Assembly (NCBI RefSeq): GCF_001723285.1
Contig: NZ_LPWG01000014.1
Location: forward strand, 124,001-188,000
Direction: 5' to 3'
DNA length: 64,000 bases
Source: Methyloceanibacter methanicus
GTDB lineage: Bacteria; Pseudomonadota; Alphaproteobacteria; Rhizobiales; Methyloligellaceae
The notes beneath the pieces are model-generated. The model had not been told where the DNA came from and did no database searches. It was given only the letters and a program-made list of their open reading frames with translations. The position numbers and the translations under genes are program-made. The stretch's first letter is position 1; each line of letters starts with the position of its first letter. This document shows positions 1 through 64,000 of this stretch, piece by piece.

Positions 1-66
1 GAGAAGACGAGGACCTCCGATCAAGAGGGCTCTCGGACTTCTTCGTCATAATGGGAGCGAAAACGC

Positions 67-71
67 GAGGG
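67..71 (+). promoter_or_regulatory. ribosome binding site of mxaF
   Basis: GAGGG lies seven bases before the ATG at 79 and supports that start. Only 78 bases precede mxaF in this window, so the methanol-inducible promoter itself is probably outside or only partly present; no convincing -35/-10 pair is visible here. Confidence 0.6.
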
Positions 72-78
72 TTCGCAT

Positions 79-1986
79 ATGAGGAGACTTCACAGTATTG
101 GTGGGTATGTGTCGGCGTCATGCGTCGCGCTGGCCCTGGGTGGCCTTCTAACCGGGGCCGCCAACGCCAACGATCGCCTGATCGAGATGGCGAAGAATCC
201 AGAAAACTACGTCATGCCGGGTCTCGACTACACGGCGGACAACTATAGTGAGATGGATCAGATCACCGCGGAGAACGTTAAGGACCTCCGTGTCGCTTGG
301 ACCTTCTCCACGGGTCTGCTGAATGGTCACGAAGGCACGCCGCTCGTGGTCGACGGCGTGATGTACGTCAACAGTTCTTTCCCGAACAACGTCTATGCGC
401 TGGACCTGAAGAATCCGGGCAAGATCAAGTGGCAGTACAAGCCGAAGCAGGATCCCGCGGCCCGTGCCGTGGCATGCTGCGATCTCGTGAACCGCGGCCT
501 GGCTTATTGGCCGAGCGACGACGCGAGCAAGACGCCCAACCTGATCTTCTCGAACCAGCTCGACGGCCACGTTGTGGCGCTGAACGCCGAAACGGGCGAG
601 ATGTACTGGAAGGTCGAGAACGCCGACATCAAGGTCGGTTCGACCCTTACCGTGGCGCCGTATGTCGTCAAGGATCTGGTCATCATCGGATCGTCGGGCG
701 CTGAGCTCGGCGTGCGTGGCGTCACCACCGCCTACAACGTCAAGACGGCGGAGATGGTGTGGCGTCGGTTTGCGACCGGTCCCGACGACGAGATCGGCAT
801 CGGCGACGACTTCAACAAGGCCAATCCCCAGTATGGTCAGAAAGGTCTCGGCCTTGCGACTTGGGAAGACGATGCCTGGAAGATCGGCGGCGGCACCAAC
901 TGGGGTTGGTATGCCTACGATCCGTCCCTGGACCTGATCTACTACGCTCGGGCAACCCCTCGCCCGTGGAACGAGACGATGCGTCCGGGCGACAACAAGT
1001 GGACCATGACCATCATGGCCCGCAACGCCGACGACGGTATGCTCAAGTGGGGCTACCAGAAGACCCCGCATGACGAGTGGGACTACGCCGGCGTCAACGT
1101 GATGATGCTCTCCGATCAGAAAATCGACGGTAAGGACCTGAAGCTGGTCACCCACCCGGACCGGAACGGCATCATCTACACGCTGAACCGCGTGAACGGC
1201 GATCTTGTCCGTGCCGACTTCCTGGACGACACCGTCAACGTTTGGACGCATGTCGACATGAAGACGGGTATCCCGGTGCGTAACCCGGAATACGGCACGC
1301 GCATGGAGCACAAGGGCAAGGATATCTGCCCGTCGGCCATGGGCTACCACGACCAAGCCCACGACTCGTACGATCCGGAGCGGGGTCTCTTCTACCTCGC
1401 CATCAACCACATCTGCATGGATTGGGAGCCCTTTATGCTTCCCTATCGCGCCGGCCAGTTCTTTGTCGGTGCCACCCTGTCGATGTACCCGGGTCCGAAG
1501 GGCGACCGTGCCAACTATCTTGGTCTCGGTCAGGTCAAGGCCTACAGCGCGCCTGATGGCAAGTACAAGTGGTCGGTCATGGAGCGCTTCGCCGCTTGGG
1601 GCGGTACGCTCGCGACCAAGGGCGGTGTGATGTTCTACCCGACCCTGGATGGCTACTTCAAAGCCCGCAACTCCGACACCGGCGAGCTTCTGTGGAAGTT
1701 CAAGATGCCGTCTGGCGGTATCGGCTATCCGATGACCTACGAGCACAACGGCACGCAGTATGTCGCAGTGTACTACGGCGTCGGCGGCTGGCCGGGTGTT
1801 GGTCTGGTGTTCGACCTCCAGGATCCGACGGCGGGTCTCGGTGCCGTGGGTGCGTTCCGCAACCTGCAGAACTGGACCCAGCAGGGCGGTGGCCTCTTGG
1901 TCTTCTCGCTCGACGGCAAAGGCCCGTACAGCGAGGACGTGAATCTCGACGAGTACTCGAACGAGATCGTCACGGACGGAACCTAG
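79..1986 (+). CDS. mxaF: PQQ-dependent methanol dehydrogenase, large (alpha) subunit
   Basis: Periplasmic PQQ/Ca2+ enzyme that oxidises methanol to formaldehyde, pairing with MxaI and passing electrons to MxaG. The 635-residue product has a Sec signal peptide ending near ANA (residue 31), the vicinal Cys133-Cys134 pair that forms the disulfide over PQQ, Glu209 as a Ca2+ ligand, and catalytic Asp335 in WDYAGVN. Ala337 sits where lanthanide-type XoxF has a second Asp, so this is the calcium MxaF type. Residues 290-296 read ARATPRP, but a one-base shift gives GSGNPSP, the usual family sequence including the Ca2+-ligand Asn. A base is probably missing near 946 and one extra near 963, so the local protein sequence is likely wrong. 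First gene of the mxa operon; mxaJ follows after 238 bases. Confidence 0.98.
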
Positions 1987-2000
1987 TCAGACGAACGGTT

Positions 2001-2030
2001 CTGCCAGGCCGCGATTTCGCGGCCTGGCAG
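2001..2030 (+). terminator. strong hairpin between mxaF and mxaJ
   Basis: A perfect inverted repeat of 14 bp arms (CTGCCAGGCCGCGA and its complement) around a TT centre starts 15 bases after the mxaF stop. No T-run follows, so it is more likely a 3'-end stabilising structure or partial terminator that raises mxaF mRNA over the downstream genes than a full intrinsic terminator. That role is inferred. Confidence 0.7.
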
Positions 2031-2224
2031 GGCTTCGCCTCCCCCGTAACTACCGTGGGATGCGGGACGTCCGGTGACCGGGACGCAAGGTGGGCATCTC
2101 CGCCACAACCTCCGAGCAAGACTGCCAAGAGTGTTGCGTCGTGATGCCCCCATCATCGTCCCATCGATGCGCCGGTTCTCGCTCTCCCCAAAACGAGAAC
2201 GACACGTCTGCAAGGACAAGAACG

Positions 2225-3112
2225 ATGGACAAGATAACGAAACTCTTCGGCAAAGCACTTTTGGCAAGTGTCGCCGTCTGCGCTCTCCTGACCAGCCCTG
2301 CACATGCGGCCGACGATGCCGATGGGACCGCGCAGGACATGTTGCGGGTCTGCGCCGGCGCCAAGGAGAATCCCTATTCCACGAAGGACGAAAAAGGCTT
2401 CGAGAACCGCATTGCAAAAGCGCTCGGCGAGGTCATGGGCAAGAAGGTGGTCTTTGCCTGGGAAGACAAGCCCGCGATCTATGTGGTGCGCGACCAACTG
2501 GACAAGAACAATTGCGATCTGGTGGTCGGCGTCGACACGGGCGATCCGCGCCTGCTCACGACGACGCCCTATTACCGCGCCGGTTATGTCTTCGTGCAGC
2601 CGGCGGACTCCGAGCTTGAAATCGAGGCGTTTGACAGCCCCGATCTCGCGCGGGCCAACAATGTCGGTTACGAGCCCGGCGGTCCAGCCGAAGTGATGAT
2701 GGTGAAGCACGGCCTCTTCAGCAAGAACTTCAACTACGTGAAGTCGCTGACGAACTACAAGAGCTCGCGCAACCAGTTCCTGCGCATCGATCCCGCGCTG
2801 ATGGTGAGCAATGTCCTGGACGGCAAGTCCGATGTCGCCATTGCGTTCGCGCCATCGGTGGCGCGCTACGTCAAGGAATCGGGCGGCAAGCTCAAAATGA
2901 CGCCGGTGCCGGACAAGAATTTCCGCTTCGACGGCGAGCCGGTCCTGTTTCACTTCGATCAATCGATGGGCGTGCGCAAGGACGATAAGGAGTTCTTCGA
3001 GGAAGTCGAAGAGGCGCTGAAAAAGGCCAAGCCGGAGATCATCGAGATTCTCACCGATGAAGGCATTCCGGTCGAGGAGCCGACACAGCCGCCCGCAGGA
3101 ACGAAGTCCTAG
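2225..3112 (+). CDS. mxaJ: MxaJ, periplasmic solute-binding-like methanol oxidation protein
   Basis: Periplasmic protein of the extracellular solute-binding fold that is needed for methanol dehydrogenase assembly or stability; its exact role in the family is still unclear. The 295-residue product has a signal peptide of about 28 residues ending AHA, then conserved MxaJ segments such as LRVCAG near the mature start, GFENRIAKAL, NCDLVVGVDTGDPRLLTTTPYYR and GYEPGGPAE. The ATG at 2225 is preceded by AAGGA eight bases upstream. An in-frame extension to 2090 exists but lacks a ribosome site and would bury the signal peptide. Its order between mxaF and mxaG is canonical. Confidence 0.95.
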   Translation: MDKITKLFGKALLASVAVCALLTSPAHAADDADGTAQDMLRVCAGAKENPYSTKDEKGFENRIAKALGEVMGKKVVFAWEDKPAIYVVRDQLDKNNCDLVVGVDTGDPRLLTTTPYYRAGYVFVQPADSELEIEAFDSPDLARANNVGYEPGGPAEVMMVKHGLFSKNFNYVKSLTNYKSSRNQFLRIDPALMVSNVLDGKSDVAIAFAPSVARYVKESGGKLKMTPVPDKNFRFDGEPVLFHFDQSMGVRKDDKEFFEEVEEALKKAKPEIIEILTDEGIPVEEPTQPPAGTKS

Positions 3113-3131
3113 GATAACGAAGTCCTAGGAT
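3100..3131 (+). repeat. perfect 2 x 16 bp tandem repeat over the mxaJ stop
   Basis: The unit AACGAAGTCCTAGGAT occurs twice in direct succession (3100-3115 and 3116-3131). The mxaJ stop codon TAG at 3110-3112 lies in the first copy, so the duplication leaves the protein end unchanged. Probably a recent slippage or unequal-exchange duplication. Confidence 0.9.
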
Positions 3132-3138
3132 GTTGAAC

Positions 3139-3158
3139 GCGGGCGTCTGGGCGCCCGC
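3139..3158 (+). terminator. GC-rich hairpin between mxaJ and mxaG
   Basis: GCGGGCG and CGCCCGC form a 7-bp stem with a six-base loop. No T-run follows, so it is more likely an mRNA processing or stability element inside the operon than a full terminator. It is the second of three intergenic hairpins in the first half of the mxa operon. Confidence 0.5.
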
Positions 3159-3204
3159 ATGAAGAAGACTCGAGAAAGAAGATTTGAGAAGGAAGCGAAA
3201 CGTA

Positions 3205-3771
3205 ATGAGGCAGGGTTTTAAGGTTGCAGCTGTTGTGGCAGCGCTTTCGTTGATTCCGCTGATGGCTCTCGCCCAACAGATTCAACTTGTCCACACCATC
3301 ACCGGAATGCCGCTCGATCTCAGTCTTTCTCCAGAGAATGGCCGAGATACGCCCGCCGTGAAGGAATCTTCTGAGACCGGCGTCAATCCCTACAACGGAG
3401 TCGAGAGCTGCATGCATGAGGCCGAGGAGGTGTACCTGACGGCGTGTTCGGGATGCCACGGTCATATCGGCGAAGGCAAGCTTGGCCCAGGTCTCAACGA
3501 CGACTACTGGACCTATCCGAAGAACCAGACCGACAAAGGCCTGTTCGAGACGATCTATGGCGGTGCCCGGAGCATGATGGGACCGCAGGCGTCCGCCAGA
3601 ACAATGGACGAGATCCTGTTGGTGATCGCCTGGATTCGTCATCTGTACAAAGGGGACGTCGAGGGTGCCGTCTGGCTCACCGACGAGCAGAAGGCGAACT
3701 TCGTTGCCTTCGACCCCGATCACCACAAGCCCGAAGCGGAAGAATTGGAATGCGAGATTCCCGCGCAGTGA
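3205..3771 (+). CDS. mxaG: cytochrome c-L, electron acceptor of methanol dehydrogenase
   Basis: Periplasmic c-type cytochrome that takes electrons from reduced PQQ in MxaFI and passes them toward the terminal oxidase. The 188-residue product has a signal peptide of about 23 residues (ending MALA before QQIQ) and a single haem motif CSGCH at residues 81-85, followed by GEGKLGPGLNDDYWTYP, typical of cytochrome cL. The acidic C-terminus is also typical. The ATG at 3205 has AAGGA about ten bases upstream; an upstream TTG at 3184 is less likely. Lies between mxaJ and mxaI as in other mxa operons. Confidence 0.97.
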   Translation: MRQGFKVAAVVAALSLIPLMALAQQIQLVHTITGMPLDLSLSPENGRDTPAVKESSETGVNPYNGVESCMHEAEEVYLTACSGCHGHIGEGKLGPGLNDDYWTYPKNQTDKGLFETIYGGARSMMGPQASARTMDEILLVIAWIRHLYKGDVEGAVWLTDEQKANFVAFDPDHHKPEAEELECEIPAQ

Positions 3772-3852
3772 CCGCATAAAGAGCGGCCGGCGCGGAGAAG
3801 AAGACGGGAACACCGTCGGTAAAGTAGCGACTGAGCACGGAGGAACTGACCC

Positions 3853-4149
3853 ATGACGACGATACTACGCATTACAGGCGCGGCGCTCGCAGGCGCTCTT
3901 GCGCTTGCCGTGACGGCTGGAGGCGCTCTGGCCTATGACGGCACCAACTGCAAGGCCCCCGGCAATTGCTGGGAGCCCAAGCCCGGCTACCCCGAGAAGG
4001 TCGCTGGATCGAAATACGACCCGAAGCACGATCCGAAGGAGCTCGCCAAGCAGGGTGACTCCATGAAGGAAATGGAAGCGCGCAACGCGAAGCGTTCCGA
4101 GAACTTCAAGAAGACCGGCACGTGGGTTTACGACGTTTCCAAGCTCTAG
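3853..4149 (+). CDS. mxaI: methanol dehydrogenase small (beta) subunit
   Basis: Small lysine-rich subunit wrapping round MxaF in the periplasmic alpha2-beta2 enzyme. The 98-residue precursor has a 27-residue signal peptide (ending GGALA) and a mature protein starting YDGTNCKAPGNCWEPKPGYP, with Cys33 and Cys39 as the likely disulfide pair. The length matches the family (about 70-75 mature residues). A GGAGG motif lies shortly before the ATG. Its presence confirms an MxaFI enzyme rather than a lone XoxF. Confidence 0.98.
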   Translation: MTTILRITGAALAGALALAVTAGGALAYDGTNCKAPGNCWEPKPGYPEKVAGSKYDPKHDPKELAKQGDSMKEMEARNAKRSENFKKTGTWVYDVSKL

Positions 4150-4213
4150 CTCTGTCTTGCTTCTCCCAGAGCTAACCCTCGGAACAGGGTGTCCATCACT
4201 GTTTTTCGGGGGC

Positions 4214-4244
4214 GGGGTGCAGCCTAGAGCTGCACCCCCTTTTG
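4214..4244 (+). terminator. hairpin with T-run after mxaI
   Basis: GGGGTGCAGC (4214-4223), loop CTAGA, then GCTGCACCCC (4229-4238), followed by CTTTTG. A perfect 10-bp stem and short T-tract resemble an intrinsic terminator or attenuator separating the highly expressed FJGI segment from the maturation genes RSACKLD, which continue on the same strand 74 bases later. Confidence 0.65.
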
Positions 4245-4317
4245 TCTTCGACAACTCGGACGTCACGCGGCGCGCCAGCGAAAGCCTTGCCGCACAGCGG
4301 AAGAGAGGGGCATTGCC

Positions 4318-5376
4318 ATGGCACGTCTTGCAGGTTCGCACGCCAACCCCGTCAACCGGGACCAGACGATCGATCTCGCCAACTGGCGCGACCGGGCGCG
4401 GGCCTTCGAGGACGTGTTGCGGAACACCATCATCGGTCAGGACCGCGTTCTGCGTCTGCTGACGATCGCCATTTTCGCGCGCGGCCATGTGTTGCTGGAA
4501 GGCGATGTCGGCGTCGGCAAGACCACATTGTTGCGAGCGGCGACGCGCGCTCTAGGCGGCGCCTTCGAGCGGGTCGAGGGGACGATCGACCTCATGCCCG
4601 CGGACCTCATCTATCACACCTACCTCGCCGAGGACGGGCGGCCGCGCGTCGACCCGGGCCCGGTCCTGCGTCATGGCGAGGATCTGACGGTCTTCTTCTT
4701 CAACGAGATCAACCGCGCCCGTCCGCAGGTCCACTCGCTGTTGCTCCGCCTCATGGCCGAGCGGAGCGTCACCGCGTTCAACCGCGAATATCATTTCCCG
4801 CATCTGCTCGTCTTTGCGGATCGCAATAGGATCGAGCGCGAAGAGACCTTCGAATTGCCAGCGGCGGCGCGCGACCGCTTCTTCATGGAGATCTCCATGG
4901 AGACTCCGAAAGACAGAGAGATCCGGCGTGCGCTCGCCTTCGACCGCCGCTTCTACGACGCGGACGCGCTGGTGCAATCGGTCACCGAGGATGTTCTCGA
5001 CCACCAGCTTCTGAACGAGGTTGCGCACGCCATCCAAGGGCGCGTCCAGGCCAGCGAGACGCTGGAGAAATACACGCTGGATCTGTGGTCCGCGGTCCGC
5101 GACCCGGTCTCAGTCGGGATCGAGATCGGCGGCGTCGATATGTCCCGGCTGGTACAGGGCGGCGCGTCTCCGCGCGGGATCGCTTATCTGGTGCGCGCGG
5201 CGCGCGTCGAGGCGTGGCTCAATGGGCGCGACATGGTGGTCCCGGAAGACATCCGTGCCGTGTTCGCGGAAGTCATGTCGCATCGTGTCTTTCTCGATCC
5301 CATTTACGAACTCCGCCGGGAGGCCCTGGTCGATGCCTTGTTCGCGGAGGTCTTTGCGAAGGTGCCCGCGCCATGA
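4318..5376 (+). CDS. mxaR: MoxR-family AAA+ ATPase for methanol dehydrogenase activation
   Basis: AAA+ ATPase of the MoxR group, thought to act with the VWA proteins MxaS, MxaC and MxaL to insert Ca2+ or mature methanol dehydrogenase. The 352-residue protein has Walker A GDVGVGKTT (residues 62-70), Walker B around LTVFFFNE (123-130) and the family segment EREETFELPAAARDRF. It ends in an ATGA overlap with mxaS, showing translational coupling. No frameshift is apparent. Confidence 0.95.
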   Translation: MARLAGSHANPVNRDQTIDLANWRDRARAFEDVLRNTIIGQDRVLRLLTIAIFARGHVLLEGDVGVGKTTLLRAATRALGGAFERVEGTIDLMPADLIYHTYLAEDGRPRVDPGPVLRHGEDLTVFFFNEINRARPQVHSLLLRLMAERSVTAFNREYHFPHLLVFADRNRIEREETFELPAAARDRFFMEISMETPKDREIRRALAFDRRFYDADALVQSVTEDVLDHQLLNEVAHAIQGRVQASETLEKYTLDLWSAVRDPVSVGIEIGGVDMSRLVQGGASPRGIAYLVRAARVEAWLNGRDMVVPEDIRAVFAEVMSHRVFLDPIYELRREALVDALFAEVFAKVPAP

Positions 5377-6259
5377 GCGAGGCTTCTCACGAAGCCGCAT
5401 CTGCCATCGACGTGCCTTACCGGTTGGCCTGGCGCGCTGCCGGCGTCGTATCGGCGCCCATGAAGGGAAGATGGAGGGGGCCGGGGGCCTGTTTCAGGAC
5501 CACGATCTTCTCATTCGCGCCCGGGATCCGCGCCGGATCGACCTGCGCGTCTCGCTGCGCGACCCGTTCGGCAATCTCTATGCAAAACGGTTCGCGCAAC
5601 GCAGCGCGGTCACGCTCTACGCCCTGGTGGATCTGTCGGCTTCCATGGGGTTCGCCGGGCAGGCGCGCAAGGTCGATGTGGCCGCGGATCTGTGTGCGGC
5701 ACTGGCCGCGTCCGCCCGGCGCATTGGCGATTCCTTCGGTCTTATCGGCGCGAACCGCCGCATTGTCCCCGACTGCTTCTGGCCCGCCACAAGCTCGCGC
5801 GGCGCCGAAGCAGAGATGCTGACCAATCTGCGCGGTTTCGATCCGACGGCGCAGGGCGATCTCGGCGACAGCGCGGAGGGGCTCATCGATGCAGCCGCGA
5901 TCATCGCCGGGCGGCGAAAGCTGGTGTTCGTCATCTCGGACTTCTTCATGCCCGATCAGGTGATCGAGTCCGTCTTCGAAGCCCTGTCGGAGCACGACGT
6001 GATTCCGATCGTGCTGCGCGATCCCCGGGAGTGGAACAGCTGCCGCGCTACGGCCTCGTCTCGCTTGCCGATCTGGAGACCGGCCGCAGACGCTTATGTG
6101 ATGCGGCCCGCGCTGCGGGCGGCGCTGATCGCCGACAACGCGGCGCGCGGCGCGCGGCTGCGCGCTCTTGCCATGCGCTATGGAAGGCCGCCCTTCGAAG
6201 TCGTGGGCCGGATCGATTGGGACAGATTCGGCGCCTATCTGATGGGGGAGGTGGGATGA
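5373..6259 (+). CDS. mxaS: MxaS, DUF58/VWA-like maturation protein (frameshifted in this sequence)
   Basis: Cytoplasmic DUF58-type protein with a VWA-like core (VDLSASMG), partner of MxaR in methanol dehydrogenase activation. The start ATG overlaps the mxaR stop. The frame breaks near 5454: the sequence after the shift reads GAHEG then GGLFQDHDLL and RDPRRIDLRVSLRDP, as expected, so one G is probably missing. A second, compensated pair lies at 6031 (missing G) and about 6094 (extra T); between them the alternative frame reads VEQLPRYGLVSLADLETGRR, which fits the family better than the annotated frame. The stop overlaps the mxaA start (ATGA). Probably an intact gene with sequence errors. Confidence 0.88.
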
Positions 6260-7175
6260 TCGCGCTCCTGATCGCCCTGCTGGTGTCGACACCGGCCCTT
6301 GCGGCCGACGAGCCGGCCTCGCCCATCGTGTCCGTCAGCACGATCGAGCCGCGCGGCTTCGGCTATTTCGTCGGGGACCTTCTGACGCGCGACGTCGACG
6401 TGGTAGTTGCCGAGCCCTATGTCCTCGAAAGGGCCTCGGAGCCAAAGCCGGGGCGGCTGTCCTACTGGCTCGATCTTCGCGCGGTCGACGTGTCCGAACG
6501 GCGTGAGCGCGGTGCAACCGGTTATCGCGTCAAACTCGTCTATCAGACCCTTTACGTGCCCCTGTCGCCCACCGTGCGGGAGTTGCCCGCGCTTGAACTG
6601 CGTTTCACCGATGGCGACAAGACCGTGGCGGCCAAGGTGCCGGCGTCGAGATTCGTCATGGCGCCGTTGCGCGAGGTCATTCCGGAGGTGCCCGCGGAAG
6701 GACCGGAAGGCTATCTGAGACCGGATGCGGCGCCGCAGCCGATCTCCACGCGCCGCGACCGCCTTCTGTTTGCCGCGGGCCTCGGCCTCACCGTCCTGGC
6801 TCTCATCGGCCTCGCCTACGATCGCGCCTGGTGGCCGTTCCGCAGCCGGCCCAGCCGTCCGTTTGCGCGCGCGGCCCGCCGGTTGCGGTCGCTGGCGCGC
6901 TCGTCAAGCGACGACGCCTATCGCGAGGGCCTGCTCGATCTGCACCGGGCCTTTGATGCCTCGGCCGGCCGCCGCGTGCTCGCCGAGGACGTCAGCGGAT
7001 TTCTGGAAAGCCATGCCGTGTTCCGGCCCCAGGAGCGCGAGATCGGACGTTTCTTCGCCGCCTCTCGCCAAGCCTTCTTTGCCAACGATATCGGCGGTGC
7101 CGAGACGGCGATGCCGTTGCCGGCGTGGCCGCACTCGGGACGGAACTCAGTGCCGCCGAAAGGAGGGCCGCATGA
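6256..7175 (+). CDS. mxaA: MxaA, membrane protein for methanol dehydrogenase calcium insertion (frameshifted near its end)
   Basis: Needed with MxaK and MxaL for Ca2+ insertion or activity of methanol dehydrogenase. The product of about 306 residues starts with a signal peptide (MIALLIALLVSTPALA), has a periplasmic beta-rich region, one membrane segment near LLFAAGLGLTVLALIGLAY and a cytoplasmic helical tail. One base is missing near 7123: the shifted frame reads VAALGTELSAAERRAA and stops at 7173-7175, giving an ATGA overlap with mxaC. Without that correction the frame would run on for 230 unrelated residues. Confidence 0.88.
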
Positions 7176-8937
7176 ATTTCGCAGTGAGCCACCCGTATGT
7201 TCTGTTCCTGCTTCCGCTCGCCATCCTGCCGCTTCTGACGATGGCGCAGGAGGCCGATCCCTATCCGTCCTTGGGCGCCGCGAAACCCGATCCGCTGTCG
7301 CAGGCTGTGGACCTTGCCTTGCGCGTCCTGGGCAGCCTCGCCGTGGCCGCGCTCGTGCTCGGTCTCGCAGGATTGCATATCAGGGGGCAGAGCATCGAAC
7401 GGACGGGCGAGGGCGCCAGCATCGTCCTGCTGTTCGACCGCTCGGCGAGTATGAACGACACCTTCGCCGGACAAGCCCCGACGCGCAGCGGCGAGGAATC
7501 GAAATCGGCCGCGGCGCGGCGGTTCCTGAAACAATTCGTCGAGACCCGCGAACACGATCGTTTCGGCGTCGCGGCCTTCTCGACTGCGCCCATGTTCGTC
7601 TTGCCGTTGTCCGACCACAAGGATGCGACCGTCGCCGCCATCGACGCCATCGTGCAGCCGGGGCTTGCGCTCACCAATGTCGGCAAGGGGCTCGCCATAG
7701 CGCTCTCCCTGCACGACACGGACATCGTCTCGACTCGGGATACGGATTCAGGGGTGTCCAACCGCGCCATCGTGCTCGTGTCCGACGGCGCCGCCGTGAT
7801 CGACCGGAAGATGCAGCAGAAGCTGGAAGCTGCCTTTCTGAAGCGCCCCGTGAACCTGTATTGGATTTTCCTGAGGACTGAAGGATCGCGGGGAATCTTC
7901 CAGGCGCCGGACCCCAACAAACCGGACACACCGCGGGCGATGCCGGAGCGCCATCTCAACCTCTTCTTCGAAAATCTCAAGATTCCCTACAAGGCGTTCG
8001 AGGTGGAGAACCCCTCTGCCGTCGGAGAAGCCATCGCCACCATCGACAAGCTCGAGCGGCGCCCCATGCGCTACCTTGAGCGTATTCCCCAGAAGGACCT
8101 GTCGGGCCTCGCGTATGGGATCGCCACCGGTGCCCTGCTTCTTCTGGTTCTCGCCAGGCTCGCGGAGACCAGAGTCTCGCAGCCGGCTGCGCGTCGGCCA
8201 ACGCTCCTGCGCGTGGGCCTCGGGCTTGTGCTCTGCGCCACAAGCCTCGTTGGCACCTCGCAAGATCCGGCGCGTGGCGCCGAAGTCACGCGCGAGCAGC
8301 TCTTGGCTGTTTTGGAGGCCTATGGCGAGGAACGGCCCGACCTCTCGCGCCGGGACCTGACCGGTATCGACCTCTCCGGCATCGATTTCAAGAAGGCGGA
8401 CTTGTTCGCGGCGAACCTGAGCGGTTCGGCGGTGCAGGGCGCAAGCTTTGCCGGCGCCAACCTCAACCGCATGGTCGCGGAAGGTGCGGATTTCTCCGAC
8501 GCGAATTTCGACGGTGCGAGCATGTTCGCCGTGGTCATGAACGGTTCGGACCTGACGGGTGCCAATCTTTCCAACACCCGCATCATCGGCCAGCTGATCA
8601 AGGCGCGCATGGACAAGGTCAAGATGGTCGATGCCGATCTCGGCGCCGACCCCGCCAACCAGGGCATGGTGCCGGTGCGCCTCGACATGTCCGGCGCAAG
8701 CTCGAAGGGGCCGATCTCACGGGCTCGAACCTCGTCCATGTCGTCCTCTCTTACGCAAATCTGCGCGATGCCATCCTGGTCAAGACGCGGTTCAATTGGG
8801 CCAAGCTGCCCGGCGCCCAGCTGGACGGGGCCGACGTCACAGGTGCGGATTTTTCCAACGCCGATCTCGAGGGCGCCACGGTGTCCGGGCTGAAGGGCGT
8901 TGAGACCGCGACGGGCTTCCCGGAGGACGTACGATGA
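7172..8937 (+). CDS. mxaC: MxaC VWA protein with a C-terminal pentapeptide-repeat extension
   Basis: Membrane VWA protein of the methanol dehydrogenase maturation set. Residues 1-75 hold two membrane segments; the VWA domain has the MIDAS motif DRSAS from residue 89 and ends near residue 305; further membrane segments lie at about 310-330 and 346-362. From residue 395 to the end there are pentapeptide repeats of A(D/N)LxG type (DLTGIDLSGIDF, AEGADFSDANFDGA). As far as I know MxaC is usually about 350 residues, so the extension of roughly 230 residues is unusual. One base is missing near 8697; the shifted frame continues the repeats (KLEGADLTGSNL, LDGADVTGADF) to a TGA at 8935-8937. No in-frame ATG separates the two parts, so they look fused. 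Confidence 0.85.
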
Positions 8938-9551
8938 CCGGGGCGCGGCACGCGGCTCCCGGGCCCGGACCGCTGAGCCGGACCCTCGGCGCGCTGTATC
9001 GCGCGCGCATCGTGTTCGTGTGGCTCTTGCTTGCCACGGGGCTCGCCCTCGCAATCGCATCCGGATGGAAATGGTACGCGGGCTGGCACGACAACCGGAC
9101 CATCCGCGCGCTGGGCGCGGGAGAGAATGTCGAGATCGCGCCGGACAAGGCCTCGCCGGCGGTTCTGTTCGCCCGCGCACATTATCTTCTAAAGCGCGAC
9201 AGGGTCGGCGAGGCGCAAGTGCTGCTCGATCAGGCGAATTTCCGCGCCGACGACAAGACACGCGTGGCCATGCTCTACGACGACGGCAACGCGCGCTTGC
9301 GGGCCACCTTCGTCGCGATCGAACAGGGCAAGTTCGATAAGGCGACATCGCTCGTCAATCTCGCCAAGGCCGACTACATCCAAGCGTTGCGGCTCGAACC
9401 GCGCGCCTGGGATGTCAAATACAACATGGATGTGGCGGCGCGACTGGTGCGGGATTTGCCCAATATCGCACCCAGCGAAGAAGACATGCAGCAGGAGCCG
9501 CGCAAGGACCTCTGGAGCGATCTGCCCGGCGTTCCGCGAGGCGCGCCATGA
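8934..9551 (+). CDS. mxaK: MxaK, methanol dehydrogenase calcium-insertion protein
   Basis: A 205-residue protein with one N-terminal membrane segment (about 27-46) and a helical, TPR-like periplasmic region (FARAHYLLKRDRVGEAQVLLDQA; GKFDKATSLVNLAKADYIQALRLEP). MxaK acts with MxaA and MxaL in Ca2+ insertion into methanol dehydrogenase. It starts in an ATGA overlap with mxaC and ends in an ATGA overlap with mxaL, so this whole maturation block is translationally coupled. The YIQALRLEPRAWDVKYNMD segment is typical of the family. Confidence 0.9.
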   Translation: MTGARHAAPGPGPLSRTLGALYRARIVFVWLLLATGLALAIASGWKWYAGWHDNRTIRALGAGENVEIAPDKASPAVLFARAHYLLKRDRVGEAQVLLDQANFRADDKTRVAMLYDDGNARLRATFVAIEQGKFDKATSLVNLAKADYIQALRLEPRAWDVKYNMDVAARLVRDLPNIAPSEEDMQQEPRKDLWSDLPGVPRGAP

Positions 9552-10561
9552 GCCGCCGCCTGGCCGTCCCGCCCGCGCTCGGCGCGTTGCGCTTCTGGCT
9601 TCTTGCGGCCGCGTTCGCGCTCGCCGCCGCCACGCTGCTCCTGCCGCGCGTGACGCTGACCCGCAAGGCCTACGATGCGATGGCCTTCGTGGACGTGACG
9701 GCGAGTATGAACACGCGCGATGCCGTGGTTCGCGGCCGTCCGGCCAGCCGGATGGATCTGGTCAAGGATCGTTTGACGGCGCTCGTCGCGCAGTTGCCGT
9801 GCCAGTCCAAGCTTGGGCTTGGCATCTTCACCGCCCGGCGCGTCTTCGTGTTGTTCGAGCCCATCGAGGTCTGCGAGAACTTCTCGAGTATCGATTCGGC
9901 GATCCGCGCCCTCGACTGGCGCATGGCGTGGGAAGGCGACAGCTACGTCACGCTCGGCATTCATGATGCCCTGGCCGTCGTGAAACCACTCGATGCGACG
10001 TTGCTCTTCTTCACGGACGGCCACGAGGCGCCGCCGCTGCCGTGGACGGGCCTTCCTGCGTTCGAGGGTGAGGCGGGTGAGGTGCCCGGCCTTCTGGTCG
10101 CGTCGGCGGGCAAGACGCTCGTGCCGCTACCGAAGTTCGACGACGCGGGGCGCGAAATCGGGACGATGAGCGCGACCGATGTCCTGCAGGAAAATCGCTC
10201 GGGAGCACCGCCGCCGGATGCGTCGTCGCGTCCTGGCTGGCACCCGAAATGGGCGCCGTTTGGCGACATGCTGGTCGACAACAGCGAGCACATGACCTCC
10301 GTGAAGGAGGATCATTTGAAAGAGATCGCGACCCAGACCGGGCTCACCTACGCCCATCTGCAGAGTTCCGGCGCCTTGCTCCGGGACCTCACGGCGGTCG
10401 CGCAACCGCGCGACGTTCGGGTCGCGGCGGACATTCGTCCCTATCCGGCGGGGCTGGCGTTCCTGCTGCTCATCGTTCTCTACGGCGTCTTGCCGTTGCG
10501 CGAGCGTATCGGGCGCCGCCGCCACCAACCGAAACCAGCACTGAAAGAGGTTCTCCCATGA
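9548..10561 (+). CDS. mxaL: MxaL, VWA protein for methanol dehydrogenase calcium insertion
   Basis: A 337-residue membrane VWA protein. One N-terminal membrane segment (about 13-33) precedes a VWA domain with the metal-site motif FVDVTASMN (DxTxS form) and TLLFFTDGHEAPP; a second membrane segment near residue 300 (AGLAFLLLIVLYGVLP) is followed by a basic tail. Works with MxaA and MxaK in calcium insertion. Overlaps mxaK and mxaD by ATGA at both ends. Confidence 0.92.
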   Translation: MSRRLAVPPALGALRFWLLAAAFALAAATLLLPRVTLTRKAYDAMAFVDVTASMNTRDAVVRGRPASRMDLVKDRLTALVAQLPCQSKLGLGIFTARRVFVLFEPIEVCENFSSIDSAIRALDWRMAWEGDSYVTLGIHDALAVVKPLDATLLFFTDGHEAPPLPWTGLPAFEGEAGEVPGLLVASAGKTLVPLPKFDDAGREIGTMSATDVLQENRSGAPPPDASSRPGWHPKWAPFGDMLVDNSEHMTSVKEDHLKEIATQTGLTYAHLQSSGALLRDLTAVAQPRDVRVAADIRPYPAGLAFLLLIVLYGVLPLRERIGRRRHQPKPALKEVLP

Positions 10562-11091
10562 GGTTGTTTCGAACTGCCATGCTCCAAGTTCTTCTTGTCC
10601 TTGGGGCTGCGTCGGCGGGCGCGCACGGCCCGACGCCGCAAAAGGTCGAAGAGAGCATTGCCGTCGCCGCCCCGCCGGAAAAGGTTTGGGCCGTCGTCAA
10701 GAATTTCGACAGCCTGGTCTCGTGGAACCCCCTTGTCGAAACCAGCATGGGCACCGGCGGCAACGAGCCCGGCGCGGAACGAGTCGTGGTCCTGCGGTCG
10801 GGCGGGCAACTCAAGGACAGTCTGGACGAATATCTCGAGGACGAGATGTCCTATTCCTACCGGCTCGACACGCCGGACGTCGACGCCTTTCCCGTCAGCT
10901 TCTACTCGTCCACGCTGGCCGTGAAGCCGGGCGCGGACGGCGGCAGCGAGGTGACCTGGGACGCGCGTCTTTATCGCGCCGACACCGGCAACTTCCCGTC
11001 CGAGACGCAGAACGACCAGGCCGCCATCGACGCGGTCACCAAGTTCTACAGGGCGGGTCTGGAGGAGCTTAAGAAGAAGGCGGAGCAGTAA
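10558..11091 (+). CDS. mxaD: MxaD, SRPBCC-family periplasmic protein
   Basis: A 177-residue secreted protein with a signal peptide of about 22 residues and a polyketide-cyclase/START-like (SRPBCC) domain: PPEKVWAVVKNFDSLVSWNP then ERVVVLRSGGQLKDSLDEY. MxaD is reported to improve electron transfer between methanol dehydrogenase and cytochrome cL. Last classical mxa gene of this operon; the next gene starts two bases after its stop. Confidence 0.92.
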   Translation: MRLFRTAMLQVLLVLGAASAGAHGPTPQKVEESIAVAAPPEKVWAVVKNFDSLVSWNPLVETSMGTGGNEPGAERVVVLRSGGQLKDSLDEYLEDEMSYSYRLDTPDVDAFPVSFYSSTLAVKPGADGGSEVTWDARLYRADTGNFPSETQNDQAAIDAVTKFYRAGLEELKKKAEQ

Positions 11092-11093
11092 GG

Positions 11094-12089
11094 ATGATCG
11101 CGGCCCCGCGCGGTGTCGCCGGACGCTTTGGCGCGCTGGCTGTCGCGGCCGCGATCCTCGCCGCCCTCATCTCCGCTGCCTTGTCGGCACACACGCAAGC
11201 GGCTGCGCCACGCCTCTTCGTCACCAATCAAGCGGCGGGTCAGGTGGTGGTGATCGACACCGCAACCCATGAGCAACTGGCAACCGTCGAACTCGCCCCG
11301 GGGCCGGCGGTCATCGCTGCATCGCCTGACGGCCGGACTCTCTACGTCACCCATCCCGAGATCGGAAAGATCGACGTGCTGGACGCGCGCGCGCCGGACC
11401 GGCCGCGCAGCCTGTCTGTCGCGGGCACGCCCTTCGGGATCGCCGTCGGCGAAAGAGGGCGCCTCTTCGTCAGCGATTGGAACCGGGATCTCTTGTCGGT
11501 CATCGACAGCGCAACGGGCAAGACCGTTGCCGAGATTGCGGTTGGGCGCGCGCCCGCGCACGTGGCTCTCGACCCGAGGCTTCGGCGCGCCTATGTCGCA
11601 AACCGGGAGGACGACTCGATCACCGTGGTCGACATGGACCGCCTGACGGCGGTCGCCACGGTCAAGGTCGGCAAGGCGCCGTTTGCGCTTGCGGTCTCGC
11701 CCACAGGCGACCGCGTCTACGTGGCCAACGTCCGGAGCGGAGACGTCTCGGTTGTCGATGCCGCCTCGCTGGAAATCCGTAACACCGTCCGGACCGGTTC
11801 GATGCCCTACGGCGTCGCGGTCTCGCCGACCGGCGCGCGGGTCTTCGTGGCGAACCAGCAATCGGGAACGGTCAAGATGCTGGACGCGGCGTCCCTCGAG
11901 GCGCTCCAGCGCACCAAGGTGGGGAAATACCCCGAAACCGTCGCCATCCTGCCCGACGGCCGGCGGCTCTACGTGGTCAACTGGATGGCGGGAGACATCT
12001 CGGTCCTGGACGGCGAAACGGGACGGGAGGTGAAGCGCATTCCCGTGGGCGAGGGCATCCGCGGACTTGCCGTCGCGGCTTCGGACTAG
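11094..12089 (+). CDS. YVTN-type beta-propeller protein (mxaE position)
   Basis: A 331-residue exported protein: a hydrophobic signal or anchor at about residues 10-37, then seven or so YVTN beta-propeller blades with recurring GRTLYVTHP, RRAYVANREDDSITVVD, DRVYVANVRSGDVSVVD and RVFVANQQSGTVKMLD units. It starts two bases after mxaD, so it is probably cotranscribed with the mxa operon, at the place mxaE takes in other methylotrophs; I do not assign that symbol from synteny alone. A periplasmic binding or scaffold role in methanol oxidation is inference. Confidence 0.85.
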   Translation: MIAAPRGVAGRFGALAVAAAILAALISAALSAHTQAAAPRLFVTNQAAGQVVVIDTATHEQLATVELAPGPAVIAASPDGRTLYVTHPEIGKIDVLDARAPDRPRSLSVAGTPFGIAVGERGRLFVSDWNRDLLSVIDSATGKTVAEIAVGRAPAHVALDPRLRRAYVANREDDSITVVDMDRLTAVATVKVGKAPFALAVSPTGDRVYVANVRSGDVSVVDAASLEIRNTVRTGSMPYGVAVSPTGARVFVANQQSGTVKMLDAASLEALQRTKVGKYPETVAILPDGRRLYVVNWMAGDISVLDGETGREVKRIPVGEGIRGLAVAASD

Positions 12090-12099
12090 GGTCGGGCCG

Positions 12100-13002
12100 A
12101 TGCCGCGCGTGCCGACAACCGTGTCCGGATGGCCGTTCTTGGTTCTTCTCGTCGCGCTCGCCTTCCCGAACAGCGCGGCGCAGACGCTACCCCGCGGCAT
12201 CGAGGATCGGAGCGAACGCTTTCCATTCGTCGTGGAGATCGCCCAGTACGGCCGCATGATCTGCTCGGGCACGGTGCTCTATCCCCGCGTCGTGGTGACG
12301 TCGGCCCATTGTCTGCAACAGGTGACGCGGGCCCTGGGGCGCCGCTTCTATGTGGACGCTTATCTGCAGCCCAAGGAACTCTTCGTGCACGTGGTCATGA
12401 AAGGCCGCATGCGGTCCTTCGCGGTGGCGTCGGTCGAGATCGCGCCCGGCTGGCTTGGGGGAGAGAAGAGCCAGTCGAGCAGCGCGCGGCTTCCTCACGA
12501 CCTGGCATTGCTGGTGACGGCGGCACCGATCGCCGTCGACTTGCCGCGTGCCGTCTCGGACACCGATCCCGCATCGCTGCCGCGTCCGTCCACGGTGAAG
12601 ACGGGACGGCCGGGCGTGCTGGTGGCCTTTGGCGGCACGCGCTGTCTGGCGCCGGGAGACTGCGACGACGCGGGCGTTCGCCGCTATCTGCCTGTCACGT
12701 TGAAAGACGCCGCCGATTGCTTCAAGACCCGCCTCGATCGCGACGCTGGCTTGCCGGAGACCATATGGTGCATGGACGAGACCGTCCTGCCTGGCGACAG
12801 CGGCGGCGCCTTGCTGATTGAGGATGAGGACGAAGCGTTGCGCTATGTGGGCGTGATCTCGGCCCAGCGCGGTCTGCCGCCCGAGCTGGCCACCGTGTCC
12901 GGACGCCGCCAGAGTGCCGCGACGGCGCTTTCAGCAAATCTCGATTTCATAGAAGAAACCGCGCGGTCTCTTGGATACGGACGCGCTAGTTCGGATCCAT
13001 GA
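12100..13002 (+). CDS. trypsin-like (S1) serine protease, exported (mxaH position)
   Basis: A 300-residue secreted protein with a signal peptide to about residue 27 and a chymotrypsin-fold domain. The catalytic triad is visible: His70 in VTSAHC, Asp134 in LPHDLALL and Ser234 in GDSGGALL; cysteines at 55/71, 182/188 and 207/224 could form disulfides. It begins ten bases after the propeller gene, so it looks like the last gene of the extended mxa operon. Substrate unknown; processing or quality control of periplasmic methanol-oxidation proteins would fit but is not shown. The gene ends overlapping the opposite-strand gene by 17 bases. Confidence 0.88.
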   Translation: MPRVPTTVSGWPFLVLLVALAFPNSAAQTLPRGIEDRSERFPFVVEIAQYGRMICSGTVLYPRVVVTSAHCLQQVTRALGRRFYVDAYLQPKELFVHVVMKGRMRSFAVASVEIAPGWLGGEKSQSSSARLPHDLALLVTAAPIAVDLPRAVSDTDPASLPRPSTVKTGRPGVLVAFGGTRCLAPGDCDDAGVRRYLPVTLKDAADCFKTRLDRDAGLPETIWCMDETVLPGDSGGALLIEDEDEALRYVGVISAQRGLPPELATVSGRRQSAATALSANLDFIEETARSLGYGRASSDP

Positions 13003-13695
13003 GAGGGGCGAGCTTGTCCTTCATGGCGACGATCATCTCGTAATTCTCCTTGGAGGGCTCGAGGCGCTTCAGCGTCGCCGCCACCTTCCGGTAGATCTCG
13101 ATCGTCTGCTCTTTCTGCTCCGGGGTCAGGTTTGGATTGCGCTCCGCATGCTCCACGTTCAAGCGCAGGGCCTTGTCCGTGGCGCCGGGCGTCTTGCCTT
13201 GCGCGAGGAAGATGTAGCCGCGGACCACGGTGCCGGCGGTGTCGGACCAATCCTGGAGGTCCTTGAATCCGTGTGCTTGGCGACAGCCTCGAGGGCCGCG
13301 CGCTTCTCGGCGGACATGGCGTCGAGGTCCGATGCGGCGCTGCCGGGAGCCGGCGGCTGCTCCGGCATCTCCGTCCCGGGAAATTTCGCACCCGTCTCCC
13401 GGATCTTCGGAAAGGAGGCGATCAGCCGGGTCACCATGTCCTCCGTGAGGTCGACCTGGCGCACCGACGCGGTCATCGCCTCGAGCTGCGCGGGGTCGAA
13501 GCCACCTTCCGCCAGCCCTTGGGCTTGCACTTTGTCTTGCCCGGTATCCTGCACCTTGTCTTGCGCTTTGGCAGGGCTAAAGCCCGCAAGGCTCAGGCTT
13601 ACGGCCATGCTCAAGCAGAGAAGGTCGAGGGCCAGGATACGAATGACCGGGATGCGAAGGGACATGGGGGAGACTTTCATGAGACGGGGGTACAA
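12986..13695 (-). CDS. secreted protein of unknown function (frameshifted)
   Basis: A signal peptide (LDLLCLSMAVSLSLAGFSPAKA) is followed by a Gln/Asp-rich linker and an alpha-helical region. The frame breaks near 13270: after KHT the shifted frame reads GFKDLQDWSDTAGTVVRGY and continues to LAPLMDPN, so a base is probably missing. I chose the TTG at 13695 because AGGAGG lies just upstream; ATG codons at 13680 and 13665 are alternatives. Converges on the protease gene. No known domain recognised. Confidence 0.7.
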
Positions 13696-13972
13696 ACGAC
13701 CTCCTGTAGACGATCCCGGGTCCCGATAGCGATGCCATGTCTGGCAATTCTGTCCCTGGATAAATGCCTGTGACAGATGGCCTCAACTCTCTCCCGAAAG
13801 GAGGTAATCCGGACAGAAACCAGGGCGAAAGCGCACAAAACCTGGCAAGAAGAGTCGCCAAATCAGAGTGGCAAACTTTCCTACCAACCCCCATGATGTT
13901 CTTGACCCGCCTCCAGGCAATGTTGACACTTTTGCATCAACGCAAATCCGGAAGAACCAGGACGGGTCATCC
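13696..13972. other. intergenic region between divergent small genes
   Basis: Holds the upstream regions of the two divergent unknown genes. A TTGACA hexamer at 13923-13928 and an overlapping inverted repeat TTTGC-N6-GCAAA (13931-13946) precede the plus-strand gene, but no good -10 is seen at the right distance. No gene detected. Confidence 0.4.
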
Positions 13973-14347
13973 ATGCAGGCAAGATATCTCTTAGTTGCGT
14001 TGGCGGGCATCCTGGCGGCCGCACCTGCGGTCGCGGGCGGTGCCGGCTCTCCCCAAAAGATCAACGCGATGTTGTGCGATACCGAGGCACAGGCCATTGC
14101 CCTGGCCTCGGCGCTTTCGACGGGCAAGACCGAGCCCTTGGCGATCAATGCCGTGAACAAGACCGCGGGTTCCGAGGTGTGCGGCCGCTTCATCGGCTAT
14201 GCCGTTGTGGAGGTCGAAAAGACCAAGAATCAAGACGGTTCGTTGTTCATGCTCGCCGGGCTTCGCTTCGCCGAGGACGGACGCTTGGGGTGGACAGCCT
14301 CTTGGGTGACCCCGTTCGACGGGCTCAGCGTCGCGCGCGGCATCTAG
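13973..14347 (+). CDS. small secreted protein of unknown function
   Basis: A 124-residue product: signal peptide of about 20 residues (ARYLLVALAGILAAAPAVAG) and a small mature domain with two cysteines (INAMLCDTEAQAIALA; TAGSEVCGRFIGYAVVEVE). The ATG at 13973 directly precedes the signal peptide; the in-frame extension to 13868 adds only low-complexity upstream sequence. No family recognised. Confidence 0.65.
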   Translation: MQARYLLVALAGILAAAPAVAGGAGSPQKINAMLCDTEAQAIALASALSTGKTEPLAINAVNKTAGSEVCGRFIGYAVVEVEKTKNQDGSLFMLAGLRFAEDGRLGWTASWVTPFDGLSVARGI

Positions 14348-14352
14348 CGTTT

Positions 14353-14397
14353 GGGCACGACGGTGCCCGCGCATCCCTGATGGGCGCCTCTCGCCCA
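14353..14397 (+). terminator. two short hairpins after the small secreted protein
   Basis: GGGCAC-GACG-GTGCCC (14353-14368) and TGGGCG-CCTCT-CGCCCA (14381-14397) form consecutive 6-bp stems just after the stop. No T-run follows, so termination strength is uncertain. Confidence 0.4.
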
Positions 14398-14500
14398 CGC
14401 GCGGCCATCAGGCTGCGGACGGGTTGAACCGCCGGTGCGCCGGCAAGGGACTGTCACGCCCAGCCTAGGACTGGCGTGTGAAGATGATACTGTCCTTGCG

Positions 14501-16042
14501 ATGCATGGACCCTTGGCCAATAAGCGGCCCCGCAACGCCATCGAGCGGTTGCGGCGCGCAATTCTCGATCCGGCGACAAGCGCGGTTCACTATGGTGTCG
14601 CCGTAGCTGCTGTCGTTGGCATGGCGTGCCTCGCCTGGGGGCTCTATCCCTGGCTTGAAGGGCGCGCCTCCTTTCTCATCTTTATTCCCGGTCTGGCGAT
14701 CGCGGCCGGTTTCGGCGGGTTCGGCCCCGGTCTCCTGGCAACGCTTCTTTCCGCGGCGATCGGCTTCGCCCTCGTTCCGCCAAGCGACGTCACCCTCCCG
14801 GCCTTGGCCGAGGTCGGCGTGTTCACGGGCGTCGGACTCGGCATTGCCTGGTTGGGCGAACTACTGCGCCGCACGCGTCTGCGCAGCCGCCGCAGCGCCA
14901 AGGCGGTCCGCTCGCGCGAGGCGCATCTGCGCTCGATCCTGGACACCGTTCCCGACGCGACCGTGGTGATCGACGAGACCGGCATGATCCGGTCCTTCAG
15001 CGCGGCGGCAGAGCGGCTCTTCGGCCACCGGGAAGTCGATGTCGCCGGGAAGAACGTGGCGGTGTTGATGCCCTCGCCGTTCCGTGAGGAGCACGACGCC
15101 TATATCTCTCGCTATATCAGCACCGGCGAGAAGCGGATCATCGGTTTCGACCGCGTGGTGACGGGGGAGCGCAAGGACGGGTCCACATTCCCCATGAAGC
15201 TCGAGGTCGCGGAGATGCGATCCGGCGAGCAGCGATTCTTTACCGGGTTCATCCGTGACCTGACGGAACGCCAGAGAACCGAAAAGCAGTTGCAGGATCT
15301 GCAGACGGAGCTGGCGCGGCTGTCGCGCCTGACCGCCATGGGCGAGATGGCCTCGACCCTTGCGCATGAGGTCAACCAGCCCCTGACCGCGATTTCCAAC
15401 TATCTGCAAGGGTGCAACCGGCTGCTGGAGTCCATCGAGGGCGATAAGGTCCCCATGGTGCGCGAGGCGCTCGCGGCCACGACCAAGCAAACGCTGCGGG
15501 CCGGCGAGATCATCCGCCAACTCCGCGATTTCGTGACCCACCACGAGACCGCACGGGATCCCGCGGACATCAACGATCTCGTGGAGGAAGCCAGCGCGCT
15601 GGCGCTGATCGGCGCGCCGGACGAGGGCGTGAAGCCGAGCTTTCTGTTCGACACCTCTCTTCCCGACGTGAAAGTCGTCAAGGTCCAGGTTCAACAGGTT
15701 CTGCTGAACCTGATGCGCAATGCCATCGAAGCAATGGAAGGGTGCGACCCGAAAGTCCTATTGGTGTCCACGGCGCGGTCTTCCACGGATAAGAACGACG
15801 CCGGCGAGCCGATGGTGCAGATCACGGTCGCGGACACCGGGAGCGGCATCTCCGAGGAGATCGCCGACCAGCTGTTTCAGCCCTTTGTGACCACCAAGCC
15901 TAATGGCATGGGGGTGGGGCTGTCGATCTCCAAGCGCCTGGTGGAAACCCATGGAGGGCGCCTGTGGGTCGAACCGAACCCCGGGGGCGGCACGGTCTTC
16001 CGGTTCACGCTGGAGCCCGTCAGAAGCGAGGACAGGGCCTGA
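14501..16042 (+). CDS. fixL: FixL, haem PAS oxygen-sensing histidine kinase
   Basis: Membrane oxygen sensor that phosphorylates FixJ when oxygen is low. The 513-residue protein has an N-terminal membrane part (about residues 28-120), a haem PAS domain (about 145-265) and a HisKA/HATPase kinase. Expected haem-pocket residues are present: axial His198 in [10 protein letters not shown], Arg204, and Arg218 in [10 protein letters not shown] (Bradyrhizobium H200, R206, R220). The phosphoacceptor is His289 in [18 protein letters not shown]1 and G2 boxes ([27 protein letters not shown]) are intact. I chose the ATG at 14501; a longer start at 14435 is possible. Its TGA overlaps the fixJ ATG by one base. 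Confidence 0.95.
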
Positions 16043-16668
16043 TGCCCGTCAATCCCGTCGTGCACATCGTCGACGACGACGAGGCGGTGCGTCAGTCCTT
16101 GGCGTTCATGCTCGGTTCGGCGGGGTTTCCCGTCCGGCTCTACGAGTCGGCCCAACTGTTCCTGGAGGCTGTCGATCCGATGCAATGCGGCTGCTTGATC
16201 ACGGATGTCCGCATGCCGGACATGACGGGCATCGAGCTCCTTGGGCGGATCAAGGACAAGATACCGTTCCTGCCTGCGATCGTCATCACCGGTCATGGCG
16301 ACATTCCGCTCGCCGTCGAGGCCATGAAGGCCGGCGCGGTGGACTTCATCGAAAAGCCCTTTGATGAAGAAGTGCTGCTCAAGGCGGTCGAAGCGGCGCT
16401 TGAAAGGGCGACCGGCGAGGGCGCCGACCAGATGCAGGAGGTCTTGAGCCGGCTTGCAAGCCTGTCCGAGCGCGAGCGTCAGGTCCTCGAGGGGCTGGTG
16501 GCGGGGCAGGCCAATAAAGTGATTGCCGCCGCGTACGGCATCAGTCCGCGAACGGTCGAGGTCTATCGCGCGAATGTCATGTCCAAGATGCAGGCGAACA
16601 GTCTGCCGGACTTGGTACGCATGGCCCTTCTGGCCCATATCGGACCGCCTGCCGGCGCCTCCGAATAG
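16042..16668 (+). CDS. fixJ: FixJ, NarL/FixJ-type response regulator
   Basis: A 208-residue transcription factor phosphorylated by FixL. The receiver domain has the acidic pair DDDE at 11-14, phosphoacceptor Asp55 in LITDVRMPDMTG and Lys105 in IEKPFDE. The C-terminal LuxR-type HTH (SERERQVLEGLVAGQANKVI, then ISPRTVEVYRANVMSKM) is complete. The one-base TGATG overlap with fixL supports the start and coupling. Its likely target here is fixK, whose upstream region has a FixJ-like box. Confidence 0.95.
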   Translation: MPVNPVVHIVDDDEAVRQSLAFMLGSAGFPVRLYESAQLFLEAVDPMQCGCLITDVRMPDMTGIELLGRIKDKIPFLPAIVITGHGDIPLAVEAMKAGAVDFIEKPFDEEVLLKAVEAALERATGEGADQMQEVLSRLASLSERERQVLEGLVAGQANKVIAAAYGISPRTVEVYRANVMSKMQANSLPDLVRMALLAHIGPPAGASE

Positions 16669-16703
16669 GGCTGCGCGCGCGCCGCTTCCGCCCCCTTTGC
16701 CGT

Positions 16704-16717
16704 TTGACGTGGCTCAA
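16704..16717 (+). promoter_or_regulatory. FixK/FNR-type box upstream of the receiver gene
   Basis: TTGACGTGGCTCAA fits the TTG-N8-CAA pattern of FixK/FNR sites. Its centre is 41.5 bases before a start site that would have TAGACT (16739-16744) as -10, which is class II activator geometry. Inferred target is the receiver gene at 16802. Confidence 0.5.
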
Positions 16718-16801
16718 GGTCGCACGCCCCGCATCACATAGACTTTTCAAGTGGCTGTGGTGAACCGCGGGGGCGACGGCCGATGTTTGGGGAAGAAACA
16801 A

Positions 16802-17203
16802 ATGAGTCATGCCGGCACCGTGCTGATTGCCGTTCGCGACGGCACGCTTGCGGATAGTCTAAGGTTTTCGTTGGAGCTCGAGGGCTATGAGACACGTTTC
16901 TGCGACGAGCATGCACTCTCTCCGATCCTGCGGGCACCAAGCCGCCACGGCACCTGCGTGGTGTTGGACCAGGACGTCTTTTCGCGGGTCGCGGAAGCTG
17001 GCGAATCGGAGCTTCCTTGCAATCCCTGTGTCCCGGTCATCCTCATGGTGTCCCAGAAAACCGAGCAGCTCCTTGCCAAAGCCAAGTCAGGCGGGGTCAC
17101 GAAGGTTCTGGAAAAGCCGATCCTTGGCGGGGTCATGTTGGAGACGATCCGGCAAGTGATTGAAAAGAATGGGCGTTCGGGCGGGCCCCTCCTGCCGTCC
17201 TAG
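16802..17203 (+). CDS. single-domain response regulator (receiver only)
   Basis: A 133-residue stand-alone receiver-like protein without output domain. The fold is recognisable: Asp56 in CVVLDQD as likely phosphoacceptor and Lys in KVLEKPILGG, but the first acidic cluster is weak (VRDG). GGGGAAG lies before the ATG. It lies between fixJ and fixK; as I recall a single-receiver gene occupies the same place in Bradyrhizobium. It may modulate the FixLJ relay, for example as a phosphate sink; that is inference. Confidence 0.8.
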   Translation: MSHAGTVLIAVRDGTLADSLRFSLELEGYETRFCDEHALSPILRAPSRHGTCVVLDQDVFSRVAEAGESELPCNPCVPVILMVSQKTEQLLAKAKSGGVTKVLEKPILGGVMLETIRQVIEKNGRSGGPLLPS

Positions 17204-17217
17204 GCCGTATCGGCCTA
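17201..17217 (+). terminator. inverted repeat at the end of the receiver gene
   Basis: TAGGCCG-TAT-CGGCCTA is a perfect 7-bp repeat that includes the stop codon of the receiver gene. It may help end transcription before the fixK promoter; no T-run follows. Confidence 0.4.
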
Positions 17218-17228
17218 CGTAGTTTCCC
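17215..17228 (+). promoter_or_regulatory. FixJ-type binding site in the fixK promoter
   Basis: CTACGTAG followed by TTTCCC resembles the GTAMGTAG high-affinity FixJ site and the conserved GTAGTTTCCC stretch of rhizobial fixK/nifA promoters (7 of 8 core positions). It lies 88 bases before the fixK start. Strongly suggests phospho-FixJ activation of fixK. Confidence 0.6.
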
Positions 17229-17248
17229 TTAGGGAACAGGCCCGAATT

Positions 17249-17262
17249 TTGATCGAGCGCAA
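17249..17262 (+). promoter_or_regulatory. FixK/FNR-type box in the fixK promoter
   Basis: TTGATCGAGCGCAA: a perfect left half (TTGAT) and a CGCAA right half. It differs by one base from the reverse complement of the ccoN box (TTGATCCAGCGCAA), which supports both. Lying downstream of the FixJ site, it could mediate autoregulation; the sign cannot be decided from sequence. Confidence 0.6.
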
Positions 17263-17309
17263 AAATCTCTATCTCTGACGTCAGTCAAATTAACCTTTCG
17301 GGGGTTATC

Positions 17310-17990
17310 ATGCTGACGCCGAATCCCGTGCTCGACTTCCCGCAGACACAAACGTCGCCGACGTCGGCGCTCCTGGCGCATGCTCGAGACGACGACGACC
17401 TTCAGACATCGAGCGTTCCGATCAACTTCGCCCGCAACAGCGAGATTTTCGCCGAGGGCGAGGGGGCCGGATATGTATACAAAATCGTTTCCGGCGTGGT
17501 TCGCGTGTCGAAGTTGCTGCCTGACGGGCGCCGGCAGATCAGCGCGTTTCATCTTCCCGGTGACATGTTCGGTTTCGAAGTGGACGACGTGCATCACGTG
17601 TCCGCCGAGGCGATCGGGCCCGTCAAGGTTCTTGCCTATAAATGGCAGAGCCTGCTGAGCGCGACGTCCTCGCGCGGCTTCGTGCATGAGCTGCTCAACC
17701 GCACCATGATCGGGCTGCGGCAGACTCAGGATCATCTGCTGCTTCTTGGCCGCAAGAATGCGCTGGAGCGGCTCGCGGCGTTCCTGATCGAGATGGCGCG
17801 CCGGACTGGCTCGGACCGCTCGCTGCATCTTGCAATGCCGCGCCATGACATCGCCGACTATCTCGGCCTCACGCTGGAGACCGTTTCGAGGATGTTCGCC
17901 GAACTGAAAGAGGCAGGCATCATCAAGCTCGAATCGGCCCGGCAGGTATCGGTGCTCGACATGTCCAAGCTCGAGGCCATGGCGACATGA
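17310..17990 (+). CDS. fixK: FixK, Crp/Fnr-family regulator without Fe-S cysteines
   Basis: A 226-residue Crp/Fnr transcription factor. Residues 35-130 form the cyclic-nucleotide-like beta barrel and the C-terminal winged helix contains HDIADYLGLTLETVSRMFAELKEAGII with the E-xx-SR recognition pattern of FNR/FixK. There is no cysteine in the protein, so it cannot carry the FNR 4Fe-4S sensor and fits FixK, with oxygen sensing done by FixLJ. Candidate targets are ccoN, the receiver gene and itself. Ends in an ATGA overlap with the cytochrome c gene. Confidence 0.92.
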   Translation: MLTPNPVLDFPQTQTSPTSALLAHARDDDDLQTSSVPINFARNSEIFAEGEGAGYVYKIVSGVVRVSKLLPDGRRQISAFHLPGDMFGFEVDDVHHVSAEAIGPVKVLAYKWQSLLSATSSRGFVHELLNRTMIGLRQTQDHLLLLGRKNALERLAAFLIEMARRTGSDRSLHLAMPRHDIADYLGLTLETVSRMFAELKEAGIIKLESARQVSVLDMSKLEAMAT

Positions 17991-18346
17991 GGCCGTTCTG
18001 CCACGGACTATCGCTTGCTGCCAGTGCGCTCTTGGCGTTCGTGCTCATTCTCGGGCTGGGCTCGGCCGCGCGGACCGAGGGAGCGGTGACGAGTCTGCCG
18101 GACCCCGCGCGCGGCAAGGCGCTGGCCGAGCGTCTTTGCACCAACTGTCATCTGGTTTCCGATCGGCAGACCAAAGCCGTTGCGGACGTTCCAAGCTTTG
18201 CCGCGATCGCCAATAAGCCGGACCAAACCGAAGGCGCGGTCATGGCCCGGATCGTCATGCCCATGCACCCGATGCCGGTGATTCCGATCACCAAGCCCGA
18301 ACTTGAGGATGTCTCGGCCTACATCATGAGCCTGCGCGGAGAGTAG
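17987..18346 (+). CDS. small class I cytochrome c cotranscribed with fixK
   Basis: A 119-residue exported monohaem cytochrome: signal peptide to about residue 30, haem motif CTNCH at 51-55, and a methionine-rich segment IVMPMHPMPVI supplying the likely sixth ligand. It begins inside the fixK stop (ATGA). Probably a soluble periplasmic electron carrier, perhaps feeding the cbb3 oxidase encoded downstream. Specific partner not known. Confidence 0.88.
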   Translation: MRPFCHGLSLAASALLAFVLILGLGSAARTEGAVTSLPDPARGKALAERLCTNCHLVSDRQTKAVADVPSFAAIANKPDQTEGAVMARIVMPMHPMPVIPITKPELEDVSAYIMSLRGE

Positions 18347-18389
18347 GCAGCGGCCGGATCAATCAAACTTTGCGATAGATCGCCCAAGC

Positions 18390-18403
18390 TTGCGCTGGAT
18401 CAA
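18390..18403 (+). promoter_or_regulatory. FixK box upstream of ccoN
   Basis: TTGCGCTGGATCAA; the reverse complement TTGATCCAGCGCAA nearly equals the fixK box. Its centre is 41.5 bases before a start near 18438, for which TGTAAC (18426-18431) is a fair -10. A TATAAT at 18437-18442 is an alternative -10. Fits FixK activation of the cbb3 operon. Confidence 0.65.
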
Positions 18404-18569
18404 GGTAGGAGGTGGGCGGCCAGCGTGTAACAGCGCTATAATGAGCCCGCGCGGATTGACGCGGACAGGATGAGATTGCCGTCGGAGGCTCGGGGCTGCC
18501 GGTCGACAATGAAGTCAAGACCTGGGCAAGGCTTGAGTGGGCAAGGCTTGAGATTGAGGGGTTGGACAC

Positions 18570-20243
18570 ATGGCCGCAACATCGCAGCGGGATGAGTGGA
18601 AAGCGCTTGGGGACATTCTCGCGATTGGGGCCGCCGCGTTCCTGGTTATTCTAGGCCTCGTCCTGGCGGTGGCCGGCGCGGACCTGGTCATGAAGTTTCA
18701 TGGCTGTCTCCTGCTCGGCGCCTCGGGCCTTGCACTTCTGTATATGCTCGCGCAGTTCGTGGAGAGCCGCGAACCGGCCGATACGAGCGGCTACGCGGAC
18801 GGTGTCATCCGCGCCGGCGTGATCGCTACGGTCTTCTGGGGAGTTGCCGGCTTTCTGGTGGGCGACATCATCGCCTGGCAGCTCGCTTTCCCGGTTCTGA
18901 ACTTCGACTTGCCCTGGACGAATTTCGGGCGCTTGCGTCCGCTCCACACCTCGGCGGTCATCTTTGCCTTCGGCGGTAACGCGCTCATCGCCACGTCGTT
19001 CTACGTGGTGCAGCGGACCTGCCGCGCGCGCCTCGCGGGCAAATGGTCGCCCTGGTTCGTGTTCTGGGGCTATCAGCTCTTCATCGTGTTGGCGGCCACC
19101 GGCTATCTGTTGGGCGTCACGCAGAGCAAGGAATACGCCGAGCCGGAGTGGTACGTCGATCTCTGGCTGACGGCCGTTTGGGTCGTCTACTTCCTTGTCT
19201 TTGTCGCCACCATCGCAAAGCGGAAAGAGCCCCACGTCTACGTGGCGAACTGGTTCTACCTGGCCTTCATCGTCACCATCGCCATGTTGCACATCGTCAA
19301 CAATCTGGCGGTGCCGGTGTCGCTGCTGGGCACGAAGAGCTACGTCCTGTACTCGGGCGTCCAGGACGCCATGACCCAGTGGTGGTACGGCCACAACGCG
19401 GTCGGCTTTTTCCTGACGGCCGGCTTCCTCGGCATGATGTACTACTTCGTGCCGAAACGCGCCGAGCGGCCCATCTACTCGTATCGCCTCTCGGTCGTCC
19501 ATTTCTGGTCGCTGATCTTCATCTATATCTGGGCGGGTCCGCATCACCTGCACTACACGGCGCTGCCGGATTGGGCCCAGACGCTGGGCATGACCTTCTC
19601 GATCATCCTGTGGATGCCCTCTTGGGGCGGCATGATCAACGGCCTCATGACGCTGTCCGGCGCTTGGGACAAACTTCGGACCGATCCGGTCATCCGCATG
19701 CTGATCGTCGCCGTCGCCTTCTACGGCATGTCGACCTTCGAAGGCCCGCTGATGAGCATCAAGTCGGTGAACTCCCTGTCGCACTACACCGACTGGACCA
19801 TCGGCCATGTGCATTCCGGTGCGCTGGGCTGGGTTGCCTATATCAGCTTTGGCGCGCTGTATTGCCTCGTGCCGTGGCTGTGGCACCGCAAGGCGCTCTA
19901 CTCGCAGCGTCTGGTCGAATGGCATTTCTGGGTCTCGACGCTCGGCATCGTGCTCTACATCACCTCCATGTGGGTGTCGGGCATCCTGCAAGGGCTGATG
20001 TGGCGGGCCTACGATTCTCTCGGCTTCCTCGAATACTCCTTCGTGGAGACGGTCGAGGCCATGCACCCGTTCTATGTCATCCGGGCCATTGGCGGGCTGC
20101 TCTTCGTCATTGGGGCTCTGTTGATGGCCTACAATCTGTGGCGCACGGCGCGTGGCGATCAGCCCGTCGATGCGACCGATCAACCGTCTGTCGCTGCGGC
20201 TCCTGAGTTCCGGCCTGGCGAATACACGGCGCCGGCGGAATAG
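18570..20243 (+). CDS. ccoN: cbb3-type cytochrome c oxidase subunit I
   Basis: Catalytic subunit of the high-affinity cbb3 terminal oxidase in the inner membrane. The 557-residue protein has about 12 membrane helices. Ligand histidines are in place: His126 (RPLHTSAV) and His415 for low-spin haem b, His413 (IGHVHSG) for haem b3, and His275 ([10 protein letters not shown]), His325 and His326 (AGPHHLHY) for CuB. Length is as usual for CcoN, with a short hydrophilic tail. First gene of ccoNOQP, 224 bases after the cytochrome c gene, with a FixK box in between. Confidence 0.97.
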
Positions 20244-20253
20244 GGAGGGGCCA

Positions 20254-20988
20254 ATGAGCTGGGGAAAGCACGACATCCTAGAGAAAAGCCCGATGCTGAT
20301 GCTGATCGGCATCCTGATCGTGGTGAGCATTGGTGGGCTGATCGAGATCGCGCCGTTGTTCTGGCTGAGTTCGACGGTGGAAAAAGTGCAAGGCATGCGG
20401 CCCTATTCGCCGCTCGAATTGGCCGGCCGCAATATCTATGTCCGCGAGGGCTGCTATCTGTGCCACAGCCAGATGATCCGCTCTCTCAGGGATGAGGTCG
20501 AGCGCTACGGCCACTATAGTCTGGCTGCGGAGAGCATGTACGACCATCCCTTCCAGTGGGGCTCCAAGCGCACCGGGCCGGACCTCGCGCGCGTCGGCGG
20601 AAAGTACTCCGACGAATGGCACCGCGCGCACATGATCGACCCTCGTTCGGTCGTCCCGGAGTCGGTCATGCCGGGCTATCCGTTCCTGGCGAAGCGTGAG
20701 CTGGACTATGACGATATCGCAGATCAGCTGAAGACGAACGCGGTTGTCGGCGTGCCGTACACCGACGAGATGGTCGAGGCGGCGAAGGCGGATCTTGAAG
20801 CGCAAGCCGGCAAGGACGGCGCCGACGTGGCGGCACTCCTGGCGCGCTATCCGAAGGCGCAGGCGCGTTCGTTCGACGGCAACCCGGATGAGATCACCGA
20901 ATTGGACGCCTTGATTGCGTATATGCAGATGCTTGGAACGCTGGTCGACTTCGCCAGTTTCGACGAAGCCGGCCCCAATCTGAGGTGA
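20254..20988 (+). CDS. ccoO: cbb3 oxidase monohaem cytochrome c subunit
   Basis: Membrane-anchored monohaem cytochrome c (244 residues) passing electrons to CcoN. One N-terminal membrane helix (about 13-38), then the haem motif CYLCH at 67-71 in [15 protein letters not shown] and the sixth-ligand region [18 protein letters not shown] precedes the ATG at 20254, ten bases after ccoN. An earlier in-frame start inside ccoN is rejected. Confidence 0.96.
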
Positions 20989-20998
20989 GGACCGGACG

Positions 20999-21175
20999 AT
21001 GGAATACGAACAAGTCGCTTCGATAAGCCAAGTCGCCGCACTCATTTTCTTCATCGTGCTGTTCGCCGGTGTCGTTCTGTACGCGTTTTGGCCCGGCAAC
21101 AAGAAGCGCTTCGACGAGGCGGCAAGACTGCCTCTGGAAGACGACCCAGAGTCCGACAACGAGAAAGACAGCTGA
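20999..21175 (+). CDS. ccoQ: cbb3 oxidase small subunit CcoQ
   Basis: A 58-residue protein with one membrane helix (ALIFFIVLFAGVVLYAFWP) followed by a charged tail ending in acidic residues, matching CcoQ/FixQ, which stabilises the cbb3 complex. Lies between ccoO and ccoP with short spacers (ten and three bases). Confidence 0.92.
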   Translation: MEYEQVASISQVAALIFFIVLFAGVVLYAFWPGNKKRFDEAARLPLEDDPESDNEKDS

Positions 21176-21178
21176 GCC

Positions 21179-22045
21179 ATGGCCAAGAAGGACGCCAACA
21201 CTCCGGAGGAGGTCGGGACCACCGGTCACGAATGGGACGGTATCGAGGAGCTGAACAAGCCCCTGCCCAAATGGTGGCTTTACGTCTTCTATGCCTGCAT
21301 CGTCTGGGCCATTGGCTATTGGCTCGTCTATCCCGCCTGGCCGACCGTTTCGTCCTATTCGAAAGGTTTCATGGGCTATAGCCAGCGCGGGCAGGTCGCC
21401 AAGGACGTGGCCGCCTCGCAGGCGGACAAGGCGGTCTTCCGCGACAAGATCGCTGCGGCCGACATGGAGGCGATCAAGGCCGACCCGGAGCTCTTCAACT
21501 TCGCGCTCGCCGGCGGTCAGGCGGCCTTCGGCGACAACTGCGCGCCCTGCCATGGCCGTGGCGCGCAAGGCGCCTTCGGCTATCCGAACCTGCGCGACGA
21601 CGCATGGCTATGGGGCGGCACGCTCGACGCCATCCATCAGACCATTCAGCATGGCATCCGCGCGGAGGATTCGGCCACGCGCATGAGCATGATGCCCGCG
21701 TTCGGCAAGCTTGGGATGCTGAACCGCGACCAGGTCGCCGATACGGCGGAATATGTCATGTCGCTCTCGGGGAATTCGGACGACGCGGAGGCGGCCGCGC
21801 GGGGCAAGGAGGTCTTCATGACCAATTGCGTGGCCTGTCATGGACCCGACGGCACCGGAAACAAGGCGCTTGGCGCCCCGAATCTGACGGACGAGCTCTG
21901 GCTGTACGGCGGCGACAAGGAAACCATCGTCGAGACGATTACAAATAGCCGTGGGGGCATCATGCCCGCTTGGGCAGGACGCTTGGATCCGGCAACGATC
22001 AAGGAACTTGCGATCTACGTGCATTCCTTGGGTGGCGGACAATAA
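21179..22045 (+). CDS. ccoP: cbb3 oxidase dihaem cytochrome c subunit
   Basis: A 288-residue membrane-anchored dihaem cytochrome. One membrane helix (about 32-52), then two class I cytochrome domains with CAPCH at 121-125 and CVACH at 217-221; the methionine segments MMPAFG and IMPAWAG provide axial ligands. Entry point of electrons into the oxidase. Starts three bases after ccoQ. Confidence 0.96.
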   Translation: MAKKDANTPEEVGTTGHEWDGIEELNKPLPKWWLYVFYACIVWAIGYWLVYPAWPTVSSYSKGFMGYSQRGQVAKDVAASQADKAVFRDKIAAADMEAIKADPELFNFALAGGQAAFGDNCAPCHGRGAQGAFGYPNLRDDAWLWGGTLDAIHQTIQHGIRAEDSATRMSMMPAFGKLGMLNRDQVADTAEYVMSLSGNSDDAEAAARGKEVFMTNCVACHGPDGTGNKALGAPNLTDELWLYGGDKETIVETITNSRGGIMPAWAGRLDPATIKELAIYVHSLGGGQ

Positions 22046-22064
22046 CGTCCGGCGGTAGCTTGAG

Positions 22065-23534
22065 ATGAAGATGGCAAATGTCGAGTTGGGCGGCGGCGGC
22101 GCGTCCTCCTCAGGAGAGGGGGGGCAGCTCTACGCGGGCCGCGAGAAGATCTACCCGAAGGAGGCCCACGGCCAGTTCAGGACGATCAAATGGATCGTCA
22201 TGGCGGTCACGCTCGGCATCTACTATCTGCTGCCTTTCGTGCGCTGGGACCGCGGACCGTACCTGCCGGACCAGGCCGTTCTGATCGACCTGCCTGCGCG
22301 GCGGTTCTACTTCTTCTTTCTCGAGATTTGGCCGCAGGAATTCTACTACGTCACCGGCCTGCTGGTGCTGGCGGCCCTCGCGCTGTTCCTCGTGACGTCC
22401 GTGGCGGGGCGCGTCTGGTGCGGCTACACCTGTCCGCAGACCGTTTGGACGGATCTGATGATCGCCGTGGAGCGCTTTTGGCAAGGTGACCGCAATGCGC
22501 GCCTGAAGCTCGACAAGCATCCTTGGTCGTTCGAAACGCTCCGGAAGAAGGGCGCCACGCATCTGACCTGGCTGGCGATTGCGATCGCCACGGGCGGTGC
22601 CTGGGTCTTCTACTTCGCGGATGCGCCGACCCTGGCCAGGCAGCTCGTGACGTTCGAAGCACCGGCGGCGGCCTATTTCTTCATCGGCCTGTTCACGCTC
22701 ACGACCTATGTGTTGGGTGGAATCGCGCGCGAGCAGGTGTGCATCTATATGTGCCCCTGGCCGCGCATTCAGGGCGCGATGTTCGATCGCGATTCTCTCC
22801 TGATTTCCTACCGGGCCTGGCGTGGCGAGCCCCACGGGCCGCACAAGGCCGGCCAGTCTTGGGAGGGCCGGGGCGACTGTATCGACTGCCACCAATGCGT
22901 CGCGGTGTGTCCGACCGGTATCGACATCCGCGACGGCGCGCAGCTTGAGTGCATCCAATGTGCGCTGTGCATCGATGCCTGCGACGAAATCATGGATAAG
23001 GTCGGCAGACCCCGGGGCCTCATCGCCTACGATACGATCCGCAACCTCGATGCCGGCGCGGAAAGTGCCGAGCCGCTGCGGCTACTTCGTCCCCGTGTCC
23101 TGCTCTACGCAGGGGCCATTGCGCTTGTTGGGCTTATCATGGTTGTCGCGCTCATGATGCGTCCCGACCTTGATGTGAACGTCCTGCACGATCGCAACCC
23201 GCTCTACGTGAAGCTCTCCGACGGCGGCGTGCGCAACGGCTACGAGGTCAAGATTCTGAACAAGCAGTATGTCCCGCGCGCCTTCAAACTGAGCGTCGAT
23301 GGGCTGCCGGACGCCAGCGTGCAGATGATCGGCCATGAGGGCGGCATCGTTCCGGTCCCGCCGGACAAGCTGCAAGCGGTCAAGCTCTACGTCACCTTGG
23401 ATAAGGCGGGTGTGCGCGCACTCCCCGAACAGGCGACACCCTTCAAATTCGTGGTGACGAATATCGCGACGGGTGAACGCACCGAGCACAACGCGACCTT
23501 CCAGGGACCGCCCAAGGGCGGCCCGGCACGATGA
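22065..23534 (+). CDS. ccoG: CcoG/RdxA polyferredoxin-like membrane protein
   Basis: A 489-residue inner-membrane protein with about five membrane helices, two 4Fe-4S cluster motifs (CIDCHQCVAVCP and CIQCALCIDACD), the membrane motif CGYTCPQTVWTD and a C-terminal periplasmic Ig-like FixG domain. CcoG family members reduce copper (II) for delivery to the cbb3 CuB site. It overlaps ccoH by ATGA. Confidence 0.95.
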   Translation: MKMANVELGGGGASSSGEGGQLYAGREKIYPKEAHGQFRTIKWIVMAVTLGIYYLLPFVRWDRGPYLPDQAVLIDLPARRFYFFFLEIWPQEFYYVTGLLVLAALALFLVTSVAGRVWCGYTCPQTVWTDLMIAVERFWQGDRNARLKLDKHPWSFETLRKKGATHLTWLAIAIATGGAWVFYFADAPTLARQLVTFEAPAAAYFFIGLFTLTTYVLGGIAREQVCIYMCPWPRIQGAMFDRDSLLISYRAWRGEPHGPHKAGQSWEGRGDCIDCHQCVAVCPTGIDIRDGAQLECIQCALCIDACDEIMDKVGRPRGLIAYDTIRNLDAGAESAEPLRLLRPRVLLYAGAIALVGLIMVVALMMRPDLDVNVLHDRNPLYVKLSDGGVRNGYEVKILNKQYVPRAFKLSVDGLPDASVQMIGHEGGIVPVPPDKLQAVKLYVTLDKAGVRALPEQATPFKFVVTNIATGERTEHNATFQGPPKGGPAR

Positions 23535-24034
23535 TGGCGGCCGCACCTCTCCCGCGGGGAATTACGGGACGCCATGTGCTGATCGGCCTCATCGTCTTCT
23601 TCGGCATCATGTTCGCGGCCAACGGATTGCTCGTCTACTACGCCGTGTCCACGTTCAGCGGCGGCGACCGCCCGAATCCCTATCGCAGTGGCCTCAACTA
23701 CAACGAGACCATTGCCGAGGCCGAGCAGCAGGCCGCTCTCGGCTGGTCCACGGAGGCCGACTACGACCGGGGCGCCGGCCGGCTGACCTTGCGCTTCACC
23801 GATCCGTCCGCGGCGCCTGTCACGGGGCTCTCCCTGTCGGGGACGCTGGTTCGTCCGGCTGTCGGAAGCGACGACCGCGCCGTCACCTTTCGGGAATGGG
23901 CCGAAGGCGTGTACGTGTCCGATGTCGCGCTCGGCCCGGGCAATTGGGTGTTGAACGTCGAGTCGTCCGAACAGGAGGGCGGAGCACCGGTCTATCGCCT
24001 GAAGAAGCGATTGATCGTCGCCGAAGGGTCATGA
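23531..24034 (+). CDS. ccoH: FixH/CcoH, cbb3 assembly protein
   Basis: A 167-residue protein with one N-terminal membrane segment (about 16-38) and a periplasmic FixH domain (NPYRSGLNYNETIAEAEQQA; GWSTEADYDRGAGRLTLRF). Assembly factor for the cbb3 oxidase. Overlaps both ccoG and ccoI by ATGA. Confidence 0.93.
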   Translation: MMAAAPLPRGITGRHVLIGLIVFFGIMFAANGLLVYYAVSTFSGGDRPNPYRSGLNYNETIAEAEQQAALGWSTEADYDRGAGRLTLRFTDPSAAPVTGLSLSGTLVRPAVGSDDRAVTFREWAEGVYVSDVALGPGNWVLNVESSEQEGGAPVYRLKKRLIVAEGS

Positions 24035-26262
24035 CGGAGGCCCAAACCGCACCCTACAAAAACGCGGCGCCGTTCAAGGGCACCGCATCCCACAAAGACT
24101 CCGACCCGCATGCGCGCAAGAGTGCCTCGGCCGGCCCCGCTACCATGACGCTCGCGGTGGAGGACATGCATTGCGGCGGCTGCCTGCGGTCCGTCGAGCG
24201 CGCGGCCATGCGCGTGCCCGGCGTCGCGAGCGCGCGGGCCTCTCTTGCCGCGAAGCGGGTGACCGTGACCTACGACCCCGCCGAGACCGGCGAGGCCGAT
24301 GTCATGGCCGCGCTGGACCGGGTCGGGTTCGAGGCCGCCCCGCTCGAGGCGTCCAAGCAGGATCGCGGGGACCAGCGCCAGAGATATCTGCTCCGGCGCG
24401 TTGCGGTGGCCGGCTTCGCCGCCATGAACATCATGCTCATCTCCATCGCCGTTTGGTCCGGAGAGGGAGGCGACATGGATCCGGCGCTGGCGCAGATGTT
24501 CCGCTGGCTGTCGGCACTGATCGCCCTGCCGACGATCATCTATGCGGGCGAGCCGTTCTTCGTATCGGCCGTTTCGGCATTGAAAGGCCGGCGCCTCAAT
24601 ATGGATGTGCCGATCTCGCTTGCGATCATCCTGGCGACGGGGATGAGCGTCTACCAGACCATGCACGCGAGCGAGCAGGTCTATTTCGACGCCGCCGTCA
24701 CGCTTCTCTTTTTCCTGTTGATCGGCCGCTATCTGGACGAAGCCTTGCGTGTCCGAGCGCGCGGCGAGGCCCAGAATCTCCTGAGCCTGCAAAGCGGCAT
24801 CGCGACCGTCGTTGGCGAGGACGGCAGCCAGTCCAAGGTCCCCGCCAATGCGTTGCGGCCGGGCGACCGGATCCTTGTCGCCGTCGGAGAGCGCGTGGGT
24901 GCCGACGGTGTCGTCGCGCGTGGAAGCGGTGACGTCGATCAGAGCCTGATTACCGGCGAGACGATGCCCGCGGCGGTTCGGGAGGGAACGCAAATCTACG
25001 CGGGTACGCTGAACCTGACGCGGAGCCTCGAGATCGAGGTGACCGCGGCGGACGAGGCCACGCTGCTCGCCGAGATCAGCCGTCTGATGATGGCGGCGGA
25101 ACAGGGCAAGGCCCGCTATCGCGTGCTCGCCGACCGCGCGGCGCAGATCTACGCACCCGCCGTGCACGGCCTCGGGCTTGCGACCTTTGTCGGCTGGCTG
25201 GCGTTCGGCGCGTCCTGGCAGACCGCGCTCACCTACGCCATCGCCGTGCTGATCATCACGTGCCCGTGCGCGCTCGCCCTTGCGGTCCCCGTGGTTCAGA
25301 TCGCCGCCGCCTCGCGGCTGTTCAAGCGCGGCGTGATGGTCAAGGTCCCCGACGGGCTCGAGCGCATCGCGGAGGTCGATGCGGTTGTTTTCGACAAGAC
25401 CGGCACGTTGACCCTGGGCGAACCCCGGCTTCTGGACGCCGAGACCGTGCCGGGCGCCGCTCTCGCCGCCGCCGCAAAGCTCGCGAGCGGGAGCCGTCAT
25501 CCGTTCTCCCGGGCCCTCGTGGCCGCCGCCGAGGAGCGGTTCGGGAGCGTCGAAATCGCCAGGGACGTCGAGGAGACGCCGGGCGAGGGGCTTCTCGCCC
25601 GGACGGACTACGGTGAGGAACGTTTGGGCTCCGCCGCTTGGTGCGGCGTCGAGAATGCATCGGGGCAAACCGCCGAAGTCTGGTATCGGCGTGGCGAAGA
25701 CGCCCCGGTCTGTTTCCGCTTTGCGGACCGGTTGCGCGCCGATGCGGCTGAAGCCGTCTCCGCGCTGAAGGACCGTGGCCTTGCCGTCGCACTTCTATCC
25801 GGAGACCGGGAGGCGGTGGTTGCGCGTACGGCCCAGGACGCCGGCATCGATGTGTTCCAGGGCGGGCTGAAACCGGCGGACAAGATCGCCTGGCTTGAAG
25901 ATCGCGCGAACGAGGGCCGCAAGGTGCTGATGGTGGGCGACGGCTTGAACGATGCGCCCGCGCTCGCGGCCGCCCATGCTTCCATGTCGCCGGCGACGGC
26001 CGCCGATATCAGTCAGCGGGCTGCGGACTTCATCTTCCAGGGACGTGCGTTGTCCCCCGTGGTGGAGGCCGTCGAGACGGGGTGCCGCGCCCGGAGCATG
26101 GCGTTCCAGAATTTCGGCGTCGCCTGGGTCTATAATGCGATCTGCGTTCCGCTCGCGATGGCGGGATTCGTGACGCCGTTGATCGCGGCCATCGTGATGT
26201 CGAGTTCGTCTATTCTGGTGACCCTCAACGCGACGCGGCTCGCGGGAGGTAAACGCCCATGA
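24031..26262 (+). CDS. ccoI: FixI/CcoI, P1B-type copper-exporting ATPase for cbb3 assembly
   Basis: A 743-residue copper-transporting P-type ATPase. The N-terminal heavy-metal-associated domain carries CGGC (Cys48, Cys51); the membrane metal site is CPC (411-413); phosphorylated Asp455 lies in DKTGTLT; TGE (ITGETMP) and GDGLNDAPAL are intact. It supplies periplasmic copper for CcoN. The first 35 residues are a hydrophilic extension rich in Lys/Ala/Ser. Overlaps ccoS by ATGA. Confidence 0.95.
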   Translation: MTEAQTAPYKNAAPFKGTASHKDSDPHARKSASAGPATMTLAVEDMHCGGCLRSVERAAMRVPGVASARASLAAKRVTVTYDPAETGEADVMAALDRVGFEAAPLEASKQDRGDQRQRYLLRRVAVAGFAAMNIMLISIAVWSGEGGDMDPALAQMFRWLSALIALPTIIYAGEPFFVSAVSALKGRRLNMDVPISLAIILATGMSVYQTMHASEQVYFDAAVTLLFFLLIGRYLDEALRVRARGEAQNLLSLQSGIATVVGEDGSQSKVPANALRPGDRILVAVGERVGADGVVARGSGDVDQSLITGETMPAAVREGTQIYAGTLNLTRSLEIEVTAADEATLLAEISRLMMAAEQGKARYRVLADRAAQIYAPAVHGLGLATFVGWLAFGASWQTALTYAIAVLIITCPCALALAVPVVQIAAASRLFKRGVMVKVPDGLERIAEVDAVVFDKTGTLTLGEPRLLDAETVPGAALAAAAKLASGSRHPFSRALVAAAEERFGSVEIARDVEETPGEGLLARTDYGEERLGSAAWCGVENASGQTAEVWYRRGEDAPVCFRFADRLRADAAEAVSALKDRGLAVALLSGDREAVVARTAQDAGIDVFQGGLKPADKIAWLEDRANEGRKVLMVGDGLNDAPALAAAHASMSPATAADISQRAADFIFQGRALSPVVEAVETGCRARSMAFQNFGVAWVYNAICVPLAMAGFVTPLIAAIVMSSSSILVTLNATRLAGGKRP

Positions 26263-26426
26263 CCGCTCTTGCCTGGCTCGTTCCGGCGGCCCTCATTCTT
26301 GGCGGCCTTGGCCTCGGCGCCTTTCTATGGGCCTTGCGCTCCGGTCAGTTCGAGGACATGGACGGCGCCGCCTATCGCGCGCTGGAGGACGAGCCCCCGG
26401 ACGACGACGACGCCCCGCGGCGCTAA
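26259..26426 (+). CDS. ccoS: FixS/CcoS small cbb3 assembly protein
   Basis: A 55-residue protein: one membrane helix (LAWLVPAALILGGLGLGAFLWAL) then SGQFEDMDGAAYRALEDE, the conserved FixS pattern, and an acidic tail. Needed for cofactor insertion in cbb3 oxidase. Last gene of the ccoNOQPGHIS run; the next gene is convergent. Confidence 0.92.
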   Translation: MTALAWLVPAALILGGLGLGAFLWALRSGQFEDMDGAAYRALEDEPPDDDDAPRR

Positions 26427-26441
26427 GGCCGCGCTTGACCG

Positions 26442-27536
26442 CTAGATGTTGTCCCAACCTCGGGCGCGGATGATCTCGAGTTCCGCCTCGCTCGCGAAGC
26501 GCGCATCCCAATCGACAAGCAGCGGCCGCATCACGTGGCGCCACAGCGGGGGCACGAGCGCGAACGTCGCCATGGTCTGGTAGCCGTACGGCAGCATCGG
26601 CACATCCTCGGCGGTATCCAAGCGCCAGAACGGCTTGGTGGCGAACATGTGATGGTCCGAGTGCCGGGGCAGATTGTAGTGCAAGACGTTCGAGAGCCGG
26701 CGGTAGCAGTCCCAGCTATGCCGCGGCCGGATGGGCGCATTGTCGGCGCGCACGATACCGTAATGCTGCACGTAGTTGATCAGCTCGTGGAAGAACCGCC
26801 CGAGCAGGGCGGCCAGCCCGAACAGCAGGAGGGCGAAGGGCCCTCCGATCAGCGCCACGACGGCGATGATGGCAAGCGGCGCCGCCAGAGCCTGAATGAA
26901 TCTGTTGTGAAGAGACCAGACGGGCAGCCCCTTGCGGCGAAGCCGCTCGGCCTCGACCGCCGCGGCCTGGGCATACTGTCCGTAGACGGCGCGTCCCAGG
27001 AAGGCTACGAGCCGCTCTCCACGGCGCGCGGTCGAGGCCTCGTCATAGCTGCCCACGCGCCGGTGATGCACATGGACGTGGTAGATGACGAAGGACGTGT
27101 TGAGGGTAAAGCCGAGCAACACGTGAGCGACGGCTTGCGGGATCCAGCCCTGCCGGTGGGTGAGTTCGTGGCCAACCGTGGCGCCGACAAGAGCGAAGAG
27201 ATAGCCGGCGACCCAGATGGCGCCGATGGTCTGCAGCGGCCGCTCCGTGAAGCTGGCCTCTCTTGCGTACAGTGCGAGCGTCACCCCCAGGAGGCACATC
27301 AACGGCAGCGCGAGATAGAGATTGACGTTGTAGAAGGTCCGCGCCCTGTCTCCCAACCTGTCCCAATCGTCGCCACTCACCTCGTCGGCGAACGACCCGA
27401 ACACCATGATCAGAATGATGACGGCAAACGGCATCCATCCGCCGACGAGGAGGGATATGGAGCCCAGCAGAAGCAGAACGTTGGCCGAGGCGTATTGCCC
27501 GGCTGCAAGGATGCCGGATCCCCACGTCCGGCGCAT
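26442..27536 (-). CDS. AlkB-like membrane di-iron fatty-acid/alkane hydroxylase family protein
   Basis: A membrane-bound non-haem di-iron oxygenase of the AlkB/fatty-acid desaturase superfamily, about 364 residues with four to six membrane helices. The histidine motifs are in order: [20 protein letters not shown] and LPRHSDHH. The third motif is usually NYxEHYG; here the Glu is Gln. I chose the ATG at 27536 (GAGG five bases upstream); a GTG at 27563 would add nine residues. Convergent with ccoS. Substrate unknown: alkane, fatty acid or other lipid chain. No rubredoxin gene is seen nearby. Confidence 0.85.
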
Positions 27537-27756
27537 CTTCGCCTCGTTAGTCGACGAAACCACGACGCTTCTCTTCGTGCAGTATTGCCTTTGTCAGTGC
27601 CAACGGGCCCTATGCTACATATCTGGTCGCCGGGGAAAAGCCATAGTTTGACATCTGACAGATTGAGTTTGGATTGCGGAAATTTCGATGCCGGGCGGCT
27701 GTGTGTGACACGCGCAGCAGGCTGACACGACGATGATGCGACGGGCACGGAGTCAA

Positions 27757-28602
27757 ATGAGAACGGTACTGATCACGGGGACGTCTACGGGCATTGGCCG
27801 GGTTACGGCCAAGGTCTTGGCGTCAAAGGGCTGGCATGTCTTCGCCACCATGCGGAATCTCGAAAAGAAGGGGCCGCTGGAGACGATGCTGGGCGAAAAC
27901 GGCGGCCCCGGCCGCGTGACGTTCGTGGCGCTGGACGTGACCGATCCGGTTTCGATCGAGGCGGCGGTGGTGGACATTTTGTCTCAGACCGGCGGCACGC
28001 TCGATGCCGTCGTGCACAACGCGGGCGTCGCCATCGCCGGGGCCCATGAAGACCTGCCCGACGCCGAGATCAGGCGCGTCATGGAAACGAACTTCTTCGG
28101 GGTGCTCGGGCTGACCCGCGCGCTGCTGCCCACATTCCGCGAACAAAAGCATGGCCGGATCGTCTGTATTTCCAGCCAATCGGCCTTTGCGGGCCAGCCG
28201 ACCAATTCGATCTATTGCGCATCCAAATGGGCCTTGGAGGGCTGGGCGGAGTCTATCGCCTATGAGCTGGACCCGTTCGGCATCGACGTCATTCTGGTCG
28301 AGCCGGGCCCGTACAAGACCGAGATTTGGCAGGGCACCGAGCGGGTCACGCCGCCGGGCGGCCCCTATACCAATTGGGTCCGGCTGGTGATGCGCGGCGC
28401 CGATGCCCATGCGGAAAAGCATGCGCGCGATCCGCAAGAGGTGGCTCTCGTCGTCGCCAAGGCGCTGGAGACGCCCCATCCGAGGTTCCGCTATCCGGTC
28501 GGCTTCTTTGCCAAGCTGGATTTCTTCCTGCGCGGAAAAGTGCCGAGCCGTATGATCCGGAGAGGCACCACGCGCTATCTCGGCATTCCGCGCACGCGCT
28601 GA
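27757..28602 (+). CDS. short-chain dehydrogenase/reductase
   Basis: A 281-residue classical SDR. The cofactor motif TGTSTGIG is at residues 6-13, NAG appears in VVHNAGVAIAG, and the active-site pair Tyr153 and Lys157 lies in YCASK with Ser in ISSQSAF. A GGAG motif supports the ATG at 27757; the ATG at 27733 is an alternative. Divergent from the AlkB-like gene and convergent with the exporter gene (one base between stops). An alcohol or ketone substrate is likely but not identifiable. Confidence 0.88.
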   Translation: MRTVLITGTSTGIGRVTAKVLASKGWHVFATMRNLEKKGPLETMLGENGGPGRVTFVALDVTDPVSIEAAVVDILSQTGGTLDAVVHNAGVAIAGAHEDLPDAEIRRVMETNFFGVLGLTRALLPTFREQKHGRIVCISSQSAFAGQPTNSIYCASKWALEGWAESIAYELDPFGIDVILVEPGPYKTEIWQGTERVTPPGGPYTNWVRLVMRGADAHAEKHARDPQEVALVVAKALETPHPRFRYPVGFFAKLDFFLRGKVPSRMIRRGTTRYLGIPRTR

Positions 28603-28603
28603 C

Positions 28604-30979
28604 CTAGGTGCTTTCGGTCTTAGGCTCGTCGGAGCCGGCCGGTTCGGTCTCGGGGGCTTCCGTCTTCACCTTGCTCTTGCCGGTCCAGCGCGAGGGCCAG
28701 TAGCGTTCCATGGTGGACATGACCGCGGGCAGGAACAGGAGCGCGCCGATCACCGCCGAGGTGAGCACGATCACGACAATGGTTCCGTACAGCGCCACCG
28801 TGGGCAACCGGCTCAACATGGTGGTGCCGATACCGCCGGCGATGAGCACCGTGGCCATGATGACGACGGGCCCCACATCCATTGTGGTCTTCTTGAGGGC
28901 GGCCGCCACGGAGTCGAGGCTTTCGCGCTCCAGGCGGTAGCGGGTGAGATAGTGGATCGTCGCGTCGACGGCGATACCGAACCCGACCGCGAAGGCCACA
29001 AGGCTGGTGAACTCGAGGCCGCCCTCCACGAGATGCAGATAGGCCCCGCCCATCGCGATTGGAAAGAGATTCGGCAGAACGCTGGCGAGGCCCGCCCGCA
29101 GCGAGCGCATGCCCACACCGATCAGGACCAGAATGAGGCCGATCGCCGTGATCAGGCTGATGTTGAGCTGCTTGATCATCTCGTGGCTCGCCGCCGACGA
29201 CACCGGCACGATGCCGGTGACGGCAATCTTGAGTCCCGGATTCTTTGCCTCGACCTTCTGCATCTTGCGCTCGACCTTGTCGAGGATCGGGGTCATCTGG
29301 TCGGACGTCATGGCGTGGAACTGCGCCGAGATGCGGATGGCGTTTTCTTTCAGCGCCACGAAGCTTGCGGCGAAGTCCCGCGTATTCTTCGCTTCCAGGA
29401 AACCGATCAGCCGGTCTTCGCCGACATCGCCGCCGCCGAGCCATTCCTCGACCGTGTGGAGCGAGGTGACGGCCCCGAAGGCGGGCTCGTCGTCGAGGAT
29501 CTTGTGGACCTCGCGAATGATCTCGATCGTCTTGTACGACTTCAGAGCGTGGTCCTTGGGAAAGTACAAGAGCACTTCGAGCGTGCTCGCGCCCGCAAGC
29601 TTGCTGTCGTAGGCCTGGATTGCCTTCAACGCCGTACTTTGCGGCGGCATGTTGTTGGCATAGCTGTATTGCGGCTCGTTCAAGACATGGAGCCAAAGGC
29701 CACCAACCGTCAGCAACAGCCCGACCAGGGCGATGGCCCTCGGGTATGACGTGACGGCGTCCGCCGCCTTGGCGCAAAGGCCGTCGATGCCCTTCCGGAA
29801 AATATCGGTCTGTTGCGTTTTGCCGTGGACCTTTTTGGCGAAGCCCCGCAGGAGCAGTACCGACAGGGCCGGGACCATCAACAACGTGAGGATCAGCGAC
29901 ATGGCGGTGCCGGACGCCGTTGTGATGCCGAAGTGAGCGATGAACGAATGCGGCATCCAGATCAACGACGACATCGCCAGAGCCGTCGTCAGAGAGGTCA
30001 GCACGCAGGCCGGCCCGACACGCCTGACGGCTCCGTCGATCGCGGTCTCCAGGGAGTCGCCGCGCTCGAGCCCGCGGCGGATCGAGAACAGCAGATGCAG
30101 GCAGTTGGACAGCACGATGACGAGGATGATCGTCGGCGCGATCCCCGTCAGCAGATTGATGTCCTGGCCGAACAGCCACATGCCGCCGCGAAGCCAGGCC
30201 ACGGCGATGATGGCGGGAACGACGGCGATGATGATGAGCGGAACGCTCCTCAGGAAAATCCAGCAGACGATGATGCCGATTCCGATCGCGTAGAGGCCGA
30301 AACTGCGCTGGTCGCGCGAAAGTCCCGACAGGATCTCGTCGCGGATCACCGCAAGCCCGGTCAGGCGCGCGGTCACGTTGGTTCCGGCCAAGGTCTCTTG
30401 CGTGGTCTTTCCGATCTCGGCGACAAGCGCGCGTTCCGCCGCTTGCCCTTCCGTGTCCTCGGCCAATTGCTCGAGCGTGAGCGCGAAGACCGCGATGGTC
30501 CAGTCGTCGTCCAGGAGCTTGCCGTGGACCAGCGGGTGATCGGTTATCTCTTTTCGTGCGGCCGCGTTGCCTTGGAGTTTCGAGAGGTCTTCCGGAAAGA
30601 CAGGCTGCGGCTCGGTGTCTTCATCCTCGGGCGCCGTGACCGCGGTGAACATGGACAGTACGCCCGTAACCCCGTCGATCTTCAGCAGGTTGTCGCGAAG
30701 CGTCCGCAGCGCTTCCAGATCCTTCGTGTCGAACGGAGTCTCGGATTCGGTGACGATCTGAAGGTCTGGCTGGCTGGCCGGAAAGCGCTCATTGAGGAGG
30801 TCGAGCTGTACGAACGCCGGATCGTCCGAGCGGAAGATTTCGCGGACGTCGCTGGAAAAGCGATTATGGGTGGCGCCGAAAATTGCGAACGGCGTGATCA
30901 CCGCGACGACGAGGAGGCATATCCAAGGATACCGCAGAGAAACGAGCCCGAGCTTCTCTATTCCAAAACCAGCCGTCAT
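28604..30979 (-). CDS. MMPL/RND-family membrane exporter
   Basis: A 791-residue RND-superfamily transporter of the MMPL type, with two repeats, each a large periplasmic loop plus a block of about five or six helices (12 in total). Recognisable features are RFSSDVREIFRSDDPAF near the start, GIAPTIILVIVLSNCLHLL in the first block and AFAVGFGIAVDATIHYLTRY in the second. The hydrophilic C-terminal tail is rich in Glu/Thr/Lys. Related proteins move lipids such as hopanoids; the cargo here is not determinable. No membrane-fusion partner is adjacent. Confidence 0.85.
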   Translation of the reverse strand: MTAGFGIEKLGLVSLRYPWICLLVVAVITPFAIFGATHNRFSSDVREIFRSDDPAFVQLDLLNERFPASQPDLQIVTESETPFDTKDLEALRTLRDNLLKIDGVTGVLSMFTAVTAPEDEDTEPQPVFPEDLSKLQGNAAARKEITDHPLVHGKLLDDDWTIAVFALTLEQLAEDTEGQAAERALVAEIGKTTQETLAGTNVTARLTGLAVIRDEILSGLSRDQRSFGLYAIGIGIIVCWIFLRSVPLIIIAVVPAIIAVAWLRGGMWLFGQDINLLTGIAPTIILVIVLSNCLHLLFSIRRGLERGDSLETAIDGAVRRVGPACVLTSLTTALAMSSLIWMPHSFIAHFGITTASGTAMSLILTLLMVPALSVLLLRGFAKKVHGKTQQTDIFRKGIDGLCAKAADAVTSYPRAIALVGLLLTVGGLWLHVLNEPQYSYANNMPPQSTALKAIQAYDSKLAGASTLEVLLYFPKDHALKSYKTIEIIREVHKILDDEPAFGAVTSLHTVEEWLGGGDVGEDRLIGFLEAKNTRDFAASFVALKENAIRISAQFHAMTSDQMTPILDKVERKMQKVEAKNPGLKIAVTGIVPVSSAASHEMIKQLNISLITAIGLILVLIGVGMRSLRAGLASVLPNLFPIAMGGAYLHLVEGGLEFTSLVAFAVGFGIAVDATIHYLTRYRLERESLDSVAAALKKTTMDVGPVVIMATVLIAGGIGTTMLSRLPTVALYGTIVVIVLTSAVIGALLFLPAVMSTMERYWPSRWTGKSKVKTEAPETEPAGSDEPKTEST

Positions 30980-31497
30980 CTACAGTCTTCCTCCCAGCAG
31001 TGCGCCACGAATCCAGTCTACTTCCGCTACCCAGCGCGAACCATTGGCAACGACCTGTAGCCCTAATTGATGGGCTTGAACAGGTGCCATCTGCGACACC
31101 ACAGCGCGGCCCTGTCCGTGCACGGTCTTGATTCAGCTACTCATTCGGCGGTTTCCGGCACCTTGTGTTCGCGCGCGACGGGCGCCTGAATCGCCAAGGC
31201 ATTCCAGAGGCGCCGGAAGCCGTCATCTTCGGCGCAGCGGCACCATTGTTATTCTCCTTGCCATGGGTCCGACGAAGCCCACGCCGTTCTGCACCCTGGT
31301 CTGTGCGCCATTGCAGGGCCAAGTGGCCCGTGGCCGATTGGCCGCATCGCCTCCCAAAACGTCAGTCTGCGGCGTCACGGCGCACTCAAATGTGGCGCAC
31401 CGGCTCGTTACACTCAGTGCTGGCGGCCGAGCGATGTCATGTCACCGGGGTGACACGGGCAGGGCACATCTTTGGCCGCGCAACGGGGGAGATTGGC
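30980..31497. other. 518-base intergenic region before the CoA-transferase genes
   Basis: No convincing gene on either strand. The open frame running into the CoA-transferase from 31165 lacks a ribosome site and known homology. It contains an inverted repeat near its right end, described separately, and no tRNA-like structure that I can see. Confidence 0.5.
31440..31455 (+). promoter_or_regulatory. inverted repeat, candidate operator of the CoA-transferase operon
   Basis: TGTCACC-GG-GGTGACA has perfect 7-bp arms and lies 43 bases before the start of the alpha-subunit gene, inside the likely promoter or leader. The size fits a dimeric repressor site; the regulator is unknown. Confidence 0.4.
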
Positions 31498-32154
31498 ATG
31501 AGGGAAGCAATTTCGGCCGCCGCCGCCGCGGAGCTGATTCCGGACGGGTCGACCTTGCTGATCGGCGGCTTCATGGGCGTCGGCTCCCCGCTCAGGATGA
31601 TCGACGCGCTCATCGAAGCCGGGCGGAAGGATCTGACGGTCGTCGCCAACGATACGGCGATGCCGGGGAGGGCGATCGGCAAGCTCGTGAGCGTCGGCGC
31701 CATCCGCAAGGCGATCGTCAGTCATATCGGTCTCAATCCCGAAACCCAGGCCCAAATGATTTCCGGCGAGATGGAGGTCGAACTGGTTCCGCAAGGGACG
31801 CTGGTCGAACGGATCCGGGCCGGCGGCGTCGGTCTTGGCGGCGTCCTCACCGCGACGGGCATCGGCACGCCGGTCGAGGAGGGGAAGCAGAAGGTCGAGG
31901 TGAACGGCAAGTCCTACCTCCTGGAGCTCCCCATCAAGGGCGATTTCGCTCTGCTTGCGGCCAACCGGGCCGACTATGTGGGCAATCTGGAATTCTCTCT
32001 GACGGCCCATAACTTCAATCCGGTCATGGCCTTGGCGGCCGAGACCGTCATCGCCGAGCCAACAAGCATTGTCCCCATCGGCGTCATCCCGCCCGACGCG
32101 GTGAAGACGCCCGGTGTTCTGATCGACCACCTGATTGAGAGGGCTCCCGTATGA
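31498..32154 (+). CDS. CoA-transferase alpha subunit (AtoD/ScoA type)
   Basis: A 218-residue family I CoA-transferase alpha subunit. It has the glycine-rich GGFMGVGSP segment, SHIGLNPETQAQMISGEMEVELVPQGTL, and a GIGTPVEEGKQ segment, all typical of acetate/3-oxoacid CoA-transferases. GGGGGAG precedes the ATG at 31498. The stop overlaps the beta gene by ATGA. Acetoacetate or succinyl/acetate substrates are likely, perhaps linked to polyhydroxybutyrate turnover; the exact donor cannot be read from sequence. Confidence 0.9.
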   Translation: MREAISAAAAAELIPDGSTLLIGGFMGVGSPLRMIDALIEAGRKDLTVVANDTAMPGRAIGKLVSVGAIRKAIVSHIGLNPETQAQMISGEMEVELVPQGTLVERIRAGGVGLGGVLTATGIGTPVEEGKQKVEVNGKSYLLELPIKGDFALLAANRADYVGNLEFSLTAHNFNPVMALAAETVIAEPTSIVPIGVIPPDAVKTPGVLIDHLIERAPV

Positions 32155-32804
32155 ATCCGAAGGAACGCATTGCGCGCCGCGTCGCGCTCGAGGTCCAGCC
32201 GGGCTCGCTGGTGAATCTCGGTATCGGCTTGCCGAGCATGGTCGCGAACTATCTTCCCGAGCACGTCGATGTCTTCTTCCAGGCGGAGAACGGCGTGATC
32301 GGTCTTGGCGCCCGCCCGCCGGAGGGGATGGAGGATCCGAACCTCACCGATGCCGGTGGCGGTTTCGTCACCGCGGTTCCGGGCGCGGCCTCGATCGATT
32401 CGGCCATGTCGTTCGGGATCATTCGCGGCGGCCATCTCGACATGACGGTGCTGGGCGGCCTGCAGGTCGACCAGCGCGGCTATCTGGCGAACTGGATGGT
32501 TCCCGGCAAGATGGTGCCGGGCATGGGCGGGGCGATGGACCTGGTGGCCGGCGCCAAGCGTGTGGTGGTGGCGATGGTGCACACGGCCAAGGGAACGCCC
32601 AAGATCGTGCCTGAATGTGCCTTGCCGCTGACCGCCGAGCGCCGTGTCAGCCTGATCGTGACGGAAATGGCCGTGATCGAGCCGACGGAGAAGGGGCTCG
32701 TTCTGCGCGAGGTCGCCTCGGATTCCAGCGTGGACGACGTCCTGGCGGCAACGTCCGCCGAGCTGATCGTGGACGAACCGCCGGCGGAGATGACGCTCGC
32801 TTAG
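32151..32804 (+). CDS. CoA-transferase beta subunit (AtoA/ScoB type)
   Basis: A 217-residue beta subunit. The catalytic Glu46 lies in AENGVIGLG; GIGLPSMVANYLPE and GGLQVDQRGYLANWMVPGK are family hallmarks. It forms a heterodimer or heterotetramer with the preceding alpha subunit, with which it overlaps by four bases. Confidence 0.92.
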   Translation: MNPKERIARRVALEVQPGSLVNLGIGLPSMVANYLPEHVDVFFQAENGVIGLGARPPEGMEDPNLTDAGGGFVTAVPGAASIDSAMSFGIIRGGHLDMTVLGGLQVDQRGYLANWMVPGKMVPGMGGAMDLVAGAKRVVVAMVHTAKGTPKIVPECALPLTAERRVSLIVTEMAVIEPTEKGLVLREVASDSSVDDVLAATSAELIVDEPPAEMTLA

Positions 32805-32854
32805 ACGTTCGCGACCGCGTTCTGCCTGTACGCCTCTTGCGCGTTCGTGCCGCG

Positions 32855-32962
32855 TCAGCGTCTCTTCCAGGCGTTGATCGCGAATGCGATGAGGACGGCG
32901 AGGATCACGCCGATCCCCACGGCGCCTAGGACACCCCAAAGCGTGACGGTTTCGCCCTGCAT
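32855..32962 (-). CDS. 35-residue single-helix membrane protein
   Basis: A short frame encoding MQGETVTLWG, then a membrane helix (GIGVILAVLIAFAINAW) and the basic end KRR. GGGAG lies eight bases before the ATG. The N-out/C-in pattern with a positive tail looks like a real small membrane protein, but there is no family assignment. It lies between the CoA-transferase operon and another minus-strand unknown. Confidence 0.5.
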   Translation of the reverse strand: MQGETVTLWGVLGAVGIGVILAVLIAFAINAWKRR

Positions 32963-33063
32963 GTCATCATCTCCCGTGAAATGCGCTTTGCTCGCCCGAT
33001 GCGGGCAACGCGCACGAGACTACGCCATTCTCCCGGTCACGATGAAGGGCCGGTTTTGAGGAT

Positions 33064-33750
33064 CTAACGCGCCGGACCGAGCGCCCAAACACGCTGGGGC
33101 TGTTTGCCGCGTCCCTTGAGACGGGCAAAGAGGCCGCGATTGCGCGTGACGGGTTGGGCTTCGCGCGCGCCGACGTGAGGCCGGGCCGCACGCTGGGGGG
33201 CGCTCGTCCGCGCAAAGAGGCCACGCCGTTGCTGCGGCGGCCGCGCGGCCGCGATGCGGTCGATGACCGGTTCGGTGACCCTCGGCTTTGCCCGGGCATT
33301 GCGGTGGTCCGCGGTCGCGACGGTCATGGCGTGGGGTTTCTTTGCCTCGGCGGGTTTGTCGGACGCCACAGCCGGTTTGGCCGCCTGCGCTGTCGCGGCA
33401 AGTGCGGCCGTCTCGACATAACCGTCGGATGTCCAGCCCTGGTCCTTGGCGGCCGCATCGGCCGGGTCCTTGAAGCCATTGCTCTGCCCAAGAAGCCAGA
33501 GTTCGGTCTTGGGACCATATTTATGGAAGTCTTCGTTGGTGGCGGTCTGCGTCGGTCCACCGTCCGTGCGCGCACGCACGCCAACGCCGTCCCGGAGCGA
33601 CCCGAGCGTCGGCCCCCAGGACGTCAGAAGGGGCTTGTCATTTTGGGTAAGGGTTTCGTTCGCGCTGAAAGCCGTTTCCGGCTGGGGCGGCGTGGTCAGC
33701 CCATAGGCGATAGCGACCAAGAAACCGACGAATAGCAAAAATCGTATCAT
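33064..33750 (-). CDS. membrane-anchored protein of unknown function
   Basis: A 228-residue protein starting with a signal anchor (MIRFLLFVGFLVAIAYGL), then a region of about 60 residues that may be a small folded domain (TKTELWLLGQ in the form PKTELWLLGQSNGFKDP), an Ala/Pro/Lys-rich linker and a strongly basic C-terminus with RRGLFARTS and NRGLFARLKGRGK repeats. No known family recognised. Confidence 0.65.
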   Translation of the reverse strand: MIRFLLFVGFLVAIAYGLTTPPQPETAFSANETLTQNDKPLLTSWGPTLGSLRDGVGVRARTDGGPTQTATNEDFHKYGPKTELWLLGQSNGFKDPADAAAKDQGWTSDGYVETAALAATAQAAKPAVASDKPAEAKKPHAMTVATADHRNARAKPRVTEPVIDRIAAARPPQQRRGLFARTSAPQRAARPHVGAREAQPVTRNRGLFARLKGRGKQPQRVWALGPAR

Positions 33751-34112
33751 GGCCAGATCTCCAAACCTGGCCCCCCGTGTTTCGTAAATGGGGGAGCGCA
33801 CCTGACGTTTCAACCGGCCGCACTGGATTCCCTGGGGACGCGTTGTCTCACCCTGGTTTCGGATGCCGAAGCCGAAACGATGCGGGAGACTAGCGCCGGC
33901 GCGTGGCGGCCGCCTCCTCTTCCTGTTTCCTTGGTTAGCTCCGTTGGTTAGCAGCCGTGGTTAAGGCCGCCCGGCATGCGGGGCGGGGGGTCCGCGCCCG
34001 GAACGGGGGGATTGGGGGCGTGGCGAACGGACCCCCTTGCGGACGGCGCCAAGACTGGCGATCTTGCGCTGCAGCAAATTGCGAGTTTCCCAGACCGTCG
34101 AAGGGTAGCCGA
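33751..34112. other. intergenic region upstream of serA
   Basis: About 360 bases with a G-rich stretch near 33975-34020. No gene, terminator or clear promoter seen. Confidence 0.4.
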
Positions 34113-35705
34113 ATGAGTGCACTGTACAACGTGCTGATCGCCGATCCGATCCATGCCGCGGGCCGCGACATTCTCGAGAAGGACGCGCGCATCCAGGCAG
34201 ATCTCGATACGGGGCTGGAAGAAGAGGCGTTGGTCGCGCGCATCCCCCACTACGACGCGTTGATCGTCCGCTCGAAAACCCGCGTCACCCGGCCGGTGAT
34301 CGAGGCGGCGACCCGGCTGCGCGCCGTGGGGCGCGCGGGGATCGGTGTCGACAATATCGACATCCCGGCCGCCACCGAGCGCGGCATCGTGGTGTTCAAC
34401 ACGCCCGATGCCAACGCCACGACCACGGCCGAGCTCTCCATCGCCCATCTACTGTCGCTGAGCCGCAACCTGCCCCAGGCGGACCGCGCCGTGCGGGCCG
34501 GCGAGTGGAAACCGGCGCGCTATTCCGGCGTCGAGCTTTCCGGGAAGACCATCGGCGTCGTCGGCTTCGGGACGATCGGGCGGCTGGTCGCGCAGCGCTG
34601 CGCGGCCCTGAAGATGCGCGTCCTCGCCTACGATCCGTTCGTGGCGCCCGAGATCATGGCCGAACATGGAGCCCAGGGCGCCGAACTCGAGGCCCTGCTC
34701 TCCGCGGCCGACTATGTGACGCTGCATTGCCCTCTGAGCGACAAGACGCGCCATCTGCTCGACGGGCCGCGCCTCGCCGCCATGAAACCCGGTGCCCGCA
34801 TCGTCAATTGCGCGCGGGGCGGCCTCATCGACGAGGCGGCCCTGTTCGATGCCTTGCAGAGCGGCCACATCGCCGGCGCGGCGCTCGATGTCTACGAGAC
34901 CGAGCCGCCGTCGTCGTCGCCGCTCCTTGGCCTGGACAGCGTGGTCCTGACTCCTCACCTGGGGGCCTCCACGGAGGAGGCGCAACAGGCCGTGAGCCTT
35001 CGGATCGCCGAGGACATGGTCAAGTTTCTGACCACGGGCGCAGCGGAGACGGCGGTCAATCTCCCGCGCGTCACCTCCGACCAGCTCACGCAGACAGTGC
35101 CGTATCAGAAATTGGCCTATGCGCTTGGCCGTCTCGTGGGATCCTTGTGCGAGGCTCCGATCTCGCGATTGGACGTGCACCTGTTCGGACGGGTGGCCGA
35201 GCTCGATTCCCGGCCCATCACGGCGGAGGCGCTGGTCGGGCTGCTGAGCCAGCGCATGACGGGGCGCGTCAACCGCGTGAACGCGGGCCACCTCGCCAAG
35301 GCGCAAGGCATCGAGGTGACGGAGTCGAAAACCGAGGAGGCGCGGGACTCGTGTCGTTGGTGGAGATATCGGCGGATTTCGACGGACCAGACGGTCACCG
35401 TGGCCGGCACGTTGCTCGGCGGGAGCCGCGCCCGGCTCGTCCGTATCGACGACTACGAGGTAGAGGCCGTGCCGGAAGGGAACTTCATCTTCACCCGCCA
35501 TCAGGATCAGCCGGGCGTCGTCAGCGCCTTAGGCAGCATCCTGGGACGGGAAAACGTCAATATCTCGCGTATGCAAGTCGGCGTGGGCGGGGATCCCAAT
35601 ACGGCCATTGCGCTGATCAGCACCTCGGCCCACCTGTCGCCGTCGGCCATGGACGAGATCCGGTCTCTGCCCCCGATCGAGCAGGCCGTGGACTTCGAGC
35701 TGTGA
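34113..35705 (+). CDS. serA: D-3-phosphoglycerate dehydrogenase
   Basis: First enzyme of the phosphorylated serine pathway, oxidising 3-phosphoglycerate with NAD+. The 530-residue long form has a substrate/NAD domain with GFGTIGRLVA, catalytic Arg235 (NCARGGLIDE) and His282 (LTPHLGAS), an intervening domain and a C-terminal ACT domain (HQDQPGVVSALGSILG). Residues around 413-425 read SCRWWRYRRISTD; the alternative frame between about 35349 and 35387 gives FVSLVEISADFDG, the expected sequence, so a compensated missing/extra base pair is likely. The GTGA overlap with serB shows an operon. Confidence 0.95.
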   Translation: MSALYNVLIADPIHAAGRDILEKDARIQADLDTGLEEEALVARIPHYDALIVRSKTRVTRPVIEAATRLRAVGRAGIGVDNIDIPAATERGIVVFNTPDANATTTAELSIAHLLSLSRNLPQADRAVRAGEWKPARYSGVELSGKTIGVVGFGTIGRLVAQRCAALKMRVLAYDPFVAPEIMAEHGAQGAELEALLSAADYVTLHCPLSDKTRHLLDGPRLAAMKPGARIVNCARGGLIDEAALFDALQSGHIAGAALDVYETEPPSSSPLLGLDSVVLTPHLGASTEEAQQAVSLRIAEDMVKFLTTGAAETAVNLPRVTSDQLTQTVPYQKLAYALGRLVGSLCEAPISRLDVHLFGRVAELDSRPITAEALVGLLSQRMTGRVNRVNAGHLAKAQGIEVTESKTEEARDSCRWWRYRRISTDQTVTVAGTLLGGSRARLVRIDDYEVEAVPEGNFIFTRHQDQPGVVSALGSILGRENVNISRMQVGVGGDPNTAIALISTSAHLSPSAMDEIRSLPPIEQAVDFEL

Positions 35706-36359
35706 CACCGTCGGCCGCAGGCTTCGACATCGTTTGTTTCGACTGCGACAGCACGCTGAGCCGGGTCGAAGGCATCGACGAACTGGCGCGCCGCGCCGGT
35801 GTGGAGCGGGAGGTTGCGCCGCTCACCGAGGCGGCCATGGCGGGCGAATTGGCGCTCGATGCGGTGTACGGCCGGCGCCTCGATCTGGTGCGCCCGGACC
35901 GGGTATCACTCGACTGGCTGGCGGGTCTCTACGTGGACGAGATGGTGCCGGGCGCGGTCGAGGCGTGGAGAGGCTGCGCGGCGCCGGGAAGGACGTGCAC
36001 ATTGTCAGCGGGGGCTTACGGCAAGCATCCTGCCTCTGGCCGAGCGGCTCGGCGTCGACATCCGGAACGTTCACGCTGTCGACGTGGTCCTCGCGACGGA
36101 CGGGTCCTACGCGGATTTCGACCGTGGCTCCCCCCTGACCCGTCCGGGCGGCAAGGCCCAAATCTGCCGCGCATTGAGCGAACCCGGGCGGACGGTCGCG
36201 CTGGTCGGCGACGGCGCCACGGACCTGGAGGCACGCGGCGCCGGTGTCTTCGTCGTCGGCTTTGGCGGGGTGGTCGTCCGGGGCAACGTCGTCGCCGGCG
36301 CCGACGTTTTCGTCCCCGGTCCGGCATTGACGGCGGTTCTCGGCCCGTTGCTCCCGTAG
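35702..36359 (+). CDS. serB: phosphoserine phosphatase (frameshifted in this sequence)
   Basis: HAD-family phosphatase completing serine synthesis after SerA. The GTG start overlaps the serA stop. The nucleophile motif is FDCDST (Asp14, Asp16); later motifs are IVSGG and GDGATDLEARGAG. Two missing bases break the frame, near 35965 (after which ERLRGAGKDVHIVSGGLRQ is read) and near 36026 (after which ILPLAERLGVDIRNVHAVD is read). With both corrected the product is about 219 residues, a normal SerB length. Likely intact in the organism. Confidence 0.85.
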
Positions 36360-36497
36360 AGGCCGCCGCAGGCACGCGCGGCGCCAGGGCCGCTGATATT
36401 TGCGGCTCAGGCAAAGGGAGGGAGGCACCGTTCGGTACCTCCCGTCGCTAGGGCGCAGCGTCCGCCGTTGGATACGCTCCTCCGGCGGACCGGCCGG

Positions 36498-37114
36498 CTA
36501 GCCTTTGAGCGCCTCGTTGAAGTTCTTCGCTGCCGTCTCGATCGACTTTGAAAAGGCATCGCGCGACTGATCGAGCGCCTGGCTCATGGCGCTCCAGGAG
36601 GACTGTCCGGCCTTGGTCAGCTGATCGACTTTGGCCGCGAGGTCGGCCTGCGCCTTCTTGGCGTCGGCCTGAAGCTGGGCAACCTGCGCTTCGGCTTGCT
36701 TCTTGTTCTGGTCGTGCACGTCGTTCAGACGTTCCATATAGGCGTTGACCGTGTCCTGCCAGGCTTGGACTTGCGCTTGGGCGCGCGCCTGGAAGGTGGC
36801 GTGCTGATCCTGGGCCATCTGAGCCCATTTCTCGGAATCGCTTTGGAACTTGCTCCAGAGCGCGTCCATGTTGGCCTTGGCCTCTGCGACCGAGGCTTCA
36901 CCTTGCGCCTGAGCGGTCTTCACGTTGGACTGCCCTGTTCGATCCATTGATTCAGCTGGGCAATGGCCTGCTCGGCTTGCTCGCGCGTCTTGGAATCGAG
37001 CTTGTCCAGATTGGCCTGCAAGGCTCCCGCATTGGCCGCCATCTCGTCGAGGCGTGCTTTCGCCCAGTCGACAAAAACATTCACGCTGCTTTGTAGGGGG
37101 GATTGGTCGCTCAT
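36498..37114 (-). CDS. coiled-coil, phasin/apolipoprotein-like protein (frameshifted)
   Basis: A roughly 206-residue, Ala/Gln/Lys-rich, almost wholly helical protein without signal peptide or membrane helix. The N-terminal part reads MSDQSPLQSSVNVFVDWAKA and ends WIEQG; the rest continues QSNVKTAQAQGEASVAEA in another frame, so one base in the C-run near 36934 is missing. Heptad-rich stretches resemble phasin or apolipoprotein-like surface proteins, but PHB binding is not shown. Confidence 0.6.
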
Positions 37115-37542
37115 CTCTCAAGCCTCACTTGCTTCGCGTTTCCGATCGATCTTGAAGTGTTGTTTGGTCCTGCGGTCGCCTTACGAAAGTCGCGCGCCGA
37201 TAGTGACAAGGCCGTGCGTGATCGCTTCAGCGGTAGCAGATTCCCATTACGGCTATGTGGTGATCGCCGCCCGGGCCGGACAGGGTATCAAGGCGCCGCT
37301 TGCGAAAAAGTTTCGCTGCAGGGGCAAGTTTTAGCCGGCGTCCGGCCCGCGGGGAGACGCCCGCGCGGGGGTCCACCCGCCGTCCCGTGCCGTCGTTGTT
37401 TGGCAATGATCACCAGAATATTGGCATATTGAATTGCATACCATTCACTACATTATTGCCGTACATACATTTTGGCACCCTGCTTGTGGTCCCTATACTG
37501 AATCTCGAATGCGCCGGCGATGGACTTGGACCAGGAGGCAAC
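37115..37542. other. intergenic region upstream of the TetR gene
   Basis: A 428-base gap. The right-hand part (37400-37500) is unusually AT-rich and contains a good sigma-70-like promoter described separately. No gene recognised. Confidence 0.5.
37472..37499 (+). promoter_or_regulatory. sigma-70-type promoter of the TetR gene
   Basis: TTGGCA (37472-37477), a 16-base spacer and TATACT (37494-37499) match the -35/-10 consensus well, in an AT-rich patch 43 bases before the TetR start. Confidence 0.5.
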
Positions 37543-38156
37543 ATGTTGAATCGACCGAGGGAATCGGGACCGCGTTTCCATCGTGAGGCTTGGCTTGCCG
37601 CCGCGCTCGATGTCCTTGCCGAGGAGGGGCAGGCGAAGCTGCGCATCGACAAGCTCGCGGGCGATCTGGGCGTGACCAAAGGCAGCTTCTACCACCACTT
37701 CGACGGCCGCGACGATTTCGTACAGCAGCTTCTGGACTACTGGTCGCGGACTTATTCGGACCGGGTCATCAAGGAGATCAGCGCCTTGCGGGTTTCCCCG
37801 CGGGAGCGCGTGCTGGAAGTGATGCGCTTCGTCGAGCGGGAGCGCCTGGACCGATACGACATCGCGTTCCACAGTTGGGCGGCCCAGGAGCCGTCAGTGG
37901 CCGAGGTGGTCAGCAAGGTCGATGCGGAGCGACACGCGTTTTGCCGGTCGCTGTTCGCGGAGATGGGGTTCGAGGGGGCGGAACTGGAGTTCCGTACGCA
38001 CGCGTTTCTCGCCTATCACGTCGGCAAGAACACGATCTTCGTGCCGGAGGCGCAAGCGATCTCGAGGCGCGGCTCAAATGGGCGGAAGGGTTCTTCGGCA
38101 ATCCGTGCCTGCCGGGCGACGTTTGCATACCCGCGAGCGCCGAGGCGGACACCTAG
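37543..38156 (+). CDS. TetR-family transcriptional regulator (frameshifted near its end)
   Basis: A 204-residue TetR-type repressor. The HTH is KLRIDKLAGDLGVTKGSFYHHF, typical of the family, and AGGAGG precedes the ATG. The ligand domain is helical (SVAEVVSKVDAERHAFCRSL). One base is missing near 38057; the shifted frame reads DLEARLKWAEGFFGNPCLPG and stops at 38154-38156. Target genes unknown; autoregulation through the AT-rich promoter region is plausible. Confidence 0.8.
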
Positions 38157-38206
38157 GCGCCCCGTAGATGCCTGCCAGTGGATCTATCTGACGCCCCGGC
38201 GGCGGT

Positions 38207-40075
38207 TCACTGTTTCCTGCAGAATTTCTTGTCGAGCTTGCAGGCGGTATTCAGGTCCTGCACCGCCTCATCCCGGTCGCCGCGCTTCGCGTGGGCAACA
38301 CCGCGATTGAAATAGGACACCGCCGCGTGGTCGGGCGCCAGCGCGATGGCCTTGGTGAAATCCGCGATGGCAGCGTCAATCTCCCCCAACTTGCCGTAAT
38401 GGCCGCCCCGGAAGAAGTAGCGGGACGCGGCAAGTTCTTTTGCTTTCGTCTCATCCGGATCGTCGGAGCCGATCTCGATGAGCCGCGTGCAAGCCTCGAC
38501 CGCGTCCTTGTGCGGGGCCGTCTTCGCGCCCATGCACAGAGCCACATCCTTGCCGATGCGGATATTTCGGTTTTCCGTCTTCTCTTTCGTCTTGCGTAGG
38601 GCCTGATCCTCGATGGCCTCGGCCCGAGCGGCAAAAATTTTGGCCATGCAGTGCATGTTTTCGGACTCGGTTTTTCCGCCGGGTTGGCCGCAGGTCTTTT
38701 CGAATTCCGATAGCGTCACCGCGGAAAATCCGATGCCGCCGAGTGCGTCCTTCGGAGTCTCGTCCGGTGCGAGGATCAGCGTCCAGAAATTCCATTGAGC
38801 CCCGCGGCCTTCCGCGCCCATGGGGTTGGCCGGGAGCGGGGTGAAGATGTTGATGGCGGCGGATTCCGTCACGCCGAGTGCGGTGACCACGATGCCGAAG
38901 GCGCAGTCGTTGATGAGTTTCAACTCATATTTTCTGTCGGACTCTTTGGTGCCCGGCGCCTTGTCCAGCGATGTCTTGAGACAATCGTTCGCGCTGCGGT
39001 CCGCCTGGCGCGCCGCCTTCTCTTTCACGGTGCGAAGATAGGCGATCTGCTTGTCGTAGCGCGTGCCGCCGGAAAGCTTGGCCGCGGCTTCGTAGTCGGA
39101 AAGGGCTTTGGCGAACTGGCCCATCTCCGCATGGACGGAGCTCGATTGGCGAGGTAGCTCGCGTCCTTGGGCTTCAAACGTATGGCGGCATCGAAGTCCG
39201 CGATCGCCGCGTCATAGTCTTGGTTGTCCGCGTAGAGGTTGCCGCGATTGCCGTAGGCGCGGCGAAGTCGGGATCGAGTTTGATCGCCTTTGTGTAGTCC
39301 GCGAGGGCGTCGTCGGTACGCCCGCGCAAGGCGAGCACGCGGCCGCGATTAAAATAGGTCGTTCCATCGCCCGGCATGACTTTGACGGCCTTATCGAGCT
39401 CGCCGAGTGCCTTGTCCAAGTCCTTCAACTTTTCGTAGACGACGGATTTGTGGATGTGGGCGTTCTGAGGCTGGAACAGGCCGTTCGTCGCAAGGGCCGT
39501 ATCGAAATCGGCAAGGGCCTTTTCATAGGCACCCATATCCGCGTGAACCCGGCCGAGGCCATAATAGGCATAGGCCTTGACCCGGGCGTTGGTGGCGCCG
39601 GCGGCGACGGTCAGGTCCTTGAGTGCGGCGTCATTGTCACCCAGGCGCGATAGGCATCGCCGCGATTGTAGTAGTAGGCGGGATCGGTCTCGCCGGCTTC
39701 GATGAGTGCGGTGCAGGCCTTGACCGTCGCGACCCCGCCGTCCGTATCGGCACATTGGTCTTCATCGTCGGCTTGCTTAGCGGCCGAGCGCTCACTCGAT
39801 TTGCCAGCCGGTTCCTCGAAGAGCTCCTTCATGGACTCCGTCGCCGGGATCGTCTGCTCGAATTGGCCGTCCTTCTTGTCCTTGGAGAGCGCGTCTTCGA
39901 GGGCGTTGGCGTCGACGGGGGCGAGATCGAACTCCGAAAATTCCTTTTGGGTCGATGTCTGGCCGTCTTCGGCGCTGGCCGCTGGCGTGATCAGCAGACC
40001 GGCGGCAAGGCACGACGCTGCGAATATGTGTTGCAAGGGCGCCGACAACAGGCGACCCGTCCGGAAAGCGGCCAT
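38207..40075 (-). CDS. exported TPR-repeat protein (three frameshifts)
   Basis: One long gene of about 623 residues broken by three apparent missing bases near 39648, 39260 and 39143. The signal peptide is around IFAASCLAAGLLITPAASA. A run of tetratricopeptide repeats follows (AYYNRG type units, GDGTTYFNRGRVLALRGRTD, DDALADYTKAIKLDPDF, DAAIADFDAAIRLKPKDAS), then a non-repeat domain with cysteines, and two more TPRs at the C-terminus (DHAAVSYFNRGVAHAKRGD). Probably a periplasmic protein-interaction scaffold; function unknown. Alternatively a decayed gene, but repeats continue smoothly across each break. Confidence 0.65.
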
Positions 40076-40258
40076 GTTCGATCTCTCAAGACGCAATCGG
40101 CAATTGTAGCGATCACTATGATGGTGCGTACGCGTCAGTGCAATGACAGTGTACGGCACCGCCATTGCCGGGTGGGCACGAAGAGCTGTGCCGCGCGTGG
40201 CGCAAAGGCGTGACGGTGGTGCGAATCCGTCATACCGCAGGCGACCCGTCGCGGACGG

Positions 40259-41391
40259 TCAATCCGCCTGAGGCGGCACCGCCCCGAACCGTCCGAAGAT
40301 CTCCTCGAGGCTCTCGGCCTGATGCTCGGCCAGGTCCGTGCCGTGTTCGAGCGCGTCGCCGAACACCATGCGCCCGCACCATCGGCCGGGGCCATCAGCG
40401 ATTGACGGACCGATGCGCGCTGTCCGAGGGCGCCGCCCAGAACCTCTTTCAGGATTTCGCCGAAGATGCCGCCGCCTTGCGTCTGCGGCTGACCGCCGCC
40501 CGAAGGGGCCTGTTGACCGGGAAAGGTCGCCCCGCCCGGGCCGACGATCACGGGTTTCACCCGCCCCTCCTGGATTGCCTTGCCGAGCTCTTTGAGGATC
40601 TCCGCGAAAACGTCGCCGCCCGGCGTGCCTGGCCCGCTCGGAAAGGTCTGGTCGCCGCCCGACGCCGGTGGCTGTGGAACCGGTTGCGATTGCGGGGCCC
40701 CGCCGGGCAGCTCCGGCGTGGCGTCGGGGAGCGGAAACTTCGGAGGGTCCATATCGGTGCGAGCCTGGCGGCCGTCGCCGATGGAATCCAGGATATCGCC
40801 GATCGGCGGCACGGGGCTTTGTCCCGGCTGAGAGGGGGCCGACGAGGCGCCGCCCTGTTGGAAGATCTCGCGGAAGATGTCGAAGATGCCGCCGCCGCCC
40901 GGTTCGGGACTTGGCTGCCGCGGCGCGGGTTGATGCGGCACAGGCTGTTGCGGTGCTGGGGCAGCCTCTCCAGAGCCGCCGCGCATCAAGCCGGACAGAA
41001 GCATCCCGACAAGGACCGGCAGGATCTTCTCGAGGATCGCGCCGCCGACACCGGAGAGTTGCTGTGCATGGGCTGCGATGGCCCGGCTGGCCTCCGGCGA
41101 ACCGAAAAGATTACGCATGACCGCGCTACCGGCGGCAACGCCCTCTGGAGAGAGCGCGACGTCCGGGTCTTCGTACATGGCGTAGAGACCAGGCTGCCGG
41201 CCGGCCACGTCGAAGAGTTCGCCTAAGCCTTCTGGCGTCGCCGTGGAGCGCTTGAGGCCGAGGGAGATGGCCGGCAGAAGGGCCGCGACGGCGGACCCGG
41301 CCTGCTCCGGGGTCAGGTCGTAGGCACGCGCGATTAGGGTCATGGCATCGCCGTGCTGAGAGCGCGCGAGAATGTCTTGCAAAGTCGCCAT
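40259..41391 (-). CDS. DUF937-family protein with proline-rich linkers (frameshifted)
   Basis: About 377 residues. The N-terminal 120 residues are a DUF937 (YidB-like) helical domain (MATLQDILARSQHGDAMTLI; LTPEQAGSAVAALLPAISLG); then come Pro/Gln/Gly-rich linkers with repeated short helical modules (GGGGIFDIFREIFQ, GGDVFAEILKELG, GGGIFGEILKEVLG). One base is missing near 40372; the shifted frame reads MVFGDALEHGTDLAEHQAES and ends at 40259. No signal peptide. Role unknown. Confidence 0.7.
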
Positions 41392-41422
41392 GCCGGTCTT
41401 CCTTTCGAGCGTTGCTCCTGGC

Positions 41423-41917
41423 TCAGGTGTTCAAGGTTTTCTGAATCTCGGTCAGGGTCGCCTTTTCCGCATCGCTTGACCTTGACCCCGCCGAACCCGA
41501 GAAATCCGCCTTCCTTGGAGCCTCGGCCACTTTCAGGCTGATCTCCTCGAGCCAGGCCTTGAACGCCGGCGCATCGTCAGGGGCTTTAGCATCGAGGATT
41601 CCGGCGACCTCCGCCAGCGCGGCGAGGGCCCTGGACACAACGTCATCTGGCGTGGCCCCGGCGAAGCGGGCCTGCAACGCCCCTTTGATCTCGTCCCGCC
41701 CGTCCGCGGTTTCGAAATCCGCGACGACCGCCTTGACCAAGGGATTGGCCCCGGGGTCGGACTTGGCGGCGACGAGCGCCGCCCCGCTTGCGAACGACTC
41801 CTTGAGCATACCCCAAAGTCCGCTGGGATCGGCCGCGGTGATCGCCATGCCGGCGATGGTGGGGCTCATGAGGACTTGGGTCCATTCCACTGGGGTGAAG
41901 TCCTGCTTGCTGGTCAT
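41423..41917 (-). CDS. conserved alpha-helical protein of unknown function
   Basis: A 164-residue, mainly helical, acidic cytoplasmic protein beginning MTSKQDFTPVEWTQVLMSPT. The SPTIAGMAITAADPSGLWGML stretch suggests a hydrophobic packing core. GGAGG precedes the ATG. It lies upstream of the DUF937 gene on the same strand, 31 bases apart, so they may be cotranscribed. I recognise the general type as a recurrent bacterial hypothetical but cannot name a function. Confidence 0.65.
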   Translation of the reverse strand: MTSKQDFTPVEWTQVLMSPTIAGMAITAADPSGLWGMLKESFASGAALVAAKSDPGANPLVKAVVADFETADGRDEIKGALQARFAGATPDDVVSRALAALAEVAGILDAKAPDDAPAFKAWLEEISLKVAEAPRKADFSGSAGSRSSDAEKATLTEIQKTLNT

Positions 41918-42131
41918 CGGCGCCTCCTCACGAATGCATAGATAGCATCGACCCGCCTGCATGCGATGTCCGACCGGTGCGCTCACGCGACGTAAAAGGC
42001 GGCGGCCCTTCTGCCATGGCCGAATACTTTACCGCATGGTTCGCGACAGTGCGGCACCGCTCGGCAATCAAATTGGCACACTAATGCCTCGCAGTGGCAC
42101 TTTATGACAAGGAGAGCCTTGCAATCTAGCG

Positions 42132-42147
42132 TACGTGATAACACGTA
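42132..42147 (+). promoter_or_regulatory. perfect inverted repeat upstream of a secreted protein gene
   Basis: TACGTG-ATAA-CACGTA lies 42 bases before the start at 42189 and could be an operator. No regulator can be named. Confidence 0.35.
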
Positions 42148-42188
42148 TCGGTTATTCCAGACAGGCAACGGGCATCAAAGGGGGATGT

Positions 42189-42644
42189 ATGCGTGGTGTT
42201 CAGTTCGGCAGCGGTGTGAAGCCAACCCTGTTGGCGGCAGCGGTGATTGCCGCGGGCGCGATGTCTGCCGGTGAGACCTCGGCGAAAGCCAGCGGCGAGA
42301 CGATCGGGATCGAGCTCAACAAGCTGAGCGACGAGGGGGCCAGTTGCCAAGCCTATTTCGTATTCGACAATCAAGGCGGTGCCGACTACGGCAAGCTGAA
42401 GCTCGACCTCGTGGTGTTCAACGCCGACGATGTCATTGAGCGCCGCTTCGCCATGGAGGTCGCGCCGCTCGACGCCAAGAAGCGCACCGTGAAGCTGTTC
42501 GAGATGAAGAAGATGTCCTGCGACAAGATCGGAAGTTTCCTGATCAACGGTGTTCTGGAGTGCAAGCAGGGCACCAAGACCAGAAGCGATTGCGTCCAGC
42601 GTCTCGTGCCCTCGAGCCGCGTCGACGTGAAGTTAACGAAATAG
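42189..42644 (+). CDS. secreted Tir-chaperone-like small protein of unknown function
   Basis: A 151-residue exported protein: signal peptide to about residue 32 (LLAAAVIAAGAMSAGETSAKA), then a beta-rich domain with four cysteines (GASCQAYFVFDNQGG; KKMSCDKIGSFLINGVLEC; SDCVQRL), which could form two disulfides. AGGGGG precedes the ATG at 42189. The pattern IELNKLSDEGASCQAYFVFDN recurs in alphaproteobacterial hypothetical proteins as I recall. The label describes its look only; no function is known. Confidence 0.65.
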   Translation: MRGVQFGSGVKPTLLAAAVIAAGAMSAGETSAKASGETIGIELNKLSDEGASCQAYFVFDNQGGADYGKLKLDLVVFNADDVIERRFAMEVAPLDAKKRTVKLFEMKKMSCDKIGSFLINGVLECKQGTKTRSDCVQRLVPSSRVDVKLTK

Positions 42645-42742
42645 AGCGATGTAGAAATCTGGGTTCGCGTCACGTTGCTGTAACCCGTTTCTACGAAAAA
42701 GAGTTAGAAGGCCAACCGAATAGACTGCCACGAGGAATTTTC

Positions 42743-44653
42743 ATGTGGGCCGCCCGCTTCTGCACCGTAGCAGTACTCCTTTCCCCGGCATTCGTCCTTT
42801 GTCCGGCCGCCGCTGAGCCCGCGCTTCCGGACCCCAGCGGGGTCCTCGATGCTGCGATTTCCAAGATGCGTCCGGATCAGCTGATTGCGACGGCCCCGAC
42901 CGACATGGTCGCGGCGACGTCGCTCTACGGCGAGGACGCGGCGGAGTCTTCGGCCGATGCGCCCTTCGCAAATGAGCTCATGGAAAATGAGCCCATGAAA
43001 GATGGAGCCTCGGAGGATGAGGGGCACGTCGCAGATTTCCCCGATGCGCTCCCGCTCATGAGGCCGATCGTGGCCGCCGATGGGCTTGAGACCGCGGTGC
43101 CTGAGAGACAGGAAATGGCGGCGCTCCATCTCCCGGAGGCGACGCCGCTCGAAGTCTCCGTCGCGGAGCCTGCACTGCTGACGGCTCCGCCTCTCAAGGC
43201 GACGGCTCTCAATTCGACCGTCATAGACGAGCCGCTGAGGGAACTGGCGCCTCCGGCGACACCCTTGAGGATCAGAGCCCGTCTGGAGAGCTGATCGAGC
43301 CCTTGGAGATCCCATCCACGAATCTTACCGGCCAGACTCTCGTCGACCCGCTGACACTCATCGTATCGCTGGAGGATCAGCGCCTCGATGTGTACCGCGG
43401 TCTTGAGCGCATCGAGACGACGCGCGTATCGAGCGGCATGCGTGGATACCAGACCCTGACGGGCGTCTTCGGTATTTTGCAGAAGAAGCCGGAACACTTC
43501 TCCAACCTGTACACGCCGCACCCATGCCGTGGATGCAGCGTCTGACGCGGTCAGGGACCGCGCTGCATGCCGGCGCCGTGCCGAACCGCCCGGCGTCTCA
43601 CGGCTGCGTGCGGATGCCGTACTCGTTCGCACCGAAACTCTTCCGCATGACGGAGGTTGGCGGAAAGGTTGCGATGATGACGGGCCCCATGGTCAAGCCC
43701 CAGCGGATCAAGAGCCCGACCCTCGTCCTGCCGGCGTCGCCGGACGAGTCGGACGACGTGGCGGCTGAGGACAGCGTCGATGCGGGTCTTCGCGCAGGCG
43801 TCCTGGCGGCGGTCCTGGCGCCCGGCGCCAAGCTTGCGGATACGGAAGACGCCGCGAACGAGAACGATAGGCCCTGGCACATCCTGGTGACCCGTCGCGA
43901 AGAGCGGGATATCGCGATCGGCTCGCAGCAAGCTCTCGCGGCACTGGGATACCTGGATCCCCAGGACAATTTCGTCGGCTATCTCGGGGATGGCACGAAG
44001 AGGGCGATCCGGGCTTCGAGAAAGATCACGGCCTGCGGCCGCGCGGGCAGTTCACCGAGGAGGTCGCCGCGAAGATCTACGAAGCCGCAGGCAAGGGGCC
44101 GCTGCCGGACGCTTATCTCTTCTTACGGAAGGGTTTCAGCCGGGTGGCGCACGCTCCGGTGCAACTCCGCGATCCCAGCAAGCCGCTTGGAACGCATCTG
44201 TTCACCTATGTGCGGCCGAGCGACGGCGGCGAGGCCGGCTGGGTTGGCATCAGCCTCGAGGGCGAGGACTCCAAGAGCGTGCTCGACAGGATCACCATCC
44301 CTGACGACATGCAGGACCGGATCTCCGAGGGCCTGACATCGGGCGCCTCGTTCATCGTCGCCGATATCGGCAAGCACTCGTCGGTTCTTCCCGAGGGCGA
44401 CGATTTCATCGTGCGCACCAATGACTCGGCCGCCTCGAACGTGGTCGCCGAGAAGGCCAAGGCCACGAAGCGCAAATATGCCGAGCCAAAACGGCGTGCC
44501 GCGCCCAAGAAGCGCGTTGCCCGCACGCAAACGCAGCGTCAACGGACGGCGGTGAAGCCAGGTCGACCGTCAGTCGTAAGGTCTCTGCTCCGCGCGGATT
44601 CAGGCTCTTCGGGCGCCGCTAGCCGGCGGTTTGCCAACCGAGCCGTGCCCTAA
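42743..44653 (+). CDS. L,D-transpeptidase (YkuD) with peptidoglycan-binding domain (three frameshifts)
   Basis: One gene of about 637 residues interrupted by three missing bases near 43258, 43512 and 44012. Order: signal peptide (to about residue 24), a Pro/Ala/Glu-rich linker of some 150 residues, a YkuD L,D-transpeptidase domain with catalytic ASHGCVRMP preceded by ALHAGAVPNRP, a putative peptidoglycan-binding repeat (QALAALGYLDPQDNFVGYLG then RAFEKDHGLRPRGQFTEEV) and a basic Lys/Arg/Thr tail. It crosslinks peptidoglycan stems or attaches envelope proteins. Each break has a smooth continuation in the next frame, so errors are more likely than decay. Confidence 0.75.
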
Positions 44654-44661
44654 CTCTGGCT

Positions 44662-46173
44662 TTACATCTTCTCGTAGCGCTCGCGCAGGTGCCGTCTCAG
44701 CAGTTTGCCGTTCGGCCCCTTGGGCAAGCTCTCGACTTCGGCGTAGAGGCGCGGGCATTTGTAGCGCGCGAGCTTTTCCGCCGCGTGCCGCTCCAGATCG
44801 GCGTGCTGGACAGGCCCTTTGGGCACGTAGAATGCGGCGATCACGGTCGTGTCCGCCTTGACCAGGACTTCCACCGCCGCGCTTTCGGCGATGTCCGGAT
44901 GGGCGTTGAGCACGTTCTCGACTTCCAAGGGCGACACGCGAATACCGCCGGCATTCATCATGTCGTCGGCGCGCCCGAGATAGGTGAGCGCGCCGTCCTC
45001 GGCCATGCTCACAAGGTCGCCTGTGAGAAACCACTCGCCGTCGAAACGGGCCTCGGTCTCCGCCTCCGCGCCCCAGTAGTACAGCATCAGGCCGGGGTCC
45101 CGCCGCGAAACGCTCAACACACCCGGCTCGCCGCAGGCCACCGGTCCGTCCTCGCCCAGTACCGCCAGGCGGCGGCCCAGTTGCGGAAAGCCCAGCGTTC
45201 CGGCGGGCGCGGGGTGTCGGGGACTGCCTGAGACGAATGTGGAGCATTCGGACATGCCGAAGGCTCGAAGATCGGCGTGTCGGTCGCCGTTTCCCATGCG
45301 GCCCGGATCGCGTCGGGCAGCTTCTCGCCTGCCGAAAGCCCGTGCCGCAACGCGCGACACCGGCCCGGCGGGGTCCTCAGGAGCTGCCGGTAGACCCCGG
45401 GGGAGGCGGCAAACAGGGTGGCGCCGTGCGCCTCGATGAGCGCGCCCAACTCGTCCGGCCTAACCCCGTTCGCAGGGACGAGCGCGGTCGCACCCCGCGA
45501 CCACGGATCCAGCAAGCCCGTTCCCAGCGTATAGGTCCAGTTGAACGATCCCGCATGCAGCAGCCGGTCGTGCTCGGTGAGGCGTACCAGCGTCCCACAT
45601 CATCTGCCGCGCCCAGATCGCCCGGTGCGCGTGGGTCACCGCGCGGGGGCTGCCCGACGTGCCGGACGTATAGACGATGTAGCCGGGACGATCCGGATCG
45701 CCCATGGCATAAGCGGCGGGCGGTAGGCTGTACAAGGCCCGGAAGGCGCCGGCGCCCAGAACGGGGCAGGGCGGATTGGCCGGCACGGCGATTCCGTCTC
45801 CGGCCACGATCAGCCCGGGCGAGACGTCCTCCACGATCCGGGCGACCTCGTCCTCCGTCAGCAGCGCGGACGTCGGCACGGGGATGAGATCGGCGGCGAG
45901 CGCGGCCAGATAGCAGATCGGAAACTCGACGCTGTTGCCGAGCCGCATGAGCAGCCGGTCGCCGGGGCCGAGCCCCTGCTGCTTGAGCCCCGTCGCGGCA
46001 CCCCGCACCGCCGCTTCCAGCGCCCCGTAGCTCCAGGCTTCGACGCCATCTGGCGCAACCACCGAAAGCGCGGTCTTGTGGGCGAGCCGTCCCGCATGCG
46101 CGAGAACGTAGGCGGTCAGATTGAAGGGAGCGGGGCAGGGCGGCGGGGCCCCCTGATCGAACAGTGCGGTCAT
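44662..46173 (-). CDS. AMP-forming acyl-CoA ligase (two frameshifts)
   Basis: ANL-superfamily acyl-CoA synthetase, about 504 residues, similar in layout to benzoate/short-chain acyl-CoA ligases. Visible motifs: P-loop YTSGTSGSPR, SFNWTYTLGTG, adenylate-binding EAFGMSECS (restored across a break), WFLTGD and the C-terminal PNGKLLRR lysine. Missing bases near 45587 and 45261 break the frame; both sides join well (WDA then VRLTEHDRLLHAGS; PIFE then AFGMSECST). Substrate not identifiable. Divergent from the flavoprotein gene. Confidence 0.78.
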
Positions 46174-46338
46174 ACCGCGCCTGCTACGATGTCCGCATCG
46201 TGGTTGCAAGTATGGCCGGCCCGTAAAGCGAACGTGATGTCTTTTGTGATGACGCGGACGGACGAACCGCCCAAGTGATATTCAGCCGAGTCATAACGGG
46301 CCAACATACCGCGCGCACTCTCGCTGGGAGGAACGACC

Positions 46339-47841
46339 ATGTCAGACCTAGGCGCCGTCTCGCACGTCACGATGGACGGGTTGAACTTCCTGTCGACGCT
46401 GTTCATCTTCGTCATCGGGCTCGTCGCGCTGTTCGTCATCGGGGTCTTTCTGGTCGACGTCATCCAGACCAAGGATGCGGTGCGGCGGAACTTCCCCGTG
46501 CTCGGCCACTTCCGCTATGTGTTCTCGAAGCTCGGCGAATTTTTCCGCCAATACTTCTTCGCCATGGACCGCGAGGAAATGCCGTTCAACCGCGCCGAAC
46601 GGGAATGGGTCTACGCCTCGTCCGCCGGCCACGACAATACGGTCGCGTTCGGTTCGACCAAGAACCTGACGCCCGTGGGCACGGTGATCTTCGTGAACTG
46701 CCCGTTCCCCACGCTGAGCGAGGACTCGGTCCCGCCGCCGCCGATCACCTTCGGGCCCGAGTGCGACAATCCTTATGTGACCGATTCCATCATCAATATC
46801 TCCGGCATGAGCTTTGGCGCGCTCTCGCAGCCGGCCGTCCGTGCGCTGTCGAAAGGCGCGAAGCTGGCGAACTGCTGGATGAACACGGGCGAGGGCGGCT
46901 TGTCGCCTTATCACCTGAGCGGCGGTTGCGATATCGTCTTCCAGATCGGGACGGCGAAGTATGGCGTCCGCGATGCGGATGGCGGTCTCGATCTGAACAA
47001 GCTGCGTGCCGTGGCCGAACGCCCGCAAGTCAAGATGTTCGAGCTCAAGATGAGCCAGGGCGCCAAGCCCGGTAAGGGCGGTATCCTGCCGGCGGTGAAA
47101 GTCACGCCGGAGATCGCTGAGATCAGAGGCATTCCCGTGCACGAAGCCTCGATCTCGCCGAACGGCCATCCGGAAATTCGCAACGTGCCGCAGCTGGTCG
47201 ACATGATCGAACGCGTGCGCGACACCGCCCGCAAGCCCATCGGCTTCAAGGCCGTAATCGGCGCTTACGGGTGGCTCGATGCGCTTTGCGAGGAAATCAA
47301 GAAGCGCGGTGTCGGGTCCGCCCCGGATTTCATCACCATCGATTCCGGCGATGGCGGTACCGGCGCGGCGCCCATGCCGCTCATGGACAATGTGGGCCTG
47401 CCGGTCAAAGAGGCCCTGCCCATGGTCGCCGACGTCCTGATCCGCCACGGCTTGCGCGACCGCATCCGGCTGATCGCATCGGGCAAGCTCGTGACGCCGG
47501 CCGAGGCCGCCTGGGCCTATTGCGCGGGCGCCGACGTGGTCGTGTCCGCGCGCGGGTTCATGTTCTCGCTCGGCTGCATTCAGGCGCTGAAGTGCAACAA
47601 GAACACCTGCCCCACCGGCATCACCACGCACGATGCGCGGCTGCAGCGCGGCCTCGATCCCGAAGACAAGGCGGTCCGGGTCATGAACTATGTGGAGCGC
47701 TTGCGCTACGACGTGGGCGCCATTGCCCATTCCTGCGGTGTGCCGCATCCGCGCGCTCTGAAGCGCTTCCACTGCCGCATCGTCCAGCACAACGGGCGAT
47801 CGGTGCCGCTCGACGAGCTTTACCCGCCGGTCGCCGCCTAG
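46339..47841 (+). CDS. membrane-anchored glutamate-synthase-like FMN/Fe-S protein
   Basis: A 500-residue protein with an N-terminal membrane helix (about 17-40) and a GltB-like FMN-binding (alpha/beta)8 domain. Family hallmarks: INISGMSFGALSQPA, NTGEGGLSPYH, SPNGHPEIRN in place of the usual SP-HHD-YS site, IDSGDGGTGAAP, and the 3Fe-4S cysteines Cys413, Cys419 and Cys424 (CIQALKCNKNTCPTG). No glutaminase domain and no GltD neighbour, so it is one of the FMN-binding glutamate-synthase family proteins of uncertain activity; membrane attachment hints at a link to electron transport. GGGAGG supports the start. Confidence 0.88.
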   Translation: MSDLGAVSHVTMDGLNFLSTLFIFVIGLVALFVIGVFLVDVIQTKDAVRRNFPVLGHFRYVFSKLGEFFRQYFFAMDREEMPFNRAEREWVYASSAGHDNTVAFGSTKNLTPVGTVIFVNCPFPTLSEDSVPPPPITFGPECDNPYVTDSIINISGMSFGALSQPAVRALSKGAKLANCWMNTGEGGLSPYHLSGGCDIVFQIGTAKYGVRDADGGLDLNKLRAVAERPQVKMFELKMSQGAKPGKGGILPAVKVTPEIAEIRGIPVHEASISPNGHPEIRNVPQLVDMIERVRDTARKPIGFKAVIGAYGWLDALCEEIKKRGVGSAPDFITIDSGDGGTGAAPMPLMDNVGLPVKEALPMVADVLIRHGLRDRIRLIASGKLVTPAEAAWAYCAGADVVVSARGFMFSLGCIQALKCNKNTCPTGITTHDARLQRGLDPEDKAVRVMNYVERLRYDVGAIAHSCGVPHPRALKRFHCRIVQHNGRSVPLDELYPPVAA

Positions 47842-47849
47842 CCGGACGC

Positions 47850-50084
47850 TCAGTCTTCGGGCGTGAGGATGACCGTCGCGAGGGGTGGCAGGGTCAGATC
47901 CAACGAGAACGGGCGTCCGTGACGAGACACCTTGTCGGCTTTGACCTCACCGAGATTGCCTTTACCCGAGCCGCCATAGTCGCGCGAGTCCGTGTTGAGC
48001 CGTTCAATCCAACGTCCGCCCATGGGCACGCCCACCCGGTAGTTCTCGCGGGGGACCGGCGTGAAGTTGCAGACGACGAGCGCCGGCGCATCGCCGTCTT
48101 CCCCGAAGCGCAGAAAGGAGATCACGCTCGCTTCGTTGTCGCTCGTGTCGACCCAATCGAATCCGCGTGGCTCCGTATCGTAGACATGCAAGGCCGGCAT
48201 TGCGCGATAGAGCCGGTTGAGGTCCCCGATGAGTTTCTGCACGCCGCGATGCAGGCCGTCCGCGAGCAAGTGCCAGTCGAGGCTCTTGTCGTGGTTCCAC
48301 TCGGCCTCCTGCGCGAACTCGCCGCCCATGAAGAGGAGCTTCTTACCCGGGTGTCCCCACATGAAGCCGAAATAAGCGCGCAGGTTCGCGAATTTCTGCC
48401 AGCGGTCGCCGGGCATCTTGTTGAGCAACGAGCCTTTGCCGTGCACCACCTCGTCATGGGAGAGCGGCAGCACGAAGTTCTCGGAGAACGCATAGAGCAG
48501 GCCGAAGGTGAGCTTGTCCTGATGATGGCTCCGATGAATCGGCTCGGTCTGCATATAGACCAGCGTGTCGTGCATCCAGCCCATGTTCCATTTGAAGCCG
48601 AAGCCGAGCCCGCCCACATAGGTCGGCCGGGAGACGCCGGGCCAGGCGGTCGACTCCTCCGCCACGGTCGTGGCGCCGGGCTGCTCGGCGAACACCAGCT
48701 CGTTCAAGCGCTTGATGAAGGCGATCGCCTCCAGGTTCTCGTTGCCGCCGTATTTGTTGGGGACCCACTCGCCGTTCTCGCGGCTGTAGTCGAGATAGAG
48801 CATGGACGCGACCGCATCCACGCGCAGGCCGTCGATCCCGAAACGCTCCATCCAGAACAGCGCGTTGGCCAAGAGGAAGTTCAACACCTCCCGGCGGCCG
48901 TAATTGTAGATCAGCGTGTTCCAGTCCTTGTGGAAGCCGAGCCGCGGGTCCTCGTGCTCGTATAGCGCCGTGCCGTCGAAGCGGCCGAGCCCATGGGCGT
49001 CCGTCGGGAAGTGGGCCGAGACCCAGTCCACCATCACGCCGATGCCCGCCGCGTGAAACCTTGCCACGAAGTCTGCGAAGTCCTCGGGCGTGCCGAAGCG
49101 CGAGGTGGGCGCGAACAGGCCGATGGGCTGATAGCCCCATGAGCCGTCGAACGGAAACTCGCTCACCGGCATCAGCTCGATATGGGTGAAACCCAGATCC
49201 TGCACATAGGGAATGAGCTTGTCGGCGAGCTCGGCGTAGCTCAGATAGCGATTGCCCGGTCCGCGCATCCAGGAGCCGAGATGGACCTCGTAGATCGAGA
49301 TCGGCGCATGAATGGTGTGGGCCGCCTGCCGGTTTGCGTGCCAGGGCGTATCGGTCGGCGCGCGTTCGGGAAGGCCGTGCACGATCGACGCGGTCGCGGG
49401 CGGGTGCTCCTGTTGGAACCCGAACGGGTCCGCCTTGAGAGGCAGGAGTTCGTTCCCGGGTCCGAGGATTTCGTATTTGTACAGCGCGCCGGCTTCGAGG
49501 CCCGGCACGAAGATCTCCCAGACGCCCGCCTCGGGGCGCTTGCGCATGACATGGCGGCGGCCGTCCCACTCGTTGAACGGCCCGACCACGCTGACGCGAC
49601 TGGCATTCGGCGCCCAGACCGCGAACGCGACCCCGTCCACGCCCTCGTGCCGGATGAGATGGGCCCCGAGCTTCTCGTAGAGCCGCAAATGCGTGCCTTC
49701 GGCCAAGAGATGCAGGTCGAGTTCGCCGAGGATCGGTCCGAAACGGTAGGAATCGTCGATCTCTTTCGTCGTGCCGCCACGCTCGATGCGCTTGAGATAG
49801 GCGCTCGTGAAGGTCATGGGCACTTTGGCCCCGAACAGGCCTTCCGCGTGCAGGCGGGTGAGGGGGATCTCCTCGCCCGTCTCCGGATCGAAGACCGTCA
49901 CGGACTGCACATCCGGCAGGAAGGCGCGGACCGAGGCGCCCTCGCGGTTCCGTTTCAGTCCGAGGACCGCATAGGGATCGCCGTGCTCGCCGCGCACGAT
50001 GGCGTCCATCTCGGCCTGGCTGGGCATCCAGCTCTTGCGCGGCAGAGGATCCTTCGGGGTCGGGGCAAGTCGCGTCACGGTCAA
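47850..50084 (-). CDS. glgB: 1,4-alpha-glucan branching enzyme
   Basis: Forms alpha-1,6 branches in glycogen. The product of about 744 residues has an N-terminal CBM48 module pair ([29 protein letters not shown]), the GH13 catalytic barrel with nucleophile Asp423 ([11 protein letters not shown]), acid/base Glu476 (TVAEESTAW) and [14 protein letters not shown], and the C-terminal beta domain. Start is TTG at 50084 (AAGGA upstream) or GTG at 50078. No other glg gene is in the window; the stop is eight bases from the convergent flavoprotein gene. Confidence 0.95.
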
Positions 50085-50189
50085 GTCCTTCGCGGGTCAG
50101 GTGCTTTGGGGAATGGGTCCATCTGGAAAAGGAAACGATGACGATACTGCGGCACGCGTGACTTTTTCGGCCGAAATGCTGTCGATCGT

Positions 50190-50867
50190 CTATCCCGCCG
50201 TTTCCGTGAGCCTGTCCTTCAGGCGCCCAGGATCGCGCAAGGCGATACGGCGCGGGCGCGAGTCGATCAAGTCCTGATTGGCGAGATTCCGCAAGAGACG
50301 CGACACCACCTCCCGGCTGGTTCCAAGATGGCGGGCGAGTTCTTCCTGTGACAGTTCGACGATCGCGGTGTCGCCGGCTTTGGCGAGCAGCAGTGCGATG
50401 AGCCGTTCCTCCTGGGGCAGCCGCATGCGTTGCTCGAGAAGCTGGAGAAGTCCGAATACCCGCCCCGAGAGTTGATCGAATAGGAAGCGCTGGGCGGCGG
50501 GCTCGTGCGAAAACAGGTCCCGGAACACGCCGCCGGGGATGGCCAGGAAATCGGCGCCATCCGCATCGGCCGAAGCGAAGGCCGGGTAGGGGATCTCCGC
50601 GAAAAGGCTGTTCAGAGCCAGGATGCAGCTCTGGCCCGGTTCGATCCAGTAGAGCGTGCCTTCCCGGCCGTCCGCCTCGATGTAGTAGACGCGGATTGCG
50701 CCACGCCGAACGAGATACACGCCATCGACCGCATCGCCGGGCCGGAGAAGGTCCGTTCCCGGCGCTACGGTCTTGGACGCAATCGAACGGAGAAGGCGGT
50801 CCTGGGCCGTCGGCGCCATGGCGCCGACAAAAGGAAACGCGGCTGAGACATCGTCCTGTGCGGTCAT
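50190..50867 (-). CDS. Crp/Fnr-family transcriptional regulator
   Basis: A 225-residue Crp-type regulator: cNMP-binding-like barrel (LLRPGDAVDGVYLVRRGAIR) and winged HTH ELSQEELARHLGTSREVVSRLLRNL. Only one cysteine is present, so it is not an FNR-type Fe-S sensor. The E-VVSR recognition helix resembles other Crp/Fnr members. Effector and targets unknown; it lies between glgB and the DUF4242 gene. Confidence 0.85.
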   Translation of the reverse strand: MTAQDDVSAAFPFVGAMAPTAQDRLLRSIASKTVAPGTDLLRPGDAVDGVYLVRRGAIRVYYIEADGREGTLYWIEPGQSCILALNSLFAEIPYPAFASADADGADFLAIPGGVFRDLFSHEPAAQRFLFDQLSGRVFGLLQLLEQRMRLPQEERLIALLLAKAGDTAIVELSQEELARHLGTSREVVSRLLRNLANQDLIDSRPRRIALRDPGRLKDRLTETAG

Positions 50868-50895
50868 CCGCCCCTTTTAGTCGCAAACCGCCCCG

Positions 50896-51198
50896 TCAGG
50901 CCACCCGCGCGAAGAACATGTCGCCAGGCGTGACCGTGCTCACCTCGGTGATCTCGTCGAACGGGAGGCCGACCTTTTCGTGCACGCGCCGTACGGCGTC
51001 CGCGTCTGGCGCCATGTTGAGGCAGAACGCGCGCCCCGCCTCGAACCCGACATGCAATCGAAGGCTCACGACGCCTTCTTCCTCGCAGGCGGCTTCGTAT
51101 TTGTCATAGAAGCCCGCGAAGTCTTCCTTCGAGATGCCTTTCGGAAACGTGCCGTTGGCCTGGTCGTGCGTATCGATGAAGAATTTCATCTTTTGCAT
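50896..51198 (-). CDS. DUF4242-family small protein
   Basis: A 100-residue cytoplasmic protein beginning MQKMKFFIDTHDQANGTFP, with GFEAGRAFCLNMAPDADAV and ending TPGDMFFARVA. It matches the DUF4242 ferredoxin-like small-protein family, some of whose members bind nickel; no function can be assigned here. Confidence 0.75.
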   Translation of the reverse strand: MQKMKFFIDTHDQANGTFPKGISKEDFAGFYDKYEAACEEEGVVSLRLHVGFEAGRAFCLNMAPDADAVRRVHEKVGLPFDEITEVSTVTPGDMFFARVA

Positions 51199-51304
51199 GG
51201 GTCTTGCTCCTTGTCAGATCGGCGCTCTTTGCGCCGTCCTCTTCGAAGCACGTGCCGCGGCCCGGTTCGGAACAAATGTTACGGCGTGCCGGCCGCGCCG
51301 CGCC

Positions 51305-52036
51305 TCATGCCCAGCGTCCGGCGGCGGCGCGGTCGGCGAACCACAGCACCTCCCCATGCGCCCGGATATGGGAGGCGGGGAAGCTGTCGTCGCCGGAGAG
51401 AATCTTGTCCAGAATCTCGCGCTTGCCTTCGCCGGAAACGAGAAAGGCGACGATCTCGCTGGCATTGATCGCCGGGTAGGTGAGGGTGACGCGTTCTTCC
51501 CACGCGGCCCTTGGGCACGGGCGCACCCAGCGGTCGCGCACCTGCAAGACCGGCTCGTGGGGGAGGAGCGAGGCCGTGTGGCCGTCGTCGCCGAGGCCGA
51601 GCAGCGTGATGTTGAGCAAGGGCTTGCCGGGCTGAAGCGTGTCGGCGCCGTAGAGGCCCTGCAGCATTGCTTCGTAGTCGTGTGCGGCCTTGTCGAGTGT
51701 CACCCCCTCGGTCCTGACGGGATGCACATTCTCCGGCGGCACGGGCACGTGGTCGAGGAAGGCCGCCCGCGCCATGCCGTAATTGCTGGCAGGGTCCGAT
51801 GGCGGCACGAAGCGCTCGTCGCCCAGCACCCAATGGACCCGGTCCCAGGGCATCGCCGATTTCGCCGGCTCCTGCGCCAGACGCTCATAGAGCGGCTTGG
51901 GCGTGTTGCCGCCGGACAGGGCCACGATCGTGCGCTCCGAGCGGGCCGCGGCGTGCGCACACAGAAACGTGGCGCCCTTGTGCGCGAGATCGGCCGCGTC
52001 CTCGCAAATCCGCAATGTCCCAAATGCCGGTGCCAT
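51305..52036 (-). CDS. pgl: 6-phosphogluconolactonase
   Basis: Hydrolyses 6-phosphogluconolactone in the oxidative pentose phosphate pathway. The 243-residue DevB-type protein has LSGGNTPKPLYERLA, WVLGDERFVPPSDPASNYGM, and LLGLGDDGHTASLLP, the hallmark motifs. It is not joined to zwf but lies about 5 kb away, head-to-head with rpe across a 158-base region. Confidence 0.93.
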   Translation of the reverse strand: MAPAFGTLRICEDAADLAHKGATFLCAHAAARSERTIVALSGGNTPKPLYERLAQEPAKSAMPWDRVHWVLGDERFVPPSDPASNYGMARAAFLDHVPVPPENVHPVRTEGVTLDKAAHDYEAMLQGLYGADTLQPGKPLLNITLLGLGDDGHTASLLPHEPVLQVRDRWVRPCPRAAWEERVTLTYPAINASEIVAFLVSGEGKREILDKILSGDDSFPASHIRAHGEVLWFADRAAAGRWA

Positions 52037-52194
52037 CGCGTCTTCCTCGTTTCGTTCCAGGATCGGGACACGATAGGGGCAGAAAGTGACGACCCTCGCA
52101 ACCGTGCGCGGGAAAGAATAGGGCCCGGCACTTCGACTCGGGCTAGGGTGAGGGCCGGCCCGAGCCCGTTAATGGGCCCATCGATAAGTCCGCC

Positions 52195-52866
52195 ATGAGC
52201 AACGACATCGTCATCGCCGCGTCGATCTTGTCCGCCGACTTCGCCAGGCTCGGCGAAGAGGTCCGGGCCGTGGACGAAGCCGGGGCCGACTGGATCCATA
52301 TCGACATCATGGACGGGCACTTCGTGCCCAACATCACCATGGGGCCCAATGTGGTGCGGGCGATCCGTCCGTACACGAAGAAGCCGTTCGACGTGCATCT
52401 CATGATCGCGCCCTGCGATCCGTTCATCGAAGCCTTCGCGGACGCCGGTGCGGACATGATCACCGTCCATGTGCACGCCGGGCCCCATCTCGACCGGTCG
52501 CTCCAGCTCATTCGAAGCCTCGGCGTGCGGCCGGGCGTCAGTCTCACGCCGTCCACGCCCGAAAGCGCGATCGCCTACGTGCTCGACAAGGTCGACCACG
52601 TGCTGGTGATGACGGTCAATCCCGGCTTCGGCGGACAGTCGTTCATCCCCGGACAGCTCCGCAAGATCCGCGCGATCAGACAGATGATCAGTGACCGCCC
52701 GATCCATCTCGAGGTTGACGGCGGCATCCATGTGCAGACCGCGCCCCTCGTCGCGGAGGCGGGCGCCAACGCCCTCGTATCCGGCTCCGGCGTGTTCGAC
52801 GGCGGCGATTACGCGGCGAACATCAGGGCCCTCCGCGACGCGGCCATGTCGGCCGGTGCCGCGTGA
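52195..52866 (+). CDS. rpe: ribulose-phosphate 3-epimerase
   Basis: Interconverts ribulose 5-phosphate and xylulose 5-phosphate. The 223-residue TIM-barrel protein contains [50 protein letters not shown] and LEVDGGI, covering the metal ligands (His, Asp) and catalytic Asp residues. The ATG at 52195 begins the conserved N-terminus. Divergent from pgl. Confidence 0.96.
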
Positions 52867-52922
52867 GCGTCGGCTTTTGGCCCAATGCAGCCGTTGCATG
52901 AGGTGACCCTGCTCACGACACC

Positions 52923-52951
52923 TTGTGGTTTTCACCGAATGCGCCTATATG
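52923..52951 (+). promoter_or_regulatory. candidate promoter of the cold-shock gene
   Basis: TTGTGG (52923-52928), a 17-base spacer and TATATG (52946-52951). A start near 52958 would give a 5' leader of about 138 bases, a length usual for cold-shock mRNAs. Confidence 0.45.
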
Positions 52952-53095
52952 AAGTAATCGACATTTGGCCGGACAATTGGCCGTAGCGCACAAGCGCGCG
53001 TTTCAGACCCTCCCAAACATCGACAATCTCGCTTCGAGTCGCGCTTCCGCGCGTCTCCAGGCACGACTGCATACACTTCGACGAAAGGAACCCCG

Positions 53096-53305
53096 ATGAA
53101 TACGGGAACCGTTAAGTTTTATAACTCCAATCGTGGCTTCGGCTTTATTGCGCCCGCCGACGGCGGCAATGACGTGTTCGTACATGCCACTGCGCTGGAG
53201 CGCGCCGGCATCACGCACCTGACCGAAGGTCAGAGCGTTACGTTCGACACTGAGGTCGATCGCCGCAGCGGCAAGACCGCTGTGAGCACCATTGAGGCCG
53301 CGTAG
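53096..53305 (+). CDS. CspA-family cold-shock protein
   Basis: A 69-residue single OB-fold RNA/DNA chaperone with RNP1 (RGFGFI) and RNP2 (DVFVHATAL) motifs. GAAAGGA lies just before the ATG. The [14 protein letters not shown] form (rather than KWFN..KGFGFI) is a common alphaproteobacterial variant. A terminator follows. Confidence 0.95.
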
Positions 53306-53336
53306 TCTTTTCGGACTAACGCCTCAATGAATTAGA

Positions 53337-53362
53337 GCCGTCCCTTCGGGGGCGGCTTGTTA
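53337..53362 (+). terminator. terminator hairpin after the cold-shock gene
   Basis: GCCGTCCC-TTCG-GGGGCGGC (8-bp stem with one G-T pair and a stable TTCG loop, 53337-53356) followed by TTGTTA. Fits a rho-independent terminator. Confidence 0.6.
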
Positions 53363-53412
53363 GCTTTGCACGAACGTGTCCATTGGATGCTGAACCGACG
53401 CAGAGGCCCGAC

Positions 53413-53658
53413 ATGAGAACGTCACTTACCGCGCGCATGTCAGCAGGCAAGCGCAGTGCCGAACTGGTTCGCAGCCAAAGCCAGCAGCGCCATAACAACC
53501 TGATGCGCGATCAAGAACGGGAACGCGAAGCAACCGCCAAAAAGACCGCTCGCTTACGCGAACTTCGACTGGCAAAGGAAGCCGCCGATAGGGAAGAGGC
53601 AGCACTCAAGCCCGCGCCTGTCAAACGCCCCAGACCGCGCCGATCGAAGCAAACGTGA
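53413..53658 (+). CDS. small basic coiled-coil protein
   Basis: An 81-residue, very Arg/Lys/Glu-rich helical protein (SQSQQRHNNLMRDQEREREA; RLRELRLAKEAADREEA) with a Pro/Arg tail. AGAGG precedes the ATG. No family recognised; the next gene encodes a similar charged small protein, so the two may be related in role. Confidence 0.5.
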   Translation: MRTSLTARMSAGKRSAELVRSQSQQRHNNLMRDQEREREATAKKTARLRELRLAKEAADREEAALKPAPVKRPRPRRSKQT

Positions 53659-53688
53659 TCGCAGCCTCAGACCAACACCGAGGTGCCG

Positions 53689-53859
53689 ATGGCTAAGCCG
53701 AACTACAATTTCCAGAAGGCCGAGCGAGAGCGGGCAAAAAATCGGAAGAAGCAGGAAAAGCTCAAGCGGCTCGAGGACGAGACGGCCAAGCGTCAAGCGG
53801 AGCGCGATGATGAGAGCGATCCGGATTCGCCTGCCCCTGCTGATGCATGTGAACGCTAA
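53689..53859 (+). CDS. 56-residue charged protein of the PNYNFQK type
   Basis: Begins MAKPNYNFQKAERERAKNRK, then an alternating Lys/Glu/Arg helix and an acidic Asp/Ser/Pro end. The start PNYxFxK followed by a KK-E-K helix recurs in small proteobacterial proteins of unknown role, as I recall. It lies 30 bases after the previous gene on the same strand. Confidence 0.5.
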   Translation: MAKPNYNFQKAERERAKNRKKQEKLKRLEDETAKRQAERDDESDPDSPAPADACER

Positions 53860-54110
53860 CCGGAAATAGCAGCCGGTCGCATCGATCCCAGCCTGAGCGG
53901 GGCCCGGATGGGTGGAACGCCTGCCCGCCCGTTCAACGAGTGGGCACGCGAGATTGCGGCAGTGAAGCGGCTCGGCAAGAAAACGCGGCCCTTGGCCGGA
54001 TAGCGCGTCTGGCGAATGGGTAACCTGTCGGCTTCTAGCACTAAGCAGATGAATGGCGTCAGCCGGCACCAGGACGAGCAAGCCCGACGAAGCGAAACGC
54101 GCGTCAAAAC

Positions 54111-55733
54111 CTAGAACTTATGCGCCCGGTAGCGTTCGATCAGTGCGTTGGTCGAGGAGTCGTGGCTGAGCTTCGGCGCCTCTTTCGCCTCCAGCTCCGG
54201 AATGATGCGGTTGGCCAGCACCTTGCCGAGCTCCACGCCCCATTGATCGAACGAGTCGATGTTCCATACAGCGCCTTGGGTGAACACGCTGTGCTCGTAA
54301 AGCGCCACGAGCCGGCCCAGCGTCTTCGGATCGAGCCTGTCGGCGAGGATCATGTTGGTGGGGCGGTTGCCTTCGGTCACGCGGAACGGCGTTTGCGCGG
54401 CGGACGAGCCTTCCGCCGTCAGTTCCGTCGCGGTCTTCCCGAATGCGAGCGCCTCGGCCTGCGCGAACAGGTTCGCCATCAACAGATCGTGGTGATGCGC
54501 GAGCGGGCTCAAAGGCGTGAGAAAGCCGATGAAGTCGCACGGGATCAGCTTCGTGCCCTGATGGATGAGCTGATAGAAGGAGTGCTGTCCGTCCGTGCCC
54601 GGCTCGCCCCAGATGATCGGGCCCGTCTGCAGGTCCACATGCTTGCCGGCCATGTCCACATGCTTGCCGTTGCTCTCCATCTGCAACTGCTGGAGATAGG
54701 CCGGGAAGCGCTTCATGTGCTCCGAGTAGGGCAGCACCGCGAGCGTCTGCGCGCCGAAGAAATTGTTGTACCAGACCGTCAGTAGGCCCATCAGCATCGG
54801 CAGGTTCTTCTCCACCGGCGCGGTGCGGAAATGCTCGTCCATCTCGTGGAACCCGGCAAGCATGTCGCGGAACCCGTCCGGCCCGACCGCGATCATGGTG
54901 GAGAGGCCAATGGCCGAGTCCATGGAGTAGCGGCCGCCGACCCAGTCCCAGAACTCGAACATGTTGGCGGTGTCGATGCCGAACTTCTCGACGCCCTCGG
55001 TGTTGGTGGAGTTCGCCACGAAATGCTTGGCGACGGCATCCTCCGAGCCGAGCCGTTCGACCGCCCAGGCGCGCGCCGTCGCCGCGTTGGTCATGGTCTC
55101 GAGCGTGGTGAAGGTCTTCGAGGAGACGATGAACAGCGTCTCTTCCGCATCGAGATCGCGCGTGGCTTCGTCGAAGCAGGCCCCGTCCACGTTGGAGACA
55201 AAGCGAAAGGTCATGTCGCGGTCCGAGTAGGGGCGCAGCGCCAGATAGGCCATCTCGGGCCCGAGATAGGATCCGCCGATGCCGATATTGATCACGTTCT
55301 TGATGCGCTTGCCCGTGTGGCCGACCCAGGTCCCGTCGCGCACCTTGTCGGCAAACGCCGCCATGCGGTCGAGCACGCCATGCACGTCCGGGACGACGTC
55401 GTGTCCGTCCGTTTCGATCACTTCGCCGGTCGGCGCGCGCAGGGCCACGTGCAGCACGGCGCGATCCTCCGAGACGTTGATCTTGTCGCCCCGGAACATG
55501 GCGTCGCGCCGCTCGGCGACTTTCCGCTCCTTGGCGAGATCGGCCAGGAGCGCGACCGTCTCCTCGGTGATGCGCTGCTTGGAATAGTCGAGCGTCAGCC
55601 CGGCGCCCTCGACGGTGAATTTCGCCGCGCGCCCCGAGTCCTCCGCGAACAGATCGCGCAGATGCGCATCCTTGATCTTGTCGTGGTGCGCGGCCAGGGC
55701 CTGCCAGGCAGGCGTATCGGTGACGTTGGACAT
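54111..55733 (-). CDS. pgi: glucose-6-phosphate isomerase
   Basis: Interconverts glucose 6-phosphate and fructose 6-phosphate. The 540-residue E. coli-like protein has [14 protein letters not shown], the signature [33 protein letters not shown] and the C-terminal [18 protein letters not shown] precedes the ATG at 55733, 14 bases after tal; although tal-pgi fusions are known in bacteria, a stop and a new ribosome site separate them here. Last gene of the tkt-gnd-zwf-HAD-tal-pgi run. Confidence 0.97.
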
Positions 55734-55747
55734 GTGACTAGCCTCCC

Positions 55748-56824
55748 TCAGCCGAGCGCCTTGCTCTTGGTTTCGATGGACTGCAACAGATCCTGCCAGG
55801 ACTTCACGAAGGAAGCCGCGCCGTCCTTCTGCAGTTGCGCCGCAAGGCCGGAGATGGAAATGCCCGCCTTCTCGAACGCAGCGAGAACGTCTTCGCAATC
55901 GCCGCCATCGGGCGACAGGACCCCGCTGAGCTTGCCGTGATCGCCGAAGGCAAGCAGCGTCTTGTCGGGCATGGTGTTGACCGTATTGGGTGCCGCGAGC
56001 GCCTCCACATAGAGCGTGTCCGGCGCAGACGGGTCCTTGGTGCTGGTGGACGCGAACAGCAGGCGCTGCGGCCGCGCGCCAAGTGACTCGAGCTGCTGCC
56101 AACGGTCGCTGTCCAGGAGCGTTCGGTATTCGCGATAAGCCCGATGGGCAACCGCGATTCCGAGCCTGTCTTTCAGCTCGGCGGGCACCGTGTCCAACAC
56201 CGCCTTGTCCCAGCGGCTGATAAAGATCGAGGCGACGGAGCGGACATCCGGTGAGAGCCCCTCGGCCACGCGCCGCTCCAGCCCCTTCATATAGGCGTCG
56301 GCGGCGTTCACGCAGTGCTCGGCGGAGAACAACAGCGTCACGTTGACCGACACGCCCGAATAGATCGCTTCCTCGATCGCGGGCAGGCCTTCCTTGGTCC
56401 CCGGGATCTTGATGAAGAGGTTCGGCTTGTGCGCGCGTTCGAACAGACGCTTGGCCTCGGAGACCGTCGCGTCCGTGTCGTAGGCGAGCAGGGGCGAGAC
56501 TTCGAGCGAGACGTAGCCGTCGACGGTCGCGGTCCGCTCGTGGACGGGCCGGAACATGTCCGCCGCGCGGGACAAATCCTGCAAGGCCAGTTCGAAGAAC
56601 AGCGCTTCGCCCGAATAGCCCCCCTTGAATAGACGTTTCACCTCGCCGTCGTAACTGTCGCTCTTCGAGATGGCGTTGTCGAAGATCGTCGGGTTCGAGG
56701 TGAGGCCCGTCACGGAGAACTCGTCGATATATTTCTTGAGCGTGCCGCTATCGAGCATGTCGCGGGTGATGTCGTCGATCCACAGGCTTTGACCGAGATC
56801 GTGCAGGGCTTTCGTGGGCTTCAC
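55748..56824 (-). CDS. tal: transaldolase
   Basis: Moves a dihydroxyacetone unit between sugar phosphates. The 358-residue protein is of the longer bacterial class: [54 protein letters not shown] with the Schiff-base Lys in FIKIPGT, and [16 protein letters not shown] start overlapping the stop of the HAD gene (GTGA), so translation is coupled. Confidence 0.95.
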
Positions 56825-57513
56825 GGGTCTATCTCCTCCTTAGGCCGGCCGATCCGACCGAAGTCGTGCATCATCAAATCGGCGATGCGGGCGATTTCGA
56901 TATCCGCCGGCGGCAAATCCTTCAGTTTGTCCGGATCGTTGGCGTAGTGACCTTGGCGCGGGAACACGGTCGTGACCGTGTCGCCCCAGGCGCGCTTGAC
57001 CGCGTCGAGCACGCTCAGCTTGTCGTCGATCAGCACATAGTGAGCGGCGGGAAAAGCCCGCTGCACGGCGTCCAGTTCGGTTTCCTTGTGTACGTAGTTG
57101 AGGACGCGCCCGCCGAACGAATCGACCAGCCCGGCCCGCTCCAGCTTGTGCGGCTGGTAGACGCCGTCGCCGTCGGTGAGGATCACCGGCAGGCCCCATT
57201 GGCTGACATGGCGCACGGCCGCCAGCGCGTCGGGATAGAGCCGCTCGGCGAACGGGTAGTCGATGACCCAGGTCGCGAGGTTCACGACGCGCATGTCCTC
57301 GATATGGGCGAGGCGAAACCGCTCCAGCGTGCCGAGGAAATCCGCATAGCCGTGCTTGTCGCGCTGTTCCTCGTAGAGCGCCCAAAGTTCGTGCTGCGCG
57401 CCGTCGCCGAACGTCGCCGCAACATAGTCGCCGAGATCCGACTTCATGCGGTCGTTGTCCAGCAACGTGTCGTCCACGTCGAACAGAAAGACGATCTCGC
57501 GCGGTTCGGACAT
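56821..57513 (-). CDS. HAD-family hydrolase between zwf and tal
   Basis: A 230-residue haloacid-dehalogenase-fold protein: motif I DVDDTLLDND, motif II around VILTDGDGVY, a Lys in the QPHKLERAG region and motif IV VLIDDKLSVLDAVK. A sugar or sugar-phosphate phosphatase is plausible from its position in the pentose phosphate operon, but the substrate is not known. Ten bases separate it from zwf and it overlaps tal. Confidence 0.85.
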   Translation of the reverse strand: MSEPREIVFLFDVDDTLLDNDRMKSDLGDYVAATFGDGAQHELWALYEEQRDKHGYADFLGTLERFRLAHIEDMRVVNLATWVIDYPFAERLYPDALAAVRHVSQWGLPVILTDGDGVYQPHKLERAGLVDSFGGRVLNYVHKETELDAVQRAFPAAHYVLIDDKLSVLDAVKRAWGDTVTTVFPRQGHYANDPDKLKDLPPADIEIARIADLMMHDFGRIGRPKEEIDP

Positions 57514-57523
57514 GGGGTCTCGG

Positions 57524-58912
57524 CTATTTCGGGCTGGGGTTGAGCCAGCGTCCGTCGGCCCCGAAGAGCTGCTCGGCTTCGCTCGGTCCCCAGGTGCCTT
57601 GGTCGTAGCTGTAGACCGGCGTGACGTTGTCGAGAATGTTCCCGACGATGCGCCACTCCGCATCCACGATGTCCTCCCGGGTAAAGAGGTCGGCGATACC
57701 CTCCATGGCGTCACCCAGAAGCCGCTGGTAAGGAGGCCGGTCCACGCCCGGCTGCCGGGTCAGGATCAGTTCCACGTCGTCGCCGATCATGCGGTCGCCC
57801 GGCACCTTGACGCGCGTGCCGAGTGCGATTGCCACGTCCGGCTGAATCCGGAACCGCATATGGCCGCAGCCGATGGCCTTGATCTCGCCGAACGTCTCCC
57901 GCGGTGGCCGTTTGAACTCCACCACGGCCTCGGCCACGCTGACCGGCAGACACTTGCCCGTGCGAATGAAGATCGGCACGCCCTCCCAGCGCCAGCTGTC
58001 GATATAGAGCTTGGCCGCCGCGTAGGTCTCCACCGTCGAGCCCGGCTTGACCCCGGGGACGCTCTGATAGCCCTTGTACTGGCCGCGCACGAGATGGTTC
58101 GCATCCAGCGGACGCACGGACTTGAGAAGGCTCGCCTTGCGGTCGCGCAGCGCCTCGTGCTCCTGGCCGGTGGGCGGGTCCATGGTGAGCGAGGCGAGAA
58201 TCTGCAGCATGTGGTTCTGCAGCACGTCGCGGATGGCGCCCGCGCTGTCGTAGAACGAGCCGCGGTCCTGCACGCCGAAATTCTCGGCCATGGTGATCTG
58301 GATGCTGCGCACATAGTTGCGGTTCCAGAGCGGCTCGAAGATCGAGTTCGCGAACCGTGTGTACAGAATGTTCTGCACCGGTTCCTTGCCGAGATAGTGG
58401 TCGATCCGGAAGATGTTCTTCTCGGAAAAATACTTGTCGAGAATCTGGCTGAGCTCGTCCGCCGATTCCCGGTCGCGTCCGAACGGTTTCTCGACCACGA
58501 GCCGTGCATTCTCCGCGCAGCCGGAATGCGCGAGCTGGCCGGCGACTTCGGAAAACAGGAACGGCGGGATGGCCAGATAGTGCAGGGGGCTCTTCGCATC
58601 GCCCAACTCCTTGCGCAGCTGTGCGAAGACCTTCGGGTCGGCATAGTCGCCCGACACGTAATGCAGCAGGCTTAAGAGCTTCTTGAACGCATCGCTCTTG
58701 ATGTCGCCGCCATGGGTCTTGACGCTTTCCTCGGCGCGCTTCTTGAACTCATCGAGCGACCAGCCCGTCCGCGCGACCCCGATAATGGGAATGTCCAGTC
58801 CCTCGTCGCGCACGAGGCCGAGAAGGGCGGGGAAGATCTGCTTAAACGCGAGATCGCCGCTGGCGCCGAAGAAGACGAACGCGTCGGAATGCGTTTGATT
58901 CGGAATTCCCAT
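57524..58912 (-). CDS. zwf: glucose-6-phosphate 1-dehydrogenase
   Basis: First step of the oxidative pentose phosphate pathway. The 462-residue protein has the dinucleotide motif [10 protein letters not shown] near the N-terminus, VVEKPFGRD, and the active-site signature RIDHYLGKE. Shorter than the usual 480-510 residues but all core motifs are present. It starts 12 bases after gnd ends. Confidence 0.95.
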
Positions 58913-58924
58913 GGCGTTGTCTAC

Positions 58925-59938
58925 CTAGTCCTTCTTTTCGAGATGGCCGCCGAATTCGAAGCGCATGGCCGACATCAGCTTGTCGGCGAACTCGGCGTTG
59001 CCGCGCGAGGCGAAGCGCGAGAACAGCGCCGATGAGATGACGGGCGCGGGCACGCCTTCGTCGATGGCGGCGAGCAAGGTCCAGCGGCCTTCGCCGGAGT
59101 CCGACACGCGGCCTTCGAAATTGGCGAGGTCCGGGCTCTTGCGCAGGGCGCTTGCGGTCAGGTCCAGAAGCCACGACCCGATCACGCTGCCGCGCCGCCA
59201 GACTTCCGCGACCTCGGGCAGGTTGATGTCGTACTGATAATATTCCGGGTTGCGGAGCGGCGTCGTCTCGGCGTCCGTGGTGCGCTCCGTCTTGCCGATA
59301 TTGCCGTGGTGCAGAATGTTCAGGCCTTCGGCATACGCGGCCATGATCCCGTATTCGATGCCGTTATGCACCATCTTCACGTAATGGCCCGCGCCGTTCG
59401 GTCCGCAATGGAGGTAGCCGTTCTCGGCCGGTGAGGCCTCGCCCGTGGCGCCCTGCGTGCGGGGCGCTTCGCCGACGCCTGGCGCCAAGGTCTTGAAGAT
59501 GGGATCGAGACGGGCAACCACCTCGTCCTCGCCGCCGATCATCATGCAATAGCCGCGTTCGAGACCCCACACGCCGCCGCTGACGCCGACATCCACGTAA
59601 TGAATGCCCTTGTCCTTCAGTTCGCCGGCCCGGCGGATGTCGTCGTGGTAGTAGGAGTTGCCGCCGTCGATGACGATGTCGCCCGCCTCCAGCAGCGGGA
59701 CCAGTTCGGCGATGACCGCATCCACGGCGCCGGCCGGCACCATCATCCACACGGCGCGGGGCTTATCGAGGCCGTTCACGAACGTCTCCAAATCGGTCGA
59801 GCCCTTGGCGCCCTTGTCGATCAGTCCCTGCACCGCCTCGGCGTGGGTGTCGAAGACGTGGCAATCGTGTCCCGCCTTCATGGCGCGAACGACCATGTTG
59901 GCGCCCATCCGGCCGAGGCCGATCATGCCGAGTTGCAT
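58925..59938 (-). CDS. gnd: 6-phosphogluconate dehydrogenase, short NAD-type (GndA-like)
   Basis: Oxidatively decarboxylates 6-phosphogluconate to ribulose 5-phosphate. The 337-residue short form has the Rossmann motif GLGRMGANMV, Asp at the end of the second strand (HVFDTHAEAV), which favours NAD+ over NADP+, DGGNSYYHDD, and KMVHNGIEYGIM with the catalytic Lys. The cofactor preference is inferred from that Asp and the short length. Lies between tkt and zwf. Confidence 0.93.
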   Translation of the reverse strand: MQLGMIGLGRMGANMVVRAMKAGHDCHVFDTHAEAVQGLIDKGAKGSTDLETFVNGLDKPRAVWMMVPAGAVDAVIAELVPLLEAGDIVIDGGNSYYHDDIRRAGELKDKGIHYVDVGVSGGVWGLERGYCMMIGGEDEVVARLDPIFKTLAPGVGEAPRTQGATGEASPAENGYLHCGPNGAGHYVKMVHNGIEYGIMAAYAEGLNILHHGNIGKTERTTDAETTPLRNPEYYQYDINLPEVAEVWRRGSVIGSWLLDLTASALRKSPDLANFEGRVSDSGEGRWTLLAAIDEGVPAPVISSALFSRFASRGNAEFADKLMSAMRFEFGGHLEKKD

Positions 59939-60002
59939 TGTCTGTCTCCTCGATTCGCAACTTCAAAACCAAGCGCCCCGGTCGGGTGGCGCGCGACAGT
60001 CA

Positions 60003-62081
60003 CTATCGTCCCAATGTCCTCTTCGCGGCCTCGGCGACCTTCTCCGGCGTGAAGCCGAAATGCTCCGAAACGACCTTGAGCGGCGCCGACAAGCCGAACG
60101 TGTTCATGCCGAGCACGATGCCCCCGGCGCCCGCGTACCGGTCCCAGCCGAGCGGAGAGGCTTCCTCGACCGTGACCCTGGCAGCGATCTCCGGCGGCAG
60201 CACCGCGTTCCGGTAGTCTTCCGGCTGCTCCTCGAACAATTCGCGGCAGGGCATCGACACGACGCGCGCGGCGATGTTGTCTTTCGCCAGCAGGTCGCGC
60301 GCGGCGACGCACAGCGCGACTTCGCTGCCCGTTCCGATCAGGATCACGTCGGGCTTGCCGTCCGGCGCATCGGCCAGCACGTAGGCGCCTTTCGCCACGC
60401 CCGAAGCGGGCGCATAGGTGCTGCGGTCGAAAATCGGCACCGCCTGCCGGGTCAGGACGAGGGCGACGGGCCGGTTCTTGTGCGGCAGGACGAGGCGATA
60501 GGCTTCCGCCGTTTCGTTCGCGTCCGCCGGCCGGATGACCACGAGGCCCGGCATGGCCCGCAACGAGGCCAGTTGCTCGACCGGCTGATGGGTCGGGCCG
60601 TCCTGGCCGAGGCTGATGGAATCGTGGGTCCAGATGTGGAGCACGGGAAGATCCATCAGCGAGGCGAGGCGGATGGCGCCGCGCGCATAGTCCGTGAAGA
60701 TGAGGTAGCAGGAATCGTAGGCGCGCAGGCCCGACAGCACCATGCCATTGACCAGGGCACACATGGCGTGCTCGCGAATGCCGTAGCGCAGGTTGTTGCC
60801 GCTATAGTCGCCGAGTTCGCCGTAAGGCTGGAACTCGCCCGCATCGGGATAGTCGAGGATGACTTTGGTGCTGCCCGCCACGTCCGCCGCGCCGCCGACG
60901 ATCCAGGGCACCTTCGCGGCGATCGCGTTCAGCACCTTGCCGGAGGCTTCGCGCGTGGCGATGCCGGTGGCGTCCGCGTCGAACGTGGGAATGTCGGCGT
61001 CCCAGCCTTCGGGGAGGTCGCGGCCGCCGATCAGCGCGATCTGCTTGGCCTCGTCGGGATGGGCGCGTCCGTATTCGGCGAACAGCGCGTCCCACTTGGC
61101 GCGCGCGTCCGCGCCGCGGCGTCCCATGTGCGACGCGAAATGCTTGCGCACACCCTCGGGCACCACGAAGACCTTGTCGGGGTCGAAGCCGAGAAACTCC
61201 TTGGTGCGGCGCACCTCCTCCGGGCCCAGCGGTTCGCCATGGGCCGATGGCGTGTCGTGCTTCTCGGGCGAACCGTAGCCGATATGGCTGTGCACGACGA
61301 TGATCGTCGGCGCATCGTCCGTGGCCAGAAATTCGTTCAAGGCGCCGGCGAGCGCTTCAATGTCGTTCGCGTCCTCGACCTGGACGACGTGCCAGCCATA
61401 GGCTTCGAAGCGTTTGGCCACATCCTCTGTGAAGGTGATGTTCGTGTGACCGTCAATAGTCACGTTGTTGTTGTCGAAGATCCAGCACAGGTTCGACAGC
61501 TTGAGATGTCCGGCGACGGAGGCCGCCTCGCTGCCGACGCCCTCCATGAGGCATCCTTCGCCGCATAGGGCGTAGACATTGTAATCGAAGAGCTCGAAGT
61601 CGGGCTTGTTGTAGGTGGCGGCCAGCCATTTGCCGGCCATGGCCATGCCGACGCTGGTGGCGATGCCTTGGCCCAGCGGGCCGGTGGTGGATTCCACGCC
61701 GGTCGTCCAGCCATATTCAGGGTGCCCCGGGCAGCGGCTGCCGTCCTCGCGGAAGCTCTCGATATCGGCGAGGGTGACGGCGTCCCCGTCTTGTTTCTGG
61801 TAGGCCGTGTCCGCCGCTTTGATTCCTGCGAGATGAATCAGGCTGTACAGCAGCATCGAGGCGTGGCCGGACGACAGCACGAAGCGGTCGCGGTTGATCC
61901 AGTGCGGGGTCTTCGGGTCGTAGCGCAGAAACTGCTGCCACAGCGTATAGGCGACCGGCGCGGCATCCATGGCCGTTCCCGGATGTCCGGAGTTCGCCTT
62001 CTGAATGGCGTCGATCGAGAGGGTCCGGATCGTATTGATCGCGAGCTCGTCGATCTTGTCTTGCGTCTGCGCCACCGCCAC
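60003..62081 (-). CDS. tkt: transketolase
   Basis: Thiamine-diphosphate enzyme moving two-carbon units in the pentose phosphate or Calvin-type rearrangements. The 692-residue protein has the His of ANSGHPGTAM, the ThDP motif GEGCLMEGVGSEAASVAGHL, IDGHTNIT, GIREHAMCALVNGM and HDSISLGQDGPTHQPVEQ. Start is GTG at 62081 with GGAGG upstream. First gene of the minus-strand pentose phosphate run; 64 bases precede gnd. Confidence 0.97.
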   Translation of the reverse strand: MAVAQTQDKIDELAINTIRTLSIDAIQKANSGHPGTAMDAAPVAYTLWQQFLRYDPKTPHWINRDRFVLSSGHASMLLYSLIHLAGIKAADTAYQKQDGDAVTLADIESFREDGSRCPGHPEYGWTTGVESTTGPLGQGIATSVGMAMAGKWLAATYNKPDFELFDYNVYALCGEGCLMEGVGSEAASVAGHLKLSNLCWIFDNNNVTIDGHTNITFTEDVAKRFEAYGWHVVQVEDANDIEALAGALNEFLATDDAPTIIVVHSHIGYGSPEKHDTPSAHGEPLGPEEVRRTKEFLGFDPDKVFVVPEGVRKHFASHMGRRGADARAKWDALFAEYGRAHPDEAKQIALIGGRDLPEGWDADIPTFDADATGIATREASGKVLNAIAAKVPWIVGGAADVAGSTKVILDYPDAGEFQPYGELGDYSGNNLRYGIREHAMCALVNGMVLSGLRAYDSCYLIFTDYARGAIRLASLMDLPVLHIWTHDSISLGQDGPTHQPVEQLASLRAMPGLVVIRPADANETAEAYRLVLPHKNRPVALVLTRQAVPIFDRSTYAPASGVAKGAYVLADAPDGKPDVILIGTGSEVALCVAARDLLAKDNIAARVVSMPCRELFEEQPEDYRNAVLPPEIAARVTVEEASPLGWDRYAGAGGIVLGMNTFGLSAPLKVVSEHFGFTPEKVAEAAKRTLGR

Positions 62082-62401
62082 CGAACCTCCCGGAATTCCC
62101 GTGCCTTCGTCGTTAGGAGCCCAAAGGCTTGCGCCAAAATCACAAACGCGGATGACACGCGGGTGAAGCCCACAGTCACCGCCCGTTCCAAGTCTTTGCG
62201 CCGATGACGGCCCCGAGACGACCGGAGCCGATACGCACAGTGTCCGCCAATGGCGTTTCGATCAAGTCTTAGAACTGACGTATGAGTTTTGTACGCGATT
62301 AATTTGCATAAGGCGGCAGGAAGCCTGGAGCGTGGTAAGCGGATCGCGCATCATGGCGCTTCTTCGGTCGATCAGGCAGGCTTGGACCAGAGGGATGCCC
62401 A
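62082..62401. other. divergent promoter region between tkt and the proton ATPase
   Basis: A 320-base region that should hold promoters for both directions. No clear -35/-10 pair, terminator or small gene was identified. Confidence 0.4.
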
Positions 62402-64000
62402 ATGGCTGACGCGACATCCGGCGCCAACACGCATTTGGAAACGACGCAATCGGGAAAGACGCAACCGGACCTGTCGAAACTCGACCTCGGCAAGCTCGAG
62501 ACGGCGCTCGGTACCGCGCCTAAGACGGGGCTGACCGGGGCCGAAGCGGAGAAGCGCCTGGCGCAATACGGCCCCAACGAGATCGCCGAGAAGTCCACCA
62601 GCCCGATCCTGAAGTTCCTGTCCTATTTCTGGGGGCCGATCCCCTGGATGATCGAAGCCGCCGCCATCCTTTCCGGTATCGTTCATCATTGGTCTGACTT
62701 CATCATCATCATGGTGCTGCTCCTGGCCAACGCCATTGTCGGCTTCTGGGAGGAGTTCCAGGCCGGCAACGCCATCGCTGCGCTGAAAGCCAAGCTTGCG
62801 CCCCATGCGCGGGTGAAGCGCGGCGGCGCCTGGTCCGACATGCCCGCGCGCCTCCTCGTGCCGGGCGACATCGTCCGTTTGCGCCTCGGCGACATCGTTC
62901 CGGCCGATTCCCGCTCGCTCGGCCCCGACGCCGTCGAGGTCGACCAAGCCGCGCTGACCGGCGAGTCGCTGCCCGTCTCGAAGGGAACCGGCGAGGTCCT
63001 CTATTCGGGCGCCATTTTGCGCCAGGGCGAGACGGATGCGCTCGTTTACGCCACGGGCGGCGACACGTTCTTCGGCAAGACCGCCGCGCTCGTGCAGGAG
63101 GCCCACACGACGAGCCACTTCCAGAAAGCGGTGATGAAGATCGGCGACTATCTGATCGTCATCGCCATCGCGCTGGTTACGCTGATTTTCGCGGTCGCCC
63201 TGTTCCGGGGCGACGCCGTGATGGAGACGCTGCAATTCGCGCTTGTCCTGACGGTCGCGGCCATCCCCGTGGCCATGCCGGCCGTGCTCTCCGTGACCAT
63301 GGCCGTCGGCGCGCGGCGGCTTGCGGCCCGTCAGGCCATCGTCAGCCGGCTCGCGGCCATCGAGGAACTCGCGGGTGTCGACGTTCTGTGCTCGGACAAG
63401 ACGGGCACGCTGACCCAGAACAAGCTCACCCTCGGCGATCCCATCTCCGTCGGGGGCGCCAGCCAGGACGATCTGGTGTTGGATGGCGCGCTCGCCTCCC
63501 GGGCCGAGGATCAGGACACGATCGACATGGCGGTCATCGACGGCGTGAAGGACAAGGCCGCGCTCGGGGCCTTTTCCGTCACCCACTATCAGCCTTTCGA
63601 CCCCGTCCACAAACGCACCGAGGCCACGGTCACGGACAAGGCCGGCAACGCCTTCAAAGTCACCAAGGGCGCGGTCCAGGTGGTCCTGGCCCTGTCGAAG
63701 AATGCGGACGCCGTCAAAGCCGATGTCGACAAGGCGACCGAAGCGCTGGCGAAGCGCGGCTACCGCGCGCTCGGCGTGGCGAAGGCCTCGGGCGATGGGG
63801 ACTGGGAGTTCCTCGGCGTGCTGCCGCTCTACGATCCGCCGCGCCCGTCGTCCAAGGACATGATCGCGCAAGCCGAGGCGCTCGGCATCGACGTGAAGAT
63901 GATCACGGGCGACCAGCTTGCCATCGCCAAGGAGATCGCGAGCCAGCTCGGGCTCGGCACGGATATTCTCGATGCCAGCCAGTTCGGCGACACCAAGGCC
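62402..64000 (+). CDS. PMA-type plasma-membrane proton-translocating P-type ATPase (partial, 3' end outside window)
   Basis: A P3A-type H+-ATPase, 533 residues visible. Present are the actuator TGE loop (VDQAALTGESLPVSKG), the membrane helix with TVAAIPVAMPAVLSVTMAVGA, phosphorylated Asp332 in CSDKTGTLTQNKL, the nucleotide-domain KGA (VTKGAVQVVL) and the start of MITGDQLAIA. The CPx motif of metal pumps is absent (PVAMP instead) and the protein is like fungal/plant PMA pumps and archaeal relatives. GAGGG precedes the ATG. The frame stays open to the window end, so the hinge and last helices are missing only by truncation. Confidence 0.93.
   Translation, partial: MADATSGANTHLETTQSGKTQPDLSKLDLGKLETALGTAPKTGLTGAEAEKRLAQYGPNEIAEKSTSPILKFLSYFWGPIPWMIEAAAILSGIVHHWSDFIIIMVLLLANAIVGFWEEFQAGNAIAALKAKLAPHARVKRGGAWSDMPARLLVPGDIVRLRLGDIVPADSRSLGPDAVEVDQAALTGESLPVSKGTGEVLYSGAILRQGETDALVYATGGDTFFGKTAALVQEAHTTSHFQKAVMKIGDYLIVIAIALVTLIFAVALFRGDAVMETLQFALVLTVAAIPVAMPAVLSVTMAVGARRLAARQAIVSRLAAIEELAGVDVLCSDKTGTLTQNKLTLGDPISVGGASQDDLVLDGALASRAEDQDTIDMAVIDGVKDKAALGAFSVTHYQPFDPVHKRTEATVTDKAGNAFKVTKGAVQVVLALSKNADAVKADVDKATEALAKRGYRALGVAKASGDGDWEFLGVLPLYDPPRPSSKDMIAQAEALGIDVKMITGDQLAIAKEIASQLGLGTDILDASQFGDTKA

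Follow-up and report, generated by a model that had tools for sequence, protein, structure and literature searches.

Genes and proteins of the fixLJ-fixK locus

The window analysed here is a stretch of 64,000 nucleotides of Methyloceanibacter methanicus (contig NZ_LPWG01000014.1, positions 124,001 to 188,000), which carries a cluster of regulatory and respiratory genes in the order fixL, fixJ, a receiver gene, fixK, a cytochrome c gene, ccoNO(Q)P, and ccoG. The fixL, fixJ, receiver, fixK and cco genes and the promoter elements described below are all located on the forward strand. The fixL gene (14435..16042) encodes a haem-PAS oxygen-sensor kinase with PAS, HisKA and HATPase domains. Its PAS domain was aligned to the FixL structures of S. 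meliloti and B. japonicum, with conservation of the EHDAYI region and His220; the score with the NCBIfam FixL model, 493 bits, did not reach the cut-off of 850. The response regulator gene fixJ (16042..16668) reached 310 bits with the NCBIfam FixJ model (cut-off 255), and its product matched B. japonicum FixJ in the PDB (5xso, E 1e-66). Between fixJ and fixK lies a fixT-like single-domain receiver gene (16802..17203).

The fixK gene (17310..17990) encodes a CRP/FNR regulator. Its closest PDB match was Bradyrhizobium FixK2 (4i2o, E 2e-44), and the recognition stretch DYLGLTLETVSR, by which DNA is read, is identical in both proteins, as expected of a FixK2-type regulator; identity to eight Bradyrhizobium-type copies was 42-50%. 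FixK2 is controlled via the redox-active Cys183, whereas the window FixK, as the first-pass annotation had stated, contains no cysteine at all (0 Cys), and Pro177 occupies the place of Cys183. Six further HTH_Crp_2 proteins were found above the Pfam cut-off in the same genome, giving seven with FixK.

A small cytochrome c gene (17987-18346 of the window) overlaps the fixK stop codon, and the two genes are therefore probably co-transcribed. The downstream cbb3 oxidase genes ccoNO(Q)P (18570..22045) are the presumed output of FixK; ccoN, ccoO and ccoP each scored above their NCBIfam cut-offs, and the ccoQ candidate (58 aa, 20999-21175) was assigned by position and length. The FixK box TTGCGCTGGATCAA upstream of ccoN (18390..18403) served as a positive control. 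In the whole genome, TTGAYNNNNRTCAA was found at 13 places, against one for the reversed control. In the library of papers searched, none linked Methyloceanibacter with FixK.

The FixJ site and the fixK promoter

The FixJ site TACGTAGTTTCCCTTAGG lies upstream of fixK at 17216..17233, with CTACGTAGTTTCCC at 17215-17228; such a site in this position is expected of a FixJ-dependent fixK promoter. No other window position matched it within three mismatches, and 100 shuffles yielded no match at all. Genome-wide, the 16-mer TAMGTAGTTTCCCTTA had one exact match and one match with three mismatches, against 8+5 matches of the reversed control pattern, and the core of the site had a single match at up to two mismatches. 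The 16-mer TAMGTARTTTCCCTTA occurred in 11 of 397 genomes of the order, eight of which belong to Methyloceanibacter. The genus sample comprised 17 genomes (G000-G016), of which three were without a FixK match (G001, G007, G011) and one had a weak match only (G012), leaving 13; the genomes dropped are drafts, 77-93% complete. In the alignment of these 13 fixK promoters, the FixJ site was free of gaps in all of them, exact in eight, and altered by 1, 2, 2, 3 and 5 mismatches in the remaining five.

The -10 element TATCTC is located at 17270..17275, and its TA is found at the same offset from the FixJ site in 13/13 promoters. From this conserved element we infer a fixK start site (+1) near 17282, by which the FixJ site would extend from -66 to -49 and the FixK box discussed below from -33 to -20. 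The SELEX class GTAGTTTCCC, as quoted in PMC4999443, is contained in the window FixJ site, and the S. meliloti fixK site given there, TAAGTAATTTCCCTTA, shares 14 of 16 letters with it. The S. meliloti FixJ footprint is reported at -69/-44 in that source, and the window site at -66/-49, as counted from the start predicted by the -10 element, would agree with it. The -35-region element CGAATTTT (17243..17250) fits by sequence the CSNAATWT motif described near -33 in other fixK promoters (PMC4999443), and CGAATTT was kept in 9/13 promoters of the genus. Taken together, control of fixK by FixJ, and with it a FixLJ-FixK cascade in a methylotroph, is a well-supported prediction from the sequence.

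FixK boxes in the fixK promoter

The first-pass annotation had described a FixK-like sequence next to the FixJ-like one in this promoter, 27 bases further on, and both sequences are indeed present, the distance being correct when counted from the end of CTACGTAG. This FixK box, referred to here as box 1, is TTGATCGAGCGCAA at 17249..17262, and it matches the FixK2 box consensus. The relaxed FixK pattern TTGMNNNNNNKCAA gave nine matches in the window, where 2.5 were expected and none of 100 shuffles reached nine; from the window's own density, about 0.01 matches are expected per segment of the size of the fixK promoter. A FixK matrix was trained on the fixT-like and ccoN promoters only, and box 1 tied for second among all window positions. 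Another good matrix match, at 38910-38923, was dropped since it lies inside a gene.

Box 1 occurs unchanged in four of the 13 genus promoters (G000, G004, G005 and G014), and the remaining nine have no recognisable copy, so that it cannot be regarded as a genus-wide operator; a FixK site conserved in the fixK promoters of relatives, the sign of direct FixK autoregulation, was not found across the genus. The eight Bradyrhizobium-type fixK promoters that were readable in the sample contained no FixK box (0/8), unlike the window, and the view that they share box 1 was likewise rejected. The Bradyrhizobium-like cascade with autoregulation predicted by the first-pass annotation therefore holds for the FixLJ-FixK cascade and the FixJ control of fixK, as read from sequence, whereas direct autoregulation through box 1 is possible in one sub-clade only. 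In the FixK protein tree, the four carriers come close to forming a single group, the placement of G010 relative to them being unresolved, so that the distribution can be explained by a single gain and perhaps a single loss. By this comparison, box 1 is a recent, lineage-specific site. In the draft genome of M. superfactus (G013), fixK and the receiver gene are each split into two frames, whether through sequencing error or through decay, and G013 was for this reason omitted from the FixK tree and the receiver alignment.

A second FixK-like box, CTGACGTCAGTCAA (17275..17288), straddles the inferred +1. The pattern nTGAY-N4-GTCAA was found at the same offset in 7/13 genus promoters; it is imperfect in all seven, T never being present at position 1, and as judged by its match box 2 is a weaker FixK-like site than box 1. 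Its arms are constant while its middle bases vary between lineages, which hints at, without proving, a real site.

The first-pass annotation had left it to the start site whether FixK would activate or block the promoter from box 1, and the promoter of the receiver gene provides the comparison. There, the FixK box TTGACGTGGCTCAA (16704..16717), centred near -40.5, is followed after 21 bases by the -10 element TAGACT (16739..16744), and a TA 21-22 bases after the box is found in 12/12 genus members, which is the class II layout. Box 1 has no TA 20-22 bases downstream, and the sole TA in the examined range of 12-35 bases is at 28. With the conserved -10, box 1 thus lies in the spacer between -35 and -10, so that repression is favoured if FixK binds it. 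FixK at box 1 would therefore be likelier to repress than to activate, and the analysis settles, on paper, which way the box should act.

It is also conceivable that box 1 is a chance match without function and that FixK feedback is solely indirect, via the FixT-like receiver. This explanation, to which we give a probability a little below even, is in keeping with the restriction of the box to four of the promoters and with the overlap of its first bases with the conserved CGAATTTT element, from which part of the match comes free. Within the four carriers, 0/12 box 1 bases were changed, against 4/16 flanking, neutral-looking non-motif bases in a count made by eye (p 0.09); this difference is not significant and is suggestive only, the conservation extends over the whole promoter rather than being specific to the box, and box 1 may therefore owe its constancy to that of the promoter around it. 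Against chance stand the low number of matches expected per promoter segment, the near-top matrix score and the identity of the box in four species. Box 1 might instead be read by another CRP/FNR protein, given the six further candidates in the genome, but this is improbable: the recognition stretch of FixK is the same as that of FixK2, and inspection of the six translations by eye showed none with both an ETVSR recognition helix and an FNR cysteine cluster. Positive autoregulation, in which FixK would activate its own promoter from box 1 with a start near 17297, could draw on the good FixK match and on TCAAAT at 17285-17290 as a poor -10, yet it was rejected as very improbable on the box-to--10 spacing, which lacks the TA present in all 12 fixT-like promoters, and it would further leave a leader of about 13 bases and disregard the -10 at 17270 conserved in 13/13.

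The receiver gene and a proposed FixK feedback

The receiver gene is not mentioned in the first-pass annotation. It appears to be an older feedback brake than box 1, with its FixK box as the putative conserved feedback element. The gene is present in 12/13 genus members (the G013 copy being frameshifted), and a FixK box precedes it in all 12, whereas G009 has neither gene nor box. The box and its spacing in 12/12 members predict, from sequence alone, FixK-dependent expression. The protein has a receiver fold, with FixJ as the best PDB match, and a Pfam search with it gave no match. In 11/11 aligned genus sequences the acidic pair was lost, as read by eye; a lone receiver domain lacking the acidic pair is expected of a FixT feedback inhibitor, and the FixT proteins of S. 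meliloti and C. crescentus, as reported in PMC9430884, also lack this pair and are not phosphorylated. With the NCBIfam FixT model, the window receiver was the best match at 33.6 bits, far below the cut-off of 150, and for this reason the gene is called FixT-like here and not FixT. In the genus genomes where the model gave matches, the receiver gene was the best one, except in G013 with its frameshifted copy. None of 41 relatives exceeded 150 bits, a class-wide search of 142 genomes yielded matches in three of them at E 1e-7 but none above the cut-off, and a plasmid search for FixT gave weak receiver matches only.

The negative autoregulation of S. meliloti fixK is reportedly indirect and in need of FixT, going by the title of Foussard 1997; the window receiver differs in falling well short of the cut-off of the FixT model. 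The fixT gene of C. crescentus is described in PMC3751524 as activated by FixK, with a FixK site and a gene number next to that of fixK, and FixK autoregulation of fixK is among the predictions given in PMC4999443. The window gene, unlike the Caulobacter one, sits between fixJ and fixK, and the four-cysteine motif of C. crescentus FixT (C53/C56/C59/C64) has no counterpart in the receiver family of the genus. By analogy with FixT in Sinorhizobium and Caulobacter, the data suggest that FixK activates the receiver gene, whose product may inhibit FixL.

The gene order fixJ-receiver-fixK is shared with B. diazoefficiens, in which the ortholog bll2758 lies between fixLJ and fixK2, as shown in PMC4070659, and fixK2 is likewise driven by FixJ. 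To extend the comparison, 31 Bradyrhizobium-type FixJ loci were considered, namely the 30 of 50 FixJ matches that became loci (family f35) and L053 of B. manausense; the label of f35 is inferred from its layout and similarity to L053. A receiver gene follows fixJ in 22 of the 31 loci (including L053, L080 and L081), and each of the 22 has a FixK box no more than about 130 bases from the fixJ stop, five of these boxes overlapping the stop codon. The expectation is 0.023 boxes per 150-base stretch of these loci with the 22 left out. Among the nine loci without the receiver gene, two have a box within 250 bases, one of these within 130. In the Bradyrhizobium-type loci the class II -10 stands out less clearly (TA at 20-22 in 9/22), and the acidic pair of the receivers is kept by motif in 20/22, the exceptions being L078 with VVDDD (by eye) and L075 with VNDD.

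The receiver box is not universal. In a class-wide sample of 29 loci, L101 has both receiver and box, and post-fixJ receiver genes further afield are mostly without one: at nine loci (L105, L108, L110, L111, L116, L119, L120, L123 and L126) no box lies between fixJ and the receiver-like gene, L105 and L116 holding boxes further on. In L099 (genome G504), about 420 bases after fixJ, a FixK-like box TTGATCCAAAGCAA was seen immediately 5' of the FixJ-like site that precedes fixK, so that the two sites stand in the opposite order to those in the window.

Based on these observations, the following model is proposed for M. methanicus. At low oxygen FixL would become active, and phosphorylated FixJ would bind 17216-17233 at about -57 and switch on fixK from the promoter with its -10 at 17270-17275. 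FixK, having no cysteine to be oxidised, would activate the cbb3 oxidase genes and, from the class II site near -40.5, the fixT-like receiver gene, and the receiver protein would damp FixL, forming an indirect negative loop conserved in the genus. In the sub-clade of the window, FixK would also bind 17249-17262, and the weaker site at +1, and block RNA polymerase as a direct brake. We consider this model as a whole, with FixJ-driven fixK, the indirect loop through the receiver and the direct brake of the sub-clade, to be slightly favoured.

The self-repression of FixK2 in B. diazoefficiens is called unexplained and thought to be indirect in the relevant passages of PMC9104804 and PMC6515984. 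According to a table of PMC6515984, bll2758 is strongly induced in microoxia (log2 4.8 for the protein) and marked '-' for FixK2 targets. Bll2758 is already named as a regulator worth study in the comparative study PMC4999443, a reporter plasmid carrying a bll2758 deletion is listed in a table of PMC9104804, and RPA4249 of R. palustris is called a FixT homologue in a 2026 paper (PMC13327599). We nominate bll2758 as a candidate for the unexplained FixK2 self-repression. More tentatively, as a possible rather than a probable reading, the receiver gene may supply the missing link in FixK self-repression in both Bradyrhizobium-type bacteria and Methyloceanibacter, FixK turning it on from the box behind fixJ and its product damping FixL; Methyloceanibacter would then represent a later state, in which the receiver, its acidic pocket lost, has turned into a pseudo-receiver resembling FixT, and a direct FixK operator has been gained in the fixK promoter of one sub-clade.

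The window promoter is an unremarkable example of a circuit that is already known, and the analysis yields one useful lead. The locus presents the FixLJ-FixK oxygen cascade arranged as a respiratory switch in a methylotroph outside the rhizobia, and the more useful point is the FixK box that stands right after fixJ and before the receiver gene in 12/12 Methyloceanibacter and 22/22 Bradyrhizobium-type loci that have the gene.
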